Shown one piece after another: positions 1-64,000 of a stretch of 64,000 bases of DNA. The notes below the pieces were generated by a model. It made no database searches and had not been told where the DNA came from. It saw nothing but the letters and a program-made list of their open reading frames with translations. The stretch is from an uncultured Ruminococcus sp. GTDB taxonomy: Bacteria > Bacillota > Clostridia > Oscillospirales > Ruminococcaceae. Within the stretch, counting starts at the first letter, position 1, and each line of letters starts with the position of its first letter. The position numbers and the translations under genes are program-made. The stretch spans positions 1 through 64,000 of the forward strand of contig ONMB01000011.1 of assembly GCA_900318825.1 (NCBI GenBank), in the 5' to 3' direction.

Positions 1-486
1 TTTGAAAAGGGAACTATCTTCCTCCCGCAGCTCATTCTCACTGCCGGAGCAGCTCAGGCTTGCTTCGAGCTAATAAAGGAAAAGCTCTCACTGAGCAGCA
101 GCGAGAGCGTATCAAAGGGCAAGGTAGTCCTCGCAACAGTCAAGGGCGACATTCACGACATCGGCAAGAATATCGTCAAGGTACTGCTCGACAGCTACGG
201 CTTCACAGTCATCGACCTCGGCAAGGACGTTCCGCCGGAAACAGTCGTCGAAGCCGCCATAAAGCATCAGGTCAGTCTCGTCGGACTCTCCGCCCTCATG
301 ACCACCACCCTCGGTTCTATGGAGGAGACTATAAAGCTCCTCAACGAGAAATACCCCGGCTGTAAGACAGTCGTGGGCGGCGCAGTTCTGACTGCTTCCT
401 ACGCCGAGCAGATACACGCGGATTTCTACGCAAAGGACGCCAAACAGACCGTCGATATTGCCGCAAAGGTCTACGGCAGCGAATAA
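1..486 (+). CDS. metH: Cobalamin-dependent methionine synthase, C-terminal part (5' end outside window)
   Basis: The reading frame is open from base 1 to a TAA at 484-486 and encodes the last 161 residues. A helical cap segment (FLPQLILTAGAAQA) is followed by a B12-binding Rossmann domain with the DIHDIGKN motif, whose His is the usual cobalt ligand, then GLSALMTTT and a VVGGAVLT stretch. The wording matches short clostridial MetH proteins that carry methyl between methyltetrahydrofolate and homocysteine and lack the SAM reactivation domain. The protein stops right after the B12 domain, so a separate activation protein would be needed. A stand-alone methyltransferase corrinoid protein (MtaC type) is a less likely alternative. 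The upstream catalytic domains are outside the window. Confidence 0.85.
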   Translation, partial: FEKGTIFLPQLILTAGAAQACFELIKEKLSLSSSESVSKGKVVLATVKGDIHDIGKNIVKVLLDSYGFTVIDLGKDVPPETVVEAAIKHQVSLVGLSALMTTTLGSMEETIKLLNEKYPGCKTVVGGAVLTASYAEQIHADFYAKDAKQTVDIAAKVYGSE

Positions 487-504
487 CAGGCTCTGCACAG
501 CAGC

Positions 505-542
505 AAACGCCCATGGCTCTTATCAGCACATGGGCGTTTTTA
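505..542 (+). terminator. Rho-independent terminator after metH
   Basis: An 11-bp inverted repeat (505-515 with 529-539) is followed by a T run, starting 19 bases after the metH stop. It lies between two convergent genes and may also slow minus-strand transcription, although the minus-strand T run is poor. Confidence 0.8.
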
Positions 543-544
543 TA

Positions 545-1057
545 TCAGCAGCTTTTCTTTCCGTCTATCACAGACATTATGTAGGGAACGACTTCATCTC
601 GCCCGATGCCGAGAACATAAGCAAATTCATCGTAAAGCAGAGCCTCAGCTTCGGCAAGGCTCCTCTCCTCAAACGAACGAAGTCTGCGGTTGTTCACAGC
701 AAGCTCCTGTCTGCGGATATAGAGCGATCTTATCAATGCGACCAGCTTTGAGGGTTCTCCGCTGCTGATAATGCTCCGGCAGAGCTCCTTGCACTGTTTT
801 TCGTCCTCAACACAGATAAGCTCCTGAGCCGGCATGGCTGCTATAAGACTATTCACCTCATCAGCCGACAGCACTGCCCTCATCTTATCGGTGAGCGCAG
901 TATTTGAAGTCGGCACGAAAAATCTGCTGCGGCTGTCCCTGACCGGCTGAAGGACGTAATATTCACGTTCTCCGCTGCCGAAGTCCCTGACCTCTATCGC
1001 ACTGACGGTACACACGCCGTATGTCTCATAAACTACTGCTTCATTGACCTTATACAT
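545..1057 (-). CDS. CarD-like/CdnL family transcriptional regulator
   Basis: A 170-residue protein. The N-terminal half (MYKVNEAVVYETYGVCTV) has the CarD_N/TRCF RNA-polymerase-interaction fold signature of a small beta barrel. The C-terminal half (about residues 85-165) is helical and charged, as in CdnL/CarD proteins that bind promoter DNA. Family members bind the RNA polymerase beta subunit and stabilise open complexes; the target here is unknown. The ATG is preceded by GGAGG at 5-6 bases. The gene appears to have its own promoter (1147-1176), with a terminator-like hairpin between promoter and start codon. Confidence 0.8.
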   Translation of the reverse strand: MYKVNEAVVYETYGVCTVSAIEVRDFGSGEREYYVLQPVRDSRSRFFVPTSNTALTDKMRAVLSADEVNSLIAAMPAQELICVEDEKQCKELCRSIISSGEPSKLVALIRSLYIRRQELAVNNRRLRSFEERSLAEAEALLYDEFAYVLGIGRDEVVPYIMSVIDGKKSC

Positions 1058-1073
1058 AATAACCTCCGCAAAA

Positions 1074-1114
1074 TAAAAAGCCGCTCCTGAACAACTGGAC
1101 TTACGTCAGGAGCG
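1074..1114 (-). terminator. Terminator-like hairpin in the carD leader
   Basis: A 9-bp inverted repeat (1106-1114 with 1082-1090) is followed on the minus strand by a T-rich tract. It lies downstream of the putative carD promoter and 25 bases before the start codon. It could simply end transcription from the CobW genes, or act as an attenuator in the carD leader. Confidence 0.65.
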
Positions 1115-1146
1115 ACTACACGTTGATGCTATGATATCATACTTTG

Positions 1147-1176
1147 ATTATAGCATATTTTTTCGCAGAATGTCAT
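1147..1176 (-). promoter_or_regulatory. Putative promoter of the CarD-like gene
   Basis: Reading the minus strand, ATGACA (1176-1171) is followed after an 18-base spacer by TATAAT (1152-1147). The transcript would start near 1140 and carry a leader of about 80 bases containing the hairpin at 1082-1114. Confidence 0.5.
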
Positions 1177-1221
1177 AGGCGTTATCAACAAAACAACGCC
1201 GTTATATTTATTGATTATGCC

Positions 1222-2178
1222 TTAATAGAACGTTGCTACTTCCTTCTCGGGGGCTGCGGAGTCTGTGAGTTCAAGCAGACGCAGAACAGGTCCTTTTCCG
1301 CGGTAGAACTTGTGCTTCTGCACCTTTATTCCAGCCCTTGCTATCACCCAGCCCTTGTCACGGACCTGTGACTCGTCACCGGCTTCAACTACGAACCAGC
1401 AGTACTGTATATCCTCAACGCAGCAGGTCATAACGCTCCTGCCGAGCGCAAAGGTGCCGCTTGGGAACTTCGGGTTGCGTGCAGCCTTGCCCTTGAAGGT
1501 GATGATCTTGCCGTCGTACTTCATCGGATCTTCCATGATATCGCGGTAGAAAACAGCGTAATCCTCGTCCGCGATAGTGAACTCCGGTGCTTCAACATCA
1601 TACGGGAGCGGATCCTCGATGTCGTCATATGCAACTGTACCGTCGGTATATTCGTAAGCCATTTCGCTTCTGCGGCTGACTCCGCGGACTATCTTGTGGA
1701 ACTCATTCGGATCCATAGACTTCTCAAAGCGGTTGAACACCGTCAGCTCGCATATATTCAGCTTATCCACAACGAGACTGCGCATATTGTTATTGTAATT
1801 GAGGAATGTCGAAGCGTCCACGAAAAACATTACCTGATAGATAGCCCAGCCCTCCGGCATAGCCTTGAAGAGGTCGTTCACGAGCCACATACCGTTATAC
1901 TCGATAACAACTCTCTCAGCGCGTGTTTCGTCAACGTACTTCTGGAGAGTTTCTGTCGTGAGCTCCTCCTTCTCCTCTATGGTGCGGAACTCAACGTTCT
2001 TTGAGGGATATTTCGAGGTATCATATTCCTCTATGCCCTCCTCGCAGACGAGAACAAGGGTGCGTTCTCCGCTGTTGAAACGCTTATCCTCGAGCGTTTC
2101 CTGTATGAACTTTGTCTTGCCTGATTCGAGAAATCCAAGAAACAGGTAGACAGGCATTTCCTGATCGTTCTGAGGCAT
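1222..2178 (-). CDS. CobW/G3E-like GTPase with C-terminal DUF1980-like domain
   Basis: The N-terminal part is a CobW-type P-loop GTPase: a Walker A segment GFLESGKT sits at about residues 12-19, and the central region keeps the general fold. The last 110 residues (YDGKIITFKGKA, RSVMTCCVED, then beta-strand-like sequence) resemble the OB-like C-terminal domain of YcgQ/TIGR03943 (DUF1980) proteins, normally found on a partner membrane protein. The CXCC metal motif of typical CobW proteins is not apparent. I chose the ATG at 2178, which has AAGGAG in front, over one at 2196 that overlaps the upstream stop as ATGA and has no ribosome site. It is translated after the His-rich CobW gene. A role in metal homeostasis is inferred from the partner. 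Confidence 0.75.
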   Translation of the reverse strand: MPQNDQEMPVYLFLGFLESGKTKFIQETLEDKRFNSGERTLVLVCEEGIEEYDTSKYPSKNVEFRTIEEKEELTTETLQKYVDETRAERVVIEYNGMWLVNDLFKAMPEGWAIYQVMFFVDASTFLNYNNNMRSLVVDKLNICELTVFNRFEKSMDPNEFHKIVRGVSRRSEMAYEYTDGTVAYDDIEDPLPYDVEAPEFTIADEDYAVFYRDIMEDPMKYDGKIITFKGKAARNPKFPSGTFALGRSVMTCCVEDIQYCWFVVEAGDESQVRDKGWVIARAGIKVQKHKFYRGKGPVLRLLELTDSAAPEKEVATFY

Positions 2179-2192
2179 ATTACCACTCCTTA

Positions 2193-3320
2193 TCATTCAG
2201 TGCGGAACAGCTTTGCGATAGCTTCCTCGTTTATCTTTGAACCGATAACACAAAGACGTCCGATAGTACCGGCGCTTCCTGTGCGGACGTCCGGAACTCC
2301 GGGAACATAGTCAAAGTGTATCCACTTGCCGTCCTGACTTGCTACTATGCCCTTTGCACGGAGGATAACGCCGTAGGTCTCCTCATCGCCGAGAGCATTG
2401 AGTATAGAGGTTATCTCGTCCTGAGTGTAGGAATTGGGAGTCTCTCTGCCCCAGCTTGTGAATACATCGTCAGCGTGGTGGTGATGATGTTCGTGATCGT
2501 GGTCGTGACAGCCGCAGGTGCAGTCCGGACCGTGATCGTGATGATGCTCGTGTTCGTCGTGGTCATGATGGTGGTCGTGGCAGCCGCAGGTGCAGTCCGG
2601 ACCGTGATCGTGATGATGTTCATGCTCGTCGTGGTCATGGTGATGATGCTCGTGCTCATGGTCGTGATCGTGGTGGTGGTGATGCTCTGCCTCCTCGAGG
2701 AGCTCCTTCAGCTCATCATCAAGAGTGTTCTTCTGAGTCATAGCGTCAACGAGCTGCTTTCCGGTGAGCTGATCCCACTCCGTTGTTACGACAGGCGCTG
2801 CGGGATTGAGCTCCTTGAGACGCTTTACACACTCGTCGATCTTATCCTCGGAAAGTCCGCCTGTATGGCTGAGGATAAGGCAGCTCGCATAGGTTATCTG
2901 ATTGTTGAAGAACTCGCCGAAGTTCTTCTGGTACATCTTGCACTTCTTTGCGTCAACAACTGTTGTGAAGCCGTCGAGCTCAACATCGTGAGCGTTTATG
3001 TTCTGAACTGCTCTTATGACATCGCTGAGCTTTCCTACGCCTGAGGGTTCGATGAGAATACGGTCGGGAGCATAGTCTGCAAGCACCTTTTCAAGAGCCT
3101 TGCCGAAGTCGCCTACCAGTGAGCAGCAGATACAGCCGGAGTTCATCTCCGTGATCTCTACGCCTGCGTCCTGGAGAAAGCCGCCGTCTATGCCTATCTG
3201 TCCGAACTCGTTCTCTATGAGGACCAGTTTTTCGCCCTTATAGCCCTCAGCTATCAGCTTTTTTATGAGTGTGGTCTTTCCTGCACCTAAAAAGCCTGAG
3301 AAAATCGTTATCTTTGTCAT
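2193..3320 (-). CDS. CobW/G3E family metallochaperone GTPase, His-rich
   Basis: A 375-residue G3E GTPase. Walker A is GFLGAGKTT near the N-terminus, ENEFGQIGID follows, and the metal-binding CXCC motif is present (GCICCSL, about residue 63). A middle segment of roughly 70 residues is almost entirely His, Asp, Glu and paired Cys, and includes a 24-residue unit repeated twice, followed by the CobW C-terminal domain. Such proteins deliver or buffer zinc, cobalt or nickel in the cytosol using GTP hydrolysis. An in-frame GTG at 3329 precedes the chosen ATG at 3320. The downstream CobW-like gene begins immediately after it, so the two are probably co-transcribed from the promoter at 3374-3403. The metal is not identifiable from sequence. 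Confidence 0.88.
   Translation of the reverse strand: MTKITIFSGFLGAGKTTLIKKLIAEGYKGEKLVLIENEFGQIGIDGGFLQDAGVEITEMNSGCICCSLVGDFGKALEKVLADYAPDRILIEPSGVGKLSDVIRAVQNINAHDVELDGFTTVVDAKKCKMYQKNFGEFFNNQITYASCLILSHTGGLSEDKIDECVKRLKELNPAAPVVTTEWDQLTGKQLVDAMTQKNTLDDELKELLEEAEHHHHHDHDHEHEHHHHDHDEHEHHHDHGPDCTCGCHDHHHDHDEHEHHHDHGPDCTCGCHDHDHEHHHHHADDVFTSWGRETPNSYTQDEITSILNALGDEETYGVILRAKGIVASQDGKWIHFDYVPGVPDVRTGSAGTIGRLCVIGSKINEEAIAKLFRTE
2509..2652. repeat. 72-bp tandem duplication inside the His-rich CobW gene
   Basis: Two adjacent 72-bp units (2509-2580 and 2581-2652) differ at only a few bases. Each encodes 24 residues with the pattern HGPDCTCGCHDH plus Asp/His runs, so each unit adds a Cys-X-Cys-X-Cys and several His ligands. 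Confidence 0.9.
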
Positions 3321-3373
3321 ACCAAGCACTTCTTTCTATATGATTATAATTGGTGTTTTGCACATCAGATTAT

Positions 3374-3403
3374 ATTATACCACTTTTCCCTGCCGTTTGT
3401 CAA
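3374..3403 (-). promoter_or_regulatory. Promoter of the CobW gene pair
   Basis: On the minus strand TTGACA (3403-3398) and TATAAT (3379-3374) are separated by 18 bases, a near-perfect vegetative promoter. The start site would lie near 3367, giving a leader of about 47 bases. I do not see a clear Zur-like palindrome next to it. Confidence 0.75.
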
Positions 3404-3408
3404 TTTCG

Positions 3409-3447
3409 ATCACAAAAAACAAAAGGGCGCTGCCGGACGCAGCGCTC
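3409..3447 (-). terminator. Terminator after the 62-residue small protein gene
   Basis: A GC-rich 7-bp stem (3439-3445 with 3427-3433) is followed on the minus strand by a T-rich tract (about 3424-3409), immediately after the stop of the small gene at 3457. Confidence 0.8.
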
Positions 3448-3456
3448 CATCTGTCA

Positions 3457-3645
3457 TTACTTCTTGAACTTGCTTACAACGTCGCCGACCTTGTCCTTGA
3501 CGTCATCAACGGAGACCTTTGAAGCAACTTCCTTAACGACCTTCTCGATCTTCTCGTCGGGGAGATCAACTCCGGTAGCCTTTTCAACAGCCTTTACAGG
3601 ATTTTTATCCTTGATGAGTGAATCAGCAGCCTTTTTGATGTCCAT
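3457..3645 (-). CDS. Small charged hypothetical protein (62 aa)
   Basis: The product is 62 residues, rich in Lys, Asp and Val, with no signal peptide or membrane segment. It reads as one or two amphipathic helices (VEKATGVDLPDEKIEKVVKEV and the following helix). I do not recognise a family. It looks like a real gene: AAGAAGG lies 8 bases before the ATG, a possible promoter lies upstream, a strong terminator follows, and it is a single-gene unit. The function is unknown. Confidence 0.65.
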   Translation of the reverse strand: MDIKKAADSLIKDKNPVKAVEKATGVDLPDEKIEKVVKEVASKVSVDDVKDKVGDVVSKFKK

Positions 3646-3680
3646 GCTAAGAACCTTCTTTCCGTAAAATTTATAAATAT

Positions 3681-3709
3681 ATTATACCACAATCAAAATC
3701 AAAAATCAA
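3681..3709 (-). promoter_or_regulatory. Possible promoter of the small 62-aa gene
   Basis: On the minus strand a TTGATT (3709-3704) is followed 17 bases later by TATAAT (3686-3681), about 35 bases before the start codon. The -35 match is only partial. Confidence 0.4.
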
Positions 3710-3729
3710 CAGTTTTTCCGCAAAAGCCC

Positions 3730-3758
3730 TTGACAAATATGAAAAAATATTGTACAAT
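3730..3758 (+). promoter_or_regulatory. Promoter of the leuA T-box transcript
   Basis: TTGACA (3730-3735), a 17-base spacer and TACAAT (3753-3758) form a strong vegetative promoter. The start site is near 3765, which leaves a structured leader of about 330 bases before leuA. Confidence 0.75.
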
Positions 3759-3769
3759 ATATTTAATAT

Positions 3770-4046
3770 CATCAAAATGCTATGAAGGGAAATAAAGCCT
3801 GTCAAGGTCTCACAGAGAGCTGCCGCAAGGTGTAAGGCAGTATTCCGACACAGGAAACAGCTCCTCCCTGAGCAGCCGTTCCTAAAGCCGTTTCCCGGCA
3901 AGTAGGCGCGGACGGGCGCTCCCGTTACAGAGATATGCGTTGATCCGACGCAGACGAGTGGGCGTATTTCGCGTCAAGAAGAGTGGTACCACGGAGATCA
4001 TATGCAGCTTCGTCTCTTCCATACAGATGTATGGAAGAGATTTTTT
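3770..4046 (+). promoter_or_regulatory. T-box leader with terminator, upstream of leuA
   Basis: The diagnostic T-box sequence (TGGTACC inside 3981-3994) is followed by a 12-bp terminator stem (4013-4024 with 4029-4040) and six T residues. Upstream lies a stem-I-like region with AGAGAG and a GGTGTAAGGCAG segment. T-boxes read uncharged tRNA through a specifier codon and the NCCA end, and allow read-through when the amino acid is scarce. A Leu codon CTC at 3861-3863 lies where a specifier loop is expected, which would fit leuA, but I could not fold stem I reliably. This accounts for most of the gene-free stretch 3646-4094. Confidence 0.9.
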
Positions 4047-4094
4047 ATTGCTCTCCTGAGTCTGAAAAAAACGGATCGGAACGGAGGTTTCTCT

Positions 4095-5756
4095 ATGAAA
4101 AATGCAGAAAAATATACAAGGCAGTTCTTTGAAGCTCCGCGTACAAAAATGAAATGGACGGAGCACTCCTACATAGACAAGGCACCGGTATGGTGCAGCG
4201 TTGACCTCAGAGACGGTAATCAGGCTCTCATCGCACCCATGAGTCTCGGAGAAAAGCTCGAATTCTTCGCTGAGCTCGTCCGTATCGGCTTCAAGGAGAT
4301 CGAGATAGGCTTCCCGGCAGCCTCCGACACGGAGTACGACTTCTGCCGCGCCCTCATCGAACAGCAGCTCATTCCGGACGACGTTACGATACAGGTACTC
4401 ACACAGTCCCGCGAGCACATCATCGAAAAGACCTTCGAGGCGCTCAAGGGCTGCAAGAACGCCATAGTCCACCTCTATAATTCCACCTCTGCCGCCCAGA
4501 GACAGCAGGTTTTCAGAAAAAGCAAGGAGGAGATCGTCTCCCTCGCCGTGAAAGGAGCGGAGCTCTGCAAGGAGTACCGCGAAAAATACGAGGGGAACTT
4601 CCGCTTTGAGTATTCCCCCGAAAGTTTCACAGGCACAGAGCCCGAATTCGCACTCGAGATCTGCAACGCCGTTCTCGACGTATGGCAGCCGACTCCCGAA
4701 GATAAGGTCATCATAAATCTGCCGGTAACGGTCCAGCTCTCGATGCCCCACGTTTACGCCAATCAGGTGGAGTATATGTGCGAGAACCTGCATTACAGGG
4801 AGAACGTCATAATTTCGCTCCACCCCCACAACGACCGCGGCTGTGCAGTTGCGGACACCGAAATGGGACTCCTCGCCGGCGCGGAAAGAGTCGAGGGAAC
4901 GCTCTTCGGCAACGGCGAGCGCACCGGCAACGTTGACATCATAACCCTCGCTATGAATATGTACACTCAGGGCGTTGATCCTGAGCTCGATCTCAGCGAT
5001 ATACCGTCGCTCACTGACTTCTACACGCGTCTGACCGGAATGACCGTCAACGAGCGCCAGCCCTACTCCGGAAAGCTCGTCTTTGCAGCATTCAGCGGCT
5101 CTCACCAGGACGCTATCGCCAAGGGCATGAAGTGGCGCGAGGAGACCGGCTGCAAGCAGTGGAACGTCCCATATCTGCCGCTCGATCCTGCGGACATCGG
5201 CAGAGAGTACGAGGCGGACGTTATCCGTATCAACAGCCAGTCCGGCAAGGGCGGTATCGGCTATATCCTCGAAACACGCTTCGGCTACGATCTTCCTAAG
5301 AAGATGCGCGAGAGCGTCGGCTACCTCGTCAAGGGTGTGTCCGACCGCTCACACAAGGAGCTCCTCCCGGACGATGTATTCACTATTTTCCGCGAGAATT
5401 ACATAAATCTGACCTCTCCGCTCAATATCAACTCCGCCCACTATGTTCAGCAGGACGGCATAGAAGCTACCGTTGATATGACCTACAACGGCAGACGGGC
5501 TTCCGCTACGAACACCGGCAACGGACGTCTCGATGCCGTAAGCAACGCCGTCCGTTCATACACCAACTTGGATTACAGCATAAACACCTATACCGAACAC
5601 GCTCTCGAGGTCGGATCGGCATCGAAGGCGGTCTCATACGTCGAGATAATCGGAAAGGACGGCAGGAGCTTCTGGGGAACAGGTATCGACAACGATATCG
5701 TTACCTCATCAATAAAGGCTCTTATCAGCGCGGTAAACAATATGCTCCGCAGTTGA
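4095..5756 (+). CDS. leuA: 2-isopropylmalate synthase
   Basis: A 553-residue enzyme that condenses acetyl-CoA with 2-oxoisovalerate, the first committed step of leucine synthesis. The N-terminal TIM barrel begins near DLRDGNQA (about residues 36-43, metal and catalytic residues) and contains SLHPHNDRG with the metal-binding HPH. A C-terminal regulatory domain (from about residue 420: NINSAHYVQQDGIEATVDM) normally binds leucine for feedback control. The sequence resembles the yeast/actinobacterial type (IPMS2) rather than the shorter E. coli type. The ATG at 4095 has GGAGG 7 bases before it; an in-frame extension starting at 4002 would lie inside the T-box terminator and is rejected. Expression is probably controlled by the T-box. 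Confidence 0.95.
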   Translation: MKNAEKYTRQFFEAPRTKMKWTEHSYIDKAPVWCSVDLRDGNQALIAPMSLGEKLEFFAELVRIGFKEIEIGFPAASDTEYDFCRALIEQQLIPDDVTIQVLTQSREHIIEKTFEALKGCKNAIVHLYNSTSAAQRQQVFRKSKEEIVSLAVKGAELCKEYREKYEGNFRFEYSPESFTGTEPEFALEICNAVLDVWQPTPEDKVIINLPVTVQLSMPHVYANQVEYMCENLHYRENVIISLHPHNDRGCAVADTEMGLLAGAERVEGTLFGNGERTGNVDIITLAMNMYTQGVDPELDLSDIPSLTDFYTRLTGMTVNERQPYSGKLVFAAFSGSHQDAIAKGMKWREETGCKQWNVPYLPLDPADIGREYEADVIRINSQSGKGGIGYILETRFGYDLPKKMRESVGYLVKGVSDRSHKELLPDDVFTIFRENYINLTSPLNINSAHYVQQDGIEATVDMTYNGRRASATNTGNGRLDAVSNAVRSYTNLDYSINTYTEHALEVGSASKAVSYVEIIGKDGRSFWGTGIDNDIVTSSIKALISAVNNMLRS

Positions 5757-5832
5757 CAGGTCAAAAGTGCACAAAGCAAGCTGTTGAAACTGTCCACAAT
5801 AACCAAATTAAATTTAAAAGGTGCGTTCCTTA

Positions 5833-5861
5833 TTGATTTTGTTATGATAAAGTGGTAGAAT
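5833..5861 (+). promoter_or_regulatory. Promoter of the ilv transcript
   Basis: TTGATT (5833-5838), a 17-base spacer and TAGAAT (5856-5861) precede the leader peptide by about 30 bases. It gives ilvB its own start separate from leuA. No convincing terminator is seen between leuA and this promoter. Confidence 0.6.
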
Positions 5862-5893
5862 ATATTATATTAACCAGTAAGGAGCGTACAATA

Positions 5894-6001
5894 ATGAGAT
5901 CGGTCTACATTTCCTCCGGTATCGTCATTATTATAGGCGCGGTCGTGAACGTCTCTGACCGCAGTCTCGTATCATTCTGCCCGAACGGCGCTCTTGCTTG
6001 A
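5894..6001 (+). CDS. ilv operon leader peptide (35 aa, Ile/Val-rich)
   Basis: A 35-codon reading frame has AAGGAG nine bases before its ATG. Residues 9-20 read GIVIIIGAVVNV; in total 5 Ile and 6 Val among 35 residues. It ends at a TGA 35 bases before an intrinsic terminator and lies directly upstream of ilvB. This is the layout of ribosome-mediated attenuation, where shortage of charged Ile- or Val-tRNA stalls the ribosome and prevents the terminator from forming. The peptide itself is unlikely to have another function. It is too short for most gene callers. The mechanism is inferred from sequence alone. Confidence 0.8.
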   Translation: MRSVYISSGIVIIIGAVVNVSDRSLVSFCPNGALA

Positions 6002-6079
6002 TCTATAACTACGTCATTTTAAGCAATGAAGTTCAGCTCCGGTCGCAGAATACCGGAGTTTTTTATTTTGTCAGAGACG
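5939..6079 (+). promoter_or_regulatory. Attenuator of the ilv operon: alternative RNA structures
   Basis: Four pairings can be drawn. A 1:2 hairpin pairs 5939-5944 with 5957-5962 over the Val codons. A 2:3 antiterminator pairs 5954-5961 with 6040-6049 with a two-base bulge. The terminator 3:4 pairs 6037-6043 with 6052-6058. In addition 5914-5922 is complementary to 6050-6058, and 5950-5959 is a perfect 10-base match to 6070-6079 beyond the terminator. A ribosome stalled on Ile codons 10-14 would cover segment 1 and favour 2:3, giving read-through. Confidence 0.7.
6037..6068 (+). terminator. Intrinsic terminator of the ilv attenuator
   Basis: CTCCGGT (6037-6043) pairs with ACCGGAG (6052-6058) and is followed by a T-rich run. 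It lies between the leader peptide and ilvB. Together with the promoter and leader peptide it accounts for the 375-base stretch 5757-6131. Confidence 0.85.
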
Positions 6080-6131
6080 TATAACAGTTACTCCGTCACT
6101 AACAACTTTTTGATAAAGGACAAGATTTTTT

Positions 6132-7871
6132 ATGATGATTTCAGGCGCTAAGATCGTTGTTGAGACTCTCATCGAACAGGGCTGCGACACCGTTTTCGGC
6201 TACCCCGGCGGTCAGGTCATCAACCTCTTCGATGAGCTCTATCTCGCAAGCGACCGCGTAAAACATATACTCACCGCCCACGAACAGGGCGCGGCTCACG
6301 CCGCTGACGGCTATGCAAGAGCTACCGGAAAGGTCGGCGTTGTCATAGCTACATCAGGTCCCGGTGCGACGAACCTCGTTACCGGCATCGCTACGGCTTT
6401 CCTCGACTCTGTACCGCTCGTCGCTATCACCGGAAACGTTCCGTGCAGCCTCATCGGACGCGACAGCTTCCAGGAAGTCGATATCGTCGGCGTGACTATG
6501 CCGATAACCAAGCATAATTTCATCGTCAAGGACATCGAGGAGCTCGCAGATACGCTCCGTATGGCGTTCAAGATAGCCAAGTCCGGACGTCCCGGACCTG
6601 TCCTCGTCGATATCCCCAAGGACATTCAGATCGCAAAGTGCGAATATGAGCCCAAAACCCAGCCGGTTATCCCGGCACCGATAGTTTACGCCCCCGAGAA
6701 CAAGCTCCGTCAGGCTGCTCAGATGATAGACGCAAGCGAGAGACCTTACATCTACTTCGGCGGCGGCGTTATCGCCGGAAAGGCTTCCGAAGCACTCATC
6801 GCTCTTGCCGACAGGATAGACGCTCCTATGGGCTGCTCGCTAATGGGACTTTCCGCAGTTCCCTCAGATCACCCGAGATTTCTCGGTATGCAGGGTATGC
6901 ACGGTCACTACGCTTCCTCTATGGCTGAGGACGAGGCTGACCTCGTTATCGCTCTCGGAGCGCGTTTCTCCGACAGAGCTACCGGCAATAAGAAACGTTT
7001 TGCTCAGAATTTCAAGATAATCCACATTGATATAGACGGCGCCGAGCTCAGCAAGAATATTCCTGCCGAACTCGCCGTTCAGGGCGATATCCGCGACGCT
7101 ATCGAGCGTCTCTGCGCTATGGTATCGGAGAGAAAGCTCCCCGAATGGGAAGCCCGCGTTGACGGTCTGCGCCTTGAGGAAATGGAGCGCACTAAAAATG
7201 CTCTCCAGCACTCCTATGAGAAGAACTGCGAAAGCTGCTCCGCTCCCTGCGACAAGTCGGATATCCCGGCTTCGGACAGGCTTGATCCCTACGGCGTTAT
7301 CGACGCTGTAAGCGAACACGCTCCCGAGGACGCTATCATCGTAACCGATGTCGGTCAGCACCAGATGTGGGCTGCTCAGCGCTACCCCTTCAGGAAGCCG
7401 AGGACCTTCCTCACAAGCGGAGGTCTCGGAACTATGGGCTTCGGAATGGGCGCTGCTATCGGCGCTTCCGCTGCAACAGGCAAGCGCACCGTACTCTTTA
7501 CCGGCGACGGCAGCTTCGGCATGAACCTCACAGAGCTCGCCACGGCAGTTACTCAGGGAACTCCCCTCGTTATCGTTATACTCAACAACGGCGTTCTCGG
7601 AATGGTGCGCCAGTGGCAGACTCTCTTCTTCAACAAGCACTACTCCAACACCACTCTCCACCGCAAGACCGACTTCGTGAAGGTCGCAGAAGCATTCGGT
7701 GCCAAGGGCTTACGCTGCTCGGATATGAAGGAGCTCGAAACAGCTCTCACAGCAGCCTTTGCAGACAGCGGCACCACAGTCATCGACTGCATCATAGACT
7801 GTGATGAGTTCGTACTGCCCATGCTTCCTCCCGGCGGTTCTATCGACAACATAATTACCGAGATAAAGTGA
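6132..7871 (+). CDS. ilvB: Acetolactate synthase, large (catalytic) subunit
   Basis: A 579-residue thiamine-diphosphate enzyme making acetolactate or acetohydroxybutyrate, the first common step of Val, Leu and Ile synthesis. Visible parts are the N-terminal PYR domain with the catalytic Glu in AHEQGAAHAADGYARATG, the central FAD-binding domain, and the C-terminal PP domain with GDGSFGMNLTELATAV and ILNNGVLGMVRQW, which bind ThDP/Mg. The length is normal. The start offers two adjacent ATGs; AAAGGA lies 11 bases upstream. The regulatory subunit ilvN follows after 10 bases. Confidence 0.97.
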   Translation: MMISGAKIVVETLIEQGCDTVFGYPGGQVINLFDELYLASDRVKHILTAHEQGAAHAADGYARATGKVGVVIATSGPGATNLVTGIATAFLDSVPLVAITGNVPCSLIGRDSFQEVDIVGVTMPITKHNFIVKDIEELADTLRMAFKIAKSGRPGPVLVDIPKDIQIAKCEYEPKTQPVIPAPIVYAPENKLRQAAQMIDASERPYIYFGGGVIAGKASEALIALADRIDAPMGCSLMGLSAVPSDHPRFLGMQGMHGHYASSMAEDEADLVIALGARFSDRATGNKKRFAQNFKIIHIDIDGAELSKNIPAELAVQGDIRDAIERLCAMVSERKLPEWEARVDGLRLEEMERTKNALQHSYEKNCESCSAPCDKSDIPASDRLDPYGVIDAVSEHAPEDAIIVTDVGQHQMWAAQRYPFRKPRTFLTSGGLGTMGFGMGAAIGASAATGKRTVLFTGDGSFGMNLTELATAVTQGTPLVIVILNNGVLGMVRQWQTLFFNKHYSNTTLHRKTDFVKVAEAFGAKGLRCSDMKELETALTAAFADSGTTVIDCIIDCDEFVLPMLPPGGSIDNIITEIK

Positions 7872-7881
7872 GGTGAGAGGT

Positions 7882-8385
7882 ATGGATAATAAATTTGTCA
7901 TAGCCGTTCTCGTTTCCAACATATCCGGCGTACTCTCAAGAGTTTCGGGAATGTTCACGCGGCGCGGCTTCAACATCGACAGCCTCACTGTGGGCGAGAC
8001 CGAATCCAGCGGTTTTTCACGAATAACCATATCCTTCCACGGCGACGAGGATATCAAGGAACGTATCCTCCAGCAGCTCAAGAAGCTCCACGACGTCAAG
8101 GAAGTCGAGGTCCTCAATACAAACGAGACCGTTATCCGTGAACTGCTCCTCATCAAGGTGAGGAACAAGTCAGAGTCCAGACAGGACATAATGACGGCAG
8201 TCGAGATCTTCCGCTCGAAGATAGTGGACTACTCCCCGACAGCCCTGATCTGTGAGCTCACCGGTGAGACCTCCAAGATCGACGCCTTCATCGAGCTCCT
8301 CAAGCCCTGCGGCATCATGGAGATGTGCCGTACCGGTATAGTAGCGGTCGAGCGCGGCGAAAACTGCCTCAAGACCGTAAAATAA
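7882..8385 (+). CDS. ilvN: Acetolactate synthase, small (regulatory) subunit
   Basis: A 167-residue protein with an N-terminal ACT domain (VLVSNISGVLSRVSGMFTRRGFNIDSL, about residues 7-33) that binds valine for feedback inhibition, and the conserved C-terminal domain ending in MEMCRTGIVAVERG. The ATG at 7882 has AGGTG just upstream; an in-frame GTG at 7873 is less likely. It lies 10 bases after ilvB and the two products form the holoenzyme. Confidence 0.96.
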   Translation: MDNKFVIAVLVSNISGVLSRVSGMFTRRGFNIDSLTVGETESSGFSRITISFHGDEDIKERILQQLKKLHDVKEVEVLNTNETVIRELLLIKVRNKSESRQDIMTAVEIFRSKIVDYSPTALICELTGETSKIDAFIELLKPCGIMEMCRTGIVAVERGENCLKTVK

Positions 8386-8457
8386 TACGCATTTGTTGGG
8401 AATTCCAAACCGGGCTCCCATTCAAATATATTCCAATTATACTAAATCTTATTCTGA

Positions 8458-9507
<1,050 letters not shown>

Positions 9508-9529
9508 TAATACTTAATATACCGATATT

Positions 9530-9553
9530 CCCCGCCCAGTCCGGGCGGGGATT
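9530..9553 (+). terminator. GC-rich hairpin after ilvC
   Basis: An 8-bp perfect stem (9530-9537 with 9543-9550) follows ilvC by 23 bases, but only three T residues come after it. It is probably a leaky terminator or an RNA-stabilising hairpin between ilvC and ilvD. Confidence 0.5.
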
Positions 9554-9569
9554 TAAGGTTGTGAGCCTT

Positions 9570-9609
9570 TAGCCGTCAGCGACAGCTAAAGACTGACAAC
9601 TAACGGCTA
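9570..9609. repeat. Short imperfect inverted repeat between ilvC and ilvD
   Basis: TAGCCGT (9570-9576) and ACGGCTA (9603-9609) frame a segment with further partial complementarity (GTCAG with CTGAC). It looks like a small extragenic palindromic repeat of the kind scattered through clostridial genomes. Copies elsewhere cannot be checked here. Confidence 0.45.
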
Positions 9610-9633
9610 ATAATTACAATGAGGTGAAATAAT

Positions 9634-11298
9634 ATGAGCGGAAATTATTTCTGCGAAGGAGTTGAAATGGCGTCCCAGCGCTCACTTTTCAACGCACTCG
9701 GTTTTACTAAAGAGGAAATGAACAGACCTCTCGTCGGCATCGTATCGTCCTACAACGAGATAGTGCCCGGACATATGAATATCGACAAGATAGTCGAGGC
9801 TGTAAAGCTCGGCGTTGCAATGGGCGGCGGCACCCCTGTGGTCTTCCCTGCTATCGCTGTATGTGACGGCATCGCTATGGGACACAAGGGTATGAAATAC
9901 TCCCTCGTTACCCGTGACCTCATTGCCGATTCTACTGAATGTATGGCTCTCGCGCACCACTTCGACGCACTCGTTATGGTGCCAAACTGCGACAAGAACG
10001 TTCCCGGACTCCTTATGGCTGCGGCTCGTATCAACGTGCCGACCGTATTCGTAAGCGGCGGTCCTATGCTTGCCGGTCACGTCAAGGGACAGAAGACCAG
10101 CCTCTCCTCTATGTTTGAGGCTGTCGGCGCTTACACTGCCGGAAAGATCTCTGCTGAGGAGGTCGAGGAATACGAGAACAAGACCTGTCCTACCTGCGGC
10201 TCGTGCTCGGGTATGTACACCGCAAACTCTATGAACTGTCTCACCGAGGTCCTCGGTATGGGACTCAGAGGCAACGGTACTATCCCTGCCGTTTATTCCG
10301 AGCGTCTCAAGCTCGCAAAGGAAGCCGGTATGCAGGTAATGGAGCTCTACCGCAAAAATATCCGTCCGCTCGACATCATGACCGAAAAGGCTTTCTACAA
10401 CGCTCTCACTGCTGATATGGCACTTGGCTGCTCGACCAACAGTATGCTCCACCTGCCCGCTATCGCAAACGAGTGCGGCATAAAGATCGACCTCGACATG
10501 GCAAACGAGATCAGTGCAAAGACTCCTAACCTCTGCCATCTCGCCCCTGCCGGTCACACATATATGGAGGATCTCAACGAAGCCGGCGGCGTTTACGCCG
10601 TTCTCAACGAGCTCGCTAAAAAAGACCTCATCAACACTGAATGTCTCACCTGCACCGGCAAGACTGTCGGTGAAAACATCAAAGGCTGCATCAACAAGGA
10701 TACAAACACTATCCGTCCCATTGATGATCCGTACAGCGAGACCGGCGGAATAGCCGTTCTCAAGGGCAATCTCGCTCCCGACCGCTGCGTAGTAAAGAGG
10801 AGCGCAGTTGCTCCGGAAATGCTCGTCCACAAGGGACCTGCGCGTGTATTTGACAGCGAGGAAGAAGCTATAAAGGTCATCTACGAGGGCGGTATCAATC
10901 CCGGCGATGTTGTAGTTATCCGCTATGAAGGACCTGCCGGCGGTCCGGGTATGCGTGAGATGCTCTCACCTACCTCCGCTATTCAGGGTGCAGGACTCGG
11001 CTCGACAGTTGCCCTCATCACAGACGGACGTTTCTCCGGCGCTACACGCGGTGCGGCTATCGGACACGTTTCGCCCGAGGCTGTGAACGGCGGTACTATC
11101 GCCTATGTCAAGGAAGGCGACATCATCTCGATAGATATCCCCAATTATTCGATAAACCTTGAGGTCTCCGACGAGGAGCTCGAGGAGCGCAGAAAGACTA
11201 TGCCTATCAAGCACAAGGAAGGCATAACAGGCTACCTCAAGCGCTATGCACAGCAGGTATCCTCCGCTGACAAGGGTGCGATCATCAACAGACGTTAA
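9634..11298 (+). CDS. ilvD: Dihydroxy-acid dehydratase
   Basis: A 554-residue Fe-S dehydratase converting dihydroxyisovalerate to 2-oxoisovalerate. Cluster cysteines are visible in PNCDKNVPG (about residue 119) and [19 protein letters not shown] (about residue 187), and the C-terminal domain has [12 protein letters not shown] and [11 protein letters not shown]. The ATG at 9634 has GAGGTG 7 bases before it. It continues the ilv run and precedes leuC by 53 bases. Confidence 0.97.
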
Positions 11299-11351
11299 CG
11301 AGATCTGATATTAGCTGACGTCTTATCCCCCACACGAAAGAAGCTGATAGA

Positions 11352-12620
11352 ATGAGTATGACAATGACGCAGAAGATCCTTGCGGCTCACGCAGGACTTG
11401 ACTCGGTACAGGCAGGACAGCTTGTCCTCGCCGGTCTCGACCTCGTCCTCGGCAACGATATCACGTCGCCGGTAGCTATCAAGGAATTCGCAAAGCTCGG
11501 CAAGGACAGCGTGTTTGACAGAAACAGGATCACTATGATAATGGATCACTTTGCTCCCAACAAGGACATAAAGGCTGCGGAGCAATGCAGAATGTGCCGG
11601 GATTTCTGCGGAGAAATGGACATAACTCATTTCTATGACGTCGGCGAAATGGGCATCGAACACGCCTTTATCCCCGAAAAAGGTCTTGCGACTGCCGGTG
11701 ACCTCGTCATCGGAGCAGACTCCCACACCTGCACATTCGGCGCTCTCGGAGCTTTTTCCACAGGAGTCGGCTCGACCGACATGGCTTGCGGAATGGCTAC
11801 CGGCAAAGCGTGGTTCAAGGTGCCGGCTGCCATGAAGATAGAGCTGAAAGGCAGTCTGCGCAGGTACGTTTCCGGCAAGGACGTTATCCTGAATATCATC
11901 GGCAGGATAGGCGTTGACGGAGCTCTCTACCGCTCTATGGAGTTCACAGGAGAGGGACTCGCCTCGCTCAGTATGGCTGACCGTCTCTGCATTGCGAATA
12001 TGGCTGTCGAAGCCGGTGCAAAGAACGGCATATTTGAAGTCGACGTCACCACCCTCGCCTACCTGAAAGAGCACGGCGCGGCCGAACCGAATGTCTTTAA
12101 GGCTGACGCGGACGCTGTTTACGAGGAAGTCCTCACCGTTGACCTTTCACAGACAGAGCCGACTGTCGCTTTCCCGCATCTTCCGGGAAACGCAAGGACT
12201 TTCAGCGAGATAGGCGACATAAAAATAGATCAGGTAGTCATAGGCTCCTGCACAAACGGCAGGCTCGAGGACCTTATCGCAGCCGCTGAGATACTCAAGG
12301 GACGCAAGGTCGCAAAGGGAGTCCGCACGATAATCATACCGGCTACCCAGCAGATATACCTCAGAGCTATGGAAATGGGACTGCTGAAAATTTTCATCGA
12401 GAGCGGCGCGGCTGTTTCGACGCCTACCTGCGGACCGTGTCTCGGAGGACATATGGGTATACTCGCTGCCGGTGAACGCGCTGTCGCTACCACGAACCGC
12501 AACTTCGTAGGACGTATGGGACACGTTGACTCTGAAGTATACCTCGCAAGCCCTGCGACCGCGGCAGCCTGCGCAGTAACAGGAAGAATAACAAGTCCGT
12601 GGGAGGTGATGGGCGTATGA
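11352..12620 (+). CDS. leuC: 3-isopropylmalate dehydratase, large subunit
   Basis: A 422-residue aconitase-family subunit of the short (archaeal/clostridial LeuC/HacA) type. The [4Fe-4S] cysteines are in IGSCTNGR (about residue 298) and [13 protein letters not shown] (about residue 359), plus the first in [13 protein letters not shown]. The stop overlaps the leuD start (ATGA at 12617-12620), so translation is coupled. It isomerises 2- to 3-isopropylmalate together with LeuD. Homoaconitase or citraconate activity is possible in this family, but the neighbours point to leucine. Confidence 0.95.
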
Positions 12621-13111
12621 AATACACCGGAAATGCCATAAAATACGGCGACAATATCGACACTGACGTCATCATACCAGCCCGCTACCTCAACACCAGC
12701 GACCACAAGGAACTCGCCTCGCACTGTATGGAGGACATCGACAAGTCATTCGTATCGCGCGTAAAGCAGGGCGACATCATAGTTGCCGGACAGAATTTCG
12801 GCTGCGGCTCTTCACGCGAACACGCTCCCATTGCCATAAAGGCAAGCGGTATTTCCGTGGTCATCGCCAGGAGCTTTGCGCGTATATTCTACCGCAACGC
12901 CATAAATATCGGGCTCGCCATAGTGGAGTGCCCCGAAGCCGCTGAGAACATCTCAGAGGGCGACATGATCGAGGCTGACCTCGACAACGGCATAATACAC
13001 AACATCACCACCGGCAGGGACTTCCGCACGGAGCCCTTCCCGGAGTTTATACAGAATATAATCGAAAACGGCGGTCTTATGCAGTCTGTTGCAAAGGGAC
13101 TTATCCGCTGA
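12617..13111 (+). CDS. leuD: 3-isopropylmalate dehydratase, small subunit
   Basis: A 164-residue swivelling-domain subunit with [13 protein letters not shown] near the N-terminus and the substrate-binding [12 protein letters not shown] loop. The short length matches the archaeal/clostridial LeuD type. The ATG overlaps the leuC stop and has GGGAGGTG upstream within leuC; an in-frame extension to 12599 is unnecessary. Confidence 0.95.
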
Positions 13112-13125
13112 ATAAAGGACACCAT

Positions 13126-13971
13126 ATGAAAAAATTCCTTTCGCTCATACTCACAGCAATAACGCTCCTGTCTTTTACTTCCTGTGCTTCCGGCTCTAAG
13201 AGCAGCAAGCTGAGTCCGGAGGAAATATTCAACAGGCAGGCAACAGATAATGCACAGGCTTACCTCACAGACAAATACGGCTTTACAGCCAAGGTCATCA
13301 AGTGCTCTATGATAACCGAGGACACTTACAAGTGTCCGATGAACTACAACCCCGGTGAGGACGCAGAGGTCAGAATGGATCACAACGGAGAGCCGTTCAT
13401 CGTCATTATCAGCGGTCTGAAGGACTCTCTCGAGGGCAGGGACTCCTACCAGGACAAAGCCATAACCGATGCTGTATCTGAAATGATAGAAAAGGATTTC
13501 GGCTCTGATAATACCACAACGTACTCGGTGTTCAACAAGATCGACAACACTATCACAGACAACGGACTCCGATCAAAGTCCCAGTATTACGACGGCACCA
13601 ACCTCAAGGATATGCTGTACGACTCCGGACACCGCTGCATAGAGGTCTACGATAAGGATATCTCCGACGAGAACGCTTTCAGGGACATCATCGACACTTA
13701 TTCCAAGACCAACAAGTATTTTGAGCTGTGCATAGTTTCCTACAAGGACGCGCAGAAATACAACAGCCATGTTATATCCGGAGCTTATCTCGATAAAGCA
13801 AAAGCTGATTCCTACGACAAGCTCAGCGAGGACGTTTTCAAGTCCAACTCGGACAAAATAAGCAGCTACCGCCGCTATTTCGGCGACGGCACCAGCGAAT
13901 ACGTCAGCTTTGATAAAGAACCCGCCAGTGAAACTGCCGAAACCAGCAGTTCAGAAAGGAACATCACATGA
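13126..13971 (+). CDS. Putative lipoprotein, tandem paralogue 1
   Basis: A 281-residue exported protein with a lipoprotein signal (MKKFLSLIL, lipobox ending SFTSC at about residue 22). After it come AQAYLTDKYGFTAKV and, near the end, YRRYFGDGTSEYVSF, both shared with the next gene's product. I recognise no named family. It starts 14 bases after leuD with AAAGGA upstream and overlaps the next start by four bases, so it appears to be part of the leu operon. The role is unknown. Confidence 0.75.
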   Translation: MKKFLSLILTAITLLSFTSCASGSKSSKLSPEEIFNRQATDNAQAYLTDKYGFTAKVIKCSMITEDTYKCPMNYNPGEDAEVRMDHNGEPFIVIISGLKDSLEGRDSYQDKAITDAVSEMIEKDFGSDNTTTYSVFNKIDNTITDNGLRSKSQYYDGTNLKDMLYDSGHRCIEVYDKDISDENAFRDIIDTYSKTNKYFELCIVSYKDAQKYNSHVISGAYLDKAKADSYDKLSEDVFKSNSDKISSYRRYFGDGTSEYVSFDKEPASETAETSSSERNIT

Positions 13972-14843
13972 AAAAGCTTTTTGCTGTCCTGTCAGCTGCG
14001 GTAATGCTCATGAACCTTGCTGCCTGCACAAATGAGTCCTCAAGTCAGAAAGAGGTAAACGCAAGGGTACTAAAACAGGCAAAGGAAAATGCAAAGGCAT
14101 ATATCAGTGAGAAATATGGCTTTGATGCTGAGATCACAGGCGGTTACCTGTTGTATGAAGGCTCTGATCTGCTGCCTTTCAAACAAGAAGCAACTACTAA
14201 AGCAAAGATCAAGATGAAATACGGTGGAAAGGACTTTCTTGTCAGGATAAGCGGTGGGTATGAAACCACCAACGGCTCTGACACATATCAGCATGAGGAG
14301 ATACTTGCCGCCTTACTCGGATATATCCAGGAACAGATGAGCAGATACGGATTTGTATTCAAAAGCGATATCGGTAGGCTGTTCAGCAGCTCACCGGGAT
14401 ATACGGATTATGGGTTTTATCTGCCACACCCCGCGATAAGTGAAAGCGACTCCAAGTTTCACAGTGTTTACTATGACGGCAGTAATCTGGACCAGATACA
14501 AACCCTCAAGTACTGCATAATCGTTCTGAACGACTGTGACATATCCGATGATTCAGCTTTTGAGGGTATAACCGGATTTTTCGAGAACAGCTTCATCAAT
14601 GAATGCTGTATAATATCATACCGCAATCCCGGCCATATTACTGACGATTATTCTGAAGAACAGCGCATAGCGTCCGTTGTCAAGGAAAGAATGGCAGAGA
14701 GCACTGAGAAAAATGATAAAGTAGCAGCTTTTTTCAAAAATAACAAGGAAAGGATACGCAGCTACCGCCGTATATTCAGGGACGGCAAAAGCCAGTATGT
14801 TTCCTTTGAAAATCAAAAAGACACCCACTGGATCAACAAATAG
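13968..14843 (+). CDS. Putative lipoprotein, tandem paralogue 2
   Basis: A 291-residue lipoprotein (lipobox MNLAAC at about residue 20). AKAYISEKYGFDAEI and YRRIFRDGKSQYVSF match the corresponding segments of the upstream gene, so the two are diverged tandem duplicates. It is more AT-rich and uses codons such as ATA and AAA more than leuD or leuB, which may point to relaxed or separate evolution. The start overlaps the previous stop as ATGA. The function is unknown. Confidence 0.75.
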   Translation: MKKLFAVLSAAVMLMNLAACTNESSSQKEVNARVLKQAKENAKAYISEKYGFDAEITGGYLLYEGSDLLPFKQEATTKAKIKMKYGGKDFLVRISGGYETTNGSDTYQHEEILAALLGYIQEQMSRYGFVFKSDIGRLFSSSPGYTDYGFYLPHPAISESDSKFHSVYYDGSNLDQIQTLKYCIIVLNDCDISDDSAFEGITGFFENSFINECCIISYRNPGHITDDYSEEQRIASVVKERMAESTEKNDKVAAFFKNNKERIRSYRRIFRDGKSQYVSFENQKDTHWINK

Positions 14844-14909
14844 CAAATTAGTAAAGTACCGTATCCCGATACAGTCTATTCAATAAAAATCAACATACAG
14901 GAGGTGCAT

Positions 14910-15983
14910 ATGGAACTCAATATCGCTCTGCTCCGCGGAGACGGCATAGGTCCTGAGATCGTGGACAGCGCCGCCGCAGTCCTCGAAAAAACGGCATCTG
15001 AGTTTGGACACAGGATATACTTCACACCATATCTCATCGGCGGTGCAGCCATAAACGCCGTCGGCAAGCCTCTGCCGCAGGAGACCGTGGACGGCTGTCT
15101 CGCATCAGACAGCGTTCTGCTCGGAGCTGTGGGCGGTCCGGAATGGGACGACCTCCCCGGTGACCGGCGTCCGGAAAAGGCTCTGCTCGGTATAAGGGCA
15201 GCTCTCGGACTCTACACAAATCTCCGCCCCGCAAAGCTCTACCCGTCGCTCAGGAGCGCTTCTCCGCTCAGGGACGAGATAGTCGGAAGCGGCTTTGACA
15301 TCATGATAGTCCGCGAACTCACGGGCGGTATCTACTTCGGCGAAAGAGGCTACCGCGAGGGAAGGTTCGGCAGAGAGGCTTTTGACACCGAGGCTTACAG
15401 CGTCACCGAGATCGAACGCATAGGACGCATTGCCTTTGAAACAGCTATGAAGCGCGGCAGACGCCTTTGCAGCATCGACAAGGCAAACGTTCTCGAGACC
15501 TCGCGGCTCTGGCGAAAGACTATGCACACTATCGCTGAGGAGTACCCGGAGGTGGAGTACAGCGATATGTTCGTGGACAACGCCGCTATGCAGCTCGTCC
15601 GCTGTCCGGGACAGTTTGATGTTATAGTCACGTCGAATATGTTCGGCGACATACTCTCAGACGAAACCTCGCAGATAACAGGCTCGATAGGTATGCTCGC
15701 AAGCGCTTCTCTCGGCGAGGGAAAGCGCGGTATGTATGAGCCTATCCACGGTTCTGCACCGGATATAGCCGGTCAGGATAAGGCAAACCCCATTGCAGCT
15801 ATACTCTCAGGAGCTATGATGCTCCGGTATTCGTTCGGTCTTTCGGAAGAGGCTGAGCGAATCGAAAAAGCGGTGGACAAAGTCCTCGAAGAAGGCTGGC
15901 GCACCGCGGATATCATCGGAAACAGCGAGGGAGCTCCCCTCACCTGCACAAAAATGACAGAAAAAATAATCGAGGTAATATAA
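14910..15983 (+). CDS. leuB: 3-isopropylmalate dehydrogenase
   Basis: A 357-residue isocitrate/isopropylmalate dehydrogenase-family enzyme that oxidises and decarboxylates 3-isopropylmalate. It has [11 protein letters not shown] at the N-terminus, the substrate loop [12 protein letters not shown], the metal site [11 protein letters not shown], and [16 protein letters not shown] for NAD binding. The ATG at 14910 has GGAGG five bases upstream; an in-frame GTG at 14904 lies within the ribosome site. Two lipoprotein genes separate it from leuCD, and a DUF815 ATPase follows after two bases. Confidence 0.96.
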
Positions 15984-15985
15984 CA

Positions 15986-17191
15986 ATGGATAACAAATTA
16001 TTAAGGCTTTGCCGCAGCCGCGATCTGGTTGCAATTTTCAGAGGACTTGCTCAGGACGATGTATTCGACAAGCTGATGATACTTCTCGGCTCTGACAAGA
16101 GATTTCTCTCAAACTATCTTGCTGACTACTCAGACTTCGTAACAGAGCTTTACAGCCACAATACAGCCGACCTTACACAGTATATGCTCCGCATAACCAT
16201 GGAGGACGAGAACGTTTTCATCAAGGAAGCTGCAAGCGGCTGCATACCGCCCCACGAGATGCAGGAGTGCCTCGTGAACGAGCTGCTCTTCCTCCAGGAA
16301 GTATCCCAGCTTACCCCAAAGGACTTCATGGACGGCATCGACTACGACGGCTATATCCCGCAGTGGACGACCTCAAAGGCTGATTTCGTCGAGAACTACA
16401 AGCAGCGTCTCATGACCGTTGCAAATGTAGGCTACGGCAAGTGGACAAAATCTAATATGTTCGTTTACCGCGACGGCATACTCCCTGTAAAGCACCCCGA
16501 CACACAGAAGCTCTCCGAGCTCTTCGGCTACGACGCTCAGCGTAAGGCTATCGTTGACAATACTCTCGCTCTCCTCGATGGAAAACCGGCTCTCAATGCC
16601 CTTCTCTACGGCGATGCAGGTACGGGCAAATCCTCGACTGTCAAGGCAGTTGCGAACGAATATGCAGAAAACGGTCTGCGCCTCATCGAGATAACTAAGG
16701 AGCAGCTCCGCGAGATACCGGCTATCATCGAGGAGATAAGCCGCAATCCGCTCAAGTTCATCATATTCATCGACGACCTCTCCTTCGTTGAGGGCGAGGA
16801 CTGCTTCGGCTCACTCAAGGCTATACTTGAAGGCTCGGCAGCAGCACGTTCGCACAATATGGTCATCTACGCTACCAGCAACCGCCGACACCTCGTCAAG
16901 GAGAAGTTCTCCGACCGTGAGGGAGACGACGTTCATCTCAATGATACTCTCCAGGAGACACTTTCACTCTCTTCACGCTTCGGCCTCAGAGTAAACTTCA
17001 ACCGTCCTGACAAGAAGGACTACCTCATGATCGTATCCAAGCTCGCAAAGCTCAATGAGCTCGATATGAAGGAAGAGGAGCTTGCTGAAAAGGCAGAGCA
17101 GTTTGCACTTTCCTCCGGAAACGGCCGCTCACCGCGTACAGCAAAGCAGTTCATACACCAGGTGATAAACAACATACAGGATCAGACATGA
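15986..17191 (+). CDS. DUF815 AAA+ ATPase
   Basis: A 401-residue protein. The first half (residues 1-160) is helical and unassigned. The second half is an AAA+ domain with Walker A GDAGTGKSS (about residues 209-217), Walker B FIIFIDDLSF (about 258) and a sensor-like ATSNRRHLVKEKFSDR. This matches the DUF815 family, whose role is undefined. It starts two bases after leuB and so is probably translated with the leucine genes; a direct role in that pathway is not suggested by the sequence. Confidence 0.85.
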   Translation: MDNKLLRLCRSRDLVAIFRGLAQDDVFDKLMILLGSDKRFLSNYLADYSDFVTELYSHNTADLTQYMLRITMEDENVFIKEAASGCIPPHEMQECLVNELLFLQEVSQLTPKDFMDGIDYDGYIPQWTTSKADFVENYKQRLMTVANVGYGKWTKSNMFVYRDGILPVKHPDTQKLSELFGYDAQRKAIVDNTLALLDGKPALNALLYGDAGTGKSSTVKAVANEYAENGLRLIEITKEQLREIPAIIEEISRNPLKFIIFIDDLSFVEGEDCFGSLKAILEGSAAARSHNMVIYATSNRRHLVKEKFSDREGDDVHLNDTLQETLSLSSRFGLRVNFNRPDKKDYLMIVSKLAKLNELDMKEEELAEKAEQFALSSGNGRSPRTAKQFIHQVINNIQDQT

Positions 17192-17217
17192 TGATCCGCT
17201 AACAGGAGGTCAGAAAT

Positions 17218-17595
17218 ATGATAAAGATACATACAGAAAAGGCACCGGCAGCCGTCGGACCTTACTCGCAGGCTGTCGTTTCAAACGGCATGGTCTACAC
17301 CAGCGGTCAGATAGCCATTGATCCGCGCACAAACAACGTTGAAGCCCAGGACATTCAGGGACAGACCGAGCAGATAATGCAGAACCTCGGCGAGATCCTC
17401 AGAACTGCCGGCTCTTCATTTGAAAAAGCCGTCAAGACTACCTGCTTCCTCGCAGATATGAACGACTTCGCTGCCTTCAACGAGATCTACGGCAAATACT
17501 TCACCGGTCTCCCGGCAAGGAGCTGCGTAGCCGTAAAGACTCTCCCCAAGGGCGTTCTTGCGGAGGTCGAAGTCATCGCGGAGAGCGTTCTCTGA
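17218..17595 (+). CDS. ridA: RidA family reactive intermediate deaminase
   Basis: A 125-residue YjgF/YER057c/UK114 protein. It has APAAVGPYSQA near the N-terminus, TSGQIAIDP, and the conserved PARSCVAVKTLPKGVLAEVEVIA with the catalytic Arg. RidA hydrolyses reactive enamine/imine intermediates released by PLP enzymes such as threonine dehydratase, so its place after the ilv/leu genes makes sense. GGAGG precedes the ATG. Confidence 0.95.
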   Translation: MIKIHTEKAPAAVGPYSQAVVSNGMVYTSGQIAIDPRTNNVEAQDIQGQTEQIMQNLGEILRTAGSSFEKAVKTTCFLADMNDFAAFNEIYGKYFTGLPARSCVAVKTLPKGVLAEVEVIAESVL

Positions 17596-17618
17596 GATAA
17601 TATCCAAAGGAGTTATAT

Positions 17619-18551
17619 ATGACAGTTCGTGAATTGCAGGACAATATCCTGAAACTTAAAAAAGAGACCAATACCGCTATCCTTGCACACTGCTACCAGG
17701 CAAGGGAGATAACCGAGATAGCAGATTTCATCGGCGACAGCTATAAGCTCAGCGTTGACGCAAAGGGCGTTGACAACGAGAATATCCTCTTCTGCGGAGT
17801 ACACTTCATGGCTGAGACAGCTAAGATACTCTCACCGCAGAAGCACGTCTACCTCGCTAACAGGAACGCCGGCTGTCCCATGGCAGAGCAGATGGAGCCT
17901 GAGATGATAAGCGCACTCAGGGCTGCCGAGCCGGACAGAAAGGTCATCGCATATATAAACACAACGGCTGCCCTCAAGACAGTCTGCGACGTGTGCGTGA
18001 CCTCTTCGAGCGCACTCAAGATAGTCAAGGCTATCGACAGCGAAAAGCTGCTCTTTATCCCCGACTGCAACCTCGGCGACTATGTGAAGAAAAACTGCCC
18101 CGAAAAGGACATCAAGCTCCTCAACGGCGGCTGTCCGACTCACGCAAGGCTCACTGTAAAGGAAGTGAAGGCGGCTAAGGCTGAACACCCCGGCGCTCTC
18201 TTCCTTGTACACCCCGAGTGTACTCCTGACGTTGTGGCTCTCGCTGACTACGTCGGCTCTACGACCGGAATTATGGACTATGCAAAGAAGTCCGACGCGA
18301 AGGAGTTCATCATAGGCACGGAGACCTCTATCGCAGAGCATCTCCAGTACGACTGCCCGGAGAAGAAATTCTATCCCGTCACCAAGGACATCGTCTGTCA
18401 TAATATGAAGCTCACGACACTCCCCGACATCTACAATTCCCTCCTTGCAATAGGCGGAAAGGGCGGCGAGTCGTTCGAGATAGAAATGGACGATCAGCTC
18501 ATCGCTGACGCAAGAAAGTGTATAGATGAAATGATAAGGCTGGGCGGCTGA
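17619..18551 (+). CDS. nadA: Quinolinate synthase
   Basis: A 310-residue [4Fe-4S] enzyme that condenses iminoaspartate with dihydroxyacetone phosphate to quinolinate for NAD synthesis. It has AHCYQAREI and IADFIGDS at the N-terminus, cluster cysteines in FCGVHFMAETAKIL and HPECTPDV, and conserved IGTETSI. No nadB or nadC is adjacent. It lies 23 bases after ridA and 1 base before hydE. Confidence 0.95.
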   Translation: MTVRELQDNILKLKKETNTAILAHCYQAREITEIADFIGDSYKLSVDAKGVDNENILFCGVHFMAETAKILSPQKHVYLANRNAGCPMAEQMEPEMISALRAAEPDRKVIAYINTTAALKTVCDVCVTSSSALKIVKAIDSEKLLFIPDCNLGDYVKKNCPEKDIKLLNGGCPTHARLTVKEVKAAKAEHPGALFLVHPECTPDVVALADYVGSTTGIMDYAKKSDAKEFIIGTETSIAEHLQYDCPEKKFYPVTKDIVCHNMKLTTLPDIYNSLLAIGGKGGESFEIEMDDQLIADARKCIDEMIRLGG

Positions 18552-18552
18552 T

Positions 18553-19599
18553 ATGTCAGGACTCGCAGAAAAGCTCTATCTCACCGGAGACCTCAGCGAT
18601 GAGGAGCTCCGTGCACTCATAACCTCCGATGAACAGGAAGAGGCTGAAACTCTCCGCCGCCGCGCCGACGAGGTACGCCGGAAATACTACGGTGACAAGG
18701 TTTTTCTCCGCGGGCTCATCGAAATATCCTCATACTGCAAAAACGACTGCCTCTACTGCGGTATCCGCCGCAGCAACAAGGACGCTGACCGCTATCGTCT
18801 CAGCCGCGAGGACATTCTCGCCTGCTGCGAAAACGGCTACGGGCTCGGCTTCCGGACGTTCGTTATGCAGGGCGGTGAGGACTCCTTCTTCACCGACGAC
18901 TATATGGTGAGCATCATCTCAGAGATACGCAGTCGCTTTCCTGACTGTGCCATAACGCTCTCCCTCGGCGAACGTTCGCGCGAGAGCTACAAGCGTATGA
19001 AGGAAGCCGGTGCTGACCGCTATCTTCTGCGCCACGAGGCTGCCAGCGAGGAGCTCTACTCAAAGCTGCACCCCGCTGAACTCAGCTTGAGGAACCGCAA
19101 GGAGTGCCTATTCACACTGCGCGAGCTCGGCTATCAGGTAGGTGCAGGCTTTATGGTCGGAGCGCCGTTCCAGACCGTCGATGACCTCATCGCTGACCTG
19201 AGATTTCTCCAGGAGCTGAAGCCCCATATGATAGGCATAGGACCTTTCATTCCCCACCACAGCACTCCGTTCGCAGACGAAAAGGGCGGTACGCTCGAAC
19301 TCACGCTGAGACTTCTCGGCATACTCAGACTTATGTTCCCGGAGGTCCTTCTCCCGGCAACGACCGCTCTCGGAACTATCGCTCCGAACGGCAGGGAGCT
19401 CGGTCTTATGACCGGCTGCAACGTCGTTATGCCGAACCTCTCTCCGGTAAGGGTGAGGAAAAAGTACGACCTCTACGACAACAAGATCTGCACCGGCGAG
19501 GAAGCTGCCGAGTGCCGCGGCTGCCTGCAAAGGCGTATCGAGTCTGCCGGCTATACCGTTGCCAGCGAGCGCGGAGACCACTTCTCAATTCATAATTAA
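18553..19599 (+). CDS. hydE: [FeFe]-hydrogenase maturation radical SAM protein HydE
   Basis: A 348-residue radical SAM enzyme with the CX3CX2C cluster motif (CKNDCLYC, about residues 59-66), a GG-type SAM segment (MQGGEDSFF) and GIGPFIPHHSTPF, typical of HydE rather than biotin synthase. HydE helps build the H-cluster of [FeFe]-hydrogenases. hydF and hydG are not in the window. The last codons (FSIHN) and the stop run into an AT-rich direct repeat of ATTCATAAT (19588-19612), so the C-terminus may have been altered by a small repeat. Confidence 0.9.
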   Translation: MSGLAEKLYLTGDLSDEELRALITSDEQEEAETLRRRADEVRRKYYGDKVFLRGLIEISSYCKNDCLYCGIRRSNKDADRYRLSREDILACCENGYGLGFRTFVMQGGEDSFFTDDYMVSIISEIRSRFPDCAITLSLGERSRESYKRMKEAGADRYLLRHEAASEELYSKLHPAELSLRNRKECLFTLRELGYQVGAGFMVGAPFQTVDDLIADLRFLQELKPHMIGIGPFIPHHSTPFADEKGGTLELTLRLLGILRLMFPEVLLPATTALGTIAPNGRELGLMTGCNVVMPNLSPVRVRKKYDLYDNKICTGEEAAECRGCLQRRIESAGYTVASERGDHFSIHN

Positions 19600-19614
19600 G
19601 AATTCATAATCCAG
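19586..19614. repeat. Short ATTCATAAT direct repeat at the end of hydE
   Basis: AATTCATAAT occurs twice, separated by TAAG, across the hydE stop codon. It resembles the AT-rich ends of small extragenic repeats. Confidence 0.35.
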
Positions 19615-19623
19615 GAGTTTAAT

Positions 19624-20562
19624 ATGAAAGTACGTTTTCATCTGCCCGATTTTTCGGGAAATTTCAAGCTGAACCTCTTATTCGCCGATATGCTGGAGAA
19701 CCGCCCGGACTTCTTCCGCGAGGGCGTTGAGATAGCCTCAGTCTACGGAGTTTTCCCGCCCTGTCTCTGGAACGGCGGAAGAACTCAGGGAGGCTTTACC
19801 GACAAGAATTTCATCAAGGCTGTCATCAAGACCTTCAACGACCGCGGTATACCGCTCCGCTATACCTTCACGAATATGATGCTCGAGAAGAAGCACCTCT
19901 CCGATGACCGCTGCAATATGATACTCAATCTCTCAAACAACGGTCTCAACGAGGCTATCGTGGCTTCACCTGTTCTCGAGGACTATCTGCGCCGCAATTT
20001 CCCGAAGTTCAAGCTGACAAGCTCGACCTGCAAGCGCCTCAACACCGAGGAAGCCCTCCTTGCAGAGCTCGAAAAGGATTACAGCATCGTCGTTATCGAC
20101 TACGACCTCAACAACAAGTTCGACATTCTTGAGAAACTCCCCCGCAAGAAGGACATAGAGTTTCTCGTGAACGCCTGCTGTGAACCGGAATGTCCGCGCA
20201 GACTCGAACACTACAAGTCGATCGGCGAGCAGCAGATAGCCTACTGCGCACACATCAAGAAATACCCGAACCTCCCGTTCGACATCGAAAAGCACGATCC
20301 GCAGAACTTCCGCAGCTGTCCGTTCTCACAGCGCGGCATCTTCGACATACGCGGACTCAAAACCCATATCTCCCCGGACGATATCTGGGAAAAATATGTG
20401 CCCATGGGCTTCGAGCAGTTCAAGATCGAGGGCAGGACAGCAAGCCCGCTCAATGTAGCCGAGACCTATATGTACTATATGGCAAAGCCCGAGCGCCGCG
20501 ACGAAGCACGTTTCTTCCTCCTCAAAGCCATGGAAAACACCGGCGCACTGAAATTCAGCTGA
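19624..20562 (+). CDS. Peptidase U32-like protein
   Basis: A 312-residue soluble protein. The segment VNACCEPECPRRLEHY (about residue 181) and the C-terminal QFKIEGRTASP (about residue 269) match the Cys-rich and KIEGR motifs of peptidase U32/UbiU-type TIM-barrel proteins, which often bind Fe-S clusters through such cysteines. It is shorter than typical U32 collagenases and the N-terminal part is distinctive, so this is a distant family member. It follows hydE by 24 bases and ends at a strong terminator, closing the operon. Confidence 0.65.
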   Translation: MKVRFHLPDFSGNFKLNLLFADMLENRPDFFREGVEIASVYGVFPPCLWNGGRTQGGFTDKNFIKAVIKTFNDRGIPLRYTFTNMMLEKKHLSDDRCNMILNLSNNGLNEAIVASPVLEDYLRRNFPKFKLTSSTCKRLNTEEALLAELEKDYSIVVIDYDLNNKFDILEKLPRKKDIEFLVNACCEPECPRRLEHYKSIGEQQIAYCAHIKKYPNLPFDIEKHDPQNFRSCPFSQRGIFDIRGLKTHISPDDIWEKYVPMGFEQFKIEGRTASPLNVAETYMYYMAKPERRDEARFFLLKAMENTGALKFS

Positions 20563-20567
20563 TATAT

Positions 20568-20615
20568 CCCTGTAAGTTCTGTACGGACACCGTGCAGAAC
20601 TTACAGGGATTTTTT
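20568..20615 (+). terminator. Terminator closing the leu/nadA/hydE operon
   Basis: A 14-bp perfect stem (20568-20581 with 20595-20608) is followed by six T residues. The 3' half overlaps the last codons and stop of spoIID on the other strand, so the two convergent transcripts overlap. Confidence 0.9.
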
Positions 20616-21665
20616 CTGTTCGGTTATTTCGCAGCCGGGATAGTAGTGCTTCAGAATATCCTGCCAGCTGCTGCCGTCAGCCGCCATGGACTCCGCACCG
20701 TACTGGCTCATACCGACGCCGTGACCGTAGCCGCGTGTCGTAAAGACTGCCTCTCCCTCCGGATAGCTGACCTCGAAACAGGCTGAGCGCAGTGCAAGTG
20801 CCGAACGGAGCTCGTTTCCGGTGACCTCCCTGTCGCCTGCCTGAGCCTTCAGGACAGTGCCGGAGTCGGACGTTCCGAGGACCTTCACCCATTCCGCCAT
20901 ATCCTCGCCGAGAACGATGCCGGGGAAGGCGGTCTCAAGGGCATATTTCAGCGACTCCCTGTTGAAATGCTTCTGGTCGGTGTACTTAGGCGCGGAGATA
21001 TCGCAGCTGCTGTCAACGGGAACGAGGTAGTCCACAGCCGTTCCCCACGCATTTTCGGCGCTCTCGGTCTTTCCGGAGGACATCGAATGGAAAGCCGCTA
21101 TCGCCGGCTCGTCCTTATATGTGAGGATATATGGCAGAACATCGTCAACAGCCGCCGTCACCTTTGCGTAATTCTCCTGAAACTTGTCCCCGTAGAATTT
21201 CTCGGTCTGCTCGCGCGTGAAGTAGCCCTGATACTTTGAAGTATCATTGGAGAAATCCGCACCTTTAAGCTCCGCTGTCGGCGAGGAACGCTCCCTTCTC
21301 CGCTGACGCTCTGCGTAGGTATGTGCAGCTACCGCCTGTGCCTTGAGGGCTTCCTCCGGAAAAGCCGCCGGCATTTCGGCACAGACTGCCCCTATGACGT
21401 AGTCACGGACGGCAACTTCCATAACTTCTCCGGTCGCAGCATCGAGGACTTTGTAGGACTCGTCTGTGAACTCTGCCGCTGCGGAAGCAGTTTCGGTGAC
21501 ATTTTCGGTAGGCGCTTCCGGTGCGGAAGGCTTGACTGCGGCTTCCCCGCTCTCCTCCGAGACCGCCGCCGCAGGCTGTTCCCTGCCCGCGATATAGACC
21601 GGTACTGCCGGTGCTGCGGCTATCGAAGCCGCCATAAACAGAGCTGCTGCAAAATAATTTTTCAT
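20601..21665 (-). CDS. spoIID: SpoIID/LytB-type lytic transglycosylase
   Basis: A 354-residue exported protein. An N-terminal signal/anchor helix (about residues 5-25) and a Ala/Glu/Thr-rich linker precede the SpoIID domain: VRDYVIGAVCAEMPAAFPEEALKAQAVAAHTYA with the catalytic-type Glu, FHSMSSGKTES, and the terminal GYGHGVGMSQYGA motif. In sporulating Firmicutes SpoIID degrades septal peptidoglycan during engulfment. Its presence suggests a sporulation lineage but does not prove sporulation. It is a single gene, convergent with the U32-like gene. Confidence 0.92.
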   Translation of the reverse strand: MKNYFAAALFMAASIAAAPAVPVYIAGREQPAAAVSEESGEAAVKPSAPEAPTENVTETASAAAEFTDESYKVLDAATGEVMEVAVRDYVIGAVCAEMPAAFPEEALKAQAVAAHTYAERQRRRERSSPTAELKGADFSNDTSKYQGYFTREQTEKFYGDKFQENYAKVTAAVDDVLPYILTYKDEPAIAAFHSMSSGKTESAENAWGTAVDYLVPVDSSCDISAPKYTDQKHFNRESLKYALETAFPGIVLGEDMAEWVKVLGTSDSGTVLKAQAGDREVTGNELRSALALRSACFEVSYPEGEAVFTTRGYGHGVGMSQYGAESMAADGSSWQDILKHYYPGCEITEQKKSL

Positions 21666-21735
21666 ACGCTTTTCCTCCTGTATGCTTTTATATTCTCCGG
21701 CACTCAGCTTTCCGCAGTTCAGAGCTAAATAGTAT

Positions 21736-21764
21736 TTGACATTGCGCCGGAAATGGTGTATAAT
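21736..21764 (+). promoter_or_regulatory. Consensus promoter of citrate synthase 1
   Basis: TTGACA (21736-21741), exactly 17 bases, then TATAAT (21759-21764): a perfect vegetative consensus. The leader to the ATG is about 30 bases. Confidence 0.85.
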
Positions 21765-21798
21765 TAATTGTGTATATTTTCAAAGGAGCGTGATTAAG

Positions 21799-23157
21799 AT
21801 GCCGTCATTTATCTCAGGTGCCAATATTACAGACTTATGCAGCAAACTTGCTGAAAATACCGCTATTGATCCAAAACTTTACGAAAAGTATCATGTAAAG
21901 AGAGGTCTCAGGAACAGCGACGGTACAGGTGTGGTTGCAGGTATAACGAATATATGCAACGTGCATGGCTATATTATGAACGAGGGAGAGCTCGAACCTA
22001 TCCCCGGTCAGCTTATATACAGAGGCTATAATATCAACGACCTCGTCGGCAATGTCGAAGCCGAGGACCGCTACGGCTACGAGGAGACAGCTTTTCTCCT
22101 GCTGTTCGGTCACCTTCCCACAGAAAAGGAACTCAAGACCTTCTGTACATATATGTCTCTCAAGAGAGACCTCCCCAACGGCTTCGTTGAGGATATGATA
22201 CTGAAAGCGCCTTCAAAGAATATTATGAACAAGCTCGCGCGTTCAGTCCTCGCACTCTACTCCTACGACGACGAGTGCGAAAACAAGGAGCTCGAAAACG
22301 AGATGCGCACAGCTATCAGCCTTATCGCAAAGCTGCCTGTCATCATGGCTAACGCATATCAGGTAAAGCGCAGGGTCTTCGACAACGCAAGCATGATAAT
22401 GCACCCCATAAACTATGAGGAGAACACTGCTCAGTGTATACTTTCGCTCCTCCGTCCCGACAGACAGTACACCAAGGACGAGGCTCAGATGCTCGACCGC
22501 CTCCTTATGCTCCAGGCTGAGCACGGCGGCGGAAACAACTCCACCTTTACCTGCCGCGTACTCACCTCCTCGGGCACAGATCCCTATTCGACCTATTCCT
22601 CAGCTATCTGCTCGCTTAAGGGACCGCGCCACGGCGGTGCTAACCTCCAGGTAATAAATATGCTCGACAACTTCAAGGCAAATATCAAGCACTGGGACAA
22701 CGAGGGCGAAGTCGCTGACTATATGCGCAAGACTCTCCGCAAGGAGACCAATGACGGCTCCGGTCTCATCTACGGTATGGGACACGCTGTCTACACTATC
22801 TCCGACCCCCGCGCACTTATCCTCAAGAAGAAGGCTTTCGAGCTCGCAAAGGGCAGAGATATCGAGGCAGAATTCCGTCTCCTTGATACGATCGAGCGCC
22901 TTACTCCCGAGATATTCCTCGAGGTAAAGGGCAGCACAAAGACTATGTGCGCTAATGTTGATATGTACTCCGGACTCGTTTACCGTATGCTCGGTATCCC
23001 CGACGAGCTCTTCACTCCGCTCTTCGCCGTTGCGCGTATGGCAGGCTGGGCAGCTCACCGTATGGAGGAGATACTCACAGGCGGAAGAATAATCCGTCCC
23101 GCATACAAGACGATCGCCAAGGAACAGGAATACATAAAGCTCTCCGACAGAACATAA
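21799..23157 (+). CDS. Citrate synthase (paralogue 1)
   Basis: A 452-residue citrate/methylcitrate-synthase-family protein. It has GVVAGITNICNV, the LIYRGYNINDLV region, catalytic-type His in AEHGGGNNSTF and GMGHAVYTISDPR, and an Asp-containing C-terminal CANVDMYSGLVYRMLGIP. It condenses oxaloacetate with acetyl-CoA, probably feeding 2-oxoglutarate synthesis. The ATG at 21799 has AAAGGAG upstream; the longer frame from 21736 starts inside the promoter. A close paralogue lies at 42181-43548. Confidence 0.93.
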   Translation: MPSFISGANITDLCSKLAENTAIDPKLYEKYHVKRGLRNSDGTGVVAGITNICNVHGYIMNEGELEPIPGQLIYRGYNINDLVGNVEAEDRYGYEETAFLLLFGHLPTEKELKTFCTYMSLKRDLPNGFVEDMILKAPSKNIMNKLARSVLALYSYDDECENKELENEMRTAISLIAKLPVIMANAYQVKRRVFDNASMIMHPINYEENTAQCILSLLRPDRQYTKDEAQMLDRLLMLQAEHGGGNNSTFTCRVLTSSGTDPYSTYSSAICSLKGPRHGGANLQVINMLDNFKANIKHWDNEGEVADYMRKTLRKETNDGSGLIYGMGHAVYTISDPRALILKKKAFELAKGRDIEAEFRLLDTIERLTPEIFLEVKGSTKTMCANVDMYSGLVYRMLGIPDELFTPLFAVARMAGWAAHRMEEILTGGRIIRPAYKTIAKEQEYIKLSDRT

Positions 23158-23175
23158 GCTCCTGTCAGAACAAAT

Positions 23176-24510
23176 ATGAATATTCTGAGATCTCTTGCAC
23201 TGTCAGCCTCAGTCGTATCAGCTGCCGCAATGAGCGGCTGTACGTTCGGTTCGAGCATAGACAACCTTATGGCTCCGCCGAAGCTGAGCGTCGAACAGGA
23301 ACAGATATACAGCGCCCTCACGGACGCTACGGGCTCCTCGATAAGCCTTAAATACCCCAAATCAGGAAAGTATCTCTCCGCGTTCATCGTCGAGGACATC
23401 GACAACGACGGCGGAAGTGAAGCTATCGTCTTCTACGAGAGAAAAGGTCTCACAATGGAAGAGGATACCCTGCGTATGAACGTTCTCGACCAGGACGGCG
23501 GCAAATGGCGCTCTGTCTGGGACGACCATATCAAGGGAGCCGAGATCGAAAAGGTAATGATCTCAAAACTCGGCTCAAGCAGCAAGGTCAACGTCATTAT
23601 CGGAACAAGTCTCATAAACCGTTCCGAGAAGAACGTTTCCATATATAACTACTCAGCCGCCGAAGGCAAGGTTTTCTCAGACTTTTCAAAGTCATGCTCG
23701 TTCATCGACGTAACAGACCTCGACAGCGATGACCAGAACGAATTCCTGCTGCTTGCCAGCTCTGCGACAGGCGCTGCGGCTACCGCAAATATCTACAAGC
23801 TCGACGAACAGGGCAGAATGAATGAGTATAACTGCAACCTCAGCGGCAGCTTTACCGAGTTTGACAGCATAAAATACGGCAATATCGGCGGAGACCGCCA
23901 AGGTCTCTACATCGACGCCGCTTCCGGTACAGGCTCGATACAGACGGACGTCATATACTTCGACAGCACAGGTCTCCACAAGGTCTTTGAGACTCCGGAG
24001 GACTCGCTCGCTACGGTAAGACCTGCCGGCTGCTCGTCCCTTGACGTTGACGGCGACGGCGTCCTCGAGATACCGAAGCAGGATATCGCGCCCGGATACA
24101 AGGACGCCCCTGAGAGTGAGCAGATGAAGCTCACCTCGTGGTACTACATCAGCCGCGAGAACCGTCTTGAGAAAAAATGCGATTCGTATTACAGCGTCGG
24201 CGACGGATACATCTTCGTTTTCCCCGAAAAATGGCGTGACCGCGTTACGGTCAAGCGCGATATCATAAACGGCGGCGAGATAGTCTTCTGTACCTACTCC
24301 GAAGGTCAGACCGGAAGAGAGCTCCTCCGCATCTACTGCGCAGAGGACACCGCCTCACGCGAGGACAGACTCCTCAGCGGCTATATGCTCCTCAGAACAA
24401 GGGGCGATATCTCATATCTTGCATATATCCCGCCTTATTCAGAGCTCTATGACGACAACCTCTCCGCAGCTGCCGGCGATGTTGCAATGGGCTTTACGTT
24501 CACAGAATAA
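23176..24510 (+). CDS. Putative lipoprotein with repeat-like beta structure
   Basis: A 444-residue exported protein with a lipobox (AAMSGC, about residue 22). Segments such as EDIDNDGGSEAIVFYE, TDLDSDDQNEFLLLA and LDVDGDGVLEIPK follow an Asp-rich FG-GAP/VCBS-like pattern, suggesting a beta-propeller-like extracellular domain. The function is unknown. It starts 18 bases after citrate synthase without a clear ribosome site and precedes the two-component system, whose sensor may monitor the same surface process (inference). Confidence 0.7.
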   Translation: MNILRSLALSASVVSAAAMSGCTFGSSIDNLMAPPKLSVEQEQIYSALTDATGSSISLKYPKSGKYLSAFIVEDIDNDGGSEAIVFYERKGLTMEEDTLRMNVLDQDGGKWRSVWDDHIKGAEIEKVMISKLGSSSKVNVIIGTSLINRSEKNVSIYNYSAAEGKVFSDFSKSCSFIDVTDLDSDDQNEFLLLASSATGAAATANIYKLDEQGRMNEYNCNLSGSFTEFDSIKYGNIGGDRQGLYIDAASGTGSIQTDVIYFDSTGLHKVFETPEDSLATVRPAGCSSLDVDGDGVLEIPKQDIAPGYKDAPESEQMKLTSWYYISRENRLEKKCDSYYSVGDGYIFVFPEKWRDRVTVKRDIINGGEIVFCTYSEGQTGRELLRIYCAEDTASREDRLLSGYMLLRTRGDISYLAYIPPYSELYDDNLSAAAGDVAMGFTFTE

Positions 24511-24552
24511 ATTACAGCCTGCGGAACAACTTCCGACAAAGGAGTGATATAC

Positions 24553-25254
24553 ATGAAAAGAATTCTCATCTGCGAGGACGAGGACACTATCCGCGAATTC
24601 GTCGTGATAAACCTCAAGCGTGCCGGCTATGATGTAGTCGACGTTGACTGCGGCGAAGCTGCTCTCAGGACATTTGAGGCTGAGCACGGCAATTTCGACA
24701 TCGTTCTCCTCGACATAATGATGCCCGGCATCGACGGCTTCCAGGTCTGCAAGAAGATACGCGAGAAGAGCTCTACCATAGGCATCATAATGCTCACCGC
24801 AAGAACTCAGGAAATGGACAAGGTCAGCGGACTCATGATAGGCGCTGACGACTACATCACCAAGCCCTTCTCCCCCTCGGAGCTCACCGCCCGCGTGGAC
24901 GCTATTTACAGAAGAGTCTGCATGAGCTTCATCAAGAACGAGAAGCAGTCCGTGATAGAGTCAGGACCTTTCGTCCTCAACCTAAAGAGCCGCACCGTCA
25001 CCAAGGACGGCGCTCCCATAGAGCTCACACAGGTAGAGTACCAGATACTCGAGTTCTTCATGAACAACAAGAACACCGCTCTCGACCGCGCAAGCATTCT
25101 CAACCACATCTGGGGCGAGAGCTACTACGGCGACGACAAGATCGTTGACGTAAATATCAGAAGGATCCGTATGAAAATAGAGGAAGAACCCTCCAACCCC
25201 AAGTATATCATCACGATATGGGGCTACGGCTACAAATGGAATGACGCACCGTAA
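24553..25254 (+). CDS. Response regulator, OmpR/PhoB family
   Basis: A 233-residue regulator. The receiver domain has the acidic pair CEDEDT, the phospho-acceptor Asp in FDIVLLDIMMPG (about residue 54) and the Lys in DYITKPFSP. The C-terminal winged helix has LTQVEYQILEFF and NHIWGESYYGDDKIVDVNIRRIRMKIE, which mark DNA binding. AAAGGAG precedes the ATG at 24553. Its stop overlaps the kinase start by one base (TAATG). Confidence 0.94.
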   Translation: MKRILICEDEDTIREFVVINLKRAGYDVVDVDCGEAALRTFEAEHGNFDIVLLDIMMPGIDGFQVCKKIREKSSTIGIIMLTARTQEMDKVSGLMIGADDYITKPFSPSELTARVDAIYRRVCMSFIKNEKQSVIESGPFVLNLKSRTVTKDGAPIELTQVEYQILEFFMNNKNTALDRASILNHIWGESYYGDDKIVDVNIRRIRMKIEEEPSNPKYIITIWGYGYKWNDAP

Positions 25255-26657
25255 TGGCTAAGAAAAGTATCACCAAGCGCTGGGCTGTCAACAACCTCGG
25301 CGTAATCGTACTGGCTCTGCTCGTTATCGAAATGGCTATCATCTACGCGCTCCAGAGCTATTACTACAATTCCGCCAAGCAGTACCTCTTCTCGAAGATA
25401 AACGCCGTTACGAGCGTTCTGAGCATTCACTCACAGGACAGCGCGGCGAATTTCTCCGCAGAGATGCGCAATATGCTCGAGACCTTCAACGAAAAGGACA
25501 AGATCGAGCTTATGGCTATAAACTCCAAGGGCAGAGTCGTCCTCACGTCATCGGGCTTCTCCCCGGACGCTGACGCTCCTATGCCCGACTACGAGGAAGC
25601 TATGGCGAACGGAGAGGGTTCATACATCGGCAAGCTCGGAAGCGGCGAGAAGGTCCTCGCGGTATCCGTCCCGATAACCTCCATAAACGGCGAGTACACC
25701 TCGGTCCGCATGGTCACCTCCCTCACCGACATCGACAATACGATAAAGACCTACATCATCGTCATCACGATAGTCTGCCTCGTGATCCTGCTCATCATCA
25801 TCACGACCGGTCTGTTCTTTGCCGGCTCTATCGTAAAGCCGATAAGGCAGATAAGCGGTATCGCCAGCAAATTCGCTATGGGCGACTTCTCCGTCCGCAT
25901 CGACAACAACAGCAACGACGAGATAGGCGACCTGTGTACCGCGATAAACCATATGGCGGACGAGCTTTCGACCGCCGAAGCTATGAAAAACGAGTTCATC
26001 TCGTCAGTCTCCCACGAGCTGCGAACGCCGCTCACGGCTATCAAGGGCTGGGCGGAAACGCTCATGGTGGACGGCGGCGAGAACCCCGACACTATGAAGA
26101 AGGGCGTCGGCGTCATCGTGAACGAGACGGAACGTCTCTCGCAGATGGTAGAGGAGCTCCTCGATTTCTCGCGTATGCAGAACGGTCACTTCACGCTCCG
26201 CAGCGCCACTATGGACATTCTCGCTGAGCTCGGCGACGCAGTGCTGATATACAGTGACAAGGCAAAGCGCGAGCAGATAGAGATAATCTACGATGAACCG
26301 GAAATGCTCCCGTTCGTATTCGGCGACAAAAACCGCATACGACAGGTTTTCATAAACATCATCGACAACGCAGTCAAGTATTCCTCCGCAGGCGATACCG
26401 TAACGGTCAAAGCCTCTGAGGAAAGCGGATCCGTGGTGGTATCCGTGAGCGATACAGGCTGCGGTATAAAGAAATCCGACCTCTCAAAGGTCAAGACAAA
26501 GTTCTACAAGGCAAACCACACCCGCCGCGGCTCCGGTATCGGACTCGCAGTTGCAGACGAGATAATCAGTATGCACGGCGGAACTATGGATATAACCAGT
26601 GCCGGTGAGGGCAAGGGTACGACCGTTACCATAAAGCTGCCGGCAATGAAGAACTGA
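25254..26657 (+). CDS. Sensor histidine kinase
   Basis: A 467-residue membrane kinase. A first membrane helix (about residues 13-35) and an extracellular sensor of about 130 residues are followed by a second helix (about 164-188) and HAMP. The HisKA domain has the phospho-acceptor His in SSVSHELRTPLTAIKGWAE (about residue 253), and the HATPase domain has N (INIIDNAVKYS), G1 (VSDTGCGI) and G2 (GSGIGLAV) boxes. It overlaps and pairs with the upstream regulator. The architecture is ResE/PhoR-like; the ligand is unknown. Confidence 0.93.
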   Translation: MAKKSITKRWAVNNLGVIVLALLVIEMAIIYALQSYYYNSAKQYLFSKINAVTSVLSIHSQDSAANFSAEMRNMLETFNEKDKIELMAINSKGRVVLTSSGFSPDADAPMPDYEEAMANGEGSYIGKLGSGEKVLAVSVPITSINGEYTSVRMVTSLTDIDNTIKTYIIVITIVCLVILLIIITTGLFFAGSIVKPIRQISGIASKFAMGDFSVRIDNNSNDEIGDLCTAINHMADELSTAEAMKNEFISSVSHELRTPLTAIKGWAETLMVDGGENPDTMKKGVGVIVNETERLSQMVEELLDFSRMQNGHFTLRSATMDILAELGDAVLIYSDKAKREQIEIIYDEPEMLPFVFGDKNRIRQVFINIIDNAVKYSSAGDTVTVKASEESGSVVVSVSDTGCGIKKSDLSKVKTKFYKANHTRRGSGIGLAVADEIISMHGGTMDITSAGEGKGTTVTIKLPAMKN

Positions 26658-26717
26658 CAGAATGATATATAAAATTATATGGGGATAACGGCTGAAAAGC
26701 CGCAAAAAGGAGAAACT

Positions 26718-27647
26718 ATGAGCAATAAGAATAGTCAGAGCAATGAGAAATTCCGCTCCAAGATAGGCGGACAGGCTCTTATTGAAGGCATCATGATGCT
26801 TGGTCCGAACACCGGCGCTATGGCTTGCAGGCTCCCCGACGGCACCATAGACCTCGAAACATGGGAAGAACGCAACGGCAAGAATGCTCCGTGGTACAAG
26901 AAAGTACCGCTCGTGCGCGGCTGTACCAGCTTCGTCACATCGCTCACAAAGGGCTACAAGTATATGATGAAGTCCGCGGAAAAGCAGCTCACCGAGGAGG
27001 AAAAGGACGAAGAGGAAAACACTCCGGCGATATTCAACATTATGATGTATATAGGTATGATAGTCGGCATAGTTATGGCAGTGGGACTGTTCATTTTCCT
27101 GCCGAAGTGGCTGATCGGCTTCGTACCTGCGATAAAAAAGAAGCGCATACTCCGCTCGATAGCAGAGGGACTTGTCAAGATCGCTATATTCGTAGCCTAT
27201 ATGGCTATCGTAAGCCTTATGAAGGACATACGCCGCCAGTATATGTACCACGGCGCTGAACATATGACGATAGCCTGCCACGAAGCGGAGCTCCCGCTGA
27301 CAGTCGAAAACGTCCGCAGACAGTCACGCTTCCACAAGCGCTGCGGAACCAGCTTTATCTTCATCGTTCTCATAGTCGGAATATTCACAATGTGTCTTGT
27401 TCCGTTCACGGTAACGTGGCAGAGAATTGTCGCAAGTCTCTGTCTCCTGCCCGTTGTTGTCGGCATATCCTACGAGTGCATAAGACTTGCCGGAAACCAC
27501 GACAACCTCTTCACAAGGATACTTTCTGCCCCCGGACTGGCTATGCAGCGCATAACCACAAGAGTTCCGGACGACAGCATGATAGAGATAGCAATAGCCG
27601 CCCTCACCCCCTGTATCCCTGAGGATAAGGAGGAGGACAAATGGTAA
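26718..27647 (+). CDS. DUF1385 membrane protein
   Basis: A 309-residue protein. It starts with SKIGGQALIEGIMMLGP, typical of DUF1385, has several hydrophobic segments (about residues 110-140, 155-175, 215-255) and the conserved YHGAEHMTIACHEAE and SRFHKRCGTSF region, whose His and Cys residues could bind metal. Its start at 26718 has AAGGAG upstream; the longer frame from 26679 lacks one. It overlaps prmC, a linkage commonly seen in Firmicutes. The function is not established. Confidence 0.88.
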   Translation: MSNKNSQSNEKFRSKIGGQALIEGIMMLGPNTGAMACRLPDGTIDLETWEERNGKNAPWYKKVPLVRGCTSFVTSLTKGYKYMMKSAEKQLTEEEKDEEENTPAIFNIMMYIGMIVGIVMAVGLFIFLPKWLIGFVPAIKKKRILRSIAEGLVKIAIFVAYMAIVSLMKDIRRQYMYHGAEHMTIACHEAELPLTVENVRRQSRFHKRCGTSFIFIVLIVGIFTMCLVPFTVTWQRIVASLCLLPVVVGISYECIRLAGNHDNLFTRILSAPGLAMQRITTRVPDDSMIEIAIAALTPCIPEDKEEDKW

Positions 27648-28531
27648 GCCGGCGCGTGCTCTACGATGAGTGTACTGCTCGTCTGAGCTCTGCCGGAAAG
27701 GAGTCCGCTGATTTTGACACGCTGTGTATCTTTCAGGATATGCTTCGTGACAAAAACCCCCTGTTCCAGCCGCTCGCAGATGTTCCGGACGAGCTTGCAG
27801 GCAGGATAAGAGGACTCACCGCAGAACGCGCAAAGGGTTATCCGCTCCAGTATCTCCTCGGAAAGTGGGAGTTTTACGGACTGGATTTCTATGTCGGCGA
27901 GGGCGTGCTCATACCGCGTCCCGACACGGAGACTCTCGTAGATCAGGTAATAGACATCTGCCGCGAGAACAAGCTCACAGCACCGGTCATCATCGACCTT
28001 TGCAGCGGCAGCGGCTGTATCGCGGTCGCACTTGAAAAGCACCTTCCGTCAGCGGAGGTCCACGCAGTCGAGATCTCGGAAAAGGCACTCGGCTACCTCA
28101 GAAAAAACAAGGAGCTGAACAGCTCCGGCATATATATCCACGAGGGAGACGTTCTCAGGAACAGCACCGCGGAGGCTCTTCCGCAGGCTGACATAATCGT
28201 CTCCAACCCCCCGTACCTCACAGCTCAGGATATGAAAGAGCTCGAAAAAGAGGTCACCTGCGAACCGGCACTCGCCCTGTTCGGCGGAAATGACGGTCTC
28301 GGCTTCTACCGCGCTATCACGGCGGTCTGGAGAAAGCATATAAAAACAGGCGGCTTCATCGCGTTTGAATTCGGTATGGGACAGCACGGCGACGTGGAGA
28401 ATATCCTCCTCAACGGCGGATTTGACAACGTTGCCTTCAGAAAGGACGGCGCAGGCATCATCAGAACTGCCGCCGCTCAGAAAACCGCTATAATGACACA
28501 GAGACATATCGACAGATCAGCTGTAAAATAG
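27641..28531 (+). CDS. prmC: Peptide chain release factor N5-glutamine methyltransferase
   Basis: A 296-residue SAM methyltransferase with an N-terminal helical release-factor-binding domain, the [12 protein letters not shown] motif, the SAM loop [14 protein letters not shown] and the catalytic NPPY (SNPPYLTAQ). It methylates the GGQ glutamine of RF1/RF2. The ATG overlaps the DUF1385 stop, and AGGAGG lies just upstream. Confidence 0.94.
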
Positions 28532-28563
28532 GCTGGCTAACTATATTAACGGAGGTCAGAACA

Positions 28564-29736
28564 ATGGCTAAAAAGGAACTTGCTAAAAAACCGTCAGTTA
28601 AAAAGCTCGATGACGGCGACGATAAGAAGTCCGCACTCTCGGGCGCTATCAAACTCATAGAAAAGAAGTACGGCGAAGGCTCTATCATGCGTCTCGGCGA
28701 GACAAAGAAGCTCAACGTAGCTGCTATCCCGACCGGTTCAATGACGCTGGATATGGCGCTCGGAATAGGAGGCGTACCGAGAGGACGTATCGTTGAGATC
28801 TACGGACCTGAAAGCTCCGGTAAGACCACAGTCGCGCTCTCTATCATCGCTCAGGCTCAGAAGCAGGGCGGCGAGGTAGCCTTTATCGACGTAGAACACG
28901 CCCTCGATCCTGTGTACGCTCAGGCTCTCGGCGTAAACATCAACGATCTTCTCGTTTCACAGCCGGACAGCGGTGAACAGGCTCTCGAGATCGCAGAAGC
29001 CCTCATACGCTCAGGCGCTATCGACGTTATCGTACTCGACTCGATCGCAGCTATGACTACCCGTGCCGAGATTGACGGCGAAATGGGCGACCTCCATGTA
29101 GGTCAGCTCGCAAGACTTATGTCGCAGGCTATGAGAAAGCTCACAGCAGCTATCTCAAAGTCAAACTGCGTCGCTATCTTCATCAACCAGATCCGTGAGA
29201 AGATCGGCGTTATGTACGGAAATCCCGAAACTACCCCCGGCGGAAGAGCGCTCAAGTTCTATGCTTCGGTCCGCATTGAAGTGAGAAAGGGCGAGGCTAT
29301 CAAGTCCGGAAACCAGATAATCGGCGCGTCCACAAGATGCAAGGTCGTAAAGAACAAGGTCGCACCGCCTTTCAAGGAGTGTCAGTTTGACCTTATGTAC
29401 GGTACCGGTATATCGCGTACCGGCGAAGTTCTCGACCTCGCAGTAGACCTCGACATCATCAAGAAGGGCGGCTCGTGGTTCAGCTACAAGGACCAGAAGC
29501 TCGGTCAGGGACGCGACAACGTAAAGGAGATACTCAAATCCGACGAAGCTCTCATGAAGGAGATCGAGGAGCAGATCCTCGCCCGCAGAGACGAGCTCGA
29601 GGAAAAGCAGGCTCCGGCAAAGGCAAAGAAGACTGCAGCCCCTGCTGAAACTGCCGCTCCGGCAGCCTCTGAGGATCCCGACGATATCCTCGCAGATATC
29701 GAGGAGGATTTTGAGGAATTCACTCCTGCCGAATAA
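28564..29736 (+). CDS. recA: Recombinase RecA
   Basis: A 390-residue strand-exchange ATPase. It has Walker [10 protein letters not shown], Walker [11 protein letters not shown], the L2 loop [21 protein letters not shown] and a C-terminal acidic tail preceded by an Ala/Pro/Lys-rich linker (about residues 345-390), longer than in many homologues. An N-terminal Lys-rich extension (residues 2-20) is also present. GGAGG precedes the ATG. The stop overlaps the recX start by one base. Confidence 0.98.
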
Positions 29737-30368
29737 TGAAGATACTCTCCGTAAAGCCGCAGAAACCGCCGCTGTACCGCCTCTGCCTCGACAACGGCAA
29801 AGCCGTTCTGCTCGACGCCTCGATAGTGTGGGACTTTGACCTCAGAGAGGGGACTGAGCTCAGTGAGGCGCGGTTCAGGGAAATAATACGCGCAGCAGTT
29901 TCGCTGAAGGTGTATAACTTCGCGGTGAAAAGGCTGTTTTACAGGGACTATTCCGCAGCGGAAATGCTCGACAAGCTCTCGGAGGAATTCCGCAGCAAGG
30001 ATATATGCCGGCAGGTAGTCGAAAGACTCACCGCCGAGGGCAGCATAAACGACGAACGCTATGCCGACAGGATCGCCTACAAGTGCATCGCCGTAAAAAA
30101 ATACGGCAGACAGCGCGTCCTGAGGGAACTGAAAAGCCGCGGTATCAGCAGATTTACCGCTGAGGACTCCGTGAGCCGCTATGAGGAAAAATTCCCGGAA
30201 AATATCCTGTATCTTCTCACAACAAAATACTTCCGTATCCTGACAGACAAAAGGGATATGAAAGCCGTAAACAGAGTAAAAAGCTCGCTCGCACGGTACG
30301 GCTACGGCTTTGCTGAGATAAACCGTGCGATAAATGAATACTTCACAGATCAACTGGAGGAACAATAA
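29736..30368 (+). CDS. recX: Regulatory protein RecX
   Basis: A 210-residue helical protein made of three-helix repeats typical of RecX (for example AVKRLFYRDYSAAEMLDKL and DERYADRIAYKCIAVKKYGRQRVLRELKSRGI). RecX binds RecA filaments and limits their activity. It overlaps recA and rimO by one base at each end (TAATG), so the three are translationally linked. Confidence 0.92.
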   Translation: MKILSVKPQKPPLYRLCLDNGKAVLLDASIVWDFDLREGTELSEARFREIIRAAVSLKVYNFAVKRLFYRDYSAAEMLDKLSEEFRSKDICRQVVERLTAEGSINDERYADRIAYKCIAVKKYGRQRVLRELKSRGISRFTAEDSVSRYEEKFPENILYLLTTKYFRILTDKRDMKAVNRVKSSLARYGYGFAEINRAINEYFTDQLEEQ

Positions 30369-31696
30369 TGCCTATCAAGGTCGGAATGGTATCGCTCGGC
30401 TGTTCAAAAAATCTCGTGGACTCTGAGCGTATGCTGTATAAACTGAAATCCCACGGCTACAAGCTGGTGACCGAACCCGGTCTGGCTGACGTGGCAGTAG
30501 TCAACACCTGCGGCTTCATAAAGTCAGCAAAGGAGGAAGCTATCGAGACTATCCTCGAGCTCGCCAAGCTCAAAGCGGAGGGTACTCTCAAAAAAATAGT
30601 GATAACCGGATGTCTCACCGAAAGATACAAGGAGGAAGCCGCCGAGCTCTTCCCGGAAGCTGACGCAGTCATCGGCATAGGCAACAACAAGGATATAATC
30701 GACGTTCTCGACCATGTTCTTGCCGGCGAGAGATATATAAACTTTGCTCCCAAACTCGAAGCAGAGCTTGACGGCGAGCGTATCATCTCAACTCTGCCCT
30801 TTTTCTCATATCTCAAGGTCGCAGAGGGCTGCTCGAACTGCTGTACCTACTGTGCAATACCGCAGATAAGAGGAAAATTCCGCAGCGTTCCCATGGACAA
30901 GGTGCTTGAAGAAGCACGGGAACTCGCTGAAAACGGCGTTACCGAGCTCGTTGTCATCGCACAGGACACCTCCCGTTATGGCGAGGACCTCTACGGCGAG
31001 TCAAAGCTGCCGGAACTCCTGCGCGAACTCTGCAAGATAGACGGTCTGCGCTGGATAAGAACGCTCTACTGCTACCCCGAACGCATTACAGATGAGCTCC
31101 TCGAAACTATCGCCTGTGAGGAAAAGCTCGTGAAATATCTCGAAATACCGGTGCAGCACTGCAACGGCGATATCCTCAGCCGCATGAACCGCTGGGGCGA
31201 TACCGGAAAGCTCGAAGCGCTGTTCAGCCATATCCGAGAAAAGATACCGGGAGTCATACTCCGCACCACGCTCATAACAGGCTTCCCCGGCGAGACCGAG
31301 GAGCAGTTCAATGAGCTGGCTGAATTCGTGCAGAAGGTCCGCTTCGACAGACTCGGCTGCTTCCCGTATTCACGCGAGGAGGGTACGAAATCTGCTGAAT
31401 TCCCCGATCAGATAGACGAGGATACCGCTGCTCACCGTGCCGACATCATCATGGAACAGCAGATGCTCATAAGCGCTGAGAAGAACGAAAAGCTCCTCGG
31501 CTCGGAATTCACAGCCGTTACGGAAGGCTTTGACAGATTTGGCGAATGCTGGTTCGGAAGAACTCCGAGCGATGCTCCTGACATCGACGGAAAGGTATTC
31601 TTCACATCGCCGAGAAAACTCAGCATCGGCGAATTCGTAAAAATAAGGATCACAGACACTTTGGACTATGATCTTATCGGAGAGGTGATCGAATAA
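30368..31696 (+). CDS. rimO: Ribosomal protein S12 methylthiotransferase RimO
   Basis: A 442-residue radical SAM methylthiotransferase. The N-terminal MTTase domain has SLGCSKNLVDSE and VVNTCGFI, and the third cluster cysteine in ITGCLTERY. The radical SAM motif is CSNCCTYCAIPQIRG (CX3CX2C), and a C-terminal TRAM domain starts around residue 375. SLGCSKN and the NTCGFI wording favour RimO over MiaB. It modifies Asp in ribosomal protein S12. Confidence 0.94.
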   Translation: MPIKVGMVSLGCSKNLVDSERMLYKLKSHGYKLVTEPGLADVAVVNTCGFIKSAKEEAIETILELAKLKAEGTLKKIVITGCLTERYKEEAAELFPEADAVIGIGNNKDIIDVLDHVLAGERYINFAPKLEAELDGERIISTLPFFSYLKVAEGCSNCCTYCAIPQIRGKFRSVPMDKVLEEARELAENGVTELVVIAQDTSRYGEDLYGESKLPELLRELCKIDGLRWIRTLYCYPERITDELLETIACEEKLVKYLEIPVQHCNGDILSRMNRWGDTGKLEALFSHIREKIPGVILRTTLITGFPGETEEQFNELAEFVQKVRFDRLGCFPYSREEGTKSAEFPDQIDEDTAAHRADIIMEQQMLISAEKNEKLLGSEFTAVTEGFDRFGECWFGRTPSDAPDIDGKVFFTSPRKLSIGEFVKIRITDTLDYDLIGEVIE

Positions 31697-32280
31697 TGAA
31701 TCTTCCAAATAAACTTACTCTTCTCAGAGTCCTGCTGATACCGTTTTTCCTGCTGTTTATGTATATAGACACACCTTTCCACTATCTCACGGCTCTGGTA
31801 ATATTCGCAGCGGCTTCGATAACCGACGCTCTCGACGGAAAGATCGCCCGTAAGCGCGGTCTCGTCACAAACTTCGGCAAATTCCTCGATCCGCTCGCAG
31901 ACAAGATACTCGTTATCGCCGCACTCACGGTATTCGTGGAAATGGACGACATAAGAATGGGAGCTATCCCCCTCATCATCATAAGTGCACGAGAATTCAT
32001 GGTGTCCGGACTCAGACTCCTCGCCGCTGACAGCGGTATCGTAGTTGCAGCCGGCATATGGGGCAAGCTCAAGACTGCCTTCACCATGGTAACGATAGTC
32101 GGCATACTCTTCTGGCTCAGTCTTTGCTACGACTTCTCTTTCGGCATACCGAGCAGCGTTACCGATCCGATAGACGAAATAGTGATACCCGTCCTTATAT
32201 GGATCTCGACCGCACTGACCGTCGTTTCAGGTGCGATATACCTCAAAGGCTACTGGAACCTCATCGACTCTGACAAGTAA
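31696..32280 (+). CDS. pgsA: CDP-diacylglycerol-glycerol-3-phosphate 3-phosphatidyltransferase
   Basis: A 194-residue integral membrane enzyme with the CDP-alcohol phosphotransferase signature DALDGKIARKRGLVTNFGKF followed by LDPLADK (about residues 37-63). Several hydrophobic helices are visible. It makes phosphatidylglycerol phosphate from CDP-diacylglycerol. The ATG overlaps the rimO stop (TAATG). Confidence 0.93.
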   Translation: MNLPNKLTLLRVLLIPFFLLFMYIDTPFHYLTALVIFAAASITDALDGKIARKRGLVTNFGKFLDPLADKILVIAALTVFVEMDDIRMGAIPLIIISAREFMVSGLRLLAADSGIVVAAGIWGKLKTAFTMVTIVGILFWLSLCYDFSFGIPSSVTDPIDEIVIPVLIWISTALTVVSGAIYLKGYWNLIDSDK

Positions 32281-32291
32281 AGGAGATAATT

Positions 32292-32675
32292 ATGAAACAT
32301 TGTGCCGGTCAGATAAGATACCTTATCGCAATAAAGGAGCTTTCCGACATAGATGAATACGTCCGCTGCGTGAACATATCACGTCATCTGGGAGTATCAC
32401 GCCCGAGCGTCAGCAAGATGCTGCGCTGTCTCTCAAACTGCGGTCTCGTGTATGAGGACTTCGGCAACAGCGTCGTTCTCACTCCACAGGGCAAGGAGGC
32501 TGTCAACGAGATATTCTCGACCTTCAACGAGGTCTATACGTTCTTCCACAGCTTTTTAAAGCTGCCGCACGAAGAGGCTCACGATCAGGCAATAAAATTC
32601 GTTATGGAATTCCCGCAGGATACCTGCCAGCGCCTGAAGGTCATCGTAAGAAGAACTATGAAGAAAAAAGCATAA
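32292..32675 (+). CDS. DtxR/MntR-like winged-helix regulator (short)
   Basis: A 127-residue protein with an N-terminal winged helix: NISRHLGVSRPSVSKMLRCLSNCGLVYEDFGNSVVLTPQGKEA matches the DNA-binding domain of DtxR/MntR metal regulators. The usual metal-binding and dimerisation helices are only partly recognisable (for example FFHSFLKL and HEEAHDQAIKFV), so metal dependence is uncertain. AAAGGAG precedes the ATG and a terminator follows directly. It lies after pgsA by 11 bases. Confidence 0.75.
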   Translation: MKHCAGQIRYLIAIKELSDIDEYVRCVNISRHLGVSRPSVSKMLRCLSNCGLVYEDFGNSVVLTPQGKEAVNEIFSTFNEVYTFFHSFLKLPHEEAHDQAIKFVMEFPQDTCQRLKVIVRRTMKKKA

Positions 32676-32680
32676 CGAAA

Positions 32681-32704
32681 CGGGCGGTCTTTCCGCCCGT
32701 TTTT
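32681..32704 (+). terminator. Terminator after the DtxR-like gene
   Basis: CGGGCGG (32681-32687) pairs with CCGCCCG (32693-32699) and is followed by five T residues; it closes the prmC-recA-recX-rimO-pgsA run. Confidence 0.9.
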
Positions 32705-32750
32705 GTTTCCGGTAATGCAAAGGCAGACTGCCGGTTGACAAAAAAACATA

Positions 32751-32780
32751 TTGACAATCATTGCCGTAATCGTATATAAT
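32751..32780 (+). promoter_or_regulatory. Promoter of the GH43-dockerin gene
   Basis: TTGACA (32751-32756), 18 bases, TATAAT (32775-32780). A second TTGACA lies 16 bases further upstream (32735-32740). The GH43 gene is thus a single-gene unit with a strong core promoter. Confidence 0.8.
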
Positions 32781-32821
32781 GAACTTGTAATACCTGTATA
32801 AACCGCGAAAGGAGTTATACT

Positions 32822-35596
32822 ATGAGAAAAGGCATTCTGAAAAAAACTGCGGCTGCATTTATAACTGCTGCAATGCTGCTCACACCGTCAGGGCTTCCGA
32901 CCAAAAAAACTGCGACCGCTGATGCAGCTTCCGCAAGATCAAGAGTTTCAGTCCACGATCCTTCTGTCGTGAAGAACGGCAATACATATTATGTTTTCGG
33001 TTCCCACATCGAAGCCGCTAAAACTACCGATCTCCAGAACTGGGATCGCTTCACCAACGGCTACACCACCCCGAACAACGTAGAATTCGGCGATCTCTCC
33101 AAAAACCTCAAAAAAGCCTTCGACTGGGCTGGAGAGGACCTCGGTGACTGCGTTGGCGGCTTTGCGGTCTGGGCACCGGACGTCGTATGGGACAAGGACT
33201 ATATCAATGCCGACGGTACAAAGGGAGCTTACCTGATGTACTTCTGCACCTCATCAACGTGGAACACCTCCGTCATTGCATTTGCGACCGCAAAGGACAT
33301 CGAAGGTCCCTACATCTTTGCGGATACGCTGGTATACTCCGGCTTCACCCAGAACGACAGCTACGCAAAGAGTACCACAAAAAATGTCAACCGCAAGTAC
33401 ACCTCGACCAATATCGACGAGCTGATAGCTTCCGGTGAAATCACCTTCAACAATGACTGGTTCGCAAGCTCCGCCTACAACTACCGCGCGTACCCAAACG
33501 CCATTGATCCGACTATATACTATGACAAAAACGGCGATATGTATATGGTATACGGCTCATGGTCGGGCGGCATCTTCACACTCAAAATGGATCCCGCTAC
33601 CGGCAAGTGCATACACCCCAAATCCGGCAAGACCGAGGACGGCAGACTCGTTGACAGCTACTTCGGAACAAAGCTCTCCGGCGGCTATCACAAGTCCGGC
33701 GAAGGACCTTTCATTGAGTATAACGCTGACACGGACTATTACTATCTCTGGGAGACCTACGGCGGTCTCACCTCGGAGGGCGGCTACAATATGCGCGTAT
33801 TCCGCTCAAAGAGCCCGACAGGTCCGTTCACCGATCCCGCCGGAAGATCCGGCATCATGACTTCAAGCTCCAACCTCGACAGCACAGGTCTCAAGGTCAT
33901 GGGCAACTATAAGTTCAGCTCGCTCGACAAGGCTTATATGGCTTGCGGACACAACTCCGTCCTCCGTGACGATAACGGTAAGTGGTACATCTTCTATCAC
34001 TCGCGTTTTGATGACGGCACTGAGTACCACGAAGTAAGGGTACACCAGATGTTCTTCAACGAAGACGACTGGCCGGTCGTTGTACCGTTCGAGTACAGCG
34101 GCGACAGATCTTCAGAGTCCGGCTACTTTGACAGCTCACTGACCGGCGACTACGAGTTCATAAACCATGGCAATTCGACTGACGGCAAGATAATAAGCTC
34201 ACAGAAGATAACGCTCAACGCTGACCACACTATCTCCGGCGACGTTACCGGAACATGGTCTCAGGACACAAGCAGTGCCGACGCCGTTTTCACGATAGGC
34301 AAGCAGAAGTATTCCGGAAAATTTCAGGCTGCTCAGAATGAAAAGGGCGTCAAGGTGATGACGTTTACCGCTGTCGGAAACAACAACCAGTCCATATGGG
34401 GAGCTCAGAACACTGCCTATACCGGAAATGAGGACAGCGATATATCCGACTATTCTGACAGCGACTCAAAATCTGTCATAGCACCGGATACAGTCATGCA
34501 GCCGAGCGCAGATGTCCATCTGAGCGGCACCGATCTCGTGAGCGGCATCCCCTACTATATCACCAACGTAAACAGCGGTCTCGCGATAGACCTCCCCAGC
34601 GGCAAGCTCGATGAAAACACCAATATCCAGCAATGGGACTTCAATATGCTGTGGGCACAGCAGTGGAGGATAGTATCGGTCGACGATGAGTGGTGCAGGA
34701 TCGTTTCAATGGGCGACGAGAGCAAGTGCATATCAGTTGCGGAGGACTCCGCTACTGACGGCGTGAACGTCGAACTCCGCACCTATACCGGTGCAGACAG
34801 CCAGCTCTTCAAGATAGTGAAATGCGGCAGAAAGTACGGCATCGTCTCAAAATGCTCCGGCGGCAAGGGCGCACTTGACGTATTTGAGTGGTCAAAGGAA
34901 AACGGCGGCAACATCAACCAGTACGCATACCACGAATACGAATGCCAGCTCTGGAACATAATCCCCGTACACCCGACTCTCGTACCCGGACTCTACACCA
35001 TAAGGAACCTCAACAGCGGTCTTTACGTCGGAACGAACAAGCTGGACAGTCTCGTCCAGACAGACAAGCCCGAAAAATGGCGCATTATGTACAGCGGCAG
35101 CGGCAAGCTCTTGATCTCCAAGGATATGAAAATACCCCCGTTTGTCCCGATACACGTTCTCGTTGATGGCGGCAGTACAGAAAACGGAGCTGATGTCGTT
35201 TTCGCAAGCGCAGATAATTCAGCTGCCGACAATTTCAGTATCATCAACAACAAGGACGGCACTTACTCGATACTCACAGAAATCTCTGACTTGAGGTCGT
35301 GCCTTGACGTTGCCGACAGCAGCAAGGAGGTCGGCGCTAATATCCGCCAGTGGAAATTCAACGGCGGTTTAAATCAGAAGTTCATTATCGAACCGGCAGA
35401 CAAGACCGAAAAAGTCCAGCCCGGCGATGTTGACGCTGACGGTTATGTCGATATGGCTGACCTCATAGTACTCCAGAGGTACCTCCTCGGCAGAAAGGTG
35501 TATATCCCCAAGAACGGCGGTATCGACGTCAACGAGGACGGCAGGATCAACGTTTTCGACAGCATTCTCCTCAGACGCATAATAATAAACGGCTGA
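32822..35596 (+). CDS. Secreted GH43 arabinanase/xylosidase with ricin-like CBM and dockerin
   Basis: A 924-residue modular enzyme. A signal peptide (about 1-36) is followed by a GH43 five-blade propeller with a catalytic Asp in VHDPSVVKNG (Asp46) and further acidic residues in AIDPTIYYDKNGDMY and SGEGPFIEYN. A lamin-like/Ser-Asp linker near 545 precedes two ricin-type beta-trefoil (CBM13-like) regions from about 574 (YYITNVNSGLAIDL) and about 720 (YTIRNLNSGLYV). The C-terminal type I dockerin (about 866-924) has two Ca-binding repeats, DVDADGYVDMADLIVLQRYLL and DVNEDGRINVFDSILLRR. GH43 members with this layout often cleave arabinan, but substrate is not certain. The dockerin implies attachment to a cohesin scaffold outside the window. 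Confidence 0.9.
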   Translation: MRKGILKKTAAAFITAAMLLTPSGLPTKKTATADAASARSRVSVHDPSVVKNGNTYYVFGSHIEAAKTTDLQNWDRFTNGYTTPNNVEFGDLSKNLKKAFDWAGEDLGDCVGGFAVWAPDVVWDKDYINADGTKGAYLMYFCTSSTWNTSVIAFATAKDIEGPYIFADTLVYSGFTQNDSYAKSTTKNVNRKYTSTNIDELIASGEITFNNDWFASSAYNYRAYPNAIDPTIYYDKNGDMYMVYGSWSGGIFTLKMDPATGKCIHPKSGKTEDGRLVDSYFGTKLSGGYHKSGEGPFIEYNADTDYYYLWETYGGLTSEGGYNMRVFRSKSPTGPFTDPAGRSGIMTSSSNLDSTGLKVMGNYKFSSLDKAYMACGHNSVLRDDNGKWYIFYHSRFDDGTEYHEVRVHQMFFNEDDWPVVVPFEYSGDRSSESGYFDSSLTGDYEFINHGNSTDGKIISSQKITLNADHTISGDVTGTWSQDTSSADAVFTIGKQKYSGKFQAAQNEKGVKVMTFTAVGNNNQSIWGAQNTAYTGNEDSDISDYSDSDSKSVIAPDTVMQPSADVHLSGTDLVSGIPYYITNVNSGLAIDLPSGKLDENTNIQQWDFNMLWAQQWRIVSVDDEWCRIVSMGDESKCISVAEDSATDGVNVELRTYTGADSQLFKIVKCGRKYGIVSKCSGGKGALDVFEWSKENGGNINQYAYHEYECQLWNIIPVHPTLVPGLYTIRNLNSGLYVGTNKLDSLVQTDKPEKWRIMYSGSGKLLISKDMKIPPFVPIHVLVDGGSTENGADVVFASADNSAADNFSIINNKDGTYSILTEISDLRSCLDVADSSKEVGANIRQWKFNGGLNQKFIIEPADKTEKVQPGDVDADGYVDMADLIVLQRYLLGRKVYIPKNGGIDVNEDGRINVFDSILLRRIIING

Positions 35597-35600
35597 ATTA

Positions 35601-35626
35601 AAGGGACTCCAACGAGTCCCTTTTTT
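35601..35626 (+). terminator. Terminator between GH43 and feoB
   Basis: A 9-bp stem (35601-35609 with 35614-35622) is followed by a T run to 35626. It lies between convergent genes. Confidence 0.85.
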
Positions 35627-37656
35627 CAAATACATATCTTCATCAGGAAATTCACACCCGTACACAATACAACTCCGATAATCGCCGGGAGCATAAAACT
35701 GACGACCGTCCACTTTACGCTTCCGGTCTCTTTTTTTACCGTGAGACAGGTAGTTGCGCAGGGAAAGTGGAAGAGTGTGAACAGCATCATACACACAGCC
35801 GTGCGGACTGTCCAGCCGTTGTCAGTGAGGAGCTCCCTGAGCTGAGTGAGCTCCGACAGCTCAGTCAGTCTGCTGCCCGAAAGATAGCCCATTATTATCA
35901 CCGGCATCACTATCTCGTTTGCCGGAAATCCCAGCAGGAATGCAAGAAGTATCACGCCGTCGAGTCCCATGAGTTCCCCGAAAGGCGAAAGTCCGCCCGA
36001 AAAGCGCTCCAGAAGGCTTATACCGCCGGGACTCACGTTTGCAAGCAGCCATATCACAAGTCCGCACGGAGCGGCAGCGGTACACGCCCGCCCGAGCACG
36101 AAAACCGTCCTGTCCAGCACCGAGCGCACCAATACTTTCAGGAACTGAGGCTTGCGGTAGGGCGGCAGTTCAAGCGTGAACGACGACGGTTCACCGCGCA
36201 GAACGGTCACGGAGAGCAGCTTTGAGACGATGAGCGTCACCGCAACGCCGAGCATTATAATTCCCAGCAGTACCAGCGACGATAAAAGCGACGAAGCCAT
36301 TCCGCCAGCCGTTACGAAAAACATCGTTATCACAGCTATGAGCGTCGGGAAACGCCCGTTGCACGGCACAAAGCTGTTAGTGAGGATAGCGATCAGCCTT
36401 TCGCGCGGAGAGTCGATGATACGGCAGCCGGTCACTCCGCAGGCATTGCAGCCGAAGCCCATAGCCATAGTTATCGCCTGTTTTCCGCAGGCGTTCGCAC
36501 AGCGGAAGCAGCCGTCCAGTTCAAAAGCCGCTCTCGGAAGGTAGCCTGCGTCCTCGAGGAGCGTGAAGAGCGGAAAGAATATCGCCATCGGCGGCAGCAT
36601 TACCGAGACCACCCACGCCAGAGTCCGGTATATACCCTGTATGAGTACGCCCTCAAGCCACCCCGGCGCACCTGCGGCTTTCATTCCGTCCGACATCACG
36701 CCGCCGAGTGCAAACAGACCTTTTCCGAGAAGCTGCGACGGATAATTCGCCCCGACAATAGTCAGCCATAGTATAATTCCGAGCAGCACGACCATTACCG
36801 GTATACCGAAGCGCCGGCTGAGAAAGATGTTATCGAGCCGCCGGTCACGGAGGTCTGAGCTCCTCGACTCGCGGACCGTCTCAGCTGTGATCTCGCCGGC
36901 TCTCCTCATAACGGCAGCGGCTGTCTCATCAATTATCCTCTCCGCCCCGAACCCCTCTGCGAGCAGCCGTTCCCTGACCGCATCGACCTCCGGCAGCTCA
37001 CTGAGACCGGCTTTTTCGGCAAAGCCAACGTCCCCCGAGAGCAGCTTCAGAGCGGCAGTCCGCGCAGAAACAGGTGTTTCCGGAAGAAGTCCGGCGAGCT
37101 CTGCGACAGCTGCTTCCAGTATCTCCGGAAGCTCCGCAGCGGCTTTGCATTCACAGTCCTCCGCACGGATAAGAGCACAGAGCTCGTTCTTCATATCATC
37201 GAGTCCCCTGCCGCTCCGGGCAGCCATTCCCACGACCGGGACTCCGAGCAGCTCGCCGAGCTTTCCGAGATCGACCGCAATGCCGCGCGACTCCGCCTCG
37301 TCCATAAGGTTTACGCAGACCATTGTTTTCGGGACAGCCTCTATGACTCTTAGCGCAAGACCGAGGTTACGTTCAAGGCAGGAAGCGTCACAGACCACGA
37401 CCGCCGCCTCAGCGCCTCCGAAGCACAGGAAATCGCCGGCGGAATTCTCCTCACCCGAGCCCATACCGAGCGAATAAGTTCCCGGAATGTCCTCAAGAAC
37501 AATATCAAGACCGCCGTGAGAAAAGCGTCCCTCCGCACCTCCGACGGTCTTGCCTGCCCAGTTACCGGTATGCTGTCTTAAACCGGTGAGCGCGTTGAAG
37601 ACGGTAGATTTACCGACATTCGGGTTTCCAGCCAAAGCCACAAGATGTTCCGACAT
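35626..37656 (-). CDS. feoB: FeoB-family ferrous iron transporter
   Basis: A 676-residue protein with an N-terminal G domain: G1 GNPNVGKST, the G3-like EDIPGTYSLG, and G4 NLMD. About eight to ten membrane helices follow, including the two nucleoside-recognition (Gate) regions. The core has additional cysteines (GCFRCANACGK, GFGCNACGVTGC), unlike E. coli FeoB but seen in a clostridial FeoB-like branch with NWAGKTV in the switch region. It probably imports Fe(II). No feoA is adjacent; azlD lies upstream beyond a terminator. GAGGAG precedes the ATG. Confidence 0.87.
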   Translation of the reverse strand: MSEHLVALAGNPNVGKSTVFNALTGLRQHTGNWAGKTVGGAEGRFSHGGLDIVLEDIPGTYSLGMGSGEENSAGDFLCFGGAEAAVVVCDASCLERNLGLALRVIEAVPKTMVCVNLMDEAESRGIAVDLGKLGELLGVPVVGMAARSGRGLDDMKNELCALIRAEDCECKAAAELPEILEAAVAELAGLLPETPVSARTAALKLLSGDVGFAEKAGLSELPEVDAVRERLLAEGFGAERIIDETAAAVMRRAGEITAETVRESRSSDLRDRRLDNIFLSRRFGIPVMVVLLGIILWLTIVGANYPSQLLGKGLFALGGVMSDGMKAAGAPGWLEGVLIQGIYRTLAWVVSVMLPPMAIFFPLFTLLEDAGYLPRAAFELDGCFRCANACGKQAITMAMGFGCNACGVTGCRIIDSPRERLIAILTNSFVPCNGRFPTLIAVITMFFVTAGGMASSLLSSLVLLGIIMLGVAVTLIVSKLLSVTVLRGEPSSFTLELPPYRKPQFLKVLVRSVLDRTVFVLGRACTAAAPCGLVIWLLANVSPGGISLLERFSGGLSPFGELMGLDGVILLAFLLGFPANEIVMPVIIMGYLSGSRLTELSELTQLRELLTDNGWTVRTAVCMMLFTLFHFPCATTCLTVKKETGSVKWTVVSFMLPAIIGVVLCTGVNFLMKICI

Positions 37657-37711
37657 AATATCACTCCTCGGGAAATGATATGACGGTATCCGGCTTTATA
37701 TGACTCGGGAA

Positions 37712-37741
37712 CAAAATGAGGGAACGCCGAAGGGCGTTCCC
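37712..37741 (-). terminator. Terminator between azlD and feoB
   Basis: A 9-bp stem (37733-37741 with 37720-37728) with a tiny loop lies 10 bases after the azlD stop. The T tract that follows on the minus strand is interrupted, so read-through into feoB is possible. Confidence 0.6.
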
Positions 37742-37750
37742 GTAATGCTG

Positions 37751-38050
37751 TTATATAAAAAATCCGGTGATAAATGCCGCCGCAGCTGCTGCAAGGGCGA
37801 CTGCTATCAACGGGAGTCCGAAGTAAGCAAGCACGATCGCCGCAGCTGTTCCGACTGCCGCAGTAACATAGCTGCCGGTGCTGTAAAATATCGCCGGTAT
37901 GGTCATCGCGCTCAGCACTGCATACGGTATATAATAGAGGAAGCTCCGGAAAAACTGCGACTTTATCTTCTTCCTGAAAAACGCGAACGGAACCATTCTT
38001 ATGAGGTAGGTCACGCCCGCCATAACGATTATATATACTGTCAGCTTCAT
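37751..38050 (-). CDS. azlD: Branched-chain amino acid export subunit AzlD
   Basis: A 99-residue membrane protein with three to four hydrophobic helices and the typical AGVTYLIRMVPFAFF start and FLYYIPYAVLSAMTIPAIF core. With AzlC it forms an exporter for branched-chain amino acids (established for the Bacillus/Corynebacterium homologues AzlCD/BrnFE). Its start overlaps the azlC stop by four bases. Confidence 0.92.
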   Translation of the reverse strand: MKLTVYIIVMAGVTYLIRMVPFAFFRKKIKSQFFRSFLYYIPYAVLSAMTIPAIFYSTGSYVTAAVGTAAAIVLAYFGLPLIAVALAAAAAAFITGFFI

Positions 38051-38751
38051 TTAGTTTCAGCCTCCTCTTCCTTGACGGGGAACAGGAGTGCTCCCACAGC
38101 TGCTGCCGCTACCGCGCTTATGATTATCGCAAATCCGTCCGAAACGGCTGTGAGCACAAATCGGAAGAGAATGCTTGCCGCCGCAGCTATAAGTACGACC
38201 ACCAGAACGCTCAGCTGCTTTCTTGCGGGCGGAACTATTATCGCAAGGAACATTCCGTAGAGGACTATGCCCATTGCGCTGCTCAATGCTGCCGGAAGAA
38301 GCTGTCCTGCCGCCGCGCCGAGAGCTGTTCCGCTCACCCAGCCGGCAAACGCCACGCTTATCATTCCGTACATATACGTCGGGTGCAGCCGCTCCTTCTG
38401 TGCAGAGCATACTGCGAATATCTCGTCAGTTATGCCGTATGCCGCTGCAAAACGGTGCAGAGGAGTGAAGCTGCGGTCGAGCTTCTGCGAGAGTGAGAGT
38501 GCCATAAGCGAATAGCGGAGGTTTATCACGAGCTGAACGAGTATCATCTCGATAAGGGTACCACCGGCAGCGATTATGTCCACTCCGGCTGCCTGACCGG
38601 CAGAGGTAAGGTTAGTTGCGGAAATGACTGCGGCTCCCAGTACGGATATTCCCGACTGGACCGCCTTTATGCCAAAGCCAAAGGATACCGAGAGATACCC
38701 CAGACCGATAGGGATACCGTCGTACATTCCCTTGGTAAAATATGATCTCAT
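38047..38751 (-). CDS. azlC: Branched-chain amino acid export subunit AzlC
   Basis: A 234-residue membrane protein with the AzlC signature GIPIGLGYLSVSFGFG near the N-terminus and LVINLRYSLMALSL in the centre, plus several hydrophobic helices. It is the large subunit of the AzlCD exporter and overlaps azlD. It begins four bases after the stop of a 47-residue lipoprotein gene. Export could relieve excess from the ilv/leu pathway encoded about 20 kb away. Confidence 0.93.
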   Translation of the reverse strand: MRSYFTKGMYDGIPIGLGYLSVSFGFGIKAVQSGISVLGAAVISATNLTSAGQAAGVDIIAAGGTLIEMILVQLVINLRYSLMALSLSQKLDRSFTPLHRFAAAYGITDEIFAVCSAQKERLHPTYMYGMISVAFAGWVSGTALGAAAGQLLPAALSSAMGIVLYGMFLAIIVPPARKQLSVLVVVLIAAAASILFRFVLTAVSDGFAIIISAVAAAAVGALLFPVKEEEAETK

Positions 38752-38755
38752 ACTG

Positions 38756-38899
38756 TCAGTTTGTCACTTCCTCGATAACAAATCCGCTCTTCTTACCGGT
38801 TGTCGCCTGACTGCTGTCAGATCTCCCGTCAGCGTCGTGGCAGGAAACGAGAGCCAGTGTGCTCAGAGCGCAGAACATCAATATAACTGCTCTTTTCAT
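38756..38899 (-). CDS. Very small putative lipoprotein (47 aa) upstream of azlC
   Basis: A 47-codon reading frame with a complete lipoprotein signal: MKRAVILMF, a hydrophobic core and lipobox LVSC at residues 17-20, then a short polar mature part of 28 residues. The ribosome site is weak (AAGAAGGA about 15 bases upstream). It lies 32 bases after the stop of the acidic lipoprotein gene and its stop is four bases before the azlC start, so it sits inside an apparent operon. I do not recognise a family. Confidence 0.6.
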   Translation of the reverse strand: MKRAVILMFCALSTLALVSCHDADGRSDSSQATTGKKSGFVIEEVTN

Positions 38900-38931
38900 A
38901 AATTTTAAAAACTATCCTTCTTTCCGTACTA

Positions 38932-39834
38932 TCAGAGTGCTGAGAAGTTTTCAGCGTATTCGGACATATCCTCACACTCAGTGCTTGAGGTGAAAACTAT
39001 GAACATCATGAGCTCGCCGTACTTTTTGATGTAGTATGTCTGCTTGACGGAATAGCCGCCCATTGAGTCATATGTGGCAGTCTGGGTGTATTTGTAGAAT
39101 TCCTGACCTGCAAGCTCGACCTTTTCGCTGTCGCTGATGTCGCTGTAAGTCACGCCAACGACCTTGCTGAGATTGGACTTCATATTCTCGATGTACATTT
39201 CCTCGTCGATTATCTCGGAAGCGCCCTCAAGTGCTGTGCTGACATCGAGGTTCTCATAGGCTATCATAACATTTCTGCCGCCCTCGCCCTTTGCGTAGAA
39301 ATCGTAGATACTTGCCTGTTCAACGAGCTCGCTGTTGAATGTCTCCTCGTTGCCGGTAATATCCATAGCGAGGTTCATCATACTGAGTATCTCCTCCTCA
39401 GTAGCGCAGTTCCAGCCGTCAGGCACCTTGAATTTCAGCCCGGAATACTCACTTGTATAGACACCGTTCTTAGTCTTGCCGCGCTTGAAGTTTGCAACAG
39501 CCTCAGCCTTTTTTTCAGTAGCTTCCTCTGTGTCCTCCTCATCATCGTCTTCCTTGCCGGGGACCTTTATCTTCTTGCCGGAAGTCTCCTCGGTGTCCTC
39601 TTCCGCGTCATCGTCCTCCTCAGCTTCAGTCTCAGCCTCAGTGCTCTTATGTTTTTTGGTCTTTGACTCAGTCTCTTCCTCTTCTTCGTCGGTATCGTCC
39701 TCGTCAACAGTTTCAGTGACCGAAGCCTTTTCCTTCTTCTTGCCTGATGAAGAGCTCTCGTCGTCCTTGCCGCAGGCTGTGAACACGCTGCTGCACATAA
39801 CGACTGCCATTATAAATGCTATTTTCCTTTTCAT
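38932..39834 (-). CDS. Putative lipoprotein with long acidic linker
   Basis: A 300-residue exported protein. The lipobox is VFTAC (about residue 20). A linker of roughly 95 residues is nearly all Asp, Glu, Lys, Ser and Thr. The C-terminal domain (about 115-300: LKFKVPDGWNCATEEEI ... YIKKYGELMMFIVF) looks like a compact PsbP/DUF-type surface domain. The ATG at 39834 has GGAGG upstream; a start four codons earlier overlaps it. The function is unknown. Confidence 0.75.
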   Translation of the reverse strand: MKRKIAFIMAVVMCSSVFTACGKDDESSSSGKKKEKASVTETVDEDDTDEEEEETESKTKKHKSTEAETEAEEDDDAEEDTEETSGKKIKVPGKEDDDEEDTEEATEKKAEAVANFKRGKTKNGVYTSEYSGLKFKVPDGWNCATEEEILSMMNLAMDITGNEETFNSELVEQASIYDFYAKGEGGRNVMIAYENLDVSTALEGASEIIDEEMYIENMKSNLSKVVGVTYSDISDSEKVELAGQEFYKYTQTATYDSMGGYSVKQTYYIKKYGELMMFIVFTSSTECEDMSEYAENFSAL

Positions 39835-39850
39835 ATTATCCTCCAAGTTA

Positions 39851-40786
39851 TCATCTGTGGCGTCCGCTGCTGCAGCCGCCGCTTCTGTGACCGCCGCCGC
39901 TTCTGTGACCGCCGCCGCTGCTGCCCGAATCTATCCTGTGCTTTGTGGTATAGGTACGGATAAATGTATCTGTACGCTGCGAGAAGAACGTCTTATCCGA
40001 CGAAACATAGACGCTCGGATTGGTCTTGTTCTTGAATTTATATCTGTGCTTGGTCACAAAATAGATTATAAACGCAACTATACAGCCCAGTCCGAATGAA
40101 ATTATAAATCTTACGAAAAGAGCTCCTGGAGCCATCTGCTTGGTAACATAGAAATCGTCTCCGGTATCGAAAAAGTAGAGTTTCATATACTCATCTTTCT
40201 CATAATGCAGCTTTTCAGTTTTATAATTATCATTATGTGTTTCAAGTATCAGACAGAATTGCTCTATCGCACCTTTTACCATTGCCGGATCAGGTTCAAC
40301 GTCCGAGGACGGAAGGTATGCACCTACCTCATCGAGTATTGCCTCGCGCTCTTTCTTGTCGAAGATTATACCTGCTTTTCCTATACCGGAAATAGTATCA
40401 TATGCAGGTCTCTTGCCTGAAAAATCGAGATAGAGCACAACGCCGTCAACGTTTTCCTTTCCAACTTCACTGTCATATTGGCGTATAGCAAAATCTGCTG
40501 TATCGTCATCAGAGATCGCACTGCCGCTGACAAAAACGATGACGTTCATCTCGAGCTCGTGTGAGCAGTCGAGAAGAGCGGAGTTGAGCTCCTTTATCTG
40601 CTTATTGGTGAAGAGCTCTCTGTCGTCGATGACTTCTGCGACAGCTTTGCTTTTATCGTAGGGAACGCGCAGGTTCTTGCCCCTGAAAGCCGGGAGAGTT
40701 GCCAGAACACAGCTCAGCACCAGCAAGAACACCACTATTGCGATGCATTTTAGTACAGTAATTACAGGATTGTCCTTCTTGTTCAC
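39851..40786 (-). CDS. TPM-domain membrane protein with Gly/His-rich tail
   Basis: A 311-residue protein: N-terminal membrane helix (about 10-32), a TPM domain (about 40-185: VIDDRELFTNKQIKELNSAL, NVIVFVSG, VVLYLDFS), a second membrane helix (about 222-245), and a C-terminal tail with two GGGHRSG repeats followed by GGCSSGRHR. TPM domains occur in proteins linked to photosystem or cell-surface maintenance; function here is unknown. It overlaps the upstream zinc-ribbon gene by four bases, a pairing often seen in Clostridia. Confidence 0.8.
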   Translation of the reverse strand: MNKKDNPVITVLKCIAIVVFLLVLSCVLATLPAFRGKNLRVPYDKSKAVAEVIDDRELFTNKQIKELNSALLDCSHELEMNVIVFVSGSAISDDDTADFAIRQYDSEVGKENVDGVVLYLDFSGKRPAYDTISGIGKAGIIFDKKEREAILDEVGAYLPSSDVEPDPAMVKGAIEQFCLILETHNDNYKTEKLHYEKDEYMKLYFFDTGDDFYVTKQMAPGALFVRFIISFGLGCIVAFIIYFVTKHRYKFKNKTNPSVYVSSDKTFFSQRTDTFIRTYTTKHRIDSGSSGGGHRSGGGHRSGGCSSGRHR

Positions 40787-41859
40787 TTTAAGATACCCCC
40801 TATCAGACCTGTACAGAGTATCATTACAGCAGACAACGCCGCACCAACAGATGCGCAGAACAGCCTCAGCTTGCGCCTGTCAAGCGGCGGAGTTCCGGCT
40901 AATTTACCGGTCTGTCCGTTTATTGCGAACTCATACATATCGCCCTTGTACTTGTATGTCATGAACCACACCGGCAGCATCATATACTGCCAGTCAGTAC
41001 CGTGTATGTTGTAGCTCTCCACCCCAGGTACGACAGTATTATAGCCTTGTATGCTCTCCTTGACAGTGTTCTTGCCCGCCTGCTGGGCGCGTATACGGAT
41101 ACGCGGGAACACCTCTGCCTTGTCAACGTCGTACTTGTCAGCGTAGAAACCGCTCAGATAGGACATTGAGAAGTCCTTCAGCTCGGAGTAGTCAAAGGGC
41201 TCGATAGACTCCATAAGGAGGTCGTCGATCTTGCTCTCACCGTCGGCAGGTATACCGTCAACGCTTATGATACCCTTTCGCACGATGCGGAACTCATCTG
41301 TCTGAGTATAACGGTAATTTCCGGAGGTCCAAGTCTTTATCTTCTTGCCGATAGCGCTGTAATCAGCGTCCACCTTGCAATCAGCTATCCAGAACGGCAC
41401 ATAGAGTCCGGTCATTTTTTCAAGCTGCTGCTGGCTCTTGAAGTCTGAGGGGACGAACATACGCTTTTTAACCCAGTTTTTGAAAATATCAGTAGCCTTA
41501 TCCTTGGTCAGCTTGAAGCCGATGACCTTATTCGGTCTGTATGAGCCGGAGAGCTTTCCGGAAAGTATAACGGGATTGTGGCAATAATAGCAGAACAGCG
41601 CGGTCTGCTGGTCGTCGCACATAATGTCCGCACCGCAGCTGTTGCAGTGGTACAGCTTGTTGTGGTCTGCGAATTCCTGCTGCTGTCCTACCGCCTCAGC
41701 ATCAGGGATACTGTTTTCAGCGGCAGCGCAGATCTGCTTGATCTCTTCCACAGTAAAGCTGCTGAGGCAGTATTCACAGCTCAGCTTCTGGGTAGTCGGA
41801 TCAAATTTCAGATCGGCGTTACAATTAGGGCATTTGTATTCAGCAACGTCCAAGATCAT
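40783..41859 (-). CDS. Double zinc-ribbon membrane-anchored protein
   Basis: A 358-residue protein with an N-terminal CPNC...CEYC zinc ribbon (about residues 9-33), a second ribbon CNSCGADI...CYYCHNP (about 72-95), a beta-rich central domain, and a C-terminal membrane helix (about 336-355). The two ribbons suggest a chaperone-like or nucleic-acid-binding role, unproven. I use the ATG at 41859; a TTG lies one codon upstream. It is the first gene of a minus-strand operon with the TPM protein. Confidence 0.8.
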   Translation of the reverse strand: MILDVAEYKCPNCNADLKFDPTTQKLSCEYCLSSFTVEEIKQICAAAENSIPDAEAVGQQQEFADHNKLYHCNSCGADIMCDDQQTALFCYYCHNPVILSGKLSGSYRPNKVIGFKLTKDKATDIFKNWVKKRMFVPSDFKSQQQLEKMTGLYVPFWIADCKVDADYSAIGKKIKTWTSGNYRYTQTDEFRIVRKGIISVDGIPADGESKIDDLLMESIEPFDYSELKDFSMSYLSGFYADKYDVDKAEVFPRIRIRAQQAGKNTVKESIQGYNTVVPGVESYNIHGTDWQYMMLPVWFMTYKYKGDMYEFAINGQTGKLAGTPPLDRRKLRLFCASVGAALSAVMILCTGLIGGILK

Positions 41860-41983
41860 CAACTCCTTTATCCTGACACAGCGGCATCATCACCGCCGGT
41901 AACTTATTGTAGGTATGCGGACGCTTCATCAGGCGTCCGGAAGTCACCAGCCGTTCTTCAAGCGGCTGTGTATACACATTATA

Positions 41984-42012
41984 ATTATAACACATAAGCT
42001 GTTTTTTTGCAA
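41984..42012 (-). promoter_or_regulatory. Promoter of the zinc-ribbon/TPM operon
   Basis: On the minus strand TTGCAA (42012-42007), 17 bases, TATAAT (41989-41984). The leader of about 115 bases contains two small hairpins (41918-41939 and 41949-41966). Together with the divergent citrate synthase promoter this explains the gene-free stretch 41860-42180. Confidence 0.65.
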
Positions 42013-42083
42013 TAGCAATTTACAAAACGTGTCACAACGGCTCAGCTTTTTGGGGAATATGTATTTTATTTATCTCATTTCAC

Positions 42084-42112
42084 TTGACAAGTTTGGTGAA
42101 ATGAATTATAAT
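42084..42112 (+). promoter_or_regulatory. Consensus promoter of citrate synthase 2
   Basis: TTGACA (42084-42089), 17 bases, TATAAT (42107-42112): a perfect vegetative consensus, as for citrate synthase 1. The leader is about 60 bases. Confidence 0.85.
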
Positions 42113-42180
42113 ATATGTGTGTGCTGCAAACATATTTTATAGATCAGCGTAAAACAATAAAGGAAAGAGATGATGATGTT

Positions 42181-43548
42181 ATGAAGTACGGATTTTCCGA
42201 AGTTACTCCCGAAATAGCCCGCCTCGCCGAAAGATCGGTCGAGGGCTATAAGATCGATCCAGCTCTCTACACACAATACGACGTAAAACGCGGACTGCGC
42301 GATATAAACGGAAACGGAGTCGTCGCCGGACTTACTAACATCAGCACCATAAAGGTCCTCGAAACAGGCGACGGTATGCCCAACCACGGCGACGGTAAAC
42401 TCTACTACCGCGGTATCGACGTGGAGGATATAGTGAGCGGATTTATCAAGGAAAAGCGCTTCGGATTCGAGGAAACTATATATCTTCTGCTCTTCGGCTA
42501 TATGCCCTCAGAGCACGAGCTAAGCAATTTCAGCAGGATACTCGCGGATTTCAGGACGCTACCGGCTTCCTTCACAAGAGATGTCATTATGAAAGCGCCA
42601 AGCGACAATATGATGAATACTCTCGCAAAGTGCGTTCTTGCACTTTACTCATACGACGATAACGCCAACGACATATCCGTTCCCAATGTTCTGCGGCAGT
42701 GCATCGGTCTGATAACCCTCTTCCCTGTGCTTGCCGTCTACGGCTATCAGGCATACAAGTATACTTCTTTCGGCGGAAGTCTCTTTATACACGATCCTCA
42801 GCCGGAGCTCTCCATAGCGGAAAATCTGCTGTATATGCTCCGACCGAACAAGAATTACACAGAGCTCGAGGCGCGTATCCTCGATCTTGCTCTGGTGCTG
42901 CACGCAGAACACGGCGGCGGTAACAACTCTACCTTTACGGTACACGTTGTGTCGTCGTCGGGAACGGATACTTACTCGGCTATCGCAGCAGCTCTCGGCT
43001 CACTCAAAGGTCCTAAGCACGGCGGTGCGAATATCAAGGTCGCTATGATGTTCGACGATATGAAGGAAAACGTCGGCGACTGGACCGACGAGGAGGAGGT
43101 CAAGAGCTATCTCCGAAATCTCCTGCACAAGAAAGCCTTCGACGGCTCCGGTCTCATCTACGGCATGGGACACGCTGTCTACTCGCAGTCCGATCCGCGG
43201 GCAAAGGTTTTCAAGAGGTTTGTGGAAAAGCTCTCCGCTGAAAAGGGCAAGAGCGACGAATTCAGGCTTTATTCGCTGGTCGAGAAGCTCGCCCCCGAGG
43301 TCATCGCCGAGGAACGCCGCATCTACAAGGGAGTCTGCGCGAATGTGGACTTTTACAGCGGCTTTGTTTACCGTATGCTCGGCATACCGGACGAGCTGTT
43401 CACGCCCCTGTTTGCTACCTCGCGTATCGCAGGCTGGTCAGCTCACCGCATAGAGGAGCTCATAAACTCCAACAAGATAATACGTCCGGCTTACAAGGCG
43501 ATCTCCCCCATGCGCGAATATACCGATATGGAGAACAGAATGGACTGA
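42181..43548 (+). CDS. Citrate synthase (paralogue 2)
   Basis: A 455-residue citrate-synthase-family protein clearly related to the one at 21799-23157: shared blocks include YDVKRGLRD, GNGVVAGLTNI, KAPSDNMMNTLAK, LHAEHGGGNNSTF, GMGHAVYSQSDPR and the CANVDFYSGFVYRMLGIPDELFTP region. Active-site His and Asp residues are kept, so both copies should be catalytic. It may be a methylcitrate or isoenzyme variant. It has its own perfect promoter. The longer frame from 42115 is rejected because it begins at the promoter. Confidence 0.92.
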   Translation: MKYGFSEVTPEIARLAERSVEGYKIDPALYTQYDVKRGLRDINGNGVVAGLTNISTIKVLETGDGMPNHGDGKLYYRGIDVEDIVSGFIKEKRFGFEETIYLLLFGYMPSEHELSNFSRILADFRTLPASFTRDVIMKAPSDNMMNTLAKCVLALYSYDDNANDISVPNVLRQCIGLITLFPVLAVYGYQAYKYTSFGGSLFIHDPQPELSIAENLLYMLRPNKNYTELEARILDLALVLHAEHGGGNNSTFTVHVVSSSGTDTYSAIAAALGSLKGPKHGGANIKVAMMFDDMKENVGDWTDEEEVKSYLRNLLHKKAFDGSGLIYGMGHAVYSQSDPRAKVFKRFVEKLSAEKGKSDEFRLYSLVEKLAPEVIAEERRIYKGVCANVDFYSGFVYRMLGIPDELFTPLFATSRIAGWSAHRIEELINSNKIIRPAYKAISPMREYTDMENRMD

Positions 43549-43594
43549 ACGCGGATCTCTCACCTGTACATAGCCAAAGCCAAAAATGAGATCT

Positions 43595-43753
43595 CAAAGG
43601 GATCTTATCCCTTTGGCAGAGTCCAGAGACGGCGTCTCTGGCGGGTGCAGGGCAGAGCCCTGCAATGCGTCCAAAGCGCTTCGCAAAGGGTAAATCGAAA
43701 AACAGTCTGTGAGACTGTTTTTCGAGAGGAAACGCCTTGCAAGTAAAGGTGTT
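43595..43753. repeat. Cluster of five hairpins downstream of citrate synthase 2
   Basis: Successive inverted repeats: 43595-43603/43607-43615, 43623-43630/43634-43641, 43647-43653/43657-43663, 43696-43708/43712-43724 (13 bp), and 43731-43738/43746-43753. No gene is present. It looks like a structured dispersed extragenic element rather than a single terminator, though the 13-bp stem could terminate citrate synthase transcription. Confidence 0.7.
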
Positions 43754-43810
43754 CCTTAAATAGAACTATATAAACTCAGCAATATGCTTTAAACGAAAGG
43801 ACTGGTACAT

Positions 43811-44821
43811 ATGAAAAACACCACTCAGCTCATCAACTGGAACGGCACTACCTGCGTCAAGCTAAACTCCGGCGGCTACGAAGCTCTCATCGCTTACGAG
43901 ATAGGCTCAAATGTTATCCGTCTCCGCAACAACCTCATCGGCATGGAGTTCTTCCGCTACAAGGACGACAATACTGCCGACGAGATAAGGCAGTCCGCTG
44001 AGGTATGGGGACTCCCCACGCTCTACCTGCCCAACCGTTTTGCTGACGGCGTTCTCAAGACCTCCGACGCTGTATATCACCTCCCCGTGAACGAAAAAGC
44101 TCCCTACAACAACCACATTCACGGCTTCCTCCACAGAAGGACCTTCGAGGTGATAGAGCACAACGCTGACAACAACTGCGCTTGGCTCAAGACCCGCTAC
44201 GTTTACGATGAGAACGACGAGTTCTTCCAGTATCTGCCTGTACCTTTCATCGCTGAGTACACCTTCACGCTCTCCGAGAACGGTCTCGAGCAGGACATAA
44301 AGTTCACGAACACTTCCGGCACTAAGGTGCTCCCGATGTCTCTCGCTTCACACACAACTATCAACGCACCTTTCGTTGACGGAGCCAAGGAGAGTGATAT
44401 CCGACTTACCGTCCCGATAGGAAAGAAGTGCGAGCTCAACGAGCGCTGTCTGCCCACCGAGAACCTCAAGTCCCTCACTATGTGGGACCTCGAATACAAG
44501 ACCGGCAACAAGTGCCCCGTGCTTCAGGTCTGCGACAATGATATGTACTTCGGCGAGTACGCTGACCTCGACCATGAGAAGTTCCACGGCATCATCGCTG
44601 AGGATATCGCAAGCGGCAAAAAGCTCTGCTACGAGGTCTCCGAGGAGTACAAGTTCTGGATAATCTGGAACGACCGCGGCTTCAACCACTACTTCTGTCC
44701 CGAGCCGATGACCGCCATGATAGACGCTCCGAACCTGAGTCTGCCGGCTGACGTTACAGGCTACCGCGAGGTAAAGCCCGGTGAGACATTTGAGGCTCAC
44801 GAGAGATTTTTCTCGAAGTAA
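43811..44821 (+). CDS. Aldose 1-epimerase family protein
   Basis: A 336-residue galactose-mutarotase-fold protein. It has NHIHGFLHRRTFEV with the substrate-binding His, PMSLASHTTINAPF with the second His, and a C-terminal YFCPEPMTAM segment typical of the family. It interconverts alpha and beta anomers of sugars or sugar phosphates. AAAGGA precedes the ATG. The neighbouring cellobiose phosphorylase locus fits a role in sugar use. Confidence 0.85.
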   Translation: MKNTTQLINWNGTTCVKLNSGGYEALIAYEIGSNVIRLRNNLIGMEFFRYKDDNTADEIRQSAEVWGLPTLYLPNRFADGVLKTSDAVYHLPVNEKAPYNNHIHGFLHRRTFEVIEHNADNNCAWLKTRYVYDENDEFFQYLPVPFIAEYTFTLSENGLEQDIKFTNTSGTKVLPMSLASHTTINAPFVDGAKESDIRLTVPIGKKCELNERCLPTENLKSLTMWDLEYKTGNKCPVLQVCDNDMYFGEYADLDHEKFHGIIAEDIASGKKLCYEVSEEYKFWIIWNDRGFNHYFCPEPMTAMIDAPNLSLPADVTGYREVKPGETFEAHERFFSK

Positions 44822-44853
44822 TATTACGATTTTGTAATATTGTTAAATATGTG

Positions 44854-44882
44854 TTGACTTATCCCCTGAACAGTGCTATTAT
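44854..44882 (+). promoter_or_regulatory. Promoter of the 52-aa membrane protein gene
   Basis: TTGACT (44854-44859), 17 bases, TATTAT (44877-44882). The start site is near 44889, leaving a very short leader with AGGAGG. Confidence 0.65.
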
Positions 44883-44910
44883 AGTCTCAGATGATATAGG
44901 AGGCGATAAT

Positions 44911-45069
44911 ATGCACTTGAAGGACATAATTATCAAGGGTGCCATTATCGTTGCCATTGGCGCGATAGTATGGTATGGTCTGGGACTGTTCACCAATACC
45001 GCTGAGGATAACAACTCGGCAGCTACGAACAACCGTGTAAGTCAGCACGAACGGATCGAAAATATGTGA
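44911..45069 (+). CDS. Small single-pass membrane protein (52 aa)
   Basis: The product is 52 residues with one membrane helix (IIIKGAIIVAIGAIVWYGLGLF, about residues 5-26) and a polar Asn/Ser-rich tail. AGGAGG lies 7 bases before the ATG. It has its own promoter and a strong terminator, so it is a single-gene unit. I recognise no family. The longer frame from 44851 starts before the promoter -10 and is rejected. Confidence 0.7.
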   Translation: MHLKDIIIKGAIIVAIGAIVWYGLGLFTNTAEDNNSAATNNRVSQHERIENM

Positions 45070-45070
45070 G

Positions 45071-45096
45071 AAAAGCGCACTTCGGTGCGCTTTTTC
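45071..45096 (+). terminator. Terminator of the 52-aa gene
   Basis: AGCGCAC (45074-45080) pairs with GTGCGCT (45085-45091) around a TTCG tetraloop, followed by a T run. Confidence 0.9.
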
Positions 45097-45131
45097 TATT
45101 TTATGACATCTGTTTTTGTGCAAGTCTACAA

Positions 45132-45151
45132 AAGTGATAAATTTATCACTT
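45132..45151. promoter_or_regulatory. Operator 1: 20-bp perfect palindrome
   Basis: AAGTGATAAATTTATCACTT is a perfect palindrome placed just upstream of the -35 box. It shares its core with operator 2 at 45197-45212. Confidence 0.8.
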
Positions 45152-45156
45152 TGCTA

Positions 45157-45185
45157 TTGACTTCCTGTGCGCCGGGTGATATAAT
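45157..45185 (+). promoter_or_regulatory. Promoter of the XRE operon
   Basis: TTGACT (45157-45162), 17 bases, TATAAT (45180-45185). It lies between the two palindromes, an arrangement that would allow repression by a dimer or tetramer bound to both. Confidence 0.75.
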
Positions 45186-45196
45186 TGTCACATCAA

Positions 45197-45212
45197 GTGA
45201 TAAATCTATCAC
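45197..45212. promoter_or_regulatory. Operator 2: near-perfect palindrome
   Basis: GTGATAAATCTATCAC differs from the core of operator 1 at one base. It lies just after the predicted start site. The centres of the two sites are about 63 bases apart, close to six helical turns. Confidence 0.8.
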
Positions 45213-45232
45213 ACGCAAAGGAGGAAGCAACT

Positions 45233-45703
45233 ATGAAAAACAACACTCAGAAAATCTTAACATTAAAACATCAGGCAATCATCAACCTTGTATTCGGTAT
45301 GATGCTGGTAGTTGGCGTAGCACTCTTCGACTTCGGAATAATCCCTCTAGATAGGCTCTCCGACAAGGCTGCTGATATAATATTCCCGGGCATTATCATA
45401 GCAGTTCTTGGATTTATGATATTCACCGCAAAGTACAAAAATCAGCCGGAGGACGAACTCTCAAAGGAGCTTATGCTCAAGGCATCAGTTAAATCTGTAT
45501 ACTTTGAATCACTCTCTGTTGGAATTATTGGGCTCTGTGTATTGATTTACGAAATTAAAACAAACAAAAGCGGTATAACCGTCAACGGCAACACCATTTT
45601 AAATCTTGCAGTTTTCCTCGGGGCTGTCTATGAGGTCGCAAAGGACGTGATATTCCTCTGGCTCGACAGAACACCTAAAGATTGGAACGAAGAGGAAGAA
45701 TAA
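45233..45703 (+). CDS. Membrane protein of the XRE operon (156 aa), first gene
   Basis: A 156-residue protein with about four hydrophobic segments (residues 15-33, 43-60, 88-103, 119-135) and a charged loop (KYKNQPEDELSKELMLKAS). It resembles the small DUF6773/DUF2178-like membrane proteins often linked to XRE regulators in Clostridia, but I cannot be sure. GGAGG precedes the ATG at 45233; an upstream frame from 45185 begins inside the promoter. The operon continues with two more genes. Confidence 0.75.
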   Translation: MKNNTQKILTLKHQAIINLVFGMMLVVGVALFDFGIIPLDRLSDKAADIIFPGIIIAVLGFMIFTAKYKNQPEDELSKELMLKASVKSVYFESLSVGIIGLCVLIYEIKTNKSGITVNGNTILNLAVFLGAVYEVAKDVIFLWLDRTPKDWNEEEE

Positions 45704-45727
45704 CCCAACTAAAGAAAGGACGCAATT

Positions 45728-46198
45728 ATGAAAAAACAGATAAACATAAAAGAAATCTTGAAAAACAAGGTATCGCTCCGTAACGCATATAAATTCAGGT
45801 TCTGTGCATGGGCAGCGGTTTTTCTTTGCAGCGAGATACTGCTTATGCTGCAGAACTTCGGTGCCGGTATCGTTGCTATCAATATAATCAGACTGCTCAT
45901 ATGTATGATAATCATTTCTATGTTCGCATTCAGCATAAAGCTCAATATAGAAAATAGCGATGAGCTTTCAAATATGAACACTCTCAAAGCAAATATGCTG
46001 ACTGCAAAAATAATATTCAGTCTGCTGATATGCTCGGCAATAATCATATATGTGTTCAATAAGACCATATTCCTGACAATAAGTCCGGATACACTCTTCG
46101 GCTGGATAATGCTCATCGTCAGCGTATACTACGCTTTGCAGAACGGGCTCTTTCTCGCTATCGACGGCAGTGAAGAAGACGAAGCAGGTGATGAATAA
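45728..46198 (+). CDS. Membrane protein of the XRE operon (156 aa), second gene
   Basis: A 156-residue protein with four predicted membrane helices (about residues 25-45, 47-70, 92-112, 118-142) and a Lys-rich start ([13 protein letters not shown]). The acidic tail is [10 protein letters not shown]. It may be a distant sister of the preceding protein, which has the same length and similar layout. The stop overlaps the regulator start by one base. The function is unknown. Confidence 0.75.
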
Positions 46199-46401
46199 TG
46201 CCCGAGCTGAAAACAAAACTCAAGGAATACCGCGCTAAGCTCGATATGAAACAGGGTGAACTCGCCGATCGCGTCGGAGTCCGCCGCGAGACCATTATCC
46301 GCCTTGAAAAGGGACTCTATAACCCTTCGCTCAAGCTCGCTATGGACATCGCCGCCGTATTCGGTGTGACCGTTGAGGAACTCTTCTCCTTCGATGACTG
46401 A
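46198..46401 (+). CDS. XRE-family transcriptional regulator (short)
   Basis: A 67-residue Cro/C1-type helix-turn-helix protein: [46 protein letters not shown] matches the YozG-like regulators of about 66-70 residues. It is the last gene of the operon, overlapping the membrane protein by one base. It is the obvious candidate to bind the two palindromes at 45132 and 45197 and to repress its own operon (inference). Confidence 0.92.
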
Positions 46402-46514
46402 CCTCTCAATACGGACATAATTTGTTCACAAACACACGCTGTTCAGATGATATGTTGGAGAAAATGCACAAAAAATATACCAAAAATAATACACCCTAAA
46501 TTCTTCAATACCTA

Positions 46515-46543
46515 TTGTAATATTATTCAGAATATGGTATAAT
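46515..46543 (+). promoter_or_regulatory. Promoter of the GH94 locus
   Basis: TTGTAA (46515-46520), 17 bases, TATAAT (46538-46543), about 55 bases before the start codon. AAAGGAG is the ribosome site. Confidence 0.65.
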
Positions 46544-46598
46544 AAGACAAATGCGGTATACCTATCCGCTTTAAACGTTATTTAAAGGAGAAATTTCT

Positions 46599-47360
46599 AT
46601 GAAGTTCGGTTATTTTGACGACGCTAAAAAAGAATACGTCATCAACTCACCCAAGACTCCCTATCCGTGGATAAACTACCTCGGTAACCAGGGTTTCTTC
46701 TCACTCATCTCAAATACAGCAGGCGGTTACTGCTTCTATAAGGACGCTCGTCTCCGCCGTATCACTCGTTACCGCTATAACAACGTTCCGATAGATATGG
46801 GCGGACGTTATTTCTACATCAACGACAACGGTACAGTATGGAACCCCGGCTGGTCACCTGTCAAGACCGAGCTCGACTCCTACGAGTGCCGCCACGGTAT
46901 GGGCTATACCGTCATCACAGGTAAGAAGAACGACCTCAAGGCAGAGGTAACTTTCTTCGTTCCCCAGAATTACGACGGTGAAGTTCAGCAGGTAGTTCTC
47001 ACAAACGAGAGCAAGGAGACAAAGAATTTCTCTATCTTCTCCATAGCTGAATGGTGCCTCTGGGACGCTCAGGACGACTGCACAAACTTCCAGAGAAACT
47101 TCTCAACCGGCCGTGTTGAGATCGAAGACTCTACTATCTATCACGTTACAGAGTACAGAGACAGACGTAACCACTACGCTTTCTATACAGTAAATGATAC
47201 TATCGACGGCTATGATACAGACCGCGATTCCTTCCTCGGAAGCATCTACAACGGCTGGAACAACCCTGAAACTGTTATGAAGGACAAGCCTTCAAACTCT
47301 TTTGCTGACGGCTGGTCACCCGTTGCTTCTCACTACAAGAAGGTAACAGTTCGCTGCTGA
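46599..47360 (+). CDS. GH94 cellobiose phosphorylase, N-terminal fragment
   Basis: The product is 253 residues and matches the GH94 beta-sandwich domain: [29 protein letters not shown] is the typical start, and [22 protein letters not shown]-like wording is kept. AAAGGAG precedes the ATG. It ends prematurely at KKVTVRC. It would lack the catalytic barrel. Confidence 0.7.
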
Positions 47361-47394
47361 AAAGCCCGCTAACCTCCTCACAAGAGAGACATGG

Positions 47395-49017
47395 GTGCTC
47401 AACAAGGAGAAGGCTTATGCAATGATCGAGAAGTACAACACTCCCGAAAAGGTCGCAGCAGGTCTCGAGGAGCTCCGCAACACATGGAACAGCCTCCTTT
47501 CTATCTTCAATGTTCATACTCCCGATGATAAGGTCGACAGAATGGTAAATATCTGGAACCAGTATCAGTGTATGGTAACATTCAACCTCTCACGTTCCGC
47601 TTCATACTTCGAGAGCGGTATCGGTAGAGGTATGGGCTTCCGTGACTCCAACCAGGATATCCTCGGTTTCGTTCACCAGATCCCCGAGCGCGCAAGAGAG
47701 AGACTCATCGACATCGCTTCTACTCAGCTTTCAGACGGCGGCTGCTACCACCAGTACCAGCCTCTCACAAAGAAGGGTAACGCCGATATCGGCGGTGACT
47801 TCTCAGACGATCCGCTCTGGATGATCCTCTCCGTTGCTGCTTACATCAAGGAGACCGGCGACTGGAGCATTCTCGATGCTGACGTTCCGTTCGACAACGA
47901 TCCCAACGGCAAGCACAATATGCTCGAGCACCTCGATGTCTCCTTCTACCACATCGTTAACAACCTCGGACCTCACGGTCTCCCGCTCGCTATGAGAGCT
48001 GACTGGAACGACTGTATCAACCTCTCATGCTTCTCTGACACACCCGGTGAGTCCTTCCAGACTTACACAAACCCCAAGTTTGCAGCAGAGGGCGGCTACT
48101 CCAAGATAGCTGAGTCTGCATTCGTTGCAACTCTCTTCACCTACACAGGTCCTGCTTATGTTGGTATCCTCAAGCACCTCGGCAAGAACGACGAGGCTGC
48201 TAAGGCTCAGGCTGAGATCGACAAGATGAAGAAGAACGTTATGGAGTCTGCTTTCGACGGCGACTGGTTCATCAGAGCTTACGACGCAAACGGCGAGAAG
48301 ATGGGCTCAAAGGAGTGCGAGGAAGGCAAGATCTTCATCGAACCCCAGGGCTTTGCAGTTATGTCCGAGATCGGTAAGGATCAGGGCGCTGACATCAAGA
48401 CTCTCAACTCCATCGACAAGTACCTCAACTGCGAGTTCGGTCTTGTTCTCAACAACCCTGCATTCACAAAGTACTATATCCAGTACGGTGAGATCTCCAC
48501 ATATCCCGGCGGATACAAGGAAAACGCAGGTATCTTCACACACAACAACGCTTGGATCATCTGTGCTGAGGCTTACGCAGGCCGCGGCGACAAGGCATTC
48601 GAGTATTACAGCAAGATCGCTCCTGCTTTCACTGAGGAGACCTCTGATATCCACAAGACAGAGCCTTATGTATACGGTCAGATGATCGGCGGTAAGGATG
48701 CTAAGAACTTCGGTCAGGGCAAGAACTCATGGCTCACAGGTACTGCTGCTTGGAACATGGTCGCTATTTCCCAGTATATCCTCGGTGTTCAGCCTGACTT
48801 CGACGGTCTCAGAGTTGATCCTTCTATCCCGGCTGCATGGGACGGCTTCACTGCTGTTCGTAAGTTCCGCGGTGCAACATACAACATCACTATCAAGAAC
48901 CCCAACCACGTTAACAAGGGTGTTAAGTCACTCACTCTCGACGGCAAGGCTATCGAGGGCTGCATAGTTCCTGTTTGCGAGGGCGGCGTTCACGAAGTTG
49001 AGGTAGTTCTCGGCTGA
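47395..49017 (+). CDS. GH94 cellobiose phosphorylase, C-terminal catalytic fragment
   Basis: The product is 540 residues from a GTG with no ribosome site; the frame is actually open from 47347. It carries [15 protein letters not shown], the [15 protein letters not shown] substrate loop, [11 protein letters not shown] with the catalytic Asp, and the C-terminal jelly-roll end. Without the N-terminal domain it is unlikely to be active unless the frame is restored. Confidence 0.7.
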
Positions 49018-49051
49018 TATCTGAAAACTGCGTATAACTACTGTAAATGTT

Positions 49052-49090
49052 ATAGCCATAAGGAGACTTCCGGTCTCTTTATGGCTATTT
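49052..49090 (+). terminator. Terminator after the GH94 locus
   Basis: A long stem (49052-49067 with 49073-49088, with small mismatches) is followed by three T residues. It lies 35 bases after the GH94 stop and just before a lipoprotein gene. Confidence 0.65.
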
Positions 49091-49113
49091 CTGAATATCA
49101 AAGGAGAGTATAT

Positions 49114-49680
49114 ATGAAAAAATACATCGCAGCAGCTCTTTCGTTCGCGCTCGTAAGCTGCCTTACCGGCTGTGGAAGCAATTCATCTTCATCATCTTCT
49201 GCTCCTAAGACAACAGCCGCAGAGACTTCTGCCGCAGCAAGTGCAGAAAACGAGGATACAACAGCAGCGGAGAACACTTCCGGAGCTGTTACCAAGGACG
49301 AAAACGGCTACACACACTATCCCACTCCCGAGGACGTAAATGACTTCACCGGCGTAGACTTCTCAGCTCCCGACATCAAAGTCACCTACGGAGACTACGA
49401 TAAGATGATGGAAACTTCAAAAAGTATCCAGAACTATCAGCTTGAGGGCGTTGTAGTAGAGATAGACGGCATATTCAAAAATAATATGAGTGCCAGCATA
49501 CAGATGCCGAATGCGGATAATTCGCAGTCTATCGGCACAACTATACAGGTTGTCGGACTTGATGAAAAGGACTTCCCGAAAGACGATACCAAGATACACA
49601 TCGTCGGCATCGTAAGACCGCTGAACGAGTACGCTCACGGCATTTACGTTGCAAAGGAAAATTTCAAGGTCGTTGAATAA
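49114..49680 (+). CDS. Putative lipoprotein
   Basis: A 188-residue exported protein with lipobox CLTGC (residues 17-21), a Ser/Thr/Ala/Glu-rich linker to about residue 65, and a compact mature domain (VVEIDGIFKNNMSASIQM ... IHIVGIVRPLN) resembling an OB-fold or DUF-type extracellular domain. The ATG at 49114 has AAAGGAG upstream; a longer frame from 49081 lies within the preceding terminator. The function is unknown. Confidence 0.7.
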   Translation: MKKYIAAALSFALVSCLTGCGSNSSSSSSAPKTTAAETSAAASAENEDTTAAENTSGAVTKDENGYTHYPTPEDVNDFTGVDFSAPDIKVTYGDYDKMMETSKSIQNYQLEGVVVEIDGIFKNNMSASIQMPNADNSQSIGTTIQVVGLDEKDFPKDDTKIHIVGIVRPLNEYAHGIYVAKENFKVVE

Positions 49681-49686
49681 ATAGAA

Positions 49687-49718
49687 CCCCCGGAAGATCG
49701 TATCTTCCGGGGGTTTTT
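49687..49718 (+). terminator. Bidirectional terminator between the lipoprotein and the oxidoreductase operon
   Basis: A 12-bp perfect stem (49687-49698 with 49702-49713) with a 3-base loop is followed by five T residues. Confidence 0.9.
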
Positions 49719-49785
49719 GCGTGATATTAGTTTGCATAATATCTTTCGTTCAGAACTATACTAAACGAATTATGTCAAGAGGTAC

Positions 49786-50319
49786 TTATGAATTCATACC
49801 GATCTCGATAGCCTTGAAGTTATTGGGGATAAGAGCTGCCTTCTTCGGGGGAACAACCTTCTCGATAGCCTTCTGCATAGTCTCGAGTGAGCAGATGCCT
49901 GTCTCCTTGAGGAGCTTGCCGAGGAGGATAATGTTTGAACCGCCCTTGAGAGCGTTATCGTCAGCGAGCTGCTGTGAGGGGATACCGAAGAGCTGGATAT
50001 CAGTTCTGTCGGTGTTAGCCTCGATGAGAGTGCTGTCGAAGAAAACCTTTCCGCCGGGACGTACAGACTTCACGAACTTGTCGAATGAAGGCTGGTTCAT
50101 AGCGATGAGGAGGTCGGGAGTGAGAACGAGGGGTGAACCGATAGGCTCATCGGAAATACAAACTGAACAGTTACAGGTACCGCCTCTCATCTCAGGACCG
50201 TATGACGGGAGCCATGAGAGCTCCTTGTTATCCATAAGACCGCAGTAAGCAAGGATCTTTCCGGCGAAGAGTATTCCCTGTCCGCCAAATCCTGCGAGAA
50301 GTATCTCAGTAGTAGCCAT
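49786..50319 (-). CDS. 2-oxoacid:ferredoxin oxidoreductase, gamma subunit
   Basis: A 177-residue gamma domain: ILLAGFGGQGILFAGKILA and SWLPSYGPEMRGGTCNCSV are typical of the VorC/KorC subunits. It contributes to coenzyme A and subunit contacts. It is the last gene of the operon and overlaps the beta subunit by one base. Confidence 0.93.
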   Translation of the reverse strand: MATTEILLAGFGGQGILFAGKILAYCGLMDNKELSWLPSYGPEMRGGTCNCSVCISDEPIGSPLVLTPDLLIAMNQPSFDKFVKSVRPGGKVFFDSTLIEANTDRTDIQLFGIPSQQLADDNALKGGSNIILLGKLLKETGICSLETMQKAIEKVVPPKKAALIPNNFKAIEIGMNS

Positions 50320-51092
50320 TATTCATTACCTCCCTGAACATTCTCGAATACGCCCTCTGTAACGTCCTTGTAAACGCCGAGAGGATAGTAAGGGATCATT
50401 TCGTCCTGAAGTCTCTTGATAGCATCGAGAGGAGCGAGTCCCCAGTTTGTAGGACAAGTTGAGAGCACCTCTACGATAGAGAAGCCTCTGCCAGCCTTCT
50501 GGTTCTCGAAAGCCTTTCTGATAGCCTTCTTAGCTTCACGGATATGGGGAACGCTGTCTACTGCAACACGCTGAGCCATAGCAGTACCTGTGAGTGTGGA
50601 GAGCATCTCGCATACTCTTACAGGGAAACCTGCAAGCTGAGGATCACGTCCGAAGGGAGTGGTCTGTGTTACCTGACCGGGGATAGTAGTAGGAGCCATC
50701 TGTCCGCCTGTCATACCGTAGATAGTGTTGTTGATAAAGATAACGACGATGTTCTCGCCTCTTGTAGCAGCGTGAACAGTCTCTGCTGTACCGATAGCAG
50801 CGAGGTCGCCGTCGCCCTGGTATGTAAATACATACTTATCGGGGTTTGTACGCTTAACGCCGGTAGCAACAGCCGGAGCACGTCCGTGAGCAGCCTCGAT
50901 CATATCGCAGCTGAAGTAGTCGTAAGCCATAACAGAACAGCCTACGGGACATACGCCGATAGTATCGCCCTCGATGCCCATTTCGTCGATAACTTCGCAG
51001 AGTATCCTGTGAACTATACCGTGGGTGCAGCCGGGGCAGTAATGAGTAGGAATGTCAACGAGTGACTTAGGTCTTTCAAATACAACAGCCAT
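50319..51092 (-). CDS. 2-oxoacid:ferredoxin oxidoreductase, beta (ThDP) subunit
   Basis: A 257-residue subunit carrying the ThDP site: CPGCTHGIVHRIL near the N-terminus (Fe-S or cofactor contact), GDGDLAAIGTAETVHAA and NNTIYGMTGGQMAPTT for ThDP/Mg binding. It matches VorA/KorB proteins. It overlaps its neighbours on both sides by one base (TAATG). Confidence 0.93.
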   Translation of the reverse strand: MAVVFERPKSLVDIPTHYCPGCTHGIVHRILCEVIDEMGIEGDTIGVCPVGCSVMAYDYFSCDMIEAAHGRAPAVATGVKRTNPDKYVFTYQGDGDLAAIGTAETVHAATRGENIVVIFINNTIYGMTGGQMAPTTIPGQVTQTTPFGRDPQLAGFPVRVCEMLSTLTGTAMAQRVAVDSVPHIREAKKAIRKAFENQKAGRGFSIVEVLSTCPTNWGLAPLDAIKRLQDEMIPYYPLGVYKDVTEGVFENVQGGNE

Positions 51093-52150
51093 TACTTAGC
51101 ACCTCCGAGTTTCTTGATCTCCGCCAGCACCTCATCAGGTGTGGGGATAACGCCGCCTGTTCTTCCGTAGAAGTGAACGGGCTTGGAGCAGTTGATAGCG
51201 AGCTTGATGTCGTCAACCATCTGTCCCATTGACATTTCAACGCTGAGGAGGCACTTGGCAGTCTTAGCAGCCTCGTTGATCTCCTTTACAGGGAAAGGCC
51301 AGAGTGTCTTGGGACGGAAGAGACCAGCCTTGATGCCCTGCTCTCTTGCAGAGTTTACAGCGGACTTTACAACTCTTGCAGTTGCACCGAATGCGCAGAG
51401 AAGGATATCGCAGTCGTCTGTGAGGTAGGACTCAGCCTCTGTCTCCGTCTCCTTGATGATCTCGTACTTCTTGAAACGGTCAACGATCGACTTTTCAAGA
51501 GCATCGGGCTGGAGGTAGAGGGAGTTTACGATGTGGTGCTCACGAGCGTTCTTATGGCCGTTTGTAGCCCAGCCGCTCTTGTCATAAGCGTCGGGATTGA
51601 TCTCGGGGAAGGATACAGGCTCCATCATCTGACCGAGAAGACCGTCAGCGAGGATCATAGCCGGCATACGGTACTTGTCAGCGCGGTCGAAAGCCTTTAC
51701 AACGTAGTCTACCATTTCCTGAACGGAAGCGGGAGCGTATACGAGAAGCTGGAAGTCACCGTGACCGAGAGCCTTAGTAGCCTGCCAGTAGTCAGCCTGT
51801 GAGGGCTGGATACCGCCGAGACCGGGGCCGCCTCTTTCAACGTTGATGATAACGGCAGGAAGGTCAGAACCTGCGATGTATGAAACACCTTCGCTCTTGA
51901 GAGAGATTCCGGGTGAAGATGACGATGTCATTGCACGGACACCTGTTGAAGCAGCGCCGAGGACCATATTGATAGCAGCTACTTCAGACTCAGCCTGAAG
52001 GAATACGCCGCCTGCCTTATGCATACGCTTTGCCATATAAGCGGCAAGCTCTGTCTGGGGAGTGATCGGGTAACCGAAGAAGCACTTACAGCCTGCACGG
52101 ATAGCAGCCTCTGCGAGAGCCTCGTTGCCCTTCATAAGATTTCTTTCCAA
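51092..52150 (-). CDS. vorB: 2-oxoacid:ferredoxin oxidoreductase, alpha subunit (VorB-like)
   Basis: A 352-residue alpha subunit with KGNEALAEAAIRAGCKCFFGYPITPQTE, QAESEVAAINMVLGAASTG and SVEMSMGQMVDDIKLA, matching the 3-methyl-2-oxobutanoate (2-oxoisovalerate) VorB type. The complex oxidatively decarboxylates a 2-oxoacid to its acyl-CoA with reduced ferredoxin, and can run in reverse. 2-oxoglutarate (Kor) is the main alternative substrate. A 4Fe-4S ferredoxin subunit precedes it. Confidence 0.88.
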   Translation of the reverse strand: MERNLMKGNEALAEAAIRAGCKCFFGYPITPQTELAAYMAKRMHKAGGVFLQAESEVAAINMVLGAASTGVRAMTSSSSPGISLKSEGVSYIAGSDLPAVIINVERGGPGLGGIQPSQADYWQATKALGHGDFQLLVYAPASVQEMVDYVVKAFDRADKYRMPAMILADGLLGQMMEPVSFPEINPDAYDKSGWATNGHKNAREHHIVNSLYLQPDALEKSIVDRFKKYEIIKETETEAESYLTDDCDILLCAFGATARVVKSAVNSAREQGIKAGLFRPKTLWPFPVKEINEAAKTAKCLLSVEMSMGQMVDDIKLAINCSKPVHFYGRTGGVIPTPDEVLAEIKKLGGAK

Positions 52151-52183
52151 AGCTAAACAGCTCCTTTCAAAACAAATATAAGT

Positions 52184-52390
52184 TTATTTTTCGATCTTGA
52201 TAGCGCAGTCAGGACACATCGTAGCGCACATTGCGCAGCTGATGCAGGCGTCCTGATCGGTACATTCAGCGTAGAAATATCCCTTTTTGTTACGCTTCTC
52301 CTTCTGGAGAACGACTATCTTCTTGGGACATACAGCTGTACACAGACCGCAGCCCTTGCAGCGCTCTGTAATAACTGTCATCTTTGTCAT
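52184..52390 (-). CDS. 4Fe-4S ferredoxin subunit of the oxidoreductase
   Basis: A 68-residue protein with two CX2CX2CX3C cluster motifs: CKGCGLCTAVCP (about residue 11) and CISCAMCATMCP (about residue 49). It passes electrons from the ThDP subunit to soluble ferredoxin. AAAGGAG precedes the ATG; a second ATG two codons later is possible. Confidence 0.92.
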   Translation of the reverse strand: MTKMTVITERCKGCGLCTAVCPKKIVVLQKEKRNKKGYFYAECTDQDACISCAMCATMCPDCAIKIEK

Positions 52391-52423
52391 ACACTTTAGC
52401 TCCTTTCAAAAGAGTATTATATA

Positions 52424-52513
52424 AATTAGGAATTTGGAATTCGGAATCCGGAATTATTTGTGTCCTTACAGCGGACATATCGCATGAACAATTCCGCATT
52501 CCGCATTCCTAAT
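52424..52513. repeat. Palindromic extragenic element of about 90 bp
   Basis: AATTAGGAAT at the left (about 52424-52455, with repeated GGAAT units) is complementary to the right end (about 52489-52513), with a smaller internal hairpin (TGTCC/GGACA, 52460-52477). It is non-coding and sits between the ATPase and ferredoxin genes. It looks like a MITE-like or REP-like dispersed repeat. Confidence 0.6.
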
Positions 52514-52527
52514 TCCACATTTGCATA

Positions 52528-53190
52528 TCAGTCAACGTCCCACGGAGTTCTGACGTAGGTCTTTACCGGGAAGACGTCCGGTCTGTCTGCGAGCTCTGCG
52601 CAGTATTCGGGGTAGACGGTATATTTTATAGGCAGACCTGTCCTTTGCGAGGTCTCCTCTGCAAACGCGAAGGACTCCTCCACAACAGCGGCGGTAGTTT
52701 CTCTGCCGAGGTTGGTATTGTTCACGATAGCGGTGTGCTTCATACGCGCGGCAGCCTCTATCTCATACATCAGCCCGATAACTTCGTCGGGTGTATGTGT
52801 AAGGTAGCGGCGCTGATTTATCACATAGAGCATATCTATATCGCCGCTGAAAGCCTCGAGTGCGTCGGCATATCTTCCGAGTGCGACTGCACCTGCGTCG
52901 TCTCCGCCCACATCAATGATGAGGCAGTCCTCGCTCACGGCAAGCTGTTCAACGTCGAACTGTATGGAAGGTATATCGAGGTTGCTTCCGGCGAAATCCG
53001 GTGCGATGAGCTTGATGCCCTTCTCCTCGAAGAGCTTGTGCATATCGGCGGTCCTGAAATACGGGTTTACGATATCGAGGTCGACGATAGCGGCAGATTT
53101 TCCTTCCTCAGCGGCTTTAACGGCAAGGTTTACGGAAAAGGTAGTCTTTCCGCTGCCGTAGTGGCCGGTGACAATAGTAATTTTCTTCAT
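52528..53190 (-). CDS. P-loop ATPase of the oxidoreductase operon
   Basis: A 220-residue MinD/ParA/NTP-binding-like protein with Walker A GHYGSGKTTFSVNLA (about residues 9-23), the switch-like DLDIVNPYFRTADM and IDVGGDDAGAVALGRYADAL. Such ATPases often lie at the head of 2-oxoacid:ferredoxin oxidoreductase operons; their role is not established and may concern cluster or complex assembly. It has its own promoter (53242-53270), and the oxidoreductase genes follow after the palindromic element. Confidence 0.85.
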   Translation of the reverse strand: MKKITIVTGHYGSGKTTFSVNLAVKAAEEGKSAAIVDLDIVNPYFRTADMHKLFEEKGIKLIAPDFAGSNLDIPSIQFDVEQLAVSEDCLIIDVGGDDAGAVALGRYADALEAFSGDIDMLYVINQRRYLTHTPDEVIGLMYEIEAAARMKHTAIVNNTNLGRETTAAVVEESFAFAEETSQRTGLPIKYTVYPEYCAELADRPDVFPVKTYVRTPWDVD

Positions 53191-53241
53191 ACTGATCCTT
53201 TCGGTCGTGCGTAAAGCCGCACAAAAAATCCTATACCTTAT

Positions 53242-53270
53242 ATTATACCACTTTAAATCATCAATTGCAA
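53242..53270 (-). promoter_or_regulatory. Promoter of the oxidoreductase operon
   Basis: On the minus strand TTGCAA (53270-53265), 17 bases, TATAAT (53247-53242), about 50 bases before the ATPase start. Confidence 0.65.
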
Positions 53271-53313
53271 GTGCAATTTTTATTGTCCTGCTGGTATGTT
53301 TTTGTGAAAGCAG

Positions 53314-53343
53314 GCAAAAGCCCCGGTATCGTACCGGGGCTTT
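53314..53343 (-). terminator. Terminator after the anti-sigma gene
   Basis: A 12-bp stem (53332-53343 with 53317-53328) with a 3-base loop and a short T run on the minus strand, immediately after the stop at 53350. Confidence 0.75.
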
Positions 53344-53349
53344 ATCTGT

Positions 53350-55338
53350 TCAGTTAGCTCTTATCCTGTCAGCAAGCTCTTTGTATGTCGGGTAAAATTC
53401 GTCATTATTTTCTCCGTGATAGCCGTTATGGTATTCGGTATCGCTTTCTATGCGCCAGCAATTAGTTTCTTGGGTCCAATTACTGATCTCGGTATCGAGT
53501 ATGAATTTAACTTCCACGAAATCCACCTTATCCTCAGCTACTGAATTATTTCCGTCCTGAGTATATTCGCGGTCAAACGGGATAATCGCTCTGAAAGAGT
53601 CTGCGGTCTTGTCTGCTATGATAACAGGATATTCCTCGTCATATCTGCGTCCGAGATAGCCTTTTCCCGCAATAGAAAAGAGTTTATACAGCTTTCCTCT
53701 GTATCCGATATACAAGCGCCTATCCTTTTCAGCTATCATATCGCCCTCTTCAAGCTCGTCAAAGCCGGTCGCATATGATTCAAGCAGTCTCTTATACTCA
53801 TAGCTGCTTGTTGAATACATCTCTCTTGCATACTTCTTGAAGCCCTCAAAATCGCTGAAACGGCTGTCGTTTACGCGGACGTAATATACCTTGTTGTTAG
53901 GTCCATCATGTAAATATTCATTGACAGTCGGATCATATCCGTAGTATTTCACTGCCGGATCAACGCTGAACATAATATGATCGTCATTATCTGTCTGAAC
54001 CCCTCCCTCGCATACAGTCGGATCATACTCGGTCTCTTCCTTCCTGCACATTTCAAGAGCGAGCCTGCCCAGCTCAGGATCAAACGACATATTCTCAGGC
54101 TCAGGGGTTACAAAAACCGGTTTGGTATAAGCCGTCTGTTCGGGCGTTGCGGTAGTTTCAGACTCTGTTGCTGTTTCATCAGCGGTCACTGCGGGAGCAG
54201 TTGTTGCCTCAGCGGTTGATGTCTGCTGTTCCTGCGGCATATCGAGGAAGCTGAGGTCGAGCTGCTTATCAGTCTCAATTGAAGCCATTCCGTCCGCTTC
54301 GTATTTATTTCTCAGTGTATAACCGCCGTCCTCTATGAACTTTTTGAACTCAGAAGGAGTAACAAATTCGCCGGCTTCGTTGTTATACTTTATATCCTTT
54401 ACCTCAAATATATGATCATCGCCAGATGTATTTCCCAGTTCTTCAAATGAAGACTTCAGGACGACTCCGGTCTCTAGATCTATATATTCATAATCCCTGT
54501 TGAATTCGTTTTCAGTGAGGAGGACTGCACATTCTCTGCCGCAGACCTCATCTGTACCGGCGATCGACCATTGATCCTTTTCCCTTTCAAGATCTTCGCT
54601 CAGAATATCTCCGCCTAAGAATGATACTGTTTCATACCGGTAGAAAAACCTCGGATTTTCCGATGTATCTGCTATATCATAGACCTTAGCATCCGGGAAT
54701 GCAGATATATGCCTGTTGTTATAATAATACCCGATAAGCTGATGTGTATTATTTGATTTTCCATCAGACATCTGGCTGCTGGTTTTGTATTCTTCCCTGA
54801 CAGTTTTGTTCCTTGTGTCATACTGAAGCGTACCTTCTTCGATGAAACGATCGCCGGTCTGCTTGCTTACAATTTCTCTGCTGTATGATACAAGAGCCCT
54901 GTCAAATCGGCTCGCAGAATTCTTACAAAGGTCAATGATCTGATCCTTGTCAATATTCTTAACGTCTGCCGTGGTAGTCTGTGTCGTTGCAGCTGCCTCG
55001 GATTTTGTATTCTTATCGGGCTTGGCATTCTTCATAAGTGCAACGCTTCCAACTACTGTTCCTGCTATCAGCACTACTGATGCTGCCATCGCAAGCGGTC
55101 TTACCCATACAGGTCTCTTGACGCGGTCAACTCCGCTGACGCTTTCCTCATTATATTCCGCATTTGTGGTTTCCTTGGCTTTTTCTATCTCTTTCTTTTT
55201 CATAGTATACCTCCTCTCGCTCTCAGAAAGCAGCTTTTCGAGCTGCTCATCGCTTATATCGGGACAATTATCTGTAAGCATCTCCATTAAATTATCCTCT
55301 GCGTTTTCAAGCGTATCAAATAAATTTTTCTTATTCAC
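53350..55338 (-). CDS. Membrane-anchored anti-sigma factor with large extracellular sensor domain
   Basis: A 662-residue protein starting with GTG (ribosome site GGAGGAG). Residues 1-75 form the cytosolic part likely to bind the sigma factor. One membrane helix (about 81-104) follows, then a Thr/Ala/Lys linker and an extracellular domain (about 130-340: LVSYSREIVSKQ, YYNNRHISAFPDAKVYDIADTS) with the general layout of LolA/RseB-like sensors. A Thr/Glu/Ala-rich linker leads to a second folded region (about 420-660). The sigma gene lies immediately upstream, 13 bases away. The signal is unknown. Confidence 0.8.
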   Translation of the reverse strand: MNKKNLFDTLENAEDNLMEMLTDNCPDISDEQLEKLLSESERRYTMKKKEIEKAKETTNAEYNEESVSGVDRVKRPVWVRPLAMAASVVLIAGTVVGSVALMKNAKPDKNTKSEAAATTQTTTADVKNIDKDQIIDLCKNSASRFDRALVSYSREIVSKQTGDRFIEEGTLQYDTRNKTVREEYKTSSQMSDGKSNNTHQLIGYYYNNRHISAFPDAKVYDIADTSENPRFFYRYETVSFLGGDILSEDLEREKDQWSIAGTDEVCGRECAVLLTENEFNRDYEYIDLETGVVLKSSFEELGNTSGDDHIFEVKDIKYNNEAGEFVTPSEFKKFIEDGGYTLRNKYEADGMASIETDKQLDLSFLDMPQEQQTSTAEATTAPAVTADETATESETTATPEQTAYTKPVFVTPEPENMSFDPELGRLALEMCRKEETEYDPTVCEGGVQTDNDDHIMFSVDPAVKYYGYDPTVNEYLHDGPNNKVYYVRVNDSRFSDFEGFKKYAREMYSTSSYEYKRLLESYATGFDELEEGDMIAEKDRRLYIGYRGKLYKLFSIAGKGYLGRRYDEEYPVIIADKTADSFRAIIPFDREYTQDGNNSVAEDKVDFVEVKFILDTEISNWTQETNCWRIESDTEYHNGYHGENNDEFYPTYKELADRIRAN

Positions 55339-55351
55339 AGCCGCTCCTCCT

Positions 55352-55918
55352 TTACATAAGTATATCCGCTTCGATCAGCTTTTGTCTGAGTTTTTCGACA
55401 GCCCTCGTGCATCTCGAACGTACAGACGATGCTGTCATCGAAGTGCTCTGGGCTATCTCTGAAGATTTTCTGTTGTAGTAGAATTTCTGTATAAGTATGG
55501 TCGAATCCGGCTCACCGAGCTCTTTTATCTTCTGAAGGAGCAGTCTGCGGAGTTCTGAACTGTCAACGCGTTCGTCAACGCTGAAATCAGAAACAAGCTG
55601 ACTGAGATCGTCTTCATCAACATATGCGATACGGCTGTTCAATGCCGAAAGCCTCCTGAAATGGTCTATCGCAGTACGCTTGGCGATCGTGCCGATATAA
55701 CCCTTGATATCACTCACATACTTTTCGTTATACTCAAATTTTATGAATACATCTGCGAACACGTCACAGACACACTCTTCTATGTCCTCCTGAGTGCCGC
55801 AGCTCCGGAGCTTGTTGAAGACTATTGAATAGACATATCTGCCGTACTCCTTCATAAGAGCTCTGTGGCATTCAGAAGGCGAAGTGCTGAGAAGCTCTCT
55901 CAGCTCATTTCCAGTCAT
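55352..55918 (-). CDS. ECF-type RNA polymerase sigma factor
   Basis: A 188-residue sigma-70-family protein with region 2 (LMKEYGRYVYSIVFNKLRSCGTQEDIEECVCDVFADVFIKFE, then GYIGTIAKRTAIDHFRR) and region 4 (LIQKFYYNRKSSEIAQSTSMTASSVRSRCTRAVEKLR). No region 1 or 3, so ECF class. The ATG at 55918 has GGAGG upstream; the longer frame from 55945 is unsupported. It is paired with the downstream anti-sigma gene. I could not identify its target promoter. Confidence 0.93.
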   Translation of the reverse strand: MTGNELRELLSTSPSECHRALMKEYGRYVYSIVFNKLRSCGTQEDIEECVCDVFADVFIKFEYNEKYVSDIKGYIGTIAKRTAIDHFRRLSALNSRIAYVDEDDLSQLVSDFSVDERVDSSELRRLLLQKIKELGEPDSTILIQKFYYNRKSSEIAQSTSMTASSVRSRCTRAVEKLRQKLIEADILM

Positions 55919-56056
55919 GTTCACCCCTCCTTTTTGTATGATCAAGATCGACCTTTCATAAATAACATTCGGAACTAAAAACGAAAGTGCTGCACGGTCC
56001 CGGAAAATTTTTCTCTTTTATATTCTATCATATTTCACGCACAAAGCCAATAGTGC

Positions 56057-56086
56057 AAAAAAATCCCCCGACATAATGTCGGGGGA
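56057..56086 (-). terminator. Terminator of the fatty acid synthesis operon
   Basis: A 9-bp stem (56078-56086 with 56064-56072) is followed on the minus strand by six T residues, 14 bases after the acpP stop at 56100. Confidence 0.9.
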
Positions 56087-56099
56087 AGTTCTGATATGA

Positions 56100-56345
56100 T
56101 TATTCAGCGTCTTCTGCGTCAGCGTTCTTCTCGATGTAGTTTACGATATCGCCGACTGTCTTGATCTCCTCAACAGCCTCATCAGGGATAGAAAGATCGA
56201 ATTCATCCTCAATAGTAGTGATAAGATCAACAACGTCCAGAGAATCTGCACCGAGATCGTCCTGAATATTAGCTTCAGCGGTAACCTCGTCAGCTTCAAC
56301 TCCGAGCTGTTCTGCAATAATATCCTTGAGCTTTTCTAATACCAT
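56100..56345 (-). CDS. acpP: Acyl carrier protein
   Basis: An 81-residue acidic protein with the phosphopantetheine attachment Ser in [21 protein letters not shown] (Ser about residue 36). It carries growing acyl chains for the upstream fab enzymes. The ATG has AAAGGAGG upstream; the frame from 56390 overlaps accA and is not used. It is the last gene of the operon, an unusual place compared with clusters where acpP is next to fabF or fabK. Confidence 0.96.
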
Positions 56346-56386
56346 TATTATTTCCTCCTTTGGTCTGTATGTTAGCGAAAACGGAG

Positions 56387-57193
56387 TCATTCTGTGAACG
56401 CACCGATTTTTCTAAATTTAGTATAACGTTCTTTTAGCAAAACGTCAATATCTTTTTTGCATTTTTCCGGAATTTTTTGTGACAAATATTCTTTAATATT
56501 CTCTGAAATTTTGTCTAAATCGTTATGTGCTCCGCCGAGAGGCTCCTCGATTATCGCTTCTGCGACTCCGAGCTGTACCATATCTTCGGCTGTAATACGC
56601 ATAATTCCGCTTGCTTCTTCCTCACGGGAGGCGTCCTTCCAGAGAATACTTGCAAAGCCTCTGGGTGACAGAACGGAGTATTCTGCATTTTCGAGCATAG
56701 CCAGCTCGTCGCAGACTCCGAGCGCAAGTGCGCCGCCGCTTCCGCCCTCACCGAGGACGATAGAGATTATCGGAGTACGCAGAGTCATAAACTCAGCGAT
56801 GTTCTTGGCGATAGCCTCACCCTGTCCCCTCTCCTCAGCGGCAACTCCGCAGAAGGCACCGGGGGTATCAATGAAGCATATCACAGGTCTGTGGAACTTC
56901 TCTGCCTGTTTTGCGAGCCTGAGAGCCTTACGGTAGCCCTCGGGGTGCGGCATAGCGAAGTTGCACGACTTATTCTCGTTGATGTCCCTGCCCTTCACCT
57001 CAGCGATTATGGTCACCGGACGGTTGTCAAGACGTGCGATACCGCCTATTATAGCCTTGTCGTCACCGAAGAGCCTGTCTCCGTGCATCTCATAGAAATC
57101 AGTAAAAACAAGCGGGATATAGTCCCTGATAGTAGGTCTGCCCTTGGTATGGATGATCTGAAGGCGTTCCCACGCAGTTTTTTTCTCTTCCAT
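56387..57193 (-). CDS. accA: Acetyl-CoA carboxylase carboxyltransferase, alpha subunit
   Basis: A 268-residue crotonase-fold subunit with [37 protein letters not shown] and [18 protein letters not shown]. It transfers CO2 from carboxybiotin to acetyl-CoA with AccD. It lies 3 bases after accD. It lacks the longer N-terminus of E. coli AccA, which is normal for Firmicutes. Confidence 0.96.
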
Positions 57194-57196
57194 ATC

Positions 57197-58042
57197 TCAG
57201 ACCTCCTTCCTGTCAAAGCCATGGAGCTTGAGCAGATGTGAGAGAACGCTTCTCATCTTGCGGCGTTCCACGATCATATCAACAAAGCCCTTTTCGTGCA
57301 TAAACTCAGCAAGCTGGAAGTCCTCGGGAAGTCTCTGCTTGATAGTTCCCTCGATGACTCTTCTTCCGGCAAAGCCGATGAGCACCTTGGGTTCAGCGAT
57401 GATTATATCACCGAGCGAAGCAAAGCTGGCGGTAACTCCGCCTGTGGTGGGATCGGTCATAACTGCGATATACAGTCCGCCCGCATCGCTGTGGAGCTTT
57501 ACCGCACCGGAGGTTTTAGCCATCTGCATAAGGGATACTATGCCCTCCTGCATACGCGCTCCGCCGGAAGCCGTGAACATTACGACCGGCAGACCGTTCT
57601 CAGTAGCATACTCGAAGGCTCTGGCGATCTTCTCGCCGACAACGCTTCCCATGCTTCCCATCATATATCTTGAATCCATAACGCCGATAACTACCGGCGA
57701 GCCCTTGATAGTTGCAGTACCGGTAACGACCGCATCATTGAGACCTGTGCTCTCGCGGAGTTCCTCCTGCTTCTCGTTATACTCCGGGAAATCGAGAGGA
57801 TCGAGGCTCTTCATACTGCTGTCGAACTCCCTGAAGCTCTCCTTATCCACGGTTATAGCGATACGCTCCTGAGCAGAGAGTCTTCCGTGGTAATTACACT
57901 TCGGGCATACTCTGTGCAGCTCCTCATATCTTGAGAGCGGGCTCGTATCCTGGCATCTCGGGCATTTGAACATCGGCGGCTTGTAATCATCGTCGCTGCC
58001 GTTGAAACGCTTTTTTACAACGTCAAAGAAATCTTCAAACAC
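57197..58042 (-). CDS. accD: Acetyl-CoA carboxylase carboxyltransferase, beta subunit
   Basis: A 281-residue subunit with an N-terminal C4 zinc ribbon (CPRCQDTS ... CPKCNYH, about residues 25-47), and catalytic-core motifs MGSMGSVVGEKIARAFEYA and TASGGARMQEGIVSLMQM. It forms the carboxyltransferase with AccA. The gene begins 63 bases after accC on the minus strand. Confidence 0.96.
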   Translation of the reverse strand: MFEDFFDVVKKRFNGSDDDYKPPMFKCPRCQDTSPLSRYEELHRVCPKCNYHGRLSAQERIAITVDKESFREFDSSMKSLDPLDFPEYNEKQEELRESTGLNDAVVTGTATIKGSPVVIGVMDSRYMMGSMGSVVGEKIARAFEYATENGLPVVMFTASGGARMQEGIVSLMQMAKTSGAVKLHSDAGGLYIAVMTDPTTGGVTASFASLGDIIIAEPKVLIGFAGRRVIEGTIKQRLPEDFQLAEFMHEKGFVDMIVERRKMRSVLSHLLKLHGFDRKEV

Positions 58043-58105
58043 TTTTTTTCACCATTACCTGTTATCAATGTTGTCTTCCGCCGCTGTATGCGGCTTAACC
58101 TGTCC

Positions 58106-59461
58106 TTAATTCTTCTTGCGTTTTTCCATATACCTGTTCAGGAAGCCTATGTCGTAGGAACCGTTCCTGAATTCGGGGCGGGTTATCATCTCGAGCTGGA
58201 ACTCGATATTGGTGTCAACACCTTCAACGATAAACTCAGCAAGAGCCCATTTCATCTTGTTTATAGCGTCCTCGCGGTCAGAGCCGTGAGCGATGAGCTT
58301 GCTTATCATAGAGTCGTAGTAAGGCGTGATCGTGTAGCCCTGATATACTGCGCCGTCTATTCTTATTCCGGGACCGCCGGGCATATAGAGTGCTGTGATA
58401 GTACCGGGGGACGGTCTGAAGTCGAGCTCGGGGTTCTCAGCGTTGATACGGCACTCGATAGCGTGACCGCGGAGCTTTATATCGTCCTGAGTTACCTTCA
58501 GCGGGAGACCAGCTGCGATCTCTATCTGAGCCTTTACAAGATCAAAGCCGGTCACCTCCTCGGTTATCGGGTGCTCAACCTGTATACGGGTATTCATCTC
58601 CATGAAGTAGAAGCCGTGCGACTCGTCAACGAGAAACTCTATCGTGCCGGCGTTGCAGTAATTGCACTGCTTTGCGGCTGTAACGGCTGCCTCGCCCATT
58701 TTCTTTCTGAGCTCTGCGTCAACGATAGGGCTCGGGCACTCCTCAATGATCTTCTGGTTGCGGCGCTGCATAGAGCAGTCGCGCTCGCCGAGGTAGATAT
58801 AGTGTCCCTGCTGGTCAGCGATGATCTGTATCTCAACGTGGTGGGGATTTATGAGGAATTTCTCGATATATACCGAGCTGTCACCGAAGAACTTTTCAGC
58901 CTCCTGCTGAGCGGCAGTCATCTGTGCTTCAAGCTCTGAGGGAAGGTCCACTCTTCTGATGCCTCTTCCGCCGCCGCCTGCCGAAGCCTTTACGAGGATC
59001 GGGTAGCCTGCCTTTTCAGCGATAGCCTTTGCCTCCTCCAGCGAATGTACAGCGCCCTTTGAGCCGGGTATTACCGGAACTCCGGCTTCTGCCATAGTCT
59101 CCTTAGCAGCAGCCTTGTTTCCGAGCATCTCGATAGCCTCCGGGGAAGGTCCGATGAACACGAGACCGTTCTCCGCGCATTTTCTTGCAAACTCTGCGTT
59201 CTCTGAAAGGAATCCGAAGCCGGGGTGTATCGCTTCCGCGCCGGTATTCAGAGCCGCCTGTATAACAGCGTCCATATTGAGGTAGCTGTCCTTGGTGACG
59301 GGCGGTCCTATGCAGACAGCCTCGTCGGCTATCTGTGCGTGGAGCGACCTTTTGTCTGCTGTGGAATACACGGCAACGCACCTTACTCCAAGCTCACGGC
59401 ACGCTCTGATGATACGCACAGCTATCTCGCCTCTGTTGGCGATAAGGATTTTCTTGAACAT
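58106..59461 (-). CDS. accC: Acetyl-CoA carboxylase biotin carboxylase subunit
   Basis: A 451-residue ATP-grasp enzyme: KILIANRGEIAVRIIRACRELG at the N-terminus, the Gly-rich ATP loop ASAGGGGRGIR, GERDCSMQRRNQKIIEE and MNTRIQVEHPITEEVTG with the catalytic residues. It carboxylates biotin on AccB. The length is normal. Confidence 0.97.
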   Translation of the reverse strand: MFKKILIANRGEIAVRIIRACRELGVRCVAVYSTADKRSLHAQIADEAVCIGPPVTKDSYLNMDAVIQAALNTGAEAIHPGFGFLSENAEFARKCAENGLVFIGPSPEAIEMLGNKAAAKETMAEAGVPVIPGSKGAVHSLEEAKAIAEKAGYPILVKASAGGGGRGIRRVDLPSELEAQMTAAQQEAEKFFGDSSVYIEKFLINPHHVEIQIIADQQGHYIYLGERDCSMQRRNQKIIEECPSPIVDAELRKKMGEAAVTAAKQCNYCNAGTIEFLVDESHGFYFMEMNTRIQVEHPITEEVTGFDLVKAQIEIAAGLPLKVTQDDIKLRGHAIECRINAENPELDFRPSPGTITALYMPGGPGIRIDGAVYQGYTITPYYDSMISKLIAHGSDREDAINKMKWALAEFIVEGVDTNIEFQLEMITRPEFRNGSYDIGFLNRYMEKRKKN

Positions 59462-59488
59462 TTATCGTATTCTCCTTGAAAAGAAGTA

Positions 59489-59941
59489 TTACTCTGATTT
59501 TTCGCCGTCAGTCACAACAAAGGTTATCTCGCAGGAAACAGCCTTTTCGCCGCCTACTGACGCAAGAGCCTTGCCTGTGCCGACAGGACCGCGCTGACGG
59601 ATTATCTCGACCTCAAGATCGAGAACGTCGCCGGGGACTACCTGTCTGCGGAACTTAGCCTTGTCTATGCCGCCGAAGAGTCCCAGCTTGCCCTTGAATT
59701 CAGGCTTTGAGAGCATACATACAGCCCCCGCCTGAGCGAGCATCTCTACCATAAGTACGCCGGGAGTAACGGGATAGCCCGGAAAGTGTCCCTTGAACCA
59801 GAAATCGTCCTCCTTGATGTACTTTCTTGCGTGTACCTTTACGCCGACCTCCATATCAACGATCTCGTCGATAAGAAGGAAGGGATCGCGGTGAGGGATT
59901 ATTTCCATGATCTGTTCTTTATTCATCAGTATATCAGCCAT
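59489..59941 (-). CDS. fabZ: 3-hydroxyacyl-ACP dehydratase FabZ
   Basis: A 150-residue hot-dog-fold enzyme with IPHRDPFLLIDEIVD, the catalytic His in FKGHFPGYPVTPGVLMVEMLAQAG and Glu in the same segment. It dehydrates 3-hydroxyacyl-ACP. It is between accB and accC, as in other Firmicute fab operons. Confidence 0.96.
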   Translation of the reverse strand: MADILMNKEQIMEIIPHRDPFLLIDEIVDMEVGVKVHARKYIKEDDFWFKGHFPGYPVTPGVLMVEMLAQAGAVCMLSKPEFKGKLGLFGGIDKAKFRRQVVPGDVLDLEVEIIRQRGPVGTGKALASVGGEKAVSCEITFVVTDGEKSE

Positions 59942-59981
59942 ATTGACCTCCGCAGTGATATTTTCAGCAAAAACTATCTTC

Positions 59982-60464
59982 TTATTTTATTACCATTACA
60001 GGCTGGTCGTATTCGACTGCCTGACCATCCGAAACGAGTATCTTGTCAACGATGCCATCGTACTCCGACTGTATCTCGTTCATCAGTTTCATAGATTCGA
60101 TTATCATGATAACGTCACCCTTCTTGACCTCGTCGCCGACTCTTACGAAAGGCGGCTTGTCAGGTGAGGGAGCAGCATAGAAAGTTCCCACGATAGGCGA
60201 TTTAACGAGCTTTCCGCTTATCTCTCCGGCTGCGGCAGCCTCAGAGGGAGCGAGCTCGTCAGAAGCAGCAGGTGCAGCTGCCTGAACAGGGGGTGCCATG
60301 AACGGGACAGGCGGTGCCGGAATGCACTTCTTGCCCTTGAGAGTGATAGTTTTGTCGCCGTCAGTCAGTGTGAGCTCAGAAAGCTCCTTGGAATTGACAA
60401 TATCAGCGAGCTTTTCGATAGTCTCAATGTCAAACTGGTCATAGATCTTATCCATATCAGCCAT
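59982..60464 (-). CDS. accB: Biotin carboxyl carrier protein of acetyl-CoA carboxylase
   Basis: A 160-residue protein with a helical N-terminus, a Pro/Ala-rich linker (about 48-80) and a C-terminal biotinyl domain: VGTFYAAPSPDKPPFV, and the biotinylation site ESMKLMNEI (Lys about residue 127). The common motif is EAMK; ESMK is a minor variant. It lies 5 bases after fabF. Confidence 0.95.
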   Translation of the reverse strand: MADMDKIYDQFDIETIEKLADIVNSKELSELTLTDGDKTITLKGKKCIPAPPVPFMAPPVQAAAPAASDELAPSEAAAAGEISGKLVKSPIVGTFYAAPSPDKPPFVRVGDEVKKGDVIMIIESMKLMNEIQSEYDGIVDKILVSDGQAVEYDQPVMVIK

Positions 60465-60469
60465 TCTCC

Positions 60470-61726
60470 TTAATCTGTTACTTTTTTGAAGCAGAGCGTA
60501 GCGTTATGGCCGCCGAAGCCAAGTGAATTGGACAGTGCAGCGCGTACTTCCTGCTCGATATTGCCGTCCACACAGTAGTCGAGATCGCAATCCTCATCGG
60601 GCACCTGATAACCGACGGTCCTGTGGATAAAGCCTTCCTGTATGGACTTGGCACAGACGATAGCCTCAACTGCGCCTGCTGCACCGAGAAGGTGTCCTAT
60701 CATAGATTTTGTGGAGTTTATCTTTACGCTCTTTGCACAGTCGCCGAATGCGAGCTTTACGGCAGCGGTCTCGTACTTGTCGTTGAGACCTGTTGAAGTA
60801 CCGTGAGCGTTGATGTAGTCTATATCTGCAGGAGTGAGTCCTGCTTCCTGCATTGCGAGAGTCATGCCCATTCCGGCAGCCTCACCGGTAGGCATAGGTG
60901 AAGTCATATGGTAGCCGTCGCAGGTAGCACCGTAGCCGGCTATCTCAGCGTAGATCTTTGCGCCTCTTGCCTTGGCGTGTTCGTATTCCTCAAGAACAAC
61001 GACACCGCTGCCCTCTCCGAGAACGAAGCCGCTTCTCTCCTTGTCAAAGGGGACGGAAGCCCTGCTGAGGTCTCCGGACTTTGTGAGAGCCTTCATATTG
61101 GCAAATCCTGCATAGGTGAACTCAATGCTCGTGCTCTCGGTACCGCCTGCCAAAGCAGCGTCAAGGTAACCGTCCTTGATCTTTCTGAAAGCCTCGCCGA
61201 TGGAGTGCGTACCTGTTGCGCAGGCGGTGGATATATCAAAATTAGCTCCGCGGAAGCCTGTTTTCATGGAAATAGTTCCGGCAGCCATATTGCTTATCAT
61301 CATAGGGATATAGAATACTGAAACTCTTGAAGAACCCTTCTGGAGAAACTTTTCATACTCAGAAAGTGTAAGGTCGATGCCGCCTATACCACTTCCGACG
61401 ATAACGCCGGCTCTGTAAGGATCGAGATCCGAGAAATCTGTTCCTGCGTCAACGAGAGCCTCGTGAGCGGCTACAAGTGCGTACTTTGTGAATGTATCCA
61501 TGCGCTTTGACTCCTTCTTGTCGAAGCAGCCCTTAACGTCGAAGTACGCCGACTCGTCGAAATCACGGACAATGCCTGCGATCTTGACGCCTGTCGCCTC
61601 TGTATCGAACATATCAATATACGAAAAACCTATCCTGTTTTCCTTTATTCCCTTCCAGAATTTATCAACGCCTGTACCAAGCGGTGTTACGGCACCAAGG
61701 CCTGTAATGACAACTCTTCTGCTCAT
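60470..61726 (-). CDS. fabF: 3-oxoacyl-ACP synthase II
   Basis: A 418-residue condensing enzyme with the catalytic Cys in FDISTACATGTHSIGEA (about residue 163), and His residues in NAHGTSTGLND and KSMIGHLLGAAGAVEA. It elongates acyl-ACP with malonyl-ACP. The ATG at 61726 has AAAGGA upstream, preferred over the 61774 frame start. Confidence 0.96.
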   Translation of the reverse strand: MSRRVVITGLGAVTPLGTGVDKFWKGIKENRIGFSYIDMFDTEATGVKIAGIVRDFDESAYFDVKGCFDKKESKRMDTFTKYALVAAHEALVDAGTDFSDLDPYRAGVIVGSGIGGIDLTLSEYEKFLQKGSSRVSVFYIPMMISNMAAGTISMKTGFRGANFDISTACATGTHSIGEAFRKIKDGYLDAALAGGTESTSIEFTYAGFANMKALTKSGDLSRASVPFDKERSGFVLGEGSGVVVLEEYEHAKARGAKIYAEIAGYGATCDGYHMTSPMPTGEAAGMGMTLAMQEAGLTPADIDYINAHGTSTGLNDKYETAAVKLAFGDCAKSVKINSTKSMIGHLLGAAGAVEAIVCAKSIQEGFIHRTVGYQVPDEDCDLDYCVDGNIEQEVRAALSNSLGFGGHNATLCFKKVTD

Positions 61727-61794
61727 ATTTTTTCCTTTCCTGCTTGTAAAATATAAAGATATATGAGATACCACATTTTTTCTGGATATAATTA

Positions 61795-62535
61795 TTACAT
61801 CTCAAGTCCGCCGGAGATCTCTATGACCTGTCCGGTAACGTAAGAAGCGTTATCTGACACGAGGAATGATACTACTGAAGCTATTTCCTCAGGCTCGCCG
61901 TAGCGTCTGAGCGAAACGGCTGCGAGCATCTTCTGCTTGAGCTCATCAGAGAGACCGTCAGTCATAGGTGTGTGGATAAAACCTGGCGCTACTGCATTGC
62001 AGGTGATATTGCGCGAACCGAATTCCTTGGCGGTAGTCTTTGTCATACCGATAATAGCAGCCTTTGAAGCTGAATAGTTCATCTGACCGGGATTTCCGTA
62101 GAGTCCGGCAACTGAGGATACATTTACTATCCTGCCATGTCTCTGCTTCATCATAACTGATGTTACGAACTTGGTCATATTGTAGACGCTCTTCTGGTTA
62201 ACAGCGATAACTGCGTCATAATCGTCCTCGCCCATTCTTGCAAGGAGCTTATCCTTGGTGATGCCTGCATTGTTTACGAGTGCGTCGATAGTGCCGAAGT
62301 CAGCCTTTACCTGCTTTACCATGGCCTCGCACTGGTCGAATTTTGAAACATCTGCCGCATAGCACTCAGCCTTTACACCGAATGCGCGGCACTCCTCTGC
62401 GACTGCAAGAGCCTTTTCCTTGTCAGAGTCGCTGGGATAATGATTGATAACTACGTCGAAGCCGTCTTTTGCGAGTCTTTTTGCGATACAAGCGCCTATT
62501 CCCTGAGACGCTCCTGTGATGATTGCTGTTGCCAT
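61795..62535 (-). CDS. fabG: 3-oxoacyl-ACP reductase
   Basis: A 246-residue short-chain dehydrogenase: GASQGIGACIAKRLA for NADPH, NNAGITKDKLLARM, and the catalytic Ser-Tyr-Lys (VSSVAGLYGNPGQMNYSASKAAI). It reduces 3-oxoacyl-ACP. The length is typical. Confidence 0.96.
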   Translation of the reverse strand: MATAIITGASQGIGACIAKRLAKDGFDVVINHYPSDSDKEKALAVAEECRAFGVKAECYAADVSKFDQCEAMVKQVKADFGTIDALVNNAGITKDKLLARMGEDDYDAVIAVNQKSVYNMTKFVTSVMMKQRHGRIVNVSSVAGLYGNPGQMNYSASKAAIIGMTKTTAKEFGSRNITCNAVAPGFIHTPMTDGLSDELKQKMLAAVSLRRYGEPEEIASVVSFLVSDNASYVTGQVIEISGGLEM

Positions 62536-62555
62536 AATGAATACCTCCGATGAGT

Positions 62556-63482
62556 TTATTTACTGAGGAGCTTTTCAGCTCCTGCCATTATTTCCTCGAT
62601 TATGTCCTTACAGGGCTTGATCTCGTTCACCATACCTGAGATAGCTCCGCAGAGGAATGAACCGCTGTCAACGTTGCCGTCAACAACTGCTCTTCTGAGT
62701 GCTCCGAGTGTGAGCTCCTCGAACTTCTCGGGAGTGAGGGTGCCGTCCTTTTCGCCGTTAGCAAGCTGCTTTGCGAACTTGGTCTTGATGCTGCGGCACG
62801 GGTGACCTGTATATCTGCCTGTAACTATATTGTCTGTATCCTTAGCCTTGATGACAAGGTCCTTGAAGGTCGGGTGTATCTGACACTCCTCAGAAGCGAG
62901 GAACCTCGTTCCTATCTGAACGCCCTCTGCGCCCAGCATGAATGAAGCCGCCATACCTCTGCCGTCTGCGATACCGCCTGCGGCGATAACGGGTATCTCA
63001 AGTGCGTCAACTACCTGCGGCACAAGGCACATAGTGGTATTGTCGCCGATATGTCCGCCGGACTCGGTTCCCTCAGCAACAACAGCGTCTGCTCCTGCCT
63101 TTTCCATTCTTCTTGCAAGAGCTACTGAAGGGATAACGGGAATGACCTTGATGCCGGCTTCCTTCCACGCGGGAATGAACTTTCCGGGGTTGCCTGCTCC
63201 TGTTGTTACAACAGCTACCTTCTCGTCGATAACGAGCTGAGCGAGGTCCTCGGCATTGGGGCTCATGAGCATGATGTTAACGCCGAAGGGCTTGTCGGTC
63301 TTTTCCTTGCAGAGTCTGATCTGCTCGCGGAGGTAGTCTATCGGAGCGCTTCCGCCTGCGATGAGTCCGACGCCGCCGGCATTGGAGACTGCCGAAGCAA
63401 GAGTATGCTCGGCTACCCAAGCCATACCGCCCTGTATAATGGGGTATTTGCATCCTAAGAGTTCTGTGATCCTTGTTTTCAT
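62556..63482 (-). CDS. fabK: Enoyl-ACP reductase FabK (FMN)
   Basis: A 308-residue nitronate-monooxygenase-like TIM-barrel enzyme: IIQGGMAWVAEHTLASAVSNAGGVGLIAGG, VVAEGTESGGHIG and the FMN phosphate loop in MLGAEGVQIGTRFLASEEC. FabK-type reductases replace FabI in many Firmicutes and are insensitive to triclosan. No fabI or fabL is in the window. It lies 42 bases after fabH. Confidence 0.95.
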   Translation of the reverse strand: MKTRITELLGCKYPIIQGGMAWVAEHTLASAVSNAGGVGLIAGGSAPIDYLREQIRLCKEKTDKPFGVNIMLMSPNAEDLAQLVIDEKVAVVTTGAGNPGKFIPAWKEAGIKVIPVIPSVALARRMEKAGADAVVAEGTESGGHIGDNTTMCLVPQVVDALEIPVIAAGGIADGRGMAASFMLGAEGVQIGTRFLASEECQIHPTFKDLVIKAKDTDNIVTGRYTGHPCRSIKTKFAKQLANGEKDGTLTPEKFEELTLGALRRAVVDGNVDSGSFLCGAISGMVNEIKPCKDIIEEIMAGAEKLLSK

Positions 63483-63524
63483 AGTTATCTCCTTTTTCAG
63501 ATAATTGCTGTATTCAGCAGAGCG

Positions 63525-64000
63525 TTAGTATTCCAGTATGATACCGCCGTAGGTGAGACCTGCGCCAAAGCCGATGAGTGCGAGCTTCTGACCGCGCTTT
63601 ATAAGTCCCTTTTCGATGCCCTCGTTGAGTGCGAGCGGTATAGATGCGCTTGAAGTATTTCCGTAATGATCGAGTGTCACTATAAATCTGTCCATTGAGA
63701 CGCCGAGCTTTTTGGCAGCGGTCTCGATGATCCTTATATTAGCCTGATGAGGTATGAACCAGTCGATATCGTCCTTTGTTATGCCTTTCTTTTCAGCGGC
63801 AAGCTCGAACGACTTAGGCAGAGCCTGTGTTGCGAACTTGTATACCTCCTTGCCGTTCTGGAAGAGCTTGTGCAGCCTGAGCTCAGGGAAGCTGTCCTTA
63901 AAATCAGCAGGAGCCTCGGTCCTGATCTCTTCAGCCGTATTGAGTGCTCTTGCACAGAGAAGCCCTGCGCCGCTTCCGTCAGAGCGGAGAGCAGACGAGA
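63525..64000 (-). CDS. fabH: 3-oxoacyl-ACP synthase III, C-terminal part (5' end outside window)
   Basis: The minus-strand frame is open from 64000 to a TAA at 63525-63527 and covers about 158 C-terminal residues. Visible are the catalytic His and ACP-contact segment FIPHQANIRIIE, the catalytic Asn in DHYGNTSSASIPLAL and the ending LIGFGAGLTYGGIILEY. It starts fatty acid chains by condensing acetyl-CoA with malonyl-ACP. The active-site Cys lies outside the window. Confidence 0.93.
   Translation of the reverse strand, partial: SSALRSDGSGAGLLCARALNTAEEIRTEAPADFKDSFPELRLHKLFQNGKEVYKFATQALPKSFELAAEKKGITKDDIDWFIPHQANIRIIETAAKKLGVSMDRFIVTLDHYGNTSSASIPLALNEGIEKGLIKRGQKLALIGFGAGLTYGGIILEY

Follow-up and report, generated by a model that had tools for sequence, protein, structure and literature searches.

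Organization of the ilv-leu locus

The analysed stretch of DNA, called the window here, comprises 64,000 nucleotides of an uncultured Ruminococcus sp. (contig ONMB01000011.1) and carries an ilv-leu operon on its forward strand (Table 1). The gap between leuA and ilvB (5757–6131) holds a promoter, a ribosome site, a short leader ORF and a terminator. At this place an earlier note, made from the sequence alone, had proposed a leader-peptide attenuator for ilvB with a 35-codon ORF behind a good ribosome site, and both features were confirmed. The ORF encodes SGIVIIIGAVVNV (also given as MRSVYISSGIVIIIGAVVNVSDRSLVSFCPNGALA) and ends with the stop codon at 5999–6001. On the reverse strand, two neighbouring ORFs (1222–3329), one with long His/Asp repeats, are taken by us to resemble COG0523-type metal-chaperone GTPases.

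Table 1. Position of genes, leader elements and RNA segments in the window
Feature	Position	Strand	Basis or remark
T-box leader ahead of leuA	3773..4020	+	RF00230, 90.4 bits, E 3.4e-20, full-length; gathering score 93
leuA, 2-isopropylmalate synthase	4095..5756	+	Pfam HMGL-like, IPMS_D2, LeuA_dimer (searched from 4098); start 4095 chosen
Promoter TTGATT-17-TAGAAT	5833..5861	+	read in sequence; kept before leaders
Ribosome site TAAGGAG of leader ORF	5878..5884	+	read in sequence
Leader peptide ORF, 35 codons + stop	5894..6001	+	Ile/Val at codons 10–14, 17, 18, 20
P1 hairpin inside leader ORF	5935..5967	+	5′ arm 5935–5944, 3′ arm 5957–5967
Segment 2, antiterminator 5′ strand ATTCTGCCCG	5974..5983	+	alignment, predicted folds
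Intrinsic terminator 3:4 + T tract	6035..6069	+	hairpin 6035–6060; terminator scan, covariation, RNAalifold
Segment 3, antiterminator 3′ strand, within terminator arm and loop	6040..6051	+	covariation, predicted folds
Segment 5 GTCAGAGACGT	6070..6080	+	complement of 5949–5959 (P1 loop and start of 3′ arm)
ilvB, acetolactate synthase large subunit	6132..7871	+	Pfam TPP_enzyme N, M, C; name from operon context
ilvN, acetolactate synthase small subunit	7873..8385	+	Pfam ALS_ss_C, ACT_AHAS_ss
ilvC	8473..9507	+	Pfam KARI_N, KARI_C
ilvD	9634..11298	+	Pfam ILVD_EDD_N
leuC	11352..12620	+	Pfam Aconitase; name from operon context
leuD	12599..13111	+	Pfam Aconitase_C; name from operon context
leuB	14904..15983	+	Pfam Iso_dh; name from operon context

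Scanning the 64-kb window with Rfam 15 gave no match over the gathering threshold. The T-box leader ahead of leuA scores just under this threshold and is therefore missed by a scan at the Rfam cut-off; its specifier, read from the alignment, is probably CUC for Leu. For the leuA-ilvB gap no RF00230 match was obtained, the sub-threshold list included. T-box matches occur in all 125 genomes of the genus (over the cut-off in 123), and the genome of the window has eleven, one of them being that ahead of leuA in the ilv-leu operon. Among 20 related loci scanned, eight including that of R. flavefaciens 007c have a T-box, located directly before ilvB or near the presumed leuA start (positions partly inferred), while five loci of the genus lacking the leader (L009, L022, L023, L029, and L030) showed none in the stretch examined. 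The earlier note had stated that Firmicutes usually control such genes by T-boxes or CodY. No CodY match was found in the 125 genus genomes, many of them incomplete, by a search that detected the controls in B. subtilis and L. lactis.

Conservation of the leader

For detection of further leaders in the 125 genus genomes, a peptide profile built from fifteen leaders read upstream of ilvB and a covariance model (R1) were used. The profile matched 79 genomes (E up to 0.01), and R1 matched 83 (E up to 0.001), including a few weak or partial matches, which leaves 42 genomes without an R1 match. The best match per genome was fetched from the peptide-positive genomes, giving 77 leaders; of the unfetched genomes, G114 is supported by the covariance model and G005 is not. 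One of the 77 has a run of N inside and is excluded from all counts on 76 leaders. After removal of near-copies, 54 of the 76 were kept for alignment, and 47 were used for the covariance model. The ilvB tree comprises 75 loci, since two of the 77 were too short.

In all 77 cases the next gene is ilvB, located 85–335 bases past the leader stop, and leuA lies upstream of the leader in 55 within the stretch examined. The promoter has a spacing of exactly 17 bases in 74 of the 77 (16–18 were permitted in the scan), its end lies a median of 33 bases ahead of the leader, and an SD-like sequence precedes 73 of the leaders. The Ile/Val-rich character noted for the leader in the window is kept in relatives: at least three consecutive I/V/L residues within residues 7–18 were found in 75 of the 77 leaders, and the runs consist of 232 Ile, 72 Val, and 2 Leu. 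Clustering of these residues is modest, with at least five in six residues in 23 of 76 leaders compared to 12.6% in same-residue shuffles. Variability by codon position did not separate the coding half of the leaders from segment 2.

An ilvB match is present in 42 of the 46 peptide-negative genus genomes, and 30 upstream regions of this group were read. Two of them (L008 and L204) contain a clear leader missed by the profile, and in six ilvB starts only 40–47 bases past leuA; weak covariance-model matches were found in the peptide-negative genomes G080, G130, and G020. Three genus members (L009, L022, and L208) have a TTGATTTT promoter-like site upstream of ilvB and no leader of this kind.

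The closest ilvB genes among named genomes are those of Ruminococcus MAGs and of R. flavefaciens 007c. In the family, the peptide profile matched five of 297 genomes, four of the same genus (that of the window included) and one doubtful, in a 340-residue frame. The covariance model matched 19 of the 297 at E up to 0.01, namely five of the same genus, G153 from another genus (3.0e-5) and 13 at 0.001–0.01. An origin of the leader within the genus only, which was also considered, was dropped because the RNA model thereby finds an orthologue-like leader before ilvB in G153. By eye, this locus (L223) shows a leader MKSVILTGFVIINS..., the TTGATTTT site, TTTCTGCCG, a terminator, and then an ilvB-like ORF.

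Conserved RNA helices

Covariation analysis of the leader in related genomes, as the earlier note had suggested, revealed paired changes in P1, in the antiterminator 2:3 and in the terminator 3:4. The tests were run on the 54 non-redundant leaders against 500 shuffles, which relatedness of the leaders can by itself exceed. In P1, 91.0% of cells are paired and six of ten pairs have changed on both sides; the covariation score (0.337 vs 0.249 in shuffles) and the number of double-change cells (37 vs 17.1) were reached in none of the 500 shuffles, while the number of pairs with double changes (29/500) and of pair types (180/500) were weaker measures. For 2:3, 92.0% of cells are paired with 14 double-change cells vs 2.8 in shuffles (0/500); the weaker measures here were pairs with double changes (1/500) and pair types (23/500). 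For 3:4, 91.0% of cells are paired with 16 double-change cells vs 5.2 in shuffles (0/500). Controls slid by 1–3 columns paired at most 58.8% (P1), 48.8% (2:3), and 55.2% (3:4) of cells. RNAalifold, used unguided, predicted ten pairs, of which six belong to P1 and four to the terminator. A further hairpin (P3), located between segment 2 and the terminator, was not retained as part of the switch: 73.8% of its cells are paired, a value reached in 8/500 shuffles, and the other measures show no excess.

No string in the leader alignment is better conserved than segment 2 (TTCTGCC). Of the 76 leaders, 67 read it in one frame and nine in another, and since its sequence or pairing is kept despite the other frame, it is an RNA signal. 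Compensatory changes in 2:3 include TTCTGTC/GACAGAA and CTGTGCCC/GGGCGCAG.

The terminator that had been noticed after the leader is borne out by its hairpin, the T tract and the covariation of 3:4. Between 3600 and 6200, terminator-like sites number 7 vs 2.5 in shuffles, so that the terminator scan taken alone is weak evidence. When the RNA stops short of segment 4, 2:3 is part of the best predicted fold in 49 of the 54 leaders and missing in five, and for complete RNAs the predicted fold contains 3:4 in 45 and lacks it in nine; the leader in the window is predicted to form 2:3 when truncated and 3:4 when complete. Alignment and predicted folds thus both indicate that antiterminator and terminator exclude each other.

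Of the mutually exclusive pairings 1:2, 2:3, and 3:4 originally proposed, 2:3 and 3:4 covary and form alternative folds, but a 1:2 pairing sharing strand 2 is not conserved. P1 and 2:3 have no conserved strand in common, and the P1 3′ arm is separate from segment 2 in the alignment. With the conserved antiterminator strand lying outside the 3′ arm of the first hairpin, a strict 1:2/2:3/3:4 chain is not conserved and the textbook chain is incomplete. An antiterminator formed by GACCG (P1 3′ arm) and CGGTC (terminator) would be possible in the window and was rejected, as it is not conserved in the alignment.

Proposed mechanism of attenuation

Taken together, the comparison of leaders supports the conserved leader ORF, its promoter, and the helices P1, 2:3, and 3:4, and makes it highly probable that the element is a ribosome-mediated transcription attenuator of ilvB-ilvN-ilvC-ilvD-leuCD sensing charged tRNA-Ile and tRNA-Val. 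Within this model, the start site, the occurrence and direction of stalling, and the function given to P1 are inferred. Transcription would start just past 5861, and the leader would be translated at once. Under a shortage of Ile or Val, the ribosome would stall in the IVIII/AVV codons; since Ile/Val codons 10–14 lie just ahead of the P1 5′ arm, a stalled ribosome would cover this arm and leave segment 2 free. Segment 2 could then pair with the emerging segment 3, thereby preventing the terminator, and ilvB would be read. When both amino acids are ample, the ribosome would pass over segment 2 toward the stop codon, 3 would pair with 4, and transcription would end at about 6060–6069. We estimate that a ribosome at the stop codon would cover just the end of segment 2. 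P1 is probably a polymerase pause hairpin coupling the polymerase to the ribosome. The model does not account for two loci (L181 and L186) in which segment 2 lies past the leader stop. In the operon as a whole, the T-box probably monitors Leu for leuA, and the ribosome Ile/Val for ilvB.

The same RNA switch might respond to general translation speed, or to stalling of the ribosome by the nascent peptide, rather than to charging with Ile and Val. This reading draws on the conservation of SGIVIII-GAV as a peptide and on the presence of SFCP in most leaders. The recurrence of SFCP is however explained by conservation of the RNA strand TTCTGCC, which is kept in the other frame in the nine leaders mentioned above, and the residues of the runs are the operon's own products, which renders the reading improbable. 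Control of the terminator by a ligand- or protein-binding RNA of the riboswitch type, for which translation would be unnecessary, would fit P1 as a strong covarying hairpin; with the Ile/Val frame kept, no Rfam family at cut-off, and neither a riboswitch nor a T-box in the sub-threshold list of the leader stretch, we give it very little credence. That the ORF encodes a functional small hydrophobic protein next to incidental helices and an incidental terminator, as its conserved start, SD sequence and hydrophobic core could suggest, is extremely improbable in view of a C-terminal half varying in frame and length while the RNA is kept, covarying helices, a Pfam search of the leader peptide without match, and the adjoining ilvB in 77 of 77 cases.

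A complementary segment downstream of the terminator

Past the T tract, the window contains an 11-base segment (segment 5) which is an exact complement of the P1 loop region. Perfect complementary runs of at least nine bases occur in 17 of 76 loci. With G-U pairs allowed, segment 5 is found in 21 of the 76, each case being seldom matched when the stretch concerned is shuffled, and the remaining 55 have no significant complement of the P1 loop past the terminator. Its sequence changes with the P1 loop, as seen from the partners GTCTCTGAC/GTCAGAGAC, GTCACTGAC/GTCAGTGAC, GTCGCTGAC/GTCAGCGAC, GTCTTGGAC/GTCCAAGAC, and GTCCCGAAC/GTTCGGGAC. For the 54 leaders, pairing with the own segment has a mean of −14.0 kcal/mol vs −11.6 kcal/mol for swapped segments (0/20000 permutations as low), an effect carried by about a third of the loci, many others being no better, or worse, than the swapped average. 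The predicted fold of 5946–6090 (z −4.18) includes the helix of segment 5 with the P1 loop.

Segment 5 would be present in read-through RNA only and could there pair with the P1 loop; our guess is that it holds a leader that has been passed in its on-form. We tentatively propose, at somewhat less than even chances, a five-segment attenuator: after read-through, segment 5 would capture the P1 loop, replace P1 and fix the form of the leader, thereby adding a second step of control (mRNA stability, or independence of any later translation of the leader) in an operon with T-box and Leu at leuA, and ribosome and Ile/Val at ilvB.

Segment 5 could also be a functionless by-product of a template-switch mutation, i.e., an inverted copy of the P1 loop, which would leave the attenuator unaffected. 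Its patchy distribution is in line with such an origin: on the ilvB tree it requires at least ten changes, eight of them forced by well-supported branches, which implies frequent loss or repeated origin; most loci, the 55 given above, are without a significant complement, and the sister of the window (L130) has only a partial, decayed-looking copy. Against it, segment 5 always lies 4–22 bases past the terminator hairpin in the 21 loci and is always directed versus the P1 loop, and self-pairing on average surpasses swapped pairing in the permutations. It also adjoins the terminator in L143, L111, and L112, with a distance of 153 or 162 bases to ilvB, and is therefore apparently not tied to translation of ilvB. 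We regard the by-product as a possible, rather doubtful origin. If segment 5 does work as proposed in the five-segment attenuator, control in attenuators can extend to a step past the terminator that the textbook scheme does not include.

Comparison with known systems

The attenuators of the E. coli ilv and trp operons consist of control codons, a terminator and an antiterminator, and their first hairpin shares a strand with the antiterminator. To our knowledge, they have no segment past the terminator. The Ruminococcus leader has the same three components, and P1, in contrast, shares no strand with the antiterminator. Since a shared strand 2 is a trait of the trp scheme and unneeded for attenuation itself, the Ruminococcus element would be a variant, and its variant traits are two: the first hairpin is not part of the 1-2-3-4 chain, and segment 5 lies past the terminator. 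T-boxes (RF00230) likewise regulate BCAA genes in Firmicutes, and the operon has one before leuA, but the ilvB leader is not an RF00230 match.

The earlier note knew of no described case in this group. In print, ilv attenuators are known from Proteobacteria, Actinobacteria, and Bacilli, and so already from Firmicutes, whereas none was described among the papers listed by literature searches on Ruminococcus or Clostridia, with subscription journals mostly outside coverage. The ilv-leu leader-peptide attenuator Rli60 of Listeria monocytogenes was demonstrated by mutants (PMC5864092), leader-peptide attenuation of ilv-leu acts at ilvD in S. aureus, with predictions for Lactococcus and Streptococcus cited there (PMC5794164), ilv leader-peptide attenuation was predicted for Actinobacteria (PMC1262725), and ilv attenuation was tested by reporter in Corynebacterium (PMC10272879). 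Two further papers note His leader peptides in bacilli and their exchange with T-boxes (PMC2965389), and other ilv-linked motifs, Veillonella ilvD and Leptospira ilvB (PMC8632094).

Rli60 is likewise a Firmicute case in which a BCAA operon is preceded by a leader peptide together with terminator and antiterminator. It has a 13-residue peptide before ilvD and CodY above, whereas the Ruminococcus element has 35 codons before ilvB, a leuA T-box, and segment 5, with no CodY found; this contrast is drawn from the published description. The S. aureus ilvD attenuator shares leader-peptide control of ilv-leu in a Firmicute and differs, again by its published description, in a Leu-rich peptide together with CodY, compared to Ile/Val in the Ruminococcus leader. 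The Corynebacterium ilvB-II, ilvB-OMG and Leptospira ilvB motifs (PMC10272879) have a BCAA-rich uORF before ilvB as well, ilvB-II with a terminator stem; they belong to other lineages, and this contrast too is drawn by description.

From sequence comparison, the Ruminococcus ilvB leader is thus well supported as a new lineage of a known mechanism. It is plausible as the main control of Ile/Val synthesis for a group of Clostridia without CodY found, and would serve one half of a single operon while a T-box serves the other. Its dozens of natural variants, with an antiterminator strand independent of the reading frame, allow constraint on the RNA to be distinguished from constraint on the peptide.

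Candidate leaders outside the genus

Upstream of ilvB, 75 of the 76 loci L035–L110 were scanned for generic BCAA leaders, two of them named Ruminococcus sp., resulting in 1/75 hits vs 0/750 for crude dinucleotide-block shuffles. The scan missed two candidates seen by eye. In the Lentisphaerae MAG SIG80 (L056, 2500–3000), two tandem BCAA-rich ORFs lie upstream of ilvB with a terminator-like hairpin after each (the second by eye), and in Oligosphaera ethanolica (L045, 2798–2959) a GTG-start Leu/Ile/Val-rich ORF without clear ribosome site is followed by a terminator and then ilvB (R1 33.3 bits). In Oribacterium sinus (L055, 2836–2983), ilvB is preceded by a leader MQNIWLAIIMILAVIIVLHDNVCLRNATFER that has its own ribosome site, and by a terminator.
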